Source: a virus. Taken from it: a stretch of DNA of 26,245 nt. A program made the translations under genes and the position numbers. Location of the stretch: the IMG/VR virus record IMGVR_UViG_3300032011_000106, positions 1 to 26,245 of that record; one strand, 5' to 3'. The notes under the pieces were generated by a model. It worked only from the letters and a program-made list of their open reading frames with translations. It was not told where the DNA came from and searched no databases. This document shows positions 1-26,245 of this stretch, piece by piece; the first letter of the stretch is position 1, and every line of letters starts with the position of its first letter.

Positions 1-1561
1 GTTCTGTTGATTGCTGTTGTTGAGCCATCATTTGTTGCATTTGTTGAGCTGCGGCTTGCATTTCCTCTTCAGAACGCACCAATTCTTCTGGCACCCCTAG
101 TTTTTTAGCTACATACTTAGCTACTTTCATTTGATCTACTATCAAATTTGTAAGTTCTGGACCTACTCTGCCTTGTATCATTGCTAAAAATCTGTCTACT
201 GTAGCTACATCTTGTTGGTATTGTGCCTGTGCTAGTGGGCTTGATGAAGTTACTTTTATTTCTCTACCGTTTACTTTAGGTATTTTAATTCTTCCTTGTT
301 TTTTAAGGATATAAACTACTCTTTGTAATACTGGTGTTACTAATTCTGCTTGTAATCTTCCGAATGCTGCACCAATTTGACGTGATAAATCAGCTTGTCT
401 TTCTGCTACTTCTGTTGCAGACATTGGTGTAGACTGATTAGGCATTCCCAACATATCATTATATAAGGCTTTTTTAATATTGTTTCTTTGGTCTTTTAAA
501 ACTAAGTCACTAACATTAAAGTTTCCAGCTTGTGGTATTGGCTGTAGTCCAGACGACCCAGCAGCTTTAGGAATTATTGTTCCGGGAATTAATGAGATAT
601 TATCTACGTTAACTACGCCGTCATCTTCAACTTGATACATGCCAGATATAGACATCTGTGCATTTTCTAAAACCATTTCAATAAGTAGATTTGCAGTCTT
701 AATAGCAGGTAAAGCATTCATCAATGGTCCACGACCATAGGTTTCTCCGCTACTTTTAGACCATCTGTATACAATAAATGGGTTAGCACCTAGCCCTTTA
801 TAGACTTCTTCGTATATTTTATGCTCATGTTCTGGTGAAATAGCACAATAATGGTACTCATCATCCTTTGTATTGGCATGATTTTTGTATACAACCTCTA
901 TGATTTCACACATTTTTTCAGGATTTTCTATCATATCACGCTTCATATCGTCGCTAAGTTGTCCATCTGGGTAAGCAATTAACATATCTTTTGCTCTAAT
1001 TTGTCTTTCTCTAAACACATGATCGACCTTATCATCATATCCAGATGACAAATAAACCTGTGGTAATGGAATACTTTTGAAAACTATAGGGTTAACTGCG
1101 TCTCCCTCTTCTACTAAAAGCACTGCTGTGCCTAATGCTATGTCTAAAAATGATTCATGTACTTCTTGTGAGAAGTTAGAGTTTTGCAATAACTCAAATA
1201 CATATTCAGTTACTTCATCTAGTAACAGGTCTACTTCTTTTTTATCTTCCTTTGGAATTTCATTACCAGCCCTGAATTCTGCCCATCTACTGAAGTTTGG
1301 TACAATTCCTGACTGTAATCTTGAAGCAAACTCTTGGATTCCAACGACTGCTGTCTCATCAAAGATTCTATCTGTGCGTCTTCTACCCTGTGTTTCATCA
1401 TAAAATGATTCTTTTTGTGGTAAAGCAAACTCATAGCACTCTTCAAACGTGCCTTTCCATTGGTCTTTTACTGCTTTTGCAGATTCATAACGCTTCAATA
1501 AAGCATTAACAGGACTATCATGTTGGCTAATACTAGGAGCGTAGGTGTCTATTACAGCCAA
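1..1561 (-). CDS. T7-like portal / head-to-tail connector, partial (3' end off window)
   Basis: This is the portal ring protein of the T7-like connector family. It forms the dodecameric gate at the capsid vertex through which DNA is packaged and ejected, and to which the tail attaches. About 520 residues are visible and the frame stays open to the left edge. Family features seen are the N-terminal half containing TDRIFDETAVVGIQEFAS, the central GRGPLMNALPAIKTAN segment, and SSPLAQAQ near the C-terminus, followed by a Gln/Met-rich tail. The start is TTG at 1561-1559: an in-frame TAG lies four codons upstream, and AGGAG sits six bases before the TTG, so no ATG start is needed. It follows the 87-residue gene with a 1-base gap. 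The visible length is close to the usual family size, so only a short piece should be missing. Confidence 0.9.
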   Translation of the reverse strand, partial: MAVIDTYAPSISQHDSPVNALLKRYESAKAVKDQWKGTFEECYEFALPQKESFYDETQGRRRTDRIFDETAVVGIQEFASRLQSGIVPNFSRWAEFRAGNEIPKEDKKEVDLLLDEVTEYVFELLQNSNFSQEVHESFLDIALGTAVLLVEEGDAVNPIVFKSIPLPQVYLSSGYDDKVDHVFRERQIRAKDMLIAYPDGQLSDDMKRDMIENPEKMCEIIEVVYKNHANTKDDEYHYCAISPEHEHKIYEEVYKGLGANPFIVYRWSKSSGETYGRGPLMNALPAIKTANLLIEMVLENAQMSISGMYQVEDDGVVNVDNISLIPGTIIPKAAGSSGLQPIPQAGNFNVSDLVLKDQRNNIKKALYNDMLGMPNQSTPMSATEVAERQADLSRQIGAAFGRLQAELVTPVLQRVVYILKKQGRIKIPKVNGREIKVTSSSPLAQAQYQQDVATVDRFLAMIQGRVGPELTNLIVDQMKVAKYVAKKLGVPEELVRSEEEMQAAAQQMQQMMAQQQQSTE

Positions 1562-1562
1562 A

Positions 1563-1826
1563 TTATGCTCCTAGTGTACGATTACTCATAAGTTCAGAGC
1601 CAACTTTAAAACCCTGTCCCCCTGTTCTACCAGTTAAGAGCGATCTTCTGCCTGTTGTCCCATACAAAGCGGCGATTCTATTTTCTAAATCATCACGTTT
1701 TTTCTCAGCCGTTTCTTTCTGCTCGTCTTCTCGCATTCTTTTACGAGCGTCTCTTGCACTCTCATCCTCTGGTGGAGGTGGGGGTGGTGTAGGAATACTT
1801 GGGCTACTAAATGGATTTCCACACAT
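1563..1826 (-). CDS. Small proline-rich phage protein between terminase and portal
   Basis: This protein has 87 residues. The N-terminus MCGNPF is followed by a run of six prolines (about residues 14-19), then a charged Lys/Glu/Arg segment likely to be helical (about 20-50), and a Gly/Arg-rich C-terminal part. No catalytic motif is visible. Small proteins with an MCG/MGG start and a proline tract often lie among the head-assembly genes of short-tailed phages, so a structural or assembly role is likely but not shown. It lies 2 bases after terL and 1 base before the portal start, so the three genes are surely co-transcribed. A purine-rich AGGAGAAAATAG stretch before the ATG supplies the ribosome site. 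Confidence 0.75.
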   Translation of the reverse strand: MCGNPFSSPSIPTPPPPPPEDESARDARKRMREDEQKETAEKKRDDLENRIAALYGTTGRRSLLTGRTGGQGFKVGSELMSNRTLGA

Positions 1827-1828
1827 TT

Positions 1829-3334
1829 CTATTTTCTCCTTTCATAAATTGATTTTGATTTCAAATCGAACACATTAAAGTTTCTTTTAGCTACTACTGG
1901 TCTTGAATTAGATTGACCTACTGTCAAGCTTCTTCCCTCTCCAGCACCTAGCAACATGTACTGTAATGCGTCATGTATATGCGAAAACCTATTCTTGTTA
2001 GGTTTTTCATCGTATCTTTCTCCTGATACTTGCATACGTCTGTAATGATAACCTCCATCAAAACCTTTTATAATGTTAACGCACTTAGGGTCTATTAATA
2101 AACCACTTTCGCCATCAATCATTCTCTGTAATGTAGCATTGACACTTTCCAAACGCAATGAAACATCGTTGGAATGAGTTGGTCTTGCCATAATTCCTCT
2201 GCCTTTTAGTATCTGAAATGGTGTAGATTCGTCTGTCTGCGCCCTATGGTCACCTGCTGGGTCGCCAAATATTGTAAAATCTCTAGGTAAATACTCTGCC
2301 ATTTTAGATTTCATTAGATCGCTGAAGCGTAATATACCCATATCCTCTGCTACAAGCTCATCAATGATAAGCCATCTACCTCTAAGTTTCTGTCCAAAGA
2401 CACATGCTGGGGTTAATCCAAAGTCTATGCCTACGTAAACTGGAGCTTGTGGCACTATAGCTATATCGCTTTTAGCTACATGCACATCTCTATTAAACAT
2501 TTCATATACAGGTTTCCCATCTTCTACTTGACCTAATTTGTTTAAAACATAGACATCAATCCATGATTTGGTCTTACCACGTATAATATTTTCATAATAA
2601 TTCTTAGTTAGATTCTTTCCGTTTTCTTTGTTAGTATTGTCGTTATAGGTGTTCAATTCACCTCTATCATCGTACTGCTCTAACATAGCTGGGGGTTGAT
2701 TAAAAAATCTCCAGTTATCAGGCTTCACTAACATCTTAGCTTCTTGCTTGGTTATATAATCTGGGATAACAGTTTCACCTGCGAGGATTGACCACCAATG
2801 GTCTGTATCTGGTGGGTTGGTATCACATATAACGCCATACCATGTGGGACCACCGTCACGCATACTAGGATATCTTCCAACCCTCATGGTACATGCGTCA
2901 ACAATTGACTTAGGTATCTCTCTTGCTTCATTAATCCATACACCTGTTAGCTCCAATGATAGTAGTTTCTTGACATCTTCTGGTCTATCAAGGGCTAAAA
3001 AAATAACTTCCAATTCTAAATCGCCTTTTTTTATTTTATGAGTATAGGGTACTGACCATGTAAACTTGCCCCATGTTTCTTCAGGAAACCAATCAAGCCA
3101 CGTTTTTATTGTAGTTGTTTTCAGTTGTGGGTTGGTATTTCTTATCACAGCCCATCTTGATCTTTTGATTCCATCTTCCGATGGCTTTTGTTCTAAGGCA
3201 CGTCTCAATATTTCAATACAACAAGAGACTGATTTACCACTACCTACTGGTCCACGAAGCCCACGAAAAAAAGACGTGTCTTTCATAAATTGTTTGATTA
3301 CGTCGCCGTCTGGCTTATAGGTTAACGATGTCAT
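1829..3334 (-). CDS. terL: Terminase large subunit (packaging ATPase/nuclease)
   Basis: This 501-residue protein is the motor that translocates DNA into the procapsid and cuts concatemers. The ATPase domain shows Walker A GPVGSGKS (residues 28-35), Walker B VWINEARE (132-139, catalytic Glu included) and a DTNP coupling-type motif (171-174). The RNase H-like nuclease domain shows GIDFG (Asp304), FGDPAG (Asp358) and a C-terminal SHIHDALQY segment that supplies the third acidic position. The length is normal for the family. The start ATG overlaps the preceding 69-residue gene by 20 bases, and the next gene follows after 2 bases. Terminase small subunit is upstream on the same strand but separated by the cluster of tiny genes. 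Confidence 0.97.
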   Translation of the reverse strand: MTSLTYKPDGDVIKQFMKDTSFFRGLRGPVGSGKSVSCCIEILRRALEQKPSEDGIKRSRWAVIRNTNPQLKTTTIKTWLDWFPEETWGKFTWSVPYTHKIKKGDLELEVIFLALDRPEDVKKLLSLELTGVWINEAREIPKSIVDACTMRVGRYPSMRDGGPTWYGVICDTNPPDTDHWWSILAGETVIPDYITKQEAKMLVKPDNWRFFNQPPAMLEQYDDRGELNTYNDNTNKENGKNLTKNYYENIIRGKTKSWIDVYVLNKLGQVEDGKPVYEMFNRDVHVAKSDIAIVPQAPVYVGIDFGLTPACVFGQKLRGRWLIIDELVAEDMGILRFSDLMKSKMAEYLPRDFTIFGDPAGDHRAQTDESTPFQILKGRGIMARPTHSNDVSLRLESVNATLQRMIDGESGLLIDPKCVNIIKGFDGGYHYRRMQVSGERYDEKPNKNRFSHIHDALQYMLLGAGEGRSLTVGQSNSRPVVAKRNFNVFDLKSKSIYERRK

Positions 3335-3524
3335 GGTCTACTGCTAGTTTGTAAAGCTTCTCTAATGTGACTGGATTCAAGGCTTCTAATACCCTATCAC
3401 ACTCTCTATCTGTCAATCCCTCTTTAGGTAGGTCTTTCATATGAGTTAATTTAACTGCAATTCGCAATTTTTTTAAAGCACCATGGTTATATTTTCTTAA
3501 TTTTTCTATGGAATGATAAGCCAT
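3315..3524 (-). CDS. Small protein of unknown function upstream of terL
   Basis: This 69-residue protein is mostly helical and charged, with a basic N-terminal half (IEKLRKYNHGALKKLRIAVK) and an acidic/Leu-rich second half. I do not recognise the family. Its ATG shares the final A of the preceding gene's TAA stop (TAATG), and its last 20 bases overlap the start of terL, which points to translational coupling. Being a tiny gene directly before terL it could help packaging, but that is inference from position alone. Confidence 0.65.
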   Translation of the reverse strand: MAYHSIEKLRKYNHGALKKLRIAVKLTHMKDLPKEGLTDRECDRVLEALNPVTLEKLYKLAVDHDIVNL

Positions 3525-3694
3525 TAGCTATCAATTAGTCCTGAACATAGCTTGGTAGCTTGTTCTAGTGAATGTCCTTTGAGCATTTTAACCTCCAAAC
3601 ATTGTTTCATTCTGGTGTTTCTGTACTCACGCTTTTCTTTTGCTAGATTTTTTTCTATTGCTTTTGCTCTTTTTTTGTTCTTTTCTAAGCTCAT
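3524..3694 (-). CDS. Small lysine-rich protein of unknown function
   Basis: This 56-residue protein starts MSLEKNKKRAKAIEKNLAK. The first half is a highly basic, helix-favouring stretch; the second half contains two cysteines and ends CSGLIDS. A strong GGAGGAG ribosome site lies just before the ATG, and the TAA stop overlaps the next start (TAATG). No family is recognised. The gene belongs to the run of small basic proteins between the terminase subunits. The strong ribosome site and exact junction support it despite its size. Confidence 0.6.
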   Translation of the reverse strand: MSLEKNKKRAKAIEKNLAKEKREYRNTRMKQCLEVKMLKGHSLEQATKLCSGLIDS

Positions 3695-3773
3695 CTCTCC
3701 TCCTCTTAACTGCTACTTGTCGTTGAATTCTTAACATCTCATATAAAGCCCTTAAATAGGGTAAAATCGCTGT

Positions 3774-3905
3774 TTATTTTGAATCATGAGTATTGGTACT
3801 AGATGACTGTTGTTTCTTCTTTTTAAGGTCTTCTTTGTACTTTTCAATCCTCTTGTCCATTTCTTGTTGTTTTATTTTTCTATTGATGTATTTGATGTCT
3901 ACCAT
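3774..3905 (-). CDS. Very small charged protein of unknown function
   Basis: This 43-residue protein (MVDIKYINRKIKQQEMDKRI...) is Lys/Gln/Glu-rich and predicted as one long amphipathic helix ending in a Ser/Thr tail. GGAG lies nine bases before the ATG. The start overlaps the end of the preceding 81-residue gene by 7 bases. Function is unknown and the sequence is low in complexity, so this call rests on the ribosome site and operon packing. The 79 bases that follow (3695-3773) hold no convincing gene. Confidence 0.5.
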   Translation of the reverse strand: MVDIKYINRKIKQQEMDKRIEKYKEDLKKKKQQSSSTNTHDSK

Positions 3906-4144
3906 TTTTTACAACTCCAATATCTTGCTGTTAGTTTATCTTTAGCAGTAGCACACTTATGCCTTGCTCTAAATGATTTTCTACGTGCTGGTTGATCTTT
4001 TTTTATTGTCATATTAGCGTCACCAAACCTAATCAATCTAATCTTACTGCCTACCTTGGCGAGTACAGCAAATTTTTTAGTTTTGGTTCTGGAACGTTTT
4101 GGCTTATTGTAGCCAGAAAATTTTTCACCTGCTCTTTCAATCAT
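3899..4144 (-). CDS. Conserved small basic phage protein (KLIRFGD / PARRKSFRARHKC type)
   Basis: This 81-residue, very basic protein contains, in order, a GYNKPKR segment, VLAKVGSKIRLIRFGDANM (about 28-46), PARRKSFRARHKC (about 53-65) and a C-terminal RYWSCKKW. I recognise this pattern as a conserved, uncharacterised phage family with two spaced cysteines and a DNA- or RNA-binding-like charge, but I cannot name a function. Its ATG overlaps the TGA of the upstream gene (ATGA), so it is translationally coupled. The Cys/His content might bind a metal, which is inference. Its repeated occurrence beside the next two small genes suggests a shared role. Confidence 0.8.
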   Translation of the reverse strand: MIERAGEKFSGYNKPKRSRTKTKKFAVLAKVGSKIRLIRFGDANMTIKKDQPARRKSFRARHKCATAKDKLTARYWSCKKW

Positions 4145-4380
4145 GTCTTAGCATATGAGGGTTTAGGTCCCTTGTTGGATTTGGCTTGTTTACGCTTTAC
4201 AGCACCTCTGCGCTTGGAAGCTGACATGCTTCTAGCTTTAGCTATAGGTACGCATTTTGGATACTTTGATCTTTTCTCGCCCTTTGACCTGCCACAAGGT
4301 GGAAATGAACCGTCAGAACGAGGGTTAGCAATGTCAACCCACTTATCTTTTACCCATTGTTTAAGACCTTTTTTTGCCAC
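4141..4380 (-). CDS. Small Cys/Lys-rich conserved protein (WVDI...CGRSKG...YPKCVP type), GTG start
   Basis: This 79-residue protein starts with GTG at 4380-4378. AAGG lies about eight bases upstream, and the first residues (MAKKGLKQWVKDKWVDI) match the usual beginning of this family. The conserved core reads CGRSKG, then RSKYPKCVP and the basic MSASKRRGAVKRKQ. Two cysteines could bind metal and the rest is basic; I believe it matches an uncharacterised domain of the DUF5872 sort, but that name needs a search. A longer frame of 124 codons from a TTG at 4515 exists, but its first 45 codons only read the neighbouring gene out of frame. The stop overlaps the next ATG. Confidence 0.8.
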   Translation of the reverse strand: MAKKGLKQWVKDKWVDIANPRSDGSFPPCGRSKGEKRSKYPKCVPIAKARSMSASKRRGAVKRKQAKSNKGPKPSYAKT

Positions 4381-4507
4381 TCTTTTTACCTTTCGGTTTG
4401 ATTCTACCAGAGCAAATACCAGCTGCATACATATTCGCATAAGCAGACGGATATACTTTGAATTTCCTTTTCGCAGCAGCTTTGCCCTTTGCACATAGTT
4501 TAGCCAT
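4361..4507 (-). CDS. Small conserved basic protein (MAKLCAKGKAAAKRKFKVYP type)
   Basis: This 48-residue protein starts MAKLCAKGKAAAKRKFKVYP, continues SAYANMYAAGICSGR, and ends in a Lys-rich tail. I recognise this as a small family found beside the WVDI/YPKCVP protein in other phages and giant viruses; its function is unknown. It overlaps the GTG start of the next gene by 20 bases in another frame. The ribosome site is weak (TTGGG before the ATG). The gene is easy to miss because the alternative frame over the same bases is longer, but the protein here is far more protein-like and has two spaced cysteines. Confidence 0.75.
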   Translation of the reverse strand: MAKLCAKGKAAAKRKFKVYPSAYANMYAAGICSGRIKPKGKKSGKKRS

Positions 4508-4748
4508 AGACCCAATATATCATAACGAACCTTGAAAGGAAATATTGTGTGTAGAGGTGGTTATATAAGTAGTCACGGCTGGTTTTTAAGACCCCCCTAG
4601 TCCCACAAGGCACAGACAGTACTATTATTCTCATGACTAGGTGCGGTCTGAAACCAGTCCGTGTCAATCTAATGTGCGAATGCACATGCTATCGAGAATC
4701 GAGGACACATAAGTCCGAGTATAGATGAGTGTACGCAGTACGCTAATT
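4508..4748. other. Gene-free intergenic stretch with strong dyads; candidate structured RNA
   Basis: No convincing gene is present. Between the terminase small subunit stop and the next small gene there are several inverted repeats. CTAGTC at 4597-4602 pairs with GACTAG at 4635-4640. GTGTC at 4661-4665 pairs with GACAC at 4704-4708 and encloses two hairpins, ATGTGC/GCACAT (4672-4687, loop GAAT) and TCGA/TCGA (4692-4702, loop GAA), which makes a three-way junction. If transcribed with its neighbours the RNA would be from the minus strand. It does not fit a tRNA or hammerhead ribozyme. It could be a packaging (pac) site, a leader for the small genes, or a processing site. Confidence 0.45.
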
Positions 4749-5120
4749 CTAAGACAGGTCGATATTGATAGACAGTTCCCCTGATACCAGATGTTGATGT
4801 TTGTCTGGTGCTTTGAATCCTGCTCTATCCAGTATATCTTTACTTGCTTCTAGCTGTACGTATTCACTTCTAGCATTCGCACTAAGTGATTCTATCTTAT
4901 GCAGTGCCTTAGTCCCACCCAATGCTATCTTACGTCTCAGCTGTACCAGATAATATTCCTGTACCTTTGGACTTTGTAGCATTTTGTGAGCTGTTACCCT
5001 TGCACTGTTTCCCTTATATCCTGCCAACTTAGAAGCTTCTGTAATACTGCAACCTTGTGATACTAGTATATCCACCAACTTCTTTGCTCTAGGTGTAATC
5101 TCTCTTGTGACTGTCTTCAT
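4749..5120 (-). CDS. terS: Terminase small subunit-like protein
   Basis: This 123-residue protein has an N-terminal helix-turn-helix: residues about 12-55 contain ILVSQGCSITEASKLAGY, then a second helical piece ARVTAHKMLQSPKVQEY. This layout (HTH, a short helical oligomerisation region, then an acidic tail LSINIDLS) and the size match terminase small subunits, which bind the packaging site and hand DNA to the large subunit. It is the first minus-strand gene after the divergent control region, on the same strand as terL. No ribosome site precedes the ATG, and a possible promoter ends only seven bases upstream, so the mRNA may be leaderless. Confidence 0.8.
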   Translation of the reverse strand: MKTVTREITPRAKKLVDILVSQGCSITEASKLAGYKGNSARVTAHKMLQSPKVQEYYLVQLRRKIALGGTKALHKIESLSANARSEYVQLEASKDILDRAGFKAPDKHQHLVSGELSINIDLS

Positions 5121-5127
5121 ATTCAGT

Positions 5128-5156
5128 ATATTATTCTATTCGTTTTTATTAGTCCA
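5128..5156 (-). promoter_or_regulatory. Candidate sigma70-type promoter for the leftward (terS) operon
   Basis: Read on the minus strand, TGGACT (5156-5151) and TAATAT (5133-5128) are separated by 17 bases, close to the -35 TTGACA and -10 TATAAT pattern. A start about seven bases after the -10 would fall on or next to the terS ATG at 5120, which agrees with the lack of a ribosome site there. The match is moderate and untested. Confidence 0.35.
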
Positions 5157-5215
5157 CCGCAGAAATTCTAGCGTCAGCGAATTTCGTGGAATCAAGCGAA
5201 GCGCGATAGTTGATA

Positions 5216-5233
5216 TAAGCATGTTCATGCTTA
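5216..5233. promoter_or_regulatory. Perfect 18-base palindrome, operator-like
   Basis: TAAGCATG and CATGCTTA flank a TT centre, giving 8 + 8 perfectly paired bases. A two-base loop is too tight for a good RNA hairpin, so a binding site for a dimeric DNA-binding protein is more likely. It lies midway between the divergent operons. The LexA-type protein at 11420 is one candidate binder (inference). Confidence 0.45.
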
Positions 5234-5310
5234 GGTGTAGTCATGCGTATTTTATCTACTGTATTATTAATTTTGTCCAGATGATTATGCCAGTCGCTAT
5301 GCGTCTCGTT

Positions 5311-5395
5311 AAGTCAGAGAACCGTACGTTCATAAGTTCCGCCGTGTCAAGTTCCTCCAAACCGACCGAGCCTAAACTTGCCACGGCACTGACTT
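5311..5395 (+). other. Large branched stem-loop upstream of the rightward operon
   Basis: The outer stem AAGTCAG (5311-5317) / CTGACTT (5389-5395) encloses a small hairpin GAAC-CGTAC-GTTC and a strong hairpin. The latter is GCCGTG-T-CAAGTT (5341-5353) paired with AACTTG-C-CACGGC (5375-5387), a 13-position stem with one mismatch and a 21-base loop. A competing pairing exists: GTTAAGT (5308-5314) with ACTTAAC (5414-5420). Two mutually exclusive outer stems are typical of regulatory leaders, but no known riboswitch is recognised. Confidence 0.45.
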
Positions 5396-5425
5396 TGTAC
5401 GTATTTCGGTCTCACTTAACAAAAC

Positions 5426-5439
5426 GCCAGCGATCTGGC
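5426..5439 (+). other. Short hairpin just before a ribosome binding site
   Basis: GCCAG-CGAT-CTGGC forms a 5-bp stem with a 4-base loop, immediately followed by AGGA (5440-5443), the ribosome site of the gene starting at 5452. It could be a translational operator or an mRNA-stabilising 5' hairpin. Confidence 0.4.
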
Positions 5440-5451
5440 AGGAAAATAATA

Positions 5452-5886
5452 ATGACAAACATTAACAACACAGTAGAGAAAATACTCTCTACACACATAG
5501 GCAATGCTGAAAAGATTTTGCCACCTAGCTCATCGAAGCCTGAGAATAATCCGATGAAGTACTTCATTGACGCTCAAGCAAGATTGTTCTACTTTGCCAA
5601 ACTCAAAATAGAGAAAGCTCAATCTAATGTACTAGCTGACTTGAAAGAAGAGAATGCTAAAGAGAAAGCAGAAAGAGATGACGGTTTAGTCCAGATGTTG
5701 GATGAGCGTTCTGGATATTACAAGATATCTATAAGCAATCATGAGATGACATTGAATAAACTATCCAATGCTTATCTAGAATTGACTGGCGAGACTTGGA
5801 CAGCACCTAGACTGAAAGAAAAAGTTCAGACTAAGCGTCCAGTATATGGTCAAGTACGTGATTATGACAACGTATCTTTAGCTTAA
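5452..5886 (+). CDS. First gene of the rightward block, unknown function
   Basis: This 144-residue protein is hydrophilic and largely helical. A short N-terminal region is followed by residues about 35-70 (MKYFIDAQARLFYFAKLKIE), a charged coiled-coil-like KEENAKEKAERDD stretch, and a C-terminal PRLKEKVQTKRPVYGQ. I do not recognise it. The start ATG at 5452 has AGGA nine bases upstream; the longer open frame back to 5107 is rejected because its extra residues read through the palindromes. As the first gene of the early operon it may be an early takeover or regulatory protein (inference from position). Confidence 0.75.
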   Translation: MTNINNTVEKILSTHIGNAEKILPPSSSKPENNPMKYFIDAQARLFYFAKLKIEKAQSNVLADLKEENAKEKAERDDGLVQMLDERSGYYKISISNHEMTLNKLSNAYLELTGETWTAPRLKEKVQTKRPVYGQVRDYDNVSLA

Positions 5887-5893
5887 ATACATG

Positions 5894-5952
5894 TACTATA
5901 GTTCAATCTGTAGTATAATAAATTATGGTATCTGGGCAGATGTGTCCAGATA
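5894..5952 (+). promoter_or_regulatory. Intergenic paired hairpins with a TATAAT box
   Basis: TACTATAG (5894-5901) pairs with CTGTAGTA (5908-5915) using one wobble; TATCTGG (5929-5935) pairs with CCAGATA (5946-5952). TATAAT at 5914-5919 is a perfect -10 sequence, but the -35 position (5891-5896) is poor. The segment may be an internal promoter, an RNA processing site, or both. Confidence 0.35.
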
Positions 5953-5981
5953 TCTAATTAAAATAATATGAGGAATATAAT

Positions 5982-6332
5982 ATGGAAAAGTTACCAAACG
6001 TGAGCGTTGAGCGAATCGGTTTAAATAGTCACATTGTGACATTTAATGAGAATCAAACGCTCTTATCATACAACCGAGTTATTGGTGTCTGGAATACAGA
6101 AAGCAATGTAGTGATGTTGAATAGTTCAATATTCAGGGGTGCAAAGCTTTGGAAAAATTCAGTAACAACGGCGAAGCATAGAAATTATTGGCTTCAATTG
6201 AACGGTAAAGAAATTGAAAAAAGAATCTTATCTGGTCAATTTGTCGAAGTTGAATTGGGAGATGATGAAGCATTAGTTCCAAGCTTTGCTTTGCTTAATG
6301 GAATAACAGAACATTCCAGGACACAACACTAA
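5982..6332 (+). CDS. Small early protein of unknown function
   Basis: This 116-residue protein begins with predicted beta structure (VSVERIGLNSHIVTFNENQT), followed by SYNRVIGVWN and a segment KNSVTTAKHRNYWLQLNGKE. The middle resembles small phage proteins in which a 'SY.T.VA' strand is followed by a Trp/Thr/His 'W..TT..H...WL' motif, but I am not sure of that family and no function is known. GAGG lies nine bases before the ATG. It is followed by a strong hairpin rather than directly by the next gene. Confidence 0.7.
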   Translation: MEKLPNVSVERIGLNSHIVTFNENQTLLSYNRVIGVWNTESNVVMLNSSIFRGAKLWKNSVTTAKHRNYWLQLNGKEIEKRILSGQFVEVELGDDEALVPSFALLNGITEHSRTQH

Positions 6333-6341
6333 ATAAAAAAA

Positions 6342-6380
6342 GTCGCGGACGCGAGGAACAAAGTTCTCCGCGATCGCGAC
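6342..6380 (-). terminator. Strong hairpin with a T-run on the minus strand: candidate terminator of leftward transcripts
   Basis: GTCGCGGACGCGAGGAAC pairs with GTTCTCCGCGATCGCGAC around an AAA loop, giving an 18-position stem with two mismatches. On the minus strand the stem is followed by TTTTTTTATTT, the form of an intrinsic terminator. On the plus strand no T-run follows; instead AGGAG (6381-6385), the ribosome site of the next gene, comes directly after. Flanking genes are all plus strand, so it would stop antisense transcripts, and on plus-strand RNA it may act as a processing or stability hairpin. Confidence 0.55.
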
Positions 6381-6391
6381 AGGAGAAAGAC

Positions 6392-6616
6392 ATGAAAGAA
6401 TATATGAGTGAAGAAACAATAATTGAAATTGTAATGCGTGAAAGTACTCAATCATCTGGCACAGATTTTGATGTATATCTAGACGGCAAATTTATTGACG
6501 GCGGCATAATAGTTGATGTGAAAAACATTCCAGATGTTTTGAATTTTGTTAGTGGAATGATGAAAAATCAATCTAGATATCAGATGAGAGACAAACCAAT
6601 AGAGGCAAAAAAATGA
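6392..6616 (+). CDS. Small early protein of unknown function
   Basis: This 74-residue protein starts MKEYMSEETIIEIVMRES; the middle DFDVYLDGKFIDGGIIVDVK is a likely beta hairpin, followed by a C-terminal helix ending in a basic tail. The family is not recognised. AGGAG lies six bases before the ATG, immediately after the strong hairpin. The next gene starts inside its last codons (AAATGA overlap), so the two are translationally coupled. Confidence 0.65.
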   Translation: MKEYMSEETIIEIVMRESTQSSGTDFDVYLDGKFIDGGIIVDVKNIPDVLNFVSGMMKNQSRYQMRDKPIEAKK

Positions 6617-6792
6617 CAGACCAAATTGTGTGCATGTACATTGGCTTAGGTGCATTTTGTTTTTGTGCTTTAGTCACTGGGCTAGCTATCTATATCTATA
6701 CCCTATGGTCAATTGGCGAATATGAATTCGTTGGGTTCTGGGTTATGAGTTTGTTGATAGCTTTGACAATAACATTCTTAATATATTTTTGA
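6613..6792 (+). CDS. Small two-pass membrane protein
   Basis: This 59-residue protein has two hydrophobic segments, about residues 9-32 (including FCFCALVTGLAIYIYTLW) and 40-59 (FWVMSLLIALTITFLIYF), joined by a short acidic loop GEYE. It has no signal peptide or catalytic residues. It overlaps the preceding stop by four bases (ATGA) and ends ten bases before the next gene. Small early phage membrane proteins often modify the host envelope or block superinfection, but no role can be assigned here. Confidence 0.65.
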   Translation: MTDQIVCMYIGLGAFCFCALVTGLAIYIYTLWSIGEYEFVGFWVMSLLIALTITFLIYF

Positions 6793-6802
6793 GGTAAACA
6801 AA

Positions 6803-7033
6803 ATGAGAAGACCAACGATATACGAAATAAAAAGATTAACAATGGATTCATCGCCTTACTATTTTAGCAAAGCAACTATGCGATTCTTTGGACAAAGGTT
6901 AAAAGACTTTAGAGTACATGCTCTGGACAAAGGCAGATATAAAATCACATGTGATTCCCTGAAGACTGGCTATACGAGTGTAAGATATTTTAACCCTGAT
7001 ACTAATACATTGGATAGAGGTGACGAAGAATGA
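6803..7033 (+). CDS. Conserved small phage protein (YFSKATMRFFGQ...VRYFNP type)
   Basis: This 76-residue protein carries PYYFSKATMRFFGQRLKDF (about 18-36), RYKITCDSLK and a C-terminal TSVRYFNPDTNTL. I recognise this pattern from uncharacterised small proteins of marine phages; a function is not known to me. GAGGTAAAC gives the ribosome site. The stop overlaps the next start (ATGA). Its neighbours are other small early genes. Confidence 0.75.
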   Translation: MRRPTIYEIKRLTMDSSPYYFSKATMRFFGQRLKDFRVHALDKGRYKITCDSLKTGYTSVRYFNPDTNTLDRGDEE

Positions 7034-7506
7034 AAATGAAATACTTGAAAGGTACATTCTTAGAAATTTATAGAGGGCAAAAAGTTTGGCAGACTTACAG
7101 GTTTGACGCATGTTACGACGGCGACACTAGATATTATACTGGTGCGTCTGGACAACCAGCAGACAGGATTGACTTTGGAAGTAAGAGGTATGCTGAATTT
7201 AGAAGAGAACAAAACTATTTTCTTTGGACTGCATTTCATTCTACAAATCCTCATGAAGACAATAGGGATATTAATAATCCTATTCCTATTGTCGACATAA
7301 CTGAGACAGGGTATAAAAGTAATGTCATTACATCTATACCATTGGATTTGCCAGAGCGTGTAGAGTATATGCACGGATACATGATTAAGAAATTATCTAT
7401 TCATAACATAGAGATTATGAAAGATAGGATACCTAAAGAATGTGATTGGCATAAGAACTACGACAAAGTAGAAACATCTGGACAACAAGATTTATTATTA
7501 ATATAG
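7030..7506 (+). CDS. Early protein of unknown function
   Basis: This 158-residue, mixed alpha/beta protein is rich in Tyr and Asp (FDACYDGDTRYYTG, YFLWTAFHSTNPHEDN), with a C-terminal helical part around YMHGYMIKKLSIHNIEI. No family is recognised and no catalytic motif stands out. The ATG at 7030 overlaps the previous stop; a second in-frame ATG at 7036 is possible. It ends shortly before an AGGAG for the next gene. Confidence 0.65.
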   Translation: MKMKYLKGTFLEIYRGQKVWQTYRFDACYDGDTRYYTGASGQPADRIDFGSKRYAEFRREQNYFLWTAFHSTNPHEDNRDINNPIPIVDITETGYKSNVITSIPLDLPERVEYMHGYMIKKLSIHNIEIMKDRIPKECDWHKNYDKVETSGQQDLLLI

Positions 7507-7514
7507 GAGTGATT

Positions 7515-7682
7515 ATGAAGAAAGAAACAATATTGGAATACGGTTCGTTGGACGCACACACTTTGTACGTTGTGTATAAATGGGTTGATAAGTATAAACA
7601 TCTTGGAACAATAAAGAAAAGATTGTCGAAAGCTATATGCGTATCTGATTATTTAATGGAACAACATCACGAGGAAAGATAA
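7515..7682 (+). CDS. Very small protein of unknown function
   Basis: This 55-residue protein starts MKKETILEYGSLDAHTLYVV and is charged throughout, ending EQHHEER. AGGAG lies five bases before the ATG and the next gene begins two bases after the stop, so it is well placed as a real gene. The family is unknown. Confidence 0.6.
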   Translation: MKKETILEYGSLDAHTLYVVYKWVDKYKHLGTIKKRLSKAICVSDYLMEQHHEER

Positions 7683-7684
7683 AA

Positions 7685-8080
7685 ATGGGTAGACTTAAGA
7701 ACATGTTAATAGGTGAAATGGAAAATAAAAAAATAGATCAGTTGGTTAAACCAAATGACTTTGCTAATTTTCACAAGAACAATCCAAAAGTATTTGCTTT
7801 GATTGTCAGATACGCTGATGAATCTGCTAAAAAACGTAACAGATATTCCATTGAGGATATTCTGAGTATCATCAGGTGGCATAGAGATGAAGATACTGTT
7901 GGAGATATATTCAAATTAAACAACAACTACAAAGCGTACTATGGTAGAATGTATATGCAGTACAGAAACAAACCTAAATTTTTTGAGACACGTAATAGTC
8001 TTGCTGACGGCTATGACTTTACTGCTGATATAGAAGTTTATGAAAACTACGTGGAGGTATACAGAACATACGAACTGTAA
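7685..8080 (+). CDS. Conserved phage protein (FHKNNP...RWH...KLNNNYKAYYGR type)
   Basis: This 131-residue protein has FANFHKNNPKVFALIVRYA (about 27-45), then YSIEDILSIIRWHRDEDT, FKLNNNYKAYYGRMYMQY and PKFFETRNSLADG. I recognise this as a widespread uncharacterised family of phages and plasmids with a conserved 'NP', 'RWH', 'NNNY..YYAR' and 'FF..R' order; the sequence suggests a compact helical nucleic-acid-binding fold, which is inference. It has a GAGGAAAG ribosome site. It is the last gene before the structured repeat array, which starts two bases after its stop. Confidence 0.8.
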   Translation: MGRLKNMLIGEMENKKIDQLVKPNDFANFHKNNPKVFALIVRYADESAKKRNRYSIEDILSIIRWHRDEDTVGDIFKLNNNYKAYYGRMYMQYRNKPKFFETRNSLADGYDFTADIEVYENYVEVYRTYEL

Positions 8081-8082
8081 GT

Positions 8083-8124
8083 CTGAGGAGTAAGGTACTG
8101 TTACTCAGCATGTTGGGATAGATA
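8083..8124 (+). repeat. Left half-element of the array
   Basis: A hairpin CTGAG...CTCAG (8083-8108), or alternatively GAGTAA/TTACTC, is followed after seven bases by GGATAGATA (8116-8124). The matching TATCTATCC arm and TTAATGAAT linker are missing on its left, so only the 3' half of the element is present. Confidence 0.5.
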
Positions 8125-8185
8125 TTAATACTGAATGTGTCTTGCAAAGGATTATTGAAATCTAAGTCGAGCTGTTCGTACCTTG

Positions 8186-8243
8186 TATCTATCCTTAATG
8201 AATTACTCATGGGGATATAATGGACATGAGTATGGGATAGATA
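8186..8243 (+). repeat. Complete array element 1 (58 bases)
   Basis: The order is: outer stem TATCTATCC (8186-8194), linker TTAATGAAT (8195-8203), inner stem TACTCATG (8204-8211), 13-base loop, CATGAGTA (8225-8232), linker TG, and outer stem GGATAGATA (8235-8243). All 17 stem pairs are perfect. Confidence 0.7.
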
Positions 8244-8266
8244 GGATGAACGTGGTATCGATATCT

Positions 8267-8327
8267 TATCTATCCTTAATGAATTGTCTAAGTTTATATG
8301 GCTATGTTCTTAGACAGGGGATAGATA
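8267..8327 (+). repeat. Complete array element 2 (61 bases)
   Basis: The order is: outer stem TATCTATCC (8267-8275), linker TTAATGAAT (8276-8284), inner stem TGTCTAAG (8285-8292), 16-base loop, CTTAGACA (8309-8316), linker GG, and outer stem GGATAGATA (8319-8327). The outer stem and first linker are identical to element 1, while the inner stem has a different sequence that still pairs perfectly. Confidence 0.7.
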
Positions 8328-8386
8328 GGTGGTACCGTAAAAAGTGTCAGACTTTTATTAGTCGCTAGCCTTAAGTTACAAAAGCT

Positions 8387-8424
8387 TATCTATCTTTAAT
8401 GAATTCTATACAGGGTGTATAGAA
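8387..8424 (+). repeat. Right half-element of the array
   Basis: TATCTATCT (8387-8395, last base changed), TTAATGAA, then a 9-bp hairpin TTCTATACA-GGG-TGTATAGAA (8404-8424). No GGATAGATA follows. If the first arm pairs with 8319-8327 instead, the changed base makes a G-U pair. Confidence 0.55.
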
Positions 8425-8482
8425 ATAACGAGATGTTATATACCCATGTACTGACATACGTGGGTGTACATCTGGAGCAAAT

Positions 8483-8839
8483 ATGAAAATTGATAGAGTA
8501 ATTATGACGGAAGATTGGCAACCAACCGACAGAATAAAACAAGAGTGCGAAGATAGATTCGGACAGGAGATAGAAATTGAACATGAAGTCGAACAATTTA
8601 AAGACTATTACCTCTCAACTGGAGGAGCTTACGCTAACTGGAATGTCAAATTCAGAGCGTGGTGCAGACAGAATGCAAAATGGAATAGAGAAAGAAATAC
8701 TAGAATCAATACCGAAACTGTTTCGGAACAAAGAAACCGTATGTCTGGAATCATTGACCAAAGAAATGGAAAAACAAATACAGAAGAGGAGCATAATAAA
8801 ATTAGAATACAACACAAACATATCAAAAGTGTTTCATGA
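8483..8839 (+). CDS. DnaT-like replication protein (primosome / helicase-loading type)
   Basis: This 118-residue protein carries, at residues about 33-68, HEVEQFKDYYLSTGGAYANW followed by NVKFRAWCRQNAKW. That is the 'F.DYW....G...W...WR.W.R' pattern found in the C-terminal domain of DnaT and of many phage replication proteins, which binds single-stranded DNA and helps load the helicase. The first 30 residues include a Trp/Asp-rich part TEDWQPTDRIKQECEDRFG. GGAG and the ATG lie directly after the repeat array. The last 55 codons overlap the next gene in another frame; the tail is low-complexity and may be less constrained. It is shorter than DnaT, so it may work with the next protein. Confidence 0.65.
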   Translation: MKIDRVIMTEDWQPTDRIKQECEDRFGQEIEIEHEVEQFKDYYLSTGGAYANWNVKFRAWCRQNAKWNRERNTRINTETVSEQRNRMSGIIDQRNGKTNTEEEHNKIRIQHKHIKSVS

Positions 8840-9191
8840 AATGAAAAAACTGTTGACTGATAAATCAGACGGACATATTGCTTTGTGTTTACAGACTGTA
8901 GCTGAAACATTTCAAGTAAAGATACCTACGGATTTAGGATTGCATATGTACTTCGAAGTCTTAAATAAATATCCAAACTTTATTATGTCTGATGTTATGA
9001 GAGATGTTGTAGCTAATTATAAATATGCAAGGTTACCTATACCAAGCGAGTTCGTACAAAAGTGTGAACCAATACACAAACAACATAGCTCATGGTACAT
9101 ATCTAAATTGCAGATTGTCTGCACATATGAGAATCATCTGGTCAATGGGTTTCCAGTAAATAAATATTTAAAGGAGTATAACAATGGATAG
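8673..9191 (+). CDS. Replication protein, probable helicase-loader-type partner
   Basis: With the ATG at 8673 this protein has 172 residues. The N-terminal part is charged and coiled-coil-like (LESLTKEMEKQIQKRS). The C-terminal half contains LGLHMYFEVLNKYPNFIMSD and VVANYKYARLPIPSEFVQ, matching the 'Y...L..YP...L..A...VV..YKY.RLP.P.E' pattern of phage replication/helicase-loader proteins. The start is uncertain: the frame is open from 8577, with other ATGs at 8643 and 8841, and none has a strong ribosome site. Starts before about 8670 would overlap the conserved part of the DnaT-like gene. It overlaps the following exonuclease by eight bases. Confidence 0.6.
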   Translation: MQNGIEKEILESIPKLFRNKETVCLESLTKEMEKQIQKRSIIKLEYNTNISKVFHEMKKLLTDKSDGHIALCLQTVAETFQVKIPTDLGLHMYFEVLNKYPNFIMSDVMRDVVANYKYARLPIPSEFVQKCEPIHKQHSSWYISKLQIVCTYENHLVNGFPVNKYLKEYNNG

Positions 9192-10017
9192 AACAAAAGG
9201 CATAGGTGGGTCAGACGCTAACAAAATTTATAATGGCGACTGGCTTGACTTAAACAGAATCAAACGTGGCATAGCTGAACCTGAAGATTTGTCATGGGTT
9301 GTACCAGTACAGATTGGTATCGCTACAGAAAAACTAAACCTAGATTTTATGGCACATGATTTAGGAGTTACATACAAACAATCAATTGATCTTCCACAAC
9401 ATGAGTTTATGACTGGGCAAATGGACGCTATAACATCTGGCGGAATACCTGTTGAGTGTAAACATACTCATGATAGGCGTGATATTTATTCTATTGCAGA
9501 ACAATATCATGCACAACTGAATCACTACATGATGTTATTTAATCATACAGTAGACAATGGTACACACCCATTAGCTACAAAGAAGATTGACTACATGATA
9601 TTAAGTGTAATCTTTGGTAATGCAAAACATGAATCAATGACAGTAGATATTGATACTGCATTTTGTAATGAGCTTTACAAAAGAGAAAAAGCTTTTTGGT
9701 ACTACGTAGAAAAAAATGAAGACCCAACAGGGTTTGATATCTTTGATGACAAGACACCAAAAAATATTATATTAAATGGCATGAGAACTATTGACTATAC
9801 AGAAAATAAACAATGGGAATCAGTAGCTAAAGAATATAAGAAATGTAAACAGCGTGTAAAAGAAGTAGAACTTAGCACACCAGAGTACAGAAAAACAAAA
9901 GAACTCAATGATGAGCTAAAGTCTATGATTGAAAACGATGTAAGGAAAGTAACTGGTCATGGTATATCAGCTACTAGAAACAAAAGAAACTCAATAGTGA
10001 TAACTATTGATAAATAA
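9184..10017 (+). CDS. YqaJ / lambda-exonuclease-type recombination nuclease
   Basis: This 277-residue protein is a PD-(D/E)XK exonuclease that resects double-stranded ends 5'-3' to give 3' single strands for annealing. Motifs seen are GIGGSDA (6-12), a conserved Glu in IATEK, Asp81 in GQMDA, Glu91 and Lys93 in VECKH (the D...ExK catalytic core), and Gln111 with His114 in YHAQLNHYMML. The C-terminal third is helical and charged. AGGAG precedes the ATG. It is followed by the annealing-type gene, the usual exonuclease/annealing-protein pair of phage recombination systems. Confidence 0.9.
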   Translation: MDRTKGIGGSDANKIYNGDWLDLNRIKRGIAEPEDLSWVVPVQIGIATEKLNLDFMAHDLGVTYKQSIDLPQHEFMTGQMDAITSGGIPVECKHTHDRRDIYSIAEQYHAQLNHYMMLFNHTVDNGTHPLATKKIDYMILSVIFGNAKHESMTVDIDTAFCNELYKREKAFWYYVEKNEDPTGFDIFDDKTPKNIILNGMRTIDYTENKQWESVAKEYKKCKQRVKEVELSTPEYRKTKELNDELKSMIENDVRKVTGHGISATRNKRNSIVITIDK

Positions 10018-10036
10018 ATGTTAGGAGTATAATAAT

Positions 10037-10669
10037 ATGAGTAATCAAAATATTGAAAATATCACACTTGAACAAGTCAATCAATTGATAAATGAAGTAG
10101 ATATAGTAAGAAAAAAGAGTGGCGTTGACTTCCGTGGAAAGAACTATTCTATGGTTGTTGATAGAGTATTAACATTCAGAAAAGCATTTGGTTGGGAATA
10201 TGGTATTGAAACCAGAGTAATTCCAGAACTAACTGTCGACAATATTGTAGCCGTTGGTTGTTATGTCAAAGATTCAGAGGGCAGAATTGTAGGTAGTGGA
10301 CTTGCATATGAGCATAAAAACAACGGACCAGTAAATAAATTATCAGCTTTGGAAAACTGCGAGACATCAGCAATAGGTAGAGCGTTAGCTTCTATGGGGT
10401 TAGCTGGCGGAGAGTATGCTTCTGGAGATGAAATTAATGGAATAGAAGATAAAGACCATGCTCTCTGGAGAGATGAGTTTCCTCTTGGTCTGATGAGTGT
10501 ACTTACTGCTACGGAAGTTATGAGCGATAAAGAGTTCATGAAATTTAGCAATGACGGACAACAAAAAATATGGTTTTGCAAATATTTAGGTCAAGCAGAA
10601 GTTGATCACTATATAAAAATTGCAGAAGAAAGAAAAGAAAAACTAATCAAACAACAGGAGAAAAAATGA
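10037..10669 (+). CDS. Putative single-strand annealing / recombination protein
   Basis: This 210-residue protein has a core with a beta-strand region (RGKNYSMVVDRVLTFRKAFG, VAVGCYVKDSEGRIVGSGLA) followed by NKLSALENCETSAIGRAL and SMGLAGGEYASGDEI. The 'ALENCETSA.GRAL...G..GGEYAS..E' signature is common in phage proteins encoded next to exonucleases and SSB, thought to be Rad52/ERF-like annealing proteins. Its place between YqaJ exonuclease and SSB strongly supports that role. The last 40 residues are charged and may contact SSB. AGGAG lies nine bases before the ATG; the stop overlaps the next start (ATGA). Confidence 0.7.
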   Translation: MSNQNIENITLEQVNQLINEVDIVRKKSGVDFRGKNYSMVVDRVLTFRKAFGWEYGIETRVIPELTVDNIVAVGCYVKDSEGRIVGSGLAYEHKNNGPVNKLSALENCETSAIGRALASMGLAGGEYASGDEINGIEDKDHALWRDEFPLGLMSVLTATEVMSDKEFMKFSNDGQQKIWFCKYLGQAEVDHYIKIAEERKEKLIKQQEKK

Positions 10670-11022
10670 AGATAAGCGAAAGCATAACAATGGAAGACAG
10701 TAACTATAAAAACCAATCATATCTAATAAGCTTTAAATACAGAGATGAAGATTGGGCTATTGTAGACGCACACTTTACATACGATACAGTTTATGTAGAA
10801 GAATTAGAAAGGTTAGAGACTGAATGGGACAACGAACCAATGTTAACTATTGTTCATCTAGAAAGTAAAACTTCATATCATGTATTCGTTGATGATGTAG
10901 AAGTATACGATAATCATTATGTAAACACAGATAATTTAATTGATTGTTTATTGACAAAATTGAAAGATGAATGCTTTAAACATGTTGTATTAAATGTAGT
11001 AGAAAAGGAGGAAAGTAAATGA
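10666..11022 (+). CDS. Acidic small protein of unknown function in the recombination operon
   Basis: This 118-residue, acidic protein has many aromatic/beta-like stretches (YLISFKYRDEDWAIVDAHF, SYHVFVDDVEVYDNHYV) and a C-terminal helix. No family is recognised. It overlaps its upstream neighbour by four bases and its stop overlaps the SSB start (ATGA), so it is made together with the recombination proteins. An accessory or DNA-mimic role is conceivable from its acidity, but that is only inference. Confidence 0.7.
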   Translation: MKISESITMEDSNYKNQSYLISFKYRDEDWAIVDAHFTYDTVYVEELERLETEWDNEPMLTIVHLESKTSYHVFVDDVEVYDNHYVNTDNLIDCLLTKLKDECFKHVVLNVVEKEESK

Positions 11023-11420
11023 GCTACGCTAAAATAATATTAAGTGGAAACATGGGCAAAGGTGCCGAGTTTAAAGAAACTAAATCAGGTACTGGTTATC
11101 TAAAGTTTAGTATTGCAGTCAATCAATGGGACAGTAGTGCTAAAGAAGAGAAACCCTCATGGTTTAATTGTCAAATGTGGGACAACAAACAAGGTAATAG
11201 ACTTGATAGAATCAGACCCTATTTGGAGGGCGAATCTAACAAAGGTAAGAAACTTGTAATAGACGGAACACCTAGTATCTGGCAAGACAAAGAGGGTAAT
11301 AACGTATTGACTGTCAAAGTAATTGAAATAGATTTTGGTCCAAAAGATCAAACTAAAGAAGTCAAACAAGTTACTGAAAGTATCAATGAAGTATTTAATG
11401 GAGAGGAGCCACCGTTCTAA
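11019..11420 (+). CDS. ssb: Single-stranded DNA-binding protein (OB fold)
   Basis: This 133-residue protein has the classical SSB OB-fold sequence: AKIILSGNMGKGAEFKET, YLKFSIAVNQWD, WFNCQMWD, then LVIDGTPSIWQDKEGN and LTVKVIEIDFG. The C-terminal tip EEPPF resembles the DDIPF-type tip that docks partner proteins. It coats single strands made by the nearby exonuclease and at replication forks. A strong AAGGAGG site precedes the ATG. The stop overlaps the next gene (TAATG). It is shorter than typical bacterial SSB, with only a brief linker. Confidence 0.92.
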   Translation: MSYAKIILSGNMGKGAEFKETKSGTGYLKFSIAVNQWDSSAKEEKPSWFNCQMWDNKQGNRLDRIRPYLEGESNKGKKLVIDGTPSIWQDKEGNNVLTVKVIEIDFGPKDQTKEVKQVTESINEVFNGEEPPF

Positions 11421-11650
11421 TGATAGAAATTAATGGAAAATGGCTTACGGAAAATCAAAACAAAGTATTGCTATTTGTTAATGAATACATTGACAAGCAC
11501 GGCTTTAGTCCAACAGTACTTGAAGTAGCCAAACATATGGATTTTAGATACAGAAGTCAGGCACAAATTGTTATAGAAAGATTGTGTCATTATGGTTTTC
11601 TAACAAAGAACAAAGACTTTAGTGTAAGAAATCTAGAAAAAGTTGAATAA
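11420..11650 (+). CDS. LexA-type winged-helix DNA-binding protein, no protease domain
   Basis: This 76-residue protein corresponds to the N-terminal DNA-binding domain of LexA: LTENQNKVLLFVNEYIDKHG, FSPTVLEVAKHMDF, SQAQIVIERLCHYGFLT. The LexA Ser/Lys autocleavage domain is absent, so it cannot self-cleave. It could regulate the phage operons (the 18-base palindrome at 5216 is one possible target) or interfere with host SOS control; both are inference. Its ATG uses the last A of the SSB stop, with GAGGAG about 11 bases upstream. Confidence 0.8.
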   Translation: MIEINGKWLTENQNKVLLFVNEYIDKHGFSPTVLEVAKHMDFRYRSQAQIVIERLCHYGFLTKNKDFSVRNLEKVE

Positions 11651-11660
11651 AAAGAAAGAA

Positions 11661-11951
11661 ATGCAAAACGTTTACAGACGCCAATCAGAGTATGGTTGTG
11701 TAGTCTGTAGGCGTTATAGTCTAACGCAGAAAACAAGGACAGAAATACACCATTTAAGGGCTTCTATGGGCATGTCTCAGCGTAATGTAAAATGTATACC
11801 ACTATGTACCGAACATCATAGGGGTAATACAGGTTTCCATGGTATGGGTAGGCGTAGTTTTGAAAAGATGTTTTGCTCTGAATTAGAACTATTGAAATGG
11901 TATGAGCAAGAGACAGGCGACGTCGTTGACTGGACTATTTTTGAAAAGTAA
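11661..11951 (+). CDS. Ref-like HNH nuclease (RecA-dependent type)
   Basis: With the ATG at 11661 this protein has 96 residues. It shows a CxxC pair (GCVVCRR), TEIHHLR, a second CxxxC with CIPLCTEHHRG, and GFHGMGRRSFEKMF. This arrangement, a zinc-binding HNH domain followed by 'GFHG.GR.....F', is that of the Ref family (phage P1), which cuts DNA within RecA filaments to make double-strand breaks. An alternative TTG at 11643 adds six residues but overlaps the previous stop; neither start has a good ribosome site. It is the last plus-strand gene and ends ten bases from the convergent operon, with no clear terminator. Confidence 0.8.
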   Translation: MQNVYRRQSEYGCVVCRRYSLTQKTRTEIHHLRASMGMSQRNVKCIPLCTEHHRGNTGFHGMGRRSFEKMFCSELELLKWYEQETGDVVDWTIFEK

Positions 11952-11961
11952 TAATCAAATA

Positions 11962-12186
11962 TTATCTTAAAGGGTTGTCTGACCTAGCTTTAATCTCATC
12001 TACTTTAGCTTTCAATACTGCTATTTCTGCTTTGTTGATAGCTATATCCTGTTCCAGAGGTTTGATGTCCGGCGCAGACCGTGATTCAACTACATCAAGT
12101 CTTGTTATTAATTGCCCTTGGTAAACGAACAGCCCAGCTATCGTAATCACCAATCCTATGCCAGTAGCTATAGTTTTAATATCCAC
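11962..12186 (-). CDS. Small membrane protein with coiled coil (lysis-type candidate)
   Basis: This 74-residue protein has one N-terminal membrane segment (about 6-22, IATGIGLVITIAGLFVY), then a hydrophilic heptad-like region (DIAINKAEIAVLKAKVDEIK). This topology fits an i-spanin-like or holin-accessory protein, but it is shorter than usual spanins. It overlaps the end of the large secreted-protein gene by 11 bases and ends the minus-strand operon. Function is inferred only from topology and place. Confidence 0.65.
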   Translation of the reverse strand: MDIKTIATGIGLVITIAGLFVYQGQLITRLDVVESRSAPDIKPLEQDIAINKAEIAVLKAKVDEIKARSDNPLR

Positions 12187-13792
12187 GTATTCTCCTTAAA
12201 TGTTCTTCGGCTCTTATCCTTTCGTCAGTAGCTTCTTGAACTTTCTCTTGATATCTCTGTACGACGTCTTGATCGCCATAAGAAATGTCTGCATATATAT
12301 CTCTAGTATCAATATAGTTTCTGGTTTCAAAGTATTCTCCACCGTCTATTTGCAATTGTTCACTAAATATATTCTTGTTTACATTAGAGTAATTGTCAAG
12401 GTCGTGGTTAGTTTGCATAGTTTTTGCCACAATAATTGACGTAGCAACTAACCTTTGGTCAACCCTTTTTATTGTTTCGTTTACCTTTTTTCTTATTTCT
12501 TCTATCGTAACAACTCTATTACTTCCTCCAGAAACTGTTTCATTCCTGCTTTCTTCCACCTCTTGATTTCCGCTTTCGATATTTTCTTCTGCTCCAGCAG
12601 TAGTTTCATTTCCAACATCTGAATCTCTATCTGCTGTTGCTTCTCTTTCTCCGTCAACTTCATTACGTTCACTATCTATTTCTTCAGATACGATAAGAGT
12701 TTCTGCTTCAGGTTGTCCAGATGAATTTTGATCTTCATTTGAAACTTCTTCAACAACGGAAGTGGTGTCGTCGTTGACAATTGTGGTTTCGTTTTCTGTT
12801 GGTCGTTCAACAATTTCTTCTGGTTCTGGCTCAATGATTGTTTCATTACTGGCGACTTCTTCTGAGAAGTAGTCTTCGATAAGGGTTGTTTGAGCTTCAA
12901 GGTTTTCTCTTGTTTCAATAAACGTTTCGTCGATTTGGATTTCTGTTGTGATTTCCGAGAAGTTCTCTTGACTGTCATATGCTATCTCCATTTCTATTTC
13001 TGTATCAAATTGTTCTGTTGGTAGTGGTACATTAAAAACATCTATAACGCCTGTATTAATTTCTTCTACTGTTGCTAATGGTTCAATATATATTTCTTCA
13101 ATAGCTGTTAAAATTATTTCAGGAGTTTCATATAGCTCAAAGCTGTATTCATCTGGCTCAAATTCTATTAACTCTATATCAGTAGCTTCTTCTACAAACT
13201 CTACTGCCGTAGCTATATCTGTCTCTTGTGCTGTGCTTAAAAATATAGGATTAGGTTCATAGTCTATAACAAGGGTAGGGTTTTTTAAATCTACTGCTCT
13301 ATGATATTGCGACTGTGAACTTTCTCTAAAGTCAAACTTGACGTTAATGTTATAATTTGTATTTACGTTCATACCCTCTATGTAGGTAGATGTATACGTT
13401 TGATAGGGCGTGATTTGGCTAAACGCTACTGTTCTTTTTTGTGTTGTAACTGTACCGTCACTAGCTGTAATGGTTTGAATCATGTCTGTTTCACTAGATA
13501 AGTTATTCCAATGCCAGATGTCTGCGCCTAGTGTAGATGACCAACCATATTGTATTTGATCTTCAGTTAAATACTCAGATAAACTTACATCTCTTTCAAT
13601 GCTGTCACCATGATGTGCTGCGACAATACTATTGCCATGATTATGAGATGGGTCATTACATGTCCACTCATTGTGGTTAGAGTTATTATTAAAAAACTGT
13701 TGTGGTAATAAATTATTTGTAGTTTCTGCATTAGCTAACGTGCTAACAATTAGCATTACTAAAAGAAAAATATTTAATCTATCTAAATCCAT
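12176..13792 (-). CDS. Large secreted acidic protein of unknown function
   Basis: This 538-residue protein has a signal peptide (about residues 1-22, hydrophobic FLLVMLIVSTLANA with cleavage after ANA). Residues about 25-180 look folded and are rich in Asn, His and Trp (NEWTCNDPSHNHG, ADIWHWNNL), resembling a sugar-binding beta-sandwich, though I cannot place it. Residues about 185-430 are a long low-complexity acidic region (Glu, Thr, Ile, Val). The last 110 residues are charged and helical. Its ATG overlaps the small lipoprotein stop (TAATG). The acidic DNA is strongly repetitive in composition but not in exact sequence. It may act in the periplasm or at the cell surface late in infection. 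Confidence 0.75.
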   Translation of the reverse strand: MDLDRLNIFLLVMLIVSTLANAETTNNLLPQQFFNNNSNHNEWTCNDPSHNHGNSIVAAHHGDSIERDVSLSEYLTEDQIQYGWSSTLGADIWHWNNLSSETDMIQTITASDGTVTTQKRTVAFSQITPYQTYTSTYIEGMNVNTNYNINVKFDFRESSQSQYHRAVDLKNPTLVIDYEPNPIFLSTAQETDIATAVEFVEEATDIELIEFEPDEYSFELYETPEIILTAIEEIYIEPLATVEEINTGVIDVFNVPLPTEQFDTEIEMEIAYDSQENFSEITTEIQIDETFIETRENLEAQTTLIEDYFSEEVASNETIIEPEPEEIVERPTENETTIVNDDTTSVVEEVSNEDQNSSGQPEAETLIVSEEIDSERNEVDGEREATADRDSDVGNETTAGAEENIESGNQEVEESRNETVSGGSNRVVTIEEIRKKVNETIKRVDQRLVATSIIVAKTMQTNHDLDNYSNVNKNIFSEQLQIDGGEYFETRNYIDTRDIYADISYGDQDVVQRYQEKVQEATDERIRAEEHLRRIRGY

Positions 13793-13920
13793 TACTCGTA
13801 TACTGGTGTTGGTACGCTTTGTTCGTTACTACCATATATTTGTATAGGTCTTAACTCTATAGTTTTACTTGCACATGAAACAATAAAGCTAGTCATGATT
13901 ATGATTGCTATGGTCTTCAT
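13792..13920 (-). CDS. Tiny lipoprotein (o-spanin-like candidate)
   Basis: This 42-residue protein starts MKTIAIIIMTSFIVSCASK. A basic start, a hydrophobic stretch and a lipobox (IVSC) predict acylation at Cys16, leaving a mature peptide of about 27 residues rich in Pro and polar residues. That form matches outer-membrane spanin subunits. AGAGAG precedes the ATG, which lies inside the end of the upstream gene (29-32 base overlap). Its stop overlaps the next start. No partner i-spanin is proven. Confidence 0.65.
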   Translation of the reverse strand: MKTIAIIIMTSFIVSCASKTIELRPIQIYGSNEQSVPTPVYE

Positions 13921-14572
13921 TTAAACTCTCTTTATATTTTCTGTATTGTTCTACCTTGTCATTAGTTTCTTTGCTTGAACTTCCTTTGTGTGCATATTCT
14001 TTTGTTCTATGGAATCCACCTACTTCTTCCCAGCGTTTTTCTGCTTGTTCAGAAATAAGTCCGTCAATTGGGCAGACTGAACCAGCAGATTTCATAGCAT
14101 TCCAAACGTTTTCATCTTGGCACATCAATGATATGGCAGCGACTTTCATTCCAAGTTTTGCTAATACAGAAGTAGCCTTGCGACGTTCACAATTTTTATC
14201 CACAATATAGGACCCAGCTGTAGCAGAAATAGTCATCACACTTACACCACCAGAAAGAGGTATAAGGCAACTATCCTGACCATAGGAACTCATTGACGGT
14301 GCCGACGACATAGATACTGGATTGGATTTTGCTTCGTTGCTTGTAGAATTGCTGGTTGTGTTGTTTGTGGTATTAGAACTTCCACTTGAATAGTTCGTTG
14401 TAACATCTGAATTGTACCCTCCAGTGATTGCAGTTTGACTTCCAGAAGTCGAGGTTTGAGAATTGGTAGTAGCCCCAGAGGAAGTAACATCACTAAGACT
14501 GGATTCTATACCTAGTAATAAAATAAGTATAGCGACTATAATTAAAGCAGGTTTTATTTTTGATGTATCCAT
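13889..14572 (-). CDS. Secreted or membrane-anchored Cys-containing phage protein
   Basis: With the ATG at 14572 this protein has 227 residues. It opens with a signal/anchor (KIKPALIIVAILILLLGIES), then a Ser/Thr/Asn-rich linker (about 25-100), then a compact domain with DSCLIPLSGG, NCERRKATSVLAKLGMKVAA, MCQDENVWNAMKSAG and VCPIDG. Its four cysteines suggest disulfides in the periplasm. I recognise the domain as a recurring uncharacterised protein of marine phages; no enzymatic function is known. The C-terminus is charged and His-rich. A 20-codon longer frame starts inside the holin-like gene and is rejected. The upstream stop is four bases before the ATG. Confidence 0.75.
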   Translation of the reverse strand: MDTSKIKPALIIVAILILLLGIESSLSDVTSSGATTNSQTSTSGSQTAITGGYNSDVTTNYSSGSSNTTNNTTSNSTSNEAKSNPVSMSSAPSMSSYGQDSCLIPLSGGVSVMTISATAGSYIVDKNCERRKATSVLAKLGMKVAAISLMCQDENVWNAMKSAGSVCPIDGLISEQAEKRWEEVGGFHRTKEYAHKGSSSKETNDKVEQYRKYKESLNEDHSNHNHD

Positions 14573-14576
14573 TTTT

Positions 14577-15014
14577 TCATTTACGTACCAAACTTCCGCC
14601 GAAGTATAAACCGATAATTGATGAGACGACATGAGTGTCTAATGGTGTAATTACTAATGCGCCTGTCATTGGTTTCCATTGTGTCATGTCTGTGCTTGAC
14701 GCAAATATCCACCAACCTTGCATAACTTCTTCTGTATAACCAACATAAATTGTTAAGTCAGGATTTATAAATGGTGCTAGTTTAGGTATCACTAATATAG
14801 ATACTACAGCTATTAGGGCTATCCAGCGTCTGGTATTTTTTGTAAATTGATCTGTAACATTTCTAGCTTTGTCAATTTGTTTAGCTGAAAATTCTGCCCG
14901 TTGCATAAACATCTTTTGTTTATCAGCTTCTGCTTGAGATTTTTGAGCCATGATAGATAACACACCGCCTAGGATTGTGCTAGCTAGCATGCTGAGTAGC
15001 TCCATAGGTATCAT
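14577..15014 (-). CDS. Holin-like membrane protein
   Basis: This 145-residue protein has an N-terminal hydrophobic segment (ELLSMLASTILGGVLSIMA), a charged amphipathic region, a second segment after TKNTRRW (IALIAVVSILVIPKLAPF), and a third near the end (VVSSIIGLYFGGSLVRK). Three segments with 'TRR...AL', 'P' and 'YFG...R' match the pattern of three-segment holins found in gene transfer agents and marine phages, which make lesions in the inner membrane. Its ATG overlaps the stop of the small upstream gene (ATGA). The long central loop could carry a regulatory role. Confidence 0.65.
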   Translation of the reverse strand: MIPMELLSMLASTILGGVLSIMAQKSQAEADKQKMFMQRAEFSAKQIDKARNVTDQFTKNTRRWIALIAVVSILVIPKLAPFINPDLTIYVGYTEEVMQGWWIFASSTDMTQWKPMTGALVITPLDTHVVSSIIGLYFGGSLVRK

Positions 15015-15175
15015 GATTTATAAAAATAACTACCTACTACGGCAGCTATTCCTCCAAGCCATGCAAGAACTGATACAGCTCCTACACCTTTGTTCATTCT
15101 TTCTTCTAGCTTTATAATTCTTTTATCCATCTGGTGCAACTGAGCCATTATCTGTGTGTTTGTAACCTGTTTCAT
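15011..15175 (-). CDS. Small single-pass membrane protein (lysis-cassette candidate)
   Basis: This 54-residue protein has an N-terminal charged helix (QLHQMDKRIIKLEERMNKG) followed by one membrane segment (VGAVSVLAWLGGIAAVVGSY) and a short basic end. This matches small coiled-coil phage membrane proteins near holins. It overlaps the upstream desaturase and the downstream holin-like gene, each by four bases (ATGA), so it is translationally tied to both. Confidence 0.65.
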   Translation of the reverse strand: MKQVTNTQIMAQLHQMDKRIIKLEERMNKGVGAVSVLAWLGGIAAVVGSYFYKS

Positions 15176-15918
15176 TTAAAAATCCTTTCTATAAAAAATG
15201 CAGGAGGATCTAGCTCCCACCATTTGTGTCCATGTCTATAGTCCTTTGACTTAGTATGATGATAGTTATGCCAACCCTCACCCCAGCTAATTAATGATGT
15301 CAATGGACTGTTGACTGCTGTGCAATTTGGTTTAGATTCTACTACTTTATATCCAAAATGTTTGCTATGAGGTATAACACCAAATGCTCCAGCTACTACA
15401 TAAATACATGCACATGGAAATGAAAATAAAAATAGTCCTAACATAGGATTAATTGTGTACAAAATTAATACATATGTAAACAGTAAAGCCCAATAATTCC
15501 TAGTGATAAACATATAATCTTTGTCTTTAAGTATGTCTTTGACCATGACTTTGGGTACAGTTATATGATCATATAATGTAAGCCACGCTCTTAGATAACC
15601 TATTCTTGCAGGTGATTGGTTGTCATCTGTAGGATGTCCAGAGTATTTATGATGATATCTGTGTTGTGCTGTCCATGATAGTGGACTTCCAAATGCTGAT
15701 ATGACTGTAAGATATTTAAGTATCTTAGCTTTAATTGGTGTAGTTTCAAATGATCTATGGCTCATATATCTATGTATAGCTATGTTAGTTGAGAATATAT
15801 TTACAAATGCCCATCCAATTAACCCATAGATTATGTACTCAGGATATGTAATACACGCCCAAATAGATATTAATACATTGGTAAGTGCTAGTAGTTGTAT
15901 CTTAATAGCGTGATTCAT
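15172..15918 (-). CDS. Fatty acid desaturase (membrane di-iron), copy 2
   Basis: With the ATG at 15918 (an ATGA overlap with the previous stop) this protein has 248 residues. It is an integral membrane di-iron desaturase of the acyl-CoA delta-9 class: histidine boxes HRYMSH (49-54), QHRYHH (85-90) and a third, WGEGWHNYHH (212-221). Four or so hydrophobic segments surround the boxes. It inserts a cis double bond into saturated acyl chains using O2 and a reductant, raising membrane fluidity. It is a little shorter than cellular enzymes but keeps all boxes and the HNYHH motif typical of delta-9 enzymes. A TTG two codons earlier is an alternative start. It sits between another desaturase and membrane/lysis genes. 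Confidence 0.93.
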   Translation of the reverse strand: MNHAIKIQLLALTNVLISIWACITYPEYIIYGLIGWAFVNIFSTNIAIHRYMSHRSFETTPIKAKILKYLTVISAFGSPLSWTAQHRYHHKYSGHPTDDNQSPARIGYLRAWLTLYDHITVPKVMVKDILKDKDYMFITRNYWALLFTYVLILYTINPMLGLFLFSFPCACIYVVAGAFGVIPHSKHFGYKVVESKPNCTAVNSPLTSLISWGEGWHNYHHTKSKDYRHGHKWWELDPPAFFIERIFK

Positions 15919-16598
15919 GCCCAACCTAATCTTTTAATTAACCAGACATATGGGTCAAACTTACAATGTTTAAGTTGTGGTTCGATGTGATGTTGTTTAT
16001 GAAATGATTCAGAAAATGCAAAGGGATACATGTAAGGTACATCCCTTACCTTGTCTGTGTGGCACATAATACCTGTAACTAGCATTACCCAGAACGTAGT
16101 CATAGCTACAGCAGTAGCCCATGTAAGAAACCATGCAGTTGGCAGGACTAAGAAAAGAATAGCATTAAACACGTAAACCAACGTTGTTTCATATTTAGTT
16201 AAAAATAATTGCCATTTATTTCTTAGTCTATCTGTAACAAGTTTAATATTATATTCTTGTTCATGTGTTCTAAATATAATATTGAACCAGTTTTTGTGCT
16301 TAGGACTATGAGGGTCTTTATCTGTGTCTGAGTGTTTATGGTGGTTTCTATGCCACGCACTATACGATATTGGTGTTCCAATTAATGCAGTCATAGATAC
16401 TACACTCATTATGTTTTGAAACCATACTGGTGGATTCCATAGATTATGTGTAGCCCATCTGTGTATAAACAAACTCATAGTAAATTCTAGTAAAAAGTAA
16501 AAGAGTATGTATGTGTATAAAAGTTGTAACCAAGATAGTTTTATAAAAGAATAAAGTGCTAGTAAAAAATAAACTAGATATAATATTGTAAGTCCCAC
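15915..16598 (-). CDS. Fatty acid desaturase (membrane di-iron), copy 1, GTG start
   Basis: This 227-residue protein has three histidine boxes: HRWATH (46-51), HRNHH (83-87) and HKQHH (200-204), giving the eight-histidine di-iron core of the fatty acid desaturase family. Hydrophobic segments occur near residues 1-42, 64-82 and 140-178. It is clearly divergent from the second copy: the third box lacks the WGEGWHNYHH context and the protein is about 20 residues shorter, so substrate or position specificity may differ. The GTG at 16598-16596 follows the previous stop by one base, with GGGA upstream. It overlaps the second copy by four bases. Confidence 0.88.
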   Translation of the reverse strand: MGLTILYLVYFLLALYSFIKLSWLQLLYTYILFYFLLEFTMSLFIHRWATHNLWNPPVWFQNIMSVVSMTALIGTPISYSAWHRNHHKHSDTDKDPHSPKHKNWFNIIFRTHEQEYNIKLVTDRLRNKWQLFLTKYETTLVYVFNAILFLVLPTAWFLTWATAVAMTTFWVMLVTGIMCHTDKVRDVPYMYPFAFSESFHKQHHIEPQLKHCKFDPYVWLIKRLGWA

Positions 16599-16599
16599 A

Positions 16600-17130
16600 T
16601 CAGTATTCCCATGTCATTCTTTTTAAAATAGGTTGTGTCGTTGTTATGTATGTATCTTGAACATCATCTTCTAAATCTTTTGTAGTAAGAGTACCTAGAC
16701 ACATTCCGTCAGTAGTTCCTTTTGTAAAATAAGTATCTATTCTACCTCCTTTTATACATTCTAATGCAAATTTAGTACCACCTATTGATTGAATCCAATC
16801 TTTATTTGCTTGATGGAACTCATTAGTCCATGTCCATGATTTACTATTATTTATTTTTCCTACTAATCCATGTTTCCATAAAAGAGTATTGTATAAAAAA
16901 TAACATTGTAGCCACATACATACTACGCCATCTTTAGCTACTTCAATACTTTTCATATTTTCATGTTCTTGATTGCATAGTACATTTATTAATGTATCTT
17001 TTTTATTTTCAGAATTATGTGTATTTGGAAAAATACAAGTTCCACTTTCTAAATCTTCAAGGCTATCTGCATAAAGGGAATCAAATGTAGTCCCTGATGT
17101 AAATACTATTTCTGTAAATGTATATGCCAT
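16600..17130 (-). CDS. Unknown protein between adhesin and desaturase genes
   Basis: This 176-residue protein is mixed alpha/beta with many Trp, Cys and Asn (VVCMWLQCYFLYNTLLWKHG, SWTWTNEFHQANKDWIQ) and a C-terminal beta-rich part (RIDTYFTKGTTDGMCLGTL). The spacing vaguely recalls acetyltransferase-like folds, but no motif is firm. AGGATAAATA precedes the ATG. Its position after the fibre genes suggests a tail-associated protein or a modifier of host or phage surface, which is inference. Confidence 0.7.
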   Translation of the reverse strand: MAYTFTEIVFTSGTTFDSLYADSLEDLESGTCIFPNTHNSENKKDTLINVLCNQEHENMKSIEVAKDGVVCMWLQCYFLYNTLLWKHGLVGKINNSKSWTWTNEFHQANKDWIQSIGGTKFALECIKGGRIDTYFTKGTTDGMCLGTLTTKDLEDDVQDTYITTTQPILKRMTWEY

Positions 17131-17138
17131 TATTTATC

Positions 17139-17729
17139 CTATATGTTAATTTGAAAAGTTCCAGTCCCACTGCTTGGAAAAGGTGCGCCAGTTGTTGTGT
17201 TTATAGTAAATAGTTGATTATCGCTTGTAGTCATATTTCCTCTATTATATGTAAATGTAGTTCCACTATGCGTTACTTTGATATTTGTCCAAGCAGTTGT
17301 CGAAGCACTAATCTCAAATTGTATACTTGTAGTTACACCATTACCATGTCTGGTATAAATTGCTTCAACAGTTGCTAAACCAGCATTTGTACTAGCAAGA
17401 CTTCCTATTGCTGTTGTATTAGTTGGACCGGGATTTAATGTACTATCTGGATTTGGTCCTACATCATTTAATGTTCCAACAGTTCTTCCTGAGCTACTTA
17501 TAAACCCACGATTAAATCTAAACAATTTAGTTGTTTGTTCACCAAATGTTATAGTGGTATTAAGAGAAAGACCATTAGCTGTACCATAAAAGTCTGCTGC
17601 TAATTGAATCTCTCCACTAGCTGGTGCATTACCTTTATCGTAATACTCTGATAAAGAATGAGGTGCAGAGCCACCAAATTCTGTAGCTATCTCACTTAGT
17701 TTTATTTGACCACTACTTTGTAAAGCCAT
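17139..17729 (-). CDS. Virion-associated adhesin-like structural protein
   Basis: This 196-residue protein has an N-terminal motif SGQIKLSEIATEFGG...ISLSEYY-type pattern (here APHSLSEYYDKG) and GEIQLAADFYG. That 'I.LS.I..E.G......SL..YY' start is common on marine phage tail/fibre tip proteins. The rest is Thr/Ser/Gly-rich and beta-structured (about 55-196), like a receptor-binding or collar domain. Its ATG lies within the end of the S74 gene (17-base overlap). It probably sits at the fibre end and contacts the host. Confidence 0.7.
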   Translation of the reverse strand: MALQSSGQIKLSEIATEFGGSAPHSLSEYYDKGNAPASGEIQLAADFYGTANGLSLNTTITFGEQTTKLFRFNRGFISSSGRTVGTLNDVGPNPDSTLNPGPTNTTAIGSLASTNAGLATVEAIYTRHGNGVTTSIQFEISASTTAWTNIKVTHSGTTFTYNRGNMTTSDNQLFTINTTTGAPFPSSGTGTFQINI

Positions 17730-18399
17730 CTTTCAATTCCTTAATTTGATCTTTTAACTCTTTTATACAGTTAATTAAAAGTCCATGAATTGCGTCATAC
17801 TCTACTGTTTTATATTTTTTGCCATCTACAAGTTTAAGTTCTTTTTCTCTTACAGCCTCTGGTAAAACTTTTTCTAATTCTTGTGCAATGATACCAGCAG
17901 ACTTTTGTCCATTGTGTCTTGTAAATGTAACACCTCGCACTTCATCTATCTTATCTAGTGCGTTAGGTATCATTTGTATATCAGATTTTAATGCAACATC
18001 AGATACTGTAGTTGAGAAAGCAATAACATCTCCCTCTACATGTAAATCTCCATCATTTTCTAATCTCATATCTTCAGCACCATCAAGAAAGAATCTTGTT
18101 GTTGTTGTGCCAAATTCTATATAATCATTCGTATCTCTACCTATATGAGTAATACCATCTCTTAAATCAGGTTCAACACTTATAGTTACTCCTGATACAT
18201 CTATACCAGTACCAGCAGTTACACCAGTAATAAAAGATGAAAGTTCAGAATGTTTTGCTATTCTTGTACCACCAGCAGTAGAGCCATCATGTACTCTTAA
18301 TGTTTTTAAATCAGTATCAACGGTAACCTCTCTAACAGCTCCTGTAAAAGAACCATGATCGGATGTTGAACCTCCTCTTAATTGTAATTTCTTAGCCAT
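17713..18399 (-). CDS. Fibre tip protein with C-terminal S74 intramolecular chaperone
   Basis: This 228-residue protein has an N-terminal beta domain with TLRVHDGSTAGGTRIA (34-48), common in phage fibres, and a Gly/Thr-rich middle. From about residue 130 it is an S74 self-cleaving chaperone: TVSDVALKSD (131-140; Ser133 and Lys138 fit the catalytic dyad), NALDKIDEVRGVTFTRHNG, SAGIIAQELEKVLPEAV and YDAIHGLLINCIKELKDQI. The domain trimerises the fibre, then cuts itself off before Ser133. A GGAGGT site lies just upstream, inside the fibre gene's end, and the ATG shares the last A of the fibre stop. Confidence 0.88.
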   Translation of the reverse strand: MAKKLQLRGGSTSDHGSFTGAVREVTVDTDLKTLRVHDGSTAGGTRIAKHSELSSFITGVTAGTGIDVSGVTISVEPDLRDGITHIGRDTNDYIEFGTTTTRFFLDGAEDMRLENDGDLHVEGDVIAFSTTVSDVALKSDIQMIPNALDKIDEVRGVTFTRHNGQKSAGIIAQELEKVLPEAVREKELKLVDGKKYKTVEYDAIHGLLINCIKELKDQIKELKDGFTK

Positions 18400-20345
18400 T
18401 ACGTTATACCTCCGAAGTCTATTTGTAAGTTAGTACCATCGACTGTGCCAATGTTACTCATGTTATTATTTTGTCCGTCTAATGCACCACCTAATTGAGG
18501 TGATGTATCATCAACCAAATCTGTGTTTATGCCAGTTAAAGCAGCACCATTAATTGCTGGAAGTGTTCCAGTTAAATTCGCTGCTGGAATTCCTCCTGTT
18601 CCTGTAATGTTATTACCATTAAGGTCTAAGTTACCACCTAATTGTGGTGTAACATCTCCAACGATATCTGTAAGACCAGCACTTATACTAGCCCATGATG
18701 TACCATTGTAGAATTTAAGAGCATTGTCTGTGCTATTGTATGCTAAATCTCCCTCATCTAAACTAGATGTTGGGTCACTTGAACCTACTCTGTATCTTTC
18801 TGCAAAACTGTTAACTCCAGATATATTAGAAGCTACTGTGTTTACATTTGTTATAGCGGCGCCTACAGTATTAACATTTGCAATAGCACCAGCTACAGTT
18901 GATACATTTGCATTAGCACTAGATACTGTGCTTACAGCACTAGATATTCCTGCGACTGTTGTAACATTAGATGATACTCCTGCTACTGTAGTTACGTTAC
19001 TAGATATACCAGCAACTGTAGCTATATTTGCAGATATTGGACCAAGTGCTTGAATATGTGTTGTGTCGCCTGCAACCGTTCCTATGTCAGAGCCATCGGC
19101 TGCAACAGTAGAAACAGCTGAAGAAATTCCTGCTACCGTTGTAACGTTAGATGAAATGCCAGCTACTGTTGTTACATTAGCTGAAATTCCTGCTACCGTA
19201 GATACGTTTGCGTTGTTACCAGCTACAGTTGTTACATTGCCAGATATTCCAGCTACTGTATTTACATTTGAAATGTCTGTCGCTACAGTATTTATTGTAT
19301 TTCCAGAGCCAGTTGTTATAGCCCCTAAGTCTCCCAAATCTTCTGTAAATAATATCTGTCCTGCGACTGCGTTAATATTGTTAATGTTAGTTGCTGAGGT
19401 ATTAACATTAGCAATAGCACTACCTACAGCATTTACATTAGCAATAGAGCCAGCAACGACTTCTATCTCTGATGATGTTTCGTTTAGATCGTCAGCTACA
19501 GTTTCTATTTCAGATACTGCTTCAGCTAAATCATTTGCTACAGCTACTACTTTGGTTATGTCAGCAGCGACTGTATTTACTGAGCTAATATTTGTTGCAA
19601 CAGTTGTAACGTTTGCTGCTACTCCAGCAACAGTAGTTACATTTGCTCCTATATTACCTACAGTAACAACGTCTGATGTAATCGCAGCAACAGTTGCTAG
19701 GTCAGAAGCAACAGTATTTACTGCTCCAATATTCGTAGCTGTTGTATTTACGTTGGCTATGTTGTTAGCAACAGTTGTTATTTCTGTTGTTTTTTCACCT
19801 AGTGTTGTTAAATTAGTAGAAGATAAAGTTGTTTCTGGTACGCCATTAGCGTCAAAAAATAAAACTTTAGACGCTCTAGTTGCTTTTGCTGGCAATGTAA
19901 CGTCAGCTACTATGCTATCAGTATCAGCTAATTTAACTGATCTATCTGTATGTGTATCAATATCAGCTAGTTTTGCATATATTTTATCTAAATCTGTGTT
20001 AAGTGATGTTATATCAAATGAGCCAGTTGTTGGAAAATCTGTAGAACGTTCTATTGAAATATCTCTAATAATAGTAATAATGTCTCCAGCAGTAGCTCCA
20101 CTACCACCCAAAGTAACAGTACCCCCAGCCCCAAACTCATAAGCACTATCGCTTGCACTAGCCGTACCTGAAATGCTGTACTTGTTAGCAGCACTCGGAG
20201 TTGCTTCATAAGTAAGTAAAGTTGTTCCATTGTATACCTTTATATCAGATGTACTAAAAAACTCAAAAGGGATAGTAAAAGCAGTCTGGCTACCAGAAGC
20301 TGTGTAGGTTACTCTAGGCGTATTTTTAGCCGTTAATATAGTCAT
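18399..20345 (-). CDS. Tail fibre with T7 gp17-like N-terminus and decapeptide repeats
   Basis: This 648-residue protein has residues 1-150 that resemble the T7 gp17 N-terminal domain, which attaches the fibre to the tail (YTASGSQTAFTIPFEFFSTS, GDIITIIRDISIERSTDF, LNTDLDKIYAKLADIDTH). Residues about 191-510 are a long run of 'NVTTVAGISS'-type repeats, predicted as a trimeric shaft. From 515 a beta-rich head follows (LAYNSTDNALKFYNGTSWAS, two PQLGG repeats). It lacks its own chaperone domain; the separate S74 protein next door probably continues the fibre. It begins two bases after the large internal virion protein. Confidence 0.88.
   Translation of the reverse strand: MTILTAKNTPRVTYTASGSQTAFTIPFEFFSTSDIKVYNGTTLLTYEATPSAANKYSISGTASASDSAYEFGAGGTVTLGGSGATAGDIITIIRDISIERSTDFPTTGSFDITSLNTDLDKIYAKLADIDTHTDRSVKLADTDSIVADVTLPAKATRASKVLFFDANGVPETTLSSTNLTTLGEKTTEITTVANNIANVNTTATNIGAVNTVASDLATVAAITSDVVTVGNIGANVTTVAGVAANVTTVATNISSVNTVAADITKVVAVANDLAEAVSEIETVADDLNETSSEIEVVAGSIANVNAVGSAIANVNTSATNINNINAVAGQILFTEDLGDLGAITTGSGNTINTVATDISNVNTVAGISGNVTTVAGNNANVSTVAGISANVTTVAGISSNVTTVAGISSAVSTVAADGSDIGTVAGDTTHIQALGPISANIATVAGISSNVTTVAGVSSNVTTVAGISSAVSTVSSANANVSTVAGAIANVNTVGAAITNVNTVASNISGVNSFAERYRVGSSDPTSSLDEGDLAYNSTDNALKFYNGTSWASISAGLTDIVGDVTPQLGGNLDLNGNNITGTGGIPAANLTGTLPAINGAALTGINTDLVDDTSPQLGGALDGQNNNMSNIGTVDGTNLQIDFGGIT
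18816..19775 (-). repeat. Decapeptide (30-base) repeats inside the fibre gene
   Basis: The repeats encode roughly [A/N]-[V/I]-x-T-V-A-G-I-S-[S/A]. From residue 351 to 510 (19295-18816) sixteen copies keep exact 10-residue spacing. From 191 to 350 the spacing is mostly 10 but with shifts of 7 and 14. Copies are diverged in base sequence, so the array is old. Length change by recombination between copies would alter shaft length. Confidence 0.75.
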
Positions 20346-20347
20346 AA

Positions 20348-23300
20348 TTATCTCTCATCATAATAGTCTGTGCTGTAATTGTAAATGGATTTAAACGTGC
20401 CATCTATATAAAACAAGTTATTAAGAGGTAAAAGGTCATAAATAGCTTTTTTTGCACTTCTTTCAGTCATGTCATCTGAAGCTATAGAATCATACAAATC
20501 ATAAAATTTGCTACCAGCTGGTCCCATTAATAATCTGTATTTATCATGTGGTCTAATTTTATTGTTATCTGGGTCATATGGGTCTTTCATGCCAAATAAT
20601 GGTCTTATGCCATACTCGTTATCTGTAGCATTTTCTACCCAGCCATTTACATCGCTAAATATAGCAAGTACCCCAGACTTTTCCACGCCAGTCATTATTT
20701 TTTCTTCTAACGATTTATCCCACCACATTTCTCCTCTATTTTGTGAAGCTAGTTTTAGGTAATCTCCTAACATAGCAAAACTAACCATTCCTACTGCTCC
20801 TTGCATTAAATAAAAATCTCTGCCTGTAACACCAGACATTAGTAATTTTCTATTAGCAGAAACCATCCAGCTAAAAAATTGAAAAGGAATAGACATAAAT
20901 GCGTTTTGAAATTTAGTTCCATATTGATGTTCTTGAAATCCAAACTTTTGTAATACAGGATTGTTTCTTACTATAGATTTAAAAGATTCAGACGGAATGT
21001 CTACAACACCATACATCATGTTTAGTTTGTCTGCTGGGCTAGGCGTTATAATAGTTCTTTCTACATCCATTTGAACAGCAACACGTAATCTAGCTAGTGC
21101 TTCACCACCACCTTTTTTGCCTGACCATGCCTTAGTATTAGCTAATATGTACTTTCCGTCTTTTTGATAAGGCATTGACTTAATTAATTTTGCAGTATTT
21201 AAATCAATGTTATATGAGTTAAGTCTAAGAATTTCATCTTTAGTTGCTGAACCATCAACATATTTTATTATATCTTCCATAAATCGTCTTTGCGAAATAA
21301 TGCCAGTAAATCTTTTTATACTCAAAGTCCAAGGGGTTAAACCATTTGCCCAATACCAAGCTCCTTGTGACCTTTGCAATATGTTTGAGCTTACTGGTCC
21401 AATACCAGTGGTAAACCTTTCCATTGCTCCCATTTGATTTGCTAATTCATGTGCATGATATAAAGCGTCAAAGTCAGCTTTCATTTGTGTCCATGCTTTT
21501 CTATTAGTTGTCATTGTTTCAAAGGTATCACCAAACGCTCTTTTTATTCCATGTACCATAAGTGGTCTACCAGTATCTGCAAGTGCAGTAAATACAACAC
21601 GACCCATTGTAGCTAGTGATGTCCAGTTTCTTAAAAACTGTGCTGATGTTTTGTCTATAGAAGTAATGTCTTTATTGTTATAAGTTCCATACATTTTTTC
21701 TTTTGCTGCATTCATAGAACCTAATGCTTTGTTCATAGCAGTAATGTCAGATGTTTTTTTAATATCTCCAGATAGCAATATGTCCATTTCTGTTTTGTTA
21801 AACCATTTATCCATGTGTCTGTCGCCAAATGATCTAGTCATTTCTATAGCAGTTCCCATTCTATTTGCGTACATTTTTGATATTGCTAGTAAATCAGTTT
21901 CTAAAAATTCTTGTATTTCTTTACTATCTATTCTTAATGACCTTTCCATCAATGGTCTTGCACCAGCTTTATAAGAACCACCTGTTCTACCAAATGCCAT
22001 TAATCCATCACCATCGTTTCTGGCTGACTGTTGTAAAATGTTTTCTGTTATTTCGTCTACTAGTGCGTCAGTATCTTTATAATTTACTAATCTTTTTTCA
22101 TAAATAGCAGGATTTGTTTCTATATGAGTTTTTATTTTTTGTTTAAATTTGTCTAAATTTTTAGATATTTTTTCAAAACTATAATATCTGGTAATGTATG
22201 TTTCTTTAAATTCATCGCTAAACGGTCTAATTACTCCATCTTCTAAGTCTTCTAATTGACTTTTACCTTTAGCTAATTGTTTATTAAACTTGCCCTCTAA
22301 TTTTTTTAATCTTTCTATAGCTACGCTAGAAAGCTTGTTTTCTTTTATTGCTTTTGCAATCTGTTTTATATAACCCTCTGTAACTTCAATATCATTTACT
22401 AGATTTTTTTGACTAGCAAACATGTTTAAGTTTTCAGCTTCATCACCAAATGTTTTAAAAAACTTTCTTGTATGGTCAGCTGCTTCTCTAATTACTGGAT
22501 TATCTACTGACTTATAAAAATCTTGATCAGATACTGCCTTGTAAACTTGTTCACTAAATGCTCCAAAGTCATGATTTGCAGGAGCTACTGATGGGTCTAC
22601 TATTTGTTTTAAGTTATATCCTAGTCTCATTCTACTTGCAGTAACATTTAAAGAACCTACTTTTGTAGAATCAGATTGACCTGTAGCATATTTAACATAC
22701 AAATCATCAAAACCTACAACCCATTCATCGTATGTTTTACCCCATCTGGTCATTGCTCTAGCAAATACAGATGAGTTTAAAGATATGCCAGCTTTCGCAG
22801 CCCTTGAAACAACACCCATATCACCTACTAGTTCTAGCATATTTTTAGATAAATAGTTTCCAACGCTAGGACTAATTTTTTGTAGTGCATTTCCTACTTT
22901 TCCCATGTCATAAAATTTATCTAACTGTCTTACTAGAAAAGTTGCAACACCGCCCTCACCATAATATGTATTATAATCGGCTGTACGAGCTTTCATTACA
23001 TTATTCCAAACCTCATCATTTAATCTTCTTTCATATTGTGAAAATGATTCTTTTGGTTTTTTTGCGTCTACTATTGTATTTCTATATATTTCTTTTTTTA
23101 CCATATATTCAGCTACTTCATCTTCATTTTTAAGATGTCTAGCTATATCTTGTGGTATTTCATGTGGTGATAAAGTGTCTTTATTTGATGACATGTGCTT
23201 ATTGTTTTCTACTAATTTTTTTATATATCCAGTATCAACAATAGCAATTGTTTCGCCATCAACTTGTTCTATTCTAACTGGAGCTTTATTAGATGTTCCG

Positions 23301-24280
23301 TATTGCTTTACCTTAGATGTTGTTTTATCTATATTAATTTTTGTTGTTTCTGGTTTATCTATCCAACTGCCGTTTATTTTATTTGTAGCTTTTGCGTCAG
23401 GCGTAACAATATGATCGCCATTTTTGTCAACAAATGTGCCAGTTTCATTTTCTTTTACTTTTACAACTTTTATTGTAGGAAATTCTTTTTCTACGTTTAT
23501 TAAATTACCATCCCAAATATTGTCTCCAGATGTTTCTTTTTGTGCTTTATGAATATTATTCATCAATCCATCTGGTCCACCTTTATCATCTACGGTTTCT
23601 TTAATTACTTTTTTATCTTGTAATTTTGTAGGCGCCCTACCTAAAAATCCATTAAACAAACCACCAAACAAAAATGCACTTCCAACATACATCATAGTTT
23701 CTTCATCAGTAGCTGTTGGGTCATAATGTCTTCTAAATGGTTCAGTAGCTCCTACTGATAATCCAGATACAGCACCACCTTTTAAAAATCTACTGCCAAA
23801 AGTTATGCCTTTTCCAAACAAACCTAATGGTACAAAGTTTTCTGGGTTTAATAAATTACCTACTAATGCTGGCATAATGTTTCTTTCAGAAGCATTTAAC
23901 CTGTCTCTTCTGTCTTGGTTTCTATCAATCTTAGATTTTATATGGTCTGCATGTTGTTCATTTCTGGCATTAATAAATTTTTCTTTATATCTTTCATAAC
24001 CCATTAAGTAATCATCTGCAAAAGGATTAAAGTTTTCATCAAACTCTTCAGCACCCTCATATTCATAAATAAAATTATTTTCTATAGATTGTCCAACCCA
24101 GTTTAACCAAAACTCATCTACAACATCTTCAGAAAATGTACCTGCTTGTGTTTCAAAGTCTTTATATGTTTGTGTAACTTCTCTTGATTTAAGACCAGTA
24201 TATGGACCAGCTTCTTCTTTCTCTAGTTTTTGAGAATCAATAAACTGTTGATTTCTTATTTCGTCTTGATTAGTTGCCAT
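20348..24280 (-). CDS. Very large internal virion protein (DNA ejection)
   Basis: This 1310-residue protein is mostly helical. Residues about 140-220 contain NLLNPENFVPLGLFGKG, FLKGGAVSGLSVGATEP, DPTATDEETMMYVGSAFLFGG, the Gly-rich hydrophobic pattern found in large T7-like internal core proteins (gp16-type). The middle is charged coiled coil; later there are hydrophobic stretches (FLRNWTSLATMGRVVFTALA, FQFFSWMVSANRKLL, LMQGAVGMVSFAMLGDYL). It is probably ejected into the host envelope to form the DNA conduit. No lysozyme or transglycosylase motif was found, unlike T7 gp16. It overlaps the upstream gene by 11 bases. Confidence 0.78.
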   Translation of the reverse strand: MATNQDEIRNQQFIDSQKLEKEEAGPYTGLKSREVTQTYKDFETQAGTFSEDVVDEFWLNWVGQSIENNFIYEYEGAEEFDENFNPFADDYLMGYERYKEKFINARNEQHADHIKSKIDRNQDRRDRLNASERNIMPALVGNLLNPENFVPLGLFGKGITFGSRFLKGGAVSGLSVGATEPFRRHYDPTATDEETMMYVGSAFLFGGLFNGFLGRAPTKLQDKKVIKETVDDKGGPDGLMNNIHKAQKETSGDNIWDGNLINVEKEFPTIKVVKVKENETGTFVDKNGDHIVTPDAKATNKINGSWIDKPETTKINIDKTTSKVKQYGTSNKAPVRIEQVDGETIAIVDTGYIKKLVENNKHMSSNKDTLSPHEIPQDIARHLKNEDEVAEYMVKKEIYRNTIVDAKKPKESFSQYERRLNDEVWNNVMKARTADYNTYYGEGGVATFLVRQLDKFYDMGKVGNALQKISPSVGNYLSKNMLELVGDMGVVSRAAKAGISLNSSVFARAMTRWGKTYDEWVVGFDDLYVKYATGQSDSTKVGSLNVTASRMRLGYNLKQIVDPSVAPANHDFGAFSEQVYKAVSDQDFYKSVDNPVIREAADHTRKFFKTFGDEAENLNMFASQKNLVNDIEVTEGYIKQIAKAIKENKLSSVAIERLKKLEGKFNKQLAKGKSQLEDLEDGVIRPFSDEFKETYITRYYSFEKISKNLDKFKQKIKTHIETNPAIYEKRLVNYKDTDALVDEITENILQQSARNDGDGLMAFGRTGGSYKAGARPLMERSLRIDSKEIQEFLETDLLAISKMYANRMGTAIEMTRSFGDRHMDKWFNKTEMDILLSGDIKKTSDITAMNKALGSMNAAKEKMYGTYNNKDITSIDKTSAQFLRNWTSLATMGRVVFTALADTGRPLMVHGIKRAFGDTFETMTTNRKAWTQMKADFDALYHAHELANQMGAMERFTTGIGPVSSNILQRSQGAWYWANGLTPWTLSIKRFTGIISQRRFMEDIIKYVDGSATKDEILRLNSYNIDLNTAKLIKSMPYQKDGKYILANTKAWSGKKGGGEALARLRVAVQMDVERTIITPSPADKLNMMYGVVDIPSESFKSIVRNNPVLQKFGFQEHQYGTKFQNAFMSIPFQFFSWMVSANRKLLMSGVTGRDFYLMQGAVGMVSFAMLGDYLKLASQNRGEMWWDKSLEEKIMTGVEKSGVLAIFSDVNGWVENATDNEYGIRPLFGMKDPYDPDNNKIRPHDKYRLLMGPAGSKFYDLYDSIASDDMTERSAKKAIYDLLPLNNLFYIDGTFKSIYNYSTDYYDER

Positions 24281-26245
24281 TGTTTTGTAATGATTCTGCT
24301 ATTTTCCCAAACTCTTCTACTGTAATTATTAGAGGGTCTCCGACTTCATCTCTTAACAGCGTAGGTTCAAAAACATTTTTACCAATGTGTATTACTTGAT
24401 AATCAAATGTTCCGTCTTCATTTTCTAATGGATAAAGTTTATATCTGCTTAATGCTGGGTTATATCCTTTTGGTTCTGATAAACTTTCTGTTACAGCGTC
24501 TGAACCAAATTCTTTTTTTGTTTTAATCATACCGTTTATTTTAGTATTCATAAATTTAGTTACTGCAAAGCCTCCATCAGTAAATGCTTCTGAATGTATT
24601 CTATCTGGTGGGTTTTCCATAAGAGTTGTTGTAGTCATCAAGGTTTCTGTGTCTGTTATATATGAACCCCCTAAAGCCAAAGGGCTAAACCCTATTACCG
24701 ATTTGCCAATATTTTGTTCTTTTATTAAATTTTGTCCCTCTTCAAATATATATTGTTGTACTTTGTTTTTTGTTGGAAATCTATTTGAAGCTTCTATTCT
24801 GTCCATTACTGCCTTTTTTATTTTAAATGCAACTAAATGTCCGAATCTTTCATTTTCACTATCATCACTTATATCGCCTATTCCTCTTAGATCATTTACT
24901 TGTTTACTCAAATAATTATTAAAATCACTTACACCTTTAAACTCACCCTTTATTCCTTGTGTTTTATTAAATACATTAGTTAATCCTAATGAATACATTT
25001 CTGTTAACTCTTTATCGTTTCTAACAGAATCAAATTTGTCCATAACAAGTCTATAGTTATCTGGGCTTGCATTTGGCACTTCTGCTAAGTCGCTTATCAA
25101 ATCTGACTGTTCGCTGTCGAATCCGTTTTCTTTCATGTATTGGCTATTTTCTCCCATAAACTGTATTAAAGGGGCATATCCTGAAAGAACATCTACATTT
25201 CTGCTTTTTGCTGCACCAACTATTGTATTAATAACAGCTGGTGGTAAAGCATGCACATTTTTGTTTTTATATAAATACCCATAAAAATCCATTATAGATC
25301 CACTCTGTTGAGCTTGTTTGTATGATTCGGTTTTGTCTGTTTGCATAGCATATGTTTCATATATTTGTTCTAAAAACTCTGGGCTATTCAAAACAGTTTT
25401 TATTTTATCATTAGTTAAATCACTAGCTTGGTCTTTAATTATTGCGTTGTTTACCTTTATAAAACTTAAAGAAGCTTGATATTTAGTTGCGTATTCTTTT
25501 TGAAAAGCTTGATACTCTAAAGCTAATTCTTGAAAAATTTTGGTTTTGTCTCCCTTTATCTTTGAAAGAACTTGCTCTTTTGTAATAACTTTATTGTTTA
25601 TCTTTAAATCGTTAACGCCGTTTGATGAAAAAAATTCTGTTATCTTTTTCATTGTTTTAGCGTTTGTAGAATTTAAATTTGATAAGTCCATCATGTCTGA
25701 AATATTTATATCAAGTAAATCATATATATCTGCTTTAGCATTTAATCTATTTATTTTGTTATCATACATATTGTTTAAGTCATTATTAGACATACGACTT
25801 CGATACAAGTCTTTTTCATCTTGTAGTTCTTTTATTCTTAAATTTAATGTTTGTCTGTCTTTATACGCATAATATTCTGTTGCAGCATTTAGCAAGATGT
25901 TACTTGATTGTTGGTTAAATAATAGTTTGTCTTGTTGCACTTGTGACGATTTGTGAGTTTTATCTACATAAAATCCACTTTCTACAATTTTAGATTCTGC
26001 ATGTAGTTTTGCATTTGCTCTATCGTCTGGGTCTAATGATTCAAAAACTAAAGATAGTTTTGATCTAATCTTTTTGTTAAACTCACCTTTTGATATTTCT
26101 AACATTTGTGCTGAATTTCTTTCATCTAAAATAAGATTATCTAAAGAATTATTAAGCGACTTGTTATATTTAGCATTCATTAACCTTGCATATTCTTTGT
26201 TACCTGTACGTCCTAAATCTGTTCTTTCAGTATACTTAACAGGCA
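24270..26245 (-). CDS. Internal virion protein, partial (5' end off window)
   Basis: The frame holds 636 residues from the first ATG (26180), but stays open for 21 more codons to the right edge, reading PVKYTERTDLGRTGNKEYAR just before it. That ATG has no good ribosome site, so the true start is probably outside the window. The protein is charged, helical and coiled-coil-rich (LRIKELQDEKDLYRSRMSNN, NAIIKDQASDLTNDKIK), typical of T7 gp15-type internal core proteins that form the ejection tube with the next, larger protein. No enzyme motif is visible. Confidence 0.7.
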   Translation of the reverse strand, partial: PVKYTERTDLGRTGNKEYARLMNAKYNKSLNNSLDNLILDERNSAQMLEISKGEFNKKIRSKLSLVFESLDPDDRANAKLHAESKIVESGFYVDKTHKSSQVQQDKLLFNQQSSNILLNAATEYYAYKDRQTLNLRIKELQDEKDLYRSRMSNNDLNNMYDNKINRLNAKADIYDLLDINISDMMDLSNLNSTNAKTMKKITEFFSSNGVNDLKINNKVITKEQVLSKIKGDKTKIFQELALEYQAFQKEYATKYQASLSFIKVNNAIIKDQASDLTNDKIKTVLNSPEFLEQIYETYAMQTDKTESYKQAQQSGSIMDFYGYLYKNKNVHALPPAVINTIVGAAKSRNVDVLSGYAPLIQFMGENSQYMKENGFDSEQSDLISDLAEVPNASPDNYRLVMDKFDSVRNDKELTEMYSLGLTNVFNKTQGIKGEFKGVSDFNNYLSKQVNDLRGIGDISDDSENERFGHLVAFKIKKAVMDRIEASNRFPTKNKVQQYIFEEGQNLIKEQNIGKSVIGFSPLALGGSYITDTETLMTTTTLMENPPDRIHSEAFTDGGFAVTKFMNTKINGMIKTKKEFGSDAVTESLSEPKGYNPALSRYKLYPLENEDGTFDYQVIHIGKNVFEPTLLRDEVGDPLIITVEEFGKIAESLQNNGN

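What the first reader, a model, noticed from the sequence alone, without database searches (positions are those of the whole stretch)
8083..8473. Array of repeat elements with covarying inner hairpins before the replication genes
Two full elements (58 and 61 bases) share identical 9-bp outer stems (TATCTATCC/GGATAGATA) and an identical TTAATGAAT linker. Their inner stems differ in sequence (TACTCATG/CATGAGTA versus TGTCTAAG/CTTAGACA) yet pair perfectly at the same offset; a third copy (TTCTATACA/TGTATAGAA) does the same. Different sequence with kept pairing means the fold is selected, not the bases. Arms can also pair across spacers, so two alternative folds exist. It sits right before a DnaT-like gene, which suggests an origin or primosome assembly site; a structured non-coding RNA is the rival view. 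I know of no described element like this.
Basis: partly seen in the sequence, partly recalled or inferred. Interest (0 to 1): 0.78.

Follow-up and report, generated by a model that had tools for sequence, protein, structure and literature searches.

The report
Shuffled RNA-hairpin cassette array in phages
Ocean phages, the sequenced one a relative of a phage that infects SAR11 (Pelagibacter) bacteria, carry usually one array of small hairpin modules joined by a fixed linker (TTAATGAATT); near-identical modules turn up in different order in otherwise unrelated phages, as if phages trade and reshuffle a shared library of small structured RNAs, a system I could not match to any described one.

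Summary
The repeats and covarying inner stems are real: six perfect hairpins (arms of at least 8 bp) lie in 402 nt, against a maximum of 3 in 1000 shuffles. The conserved arms pair across the "spacers" (GGATAGATA...TATCTATCC). The array is a chain of local hairpins (A1-B1-A2-B2-A3-B3) with TTAATGAAT after each A hairpin. About 55 viral contigs carry such arrays, in at least three phage lineages. The window's lineage is related to Pelagibacter phage Hodr (TerL 80% identical). Nearly all of 20 larger records searched hold one array locus. Cassettes of 45-72 nt are identical or nearly so between contigs with no other DNA similarity, in different orders. Cassettes include tRNA-Asn and small ORFs. 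Close relatives of the window keep the flanks but have 1, 2 or 3 A hairpins; Hodr has none there. Sense orientation, G-U tolerance, promoters just upstream in one lineage and an embedded tRNA favour RNA. An origin tied to DnaT is not supported, because other lineages place the array before other genes. No Rfam family except tRNA, and no tyrosine or serine recombinase or Y1 transposase, was found. Best reading: a transcribed, recombination-shuffled library of structured RNA modules. What the modules do is inferred, not shown.

The parts
7685..8080 (+). Upstream ORF, 131 aa, phrog_13625 (unknown function); left flank, kept in relatives
   Evidence: E 1.6e-17
8084..8110 (+). Constant 5' hairpin (CTGAGGAGTAA...TTACTCAG), conserved at the start of the array in L002, L034, L049, L069-L071, L124, L125
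8116..8194 (+). Hairpin A1: GGATAGATA...TATCTATCC with its own 61-nt interior
8195..8203 (+). Linker TTAATGAAT
8204..8232 (+). Hairpin B1: TACTCATG...CATGAGTA; the same hairpin occurs in L014/L042, a different lineage
8235..8275 (+). Hairpin A2: GGATAGATAGGAT...ATCTTATCTATCC; related interiors in L025 and L049
8276..8284 (+). Linker TTAATGAAT
8285..8316 (+). Hairpin B2: TGTCTAAG-TTTATATGGCTATGTT-CTTAGACA; the same loop occurs on other stems in L055, L066, L115 and L121
8319..8395 (+). Hairpin A3: GGATAGATA...TATCTATCT (terminal G-U pair)
8396..8404 (+). Linker TTAATGAAT
8404..8424 (+). Hairpin B3: TTCTATACA-GGG-TGTATAGAA, the last module of many arrays (CTATACATGGTGTATAG)
8432..8472 (+). Terminal hairpin just before the ribosome-binding site, conserved in L049 and L069-L071
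8474..8477 (+). Ribosome-binding site GGAG of the downstream gene
   Evidence: sequence
8483..8839 (+). DnaT-domain protein, 118 aa; right flank
   Evidence: Pfam DnaT 1.1e-7; phrog_1408, 6.6e-9

Best explanation
The element is a transcribed array of exchangeable RNA-hairpin cassettes in marine phages. Each A cassette is a hairpin with near-constant arms (GGGATAGATAGG / CCTATCTATCC) around its own 14-100 nt interior, followed by the linker UUAAUGAAUU. Other hairpins, a tRNA, or short ORFs sit between A cassettes, and most arrays run into a ribosome-binding site and a gene. Shown: the hairpins, the pairing of the arms, the constant linker, usually one array locus per record, the reshuffling, and the sharing of near-identical cassettes by phages with no other detectable DNA similarity. 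Inferred: the array is part of a phage transcript; the unpaired linkers separate independently folding modules and may be where they are cut apart; at DNA level the shared stem plus linker (about 20 bp) gives the phages' own recombinases a place to swap modules. Inferred with least support: the interiors are small functional RNAs (leader elements, host-takeover or anti-defence RNAs) under selection for rapid turnover.
For: Hairpins: six in 402 nt against at most 3 in 1000 shuffles; z -4.54. Covariation: at arm positions not used to pick the arms, 201/220 pairs form against a shuffled mean of 188, max 197; one loop on several different stems, 98.3% of cells paired, 5 of 11 pairs with changes on both sides, slid controls 31-58%; later scans found more pairing stems (L115/L121; L124/L125); L053 carries cassette A11 with both arms changed in step. 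RNA, sense strand: array co-directional with the upstream gene in 56 of 58 loci; in unselected positions 25 G-U against 9 A-C; tRNA-Asn inside arrays; TTGACA-17-nt promoter-like sites ending 10 nt before the first hairpin in L028, L040, L041, L063. Cassettes: 49 A families by my clustering, A10 in 8 different neighbourhoods; identical or near-identical cassettes with 0 bp flank similarity, e.g. L034-L041 (71 nt, identical), L022-L025 (48 nt, identical), L014-L036 (98%), L011-L021 (98%), across lineages whose TerL is about 40% identical or has no detectable match. Window relatives have 1, 2 or 3 A hairpins between conserved flanks; Hodr has no gap there.
Against: No expression data exist here. 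In the window itself no promoter-like site lies just upstream, so there it would be an inner part of an operon transcript. Promoter scores were the best found in 130 nt, with shuffle p of 0.025-0.045 in four loci and not significant in others. The A hairpins were picked for complementarity, so the counts there are biased; only correct for this in part. Interiors share no common motif, which makes one common RNA function doubtful. G-U counts treat related sequences as independent.
Confidence: 0.62

Rival explanations
1. DNA-level mobile cassettes: the conserved inverted-repeat ends (GGATAGATAGG/CCTATCTATCC + TTAATGAATT) are recombination or transposition sites that act as folded single strands, like integron attC sites or IS200/IS605-type ends, and cassettes are inserted one by one.
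For: Payload-hairpin-payload-hairpin layout with constant hairpin ends and variable middles; precise presence or absence of units at TTAATG boundaries (L026 against L033); cassettes shared by otherwise unrelated phages; tRNA and ORF payloads; an empty site in Hodr.
Against: No tyrosine integrase in 24 records, no serine recombinase or Y1 transposase in 15; strict sense orientation and a G-U excess are not expected of DNA sites; B hairpins carry no constant ends. Records are fragments, and an enzyme could be encoded by the host.
Confidence: 0.17
2. Cis-acting 5' leader: the hairpins protect or regulate the mRNA of the gene that follows (5' hairpin stabiliser, antiterminator of the HK022 put type, or translation control).
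For: Most arrays run into a ribosome-binding site and start codon within about 25-90 nt; promoter-like sites just upstream in several lineage-3 loci; L115/L121 have one solitary hairpin between a TATAAT-like box and a gene start.
Against: The following gene differs widely (DnaT, AAA-ATPase, many small unknown genes) while cassettes are the same; usually one array locus per record; tRNA cassettes; interiors too diverse for one antiterminator.
Confidence: 0.15
3. Replication origin or primosome assembly site: iteron-like repeats and extruded hairpins bound by the DnaT-like or a replication protein.
For: Place beside a DnaT-domain gene in the window and its near relatives; usually one locus per record.
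Against: Other related phages carry the array away from DnaT; copy number of A hairpins varies 1-3 in close relatives and interiors differ; Hodr has none there; no cumulative GC-skew extreme at 8.1-8.5 kb (maximum at 11977).
Confidence: 0.04
4. Neutral junk: mosaic intergenic sequence kept only because shared stems and linkers promote recombination ('boundary sequences').
For: Variable number of units; absence of the motif in Hodr and Baldr.
Against: Compensatory changes, conserved loop on changing stems, near-identical cassettes in unrelated phages, co-direction with genes.
Confidence: 0.02

Closest known systems
Extended start-associated sequences (ESAS) of Cluster K mycobacteriophages (PMC3203893)
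   Same: Inverted repeats around a variable spacer, followed by a short constant sequence, upstream of phage genes on the sense strand; function unknown.
   Different: SAS sites are spread over 11-19 places per genome, about half of them ESAS, with 4-13 nt spacers; here usually one array locus per record, 14-100 nt interiors that recur between phages, tRNA and ORF payloads.
Integron gene-cassette arrays with attC sites
   Same: Row of exchangeable units, each with a foldable site of constant ends and variable middle; payloads swapped between unrelated genomes.
   Different: No integrase found; payloads are mostly small RNA hairpins; unit boundary is TTAATG(AATT), not the attC core.
Phage ornate RNAs GOLLD and ROOL (PMC12286853)
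   Same: Large structured non-coding RNA of phages near or with tRNAs; function unknown.
   Different: Those are single large RNAs with one conserved fold; these are strings of small, interchangeable hairpins; no Rfam match.
Relaxed phage mosaicism by Rad52-like recombinases (PMC3945230)
   Same: A plausible way to swap short shared segments between phages; the window has a RecE/YqaJ-type exonuclease and a protein I take by neighbourhood to be its annealing partner.
   Different: Explains exchange only, not the hairpins or their covariation; the shared stretch here (about 20 bp) is shorter than the 700-bp region shown in the passages I read.
Small RNA anti-CRISPRs and other phage regulatory RNAs (from memory)
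   Same: Short phage RNAs used against host systems.
   Different: No CRISPR-repeat likeness was tested; only an analogy of role.

Membership tests
Integron cassette array | Tyrosine-recombinase integrase near the array | tested here: not met
   PF00589: 0 of 24 array-bearing records, control genomes 14/14; records are fragments
Integron cassette array | Cassettes that are exchanged and reordered between genomes | tested here: met
Integron cassette array | attC core sites (RYYYAAC/GTTRRRY) | tested here: not met
   The conserved ends read GGATAGATAGG/CCTATCTATCC and TTAATGAATT; by inspection no GTTRRRY at the junction
IS200/IS605 or REP/RAYT-type element | Y1 transposase (HUH) in the genome | tested here: not met
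   PF01797: 0 of 15 records
Cluster K ESAS | Inverted repeats with variable spacer upstream of a start-associated constant sequence | tested here: inconclusive
   General layout alike; sequences differ
Cluster K ESAS | Many copies spread over gene starts of one genome | tested here: not met
   One array locus in nearly all of 20 records; a second hairpin site about 1.2 kb away in L013
Any of 4227 Rfam families (incl. hammerhead, twister, GOLLD, ROOL) | Covariance-model match | tested here: not met
   Only tRNA in a cassette; nothing else above gathering score
Replication origin next to DnaT | Constant position beside the replication gene in related phages | tested here: not met
Structured RNA with selected fold | Compensatory changes in stems | tested here: met
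   out-of-sample
Structured RNA with selected fold | Transcription and folding in cells | not testable with these tools
   No transcriptome held

The most novel reading that the evidence does not exclude
Marine phages, at least some related to phages of SAR11, share a mobile library of dozens of small structured RNAs (49 A families in this sample). They are carried as reshuffled cassettes between constant UUAAUGAAUU linkers in a dedicated array and processed into separate RNAs against host functions or defences: an RNA counterpart of the integron cassette array or the anti-defence island.
Probability: 0.35. Interest if true: 0.93.

Novelty: categorically new. Interest (0 to 1): 0.78.

Why it matters
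Variable gene islands of phages are known as reservoirs of proteins. This would be a reservoir of small structured RNAs, with a readable grammar (hairpin, linker, hairpin) and exchange across phage lineages that otherwise share no DNA similarity. The window's relative Hodr grows on a cultured SAR11 strain, so the question can be tested. The grammar also gives a handle to mine metagenomes for many more phage RNAs.

Tried and rejected
Outer 58/61-nt stems as the unit: rejected, mosaic arrays pair across the spacer. Known RNA: Rfam on the window and 20 arrays gave only tRNA. Hammerhead: the L057/L013 cassette has CTGATGA...GAAA but no stem I or II by eye and no Rfam hit. Integrase, serine recombinase, Y1 transposase: none. 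Isolates: array sequence not found in 50,697 phage records beyond chance; Hodr and Baldr lack the motif. Host by prokaryote genomes: the 20-mer and the cassette tRNA found no genome. Zn-ribbon ORF cassette: only weak zinc-ribbon hits. L008, L009 and L031 set aside as chance 19-mer matches; L117, L118, L119 and L122 as chance 17-mer matches in coding sequence. Origin by GC skew: no extreme at the array. Paper searches found no description; the library lacks most subscription journals.

Full report
WHAT IS THERE. Counting perfect hairpins with arms of at least 8 bp, the 402 nt from 8081 to 8482 hold six; 1000 dinucleotide shuffles give a mean of 0.49 and at most 3, and 252 other windows of the contig at most 2. 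As RNA the region folds with z = -4.54, and the minimum-energy structure is a chain of separate hairpins: A1 8116-8194, B1 8204-8232, A2 8235-8275, B2 8285-8316, A3 8319-8395, B3 8404-8424, then a terminal hairpin before the ribosome-binding site of the DnaT-domain gene at 8483. The linker TTAATGAAT follows each A hairpin.

IT IS A FAMILY OF ARRAYS. An exact scan for TATCTATCYTTAATGAATT returned 58 viral contigs, at least three of them chance; later scans added more. Each array is a string of hairpins. A hairpins (GGGATAGATAGG...CCTATCTATCC with an individual interior) are followed by TTAATGAATT or a near variant, and other hairpins, tRNA-Asn (L025, L036, L062, L123), a small zinc-ribbon-like ORF (L012) or a 50-aa ORF (L021, L045; also the gene after the array in L124/L125) lie between. 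In 20 records searched whole, matches cluster at one locus in nearly all (G020 has a second one-mismatch match elsewhere); L013 has a second hairpin site about 1.2 kb from the first.

THE PAIRING IS SELECTED. In neighbouring A hairpins whose arms differ, the 3' arm pairs with its own 5' arm and often fails with the next one (L002, L014, L017, L036, L055). The own arms were partly chosen by complementarity, so I tested arm positions not used in the choice: 201 of 220 pair, shuffled mean 188, sd 2.0, max 197 in 2000 shuffles. The loop TTTATATGGCTATGTT and its variants sit on several unrelated stems; on six sequences 98.3% of cells pair, 5 of 11 pairs show changes on both sides, slid controls give 31-58%. 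A later scan for that loop found a further stem, AGGTAGGCAAG/CTTGTCTACCT, in L115/L121, and a scan for linker plus ribosome-binding site found a new pairing stem in L124/L125. One cassette, A11, occurs in L053 with both arms changed in step.

CASSETTES MOVE. By my clustering there are 49 A families and 29 linking segments; A10 occurs in 8 different neighbourhoods, A11 in 5. The contigs fall in at least three lineages: the window's, TerL 80% identical to Pelagibacter phage EXVC031P Hodr, with portal, TerS and gene order also shared; a second with TerL about 40% identical to the window and to Hodr; a third with a P22-type portal (phrog_1216) and TerL 61% identical to Pelagibacter phage Baldr. 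Cassettes of 45-72 nt are identical or at most a few bases different between contigs of different lineages that share no flanking DNA similarity: L034 and L041, L016 and L034, L022 and L025, L014 and L036, L011 and L021. At the window's own site, relatives with conserved flanks carry one A hairpin (L069-L071), two (L049) or three (window) with different interiors. In Hodr the two flanking genes overlap, with no array. In L007, L018 and L013 the same two genes are adjacent and the array lies about 2-4 kb away.

RNA RATHER THAN DNA. The array runs with the upstream gene in 56 of 58 loci; downstream, 44 of 53, where six of the nine exceptions (window, L015, L039, L069-L071) are antisense ORFs laid over the true DnaT frame. 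In positions not used for selection, G-U pairs outnumber A-C mismatches 25 to 9 (p 0.005, sequences treated as independent), as expected if the sense strand folds. In L028, L040, L041 and L063 a TTGACA-17-nt promoter-like site ends 10 nt before the first hairpin (shuffle p 0.025-0.045 each). The window itself shows no such site. tRNA cassettes point the same way.

HOW IT PROBABLY WORKS. Shown: hairpins, covariation, constant linker, reshuffling, sharing between lineages. Inferred: the array is transcribed as leader or inner part of an operon mRNA; single-stranded linkers keep modules folding apart and may be cut there; shared arms plus linker (about 20 bp) serve as recombination joints for phage annealing recombinases, of the kind shown to act on short diverged sequences (PMC3945230). 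The window encodes a RecE-like exonuclease and an unassigned protein at 10037-10669 that I take by position to be its annealing partner. The role of the interiors is open; high turnover at one locus fits host-interaction RNAs, but this is conjecture.

NOVELTY. No Rfam family apart from tRNA; no paper found in the library held. ESAS of Cluster K phages, integron arrays and GOLLD/ROOL each share one or two traits but fail a defining one. Limits: contigs are fragments; no isolate examined carries the array; host of lineages 2 and 3 is only suggested by distant relatives; no expression data.

Noticed in passing
OQ414635.1 (L113) and OQ414636.1 (L114): Locus tags of the two GenBank records look swapped: the Hodr record carries EXVC032PBaldr tags and the Baldr record EXVC031PHodr tags.
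   Followed up: no
L113 12237-12340: Hodr has a long nested hairpin of roughly 100 nt in the divergent gap beside TerS, unrelated in sequence to the array but possibly a comparable leader (by eye).
   Followed up: no
window 15172-15924 and 15915-16598, - strand: Two overlapping ORFs with histidine-rich boxes that look like fatty-acid desaturases, an unusual pair for a phage; read by eye only.
   Followed up: no
L013 about 3980-4035 and L057 array: A shared cassette contains CCTGATGAAATAGTCAGGTGAAAAGAA, which recalls hammerhead core letters, but no hammerhead stems are visible and Rfam gave no hit.
   Followed up: partly
window 8183-8368, + strand: An ORF of 61 codons runs in one frame through two repeats (spacing 81 = 27 codons); other arrays do not keep the frame, so probably chance.
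   Followed up: partly
L012 141-608, L036 1202-1651, L054 9499-9921: Small ORFs with a CxxC...CxxxC end in or beside arrays of lineage 2; only weak hits (zinc ribbon for L012).
   Followed up: partly
L032/L053 against L034/L041, cassettes A28 and A29: The same cassette exists with a short (CAAGT) and a long (TATAATAAATATACGG...) inner loop between TGGCAAAGTAGGG and CCCACG, so modules may nest.
   Followed up: no
window 8483-8839 and 8577-9191, + strand: The DnaT-domain ORF overlaps a second ORF in another frame; both have homologues in Hodr, so the second start codon is probably further in.
   Followed up: no
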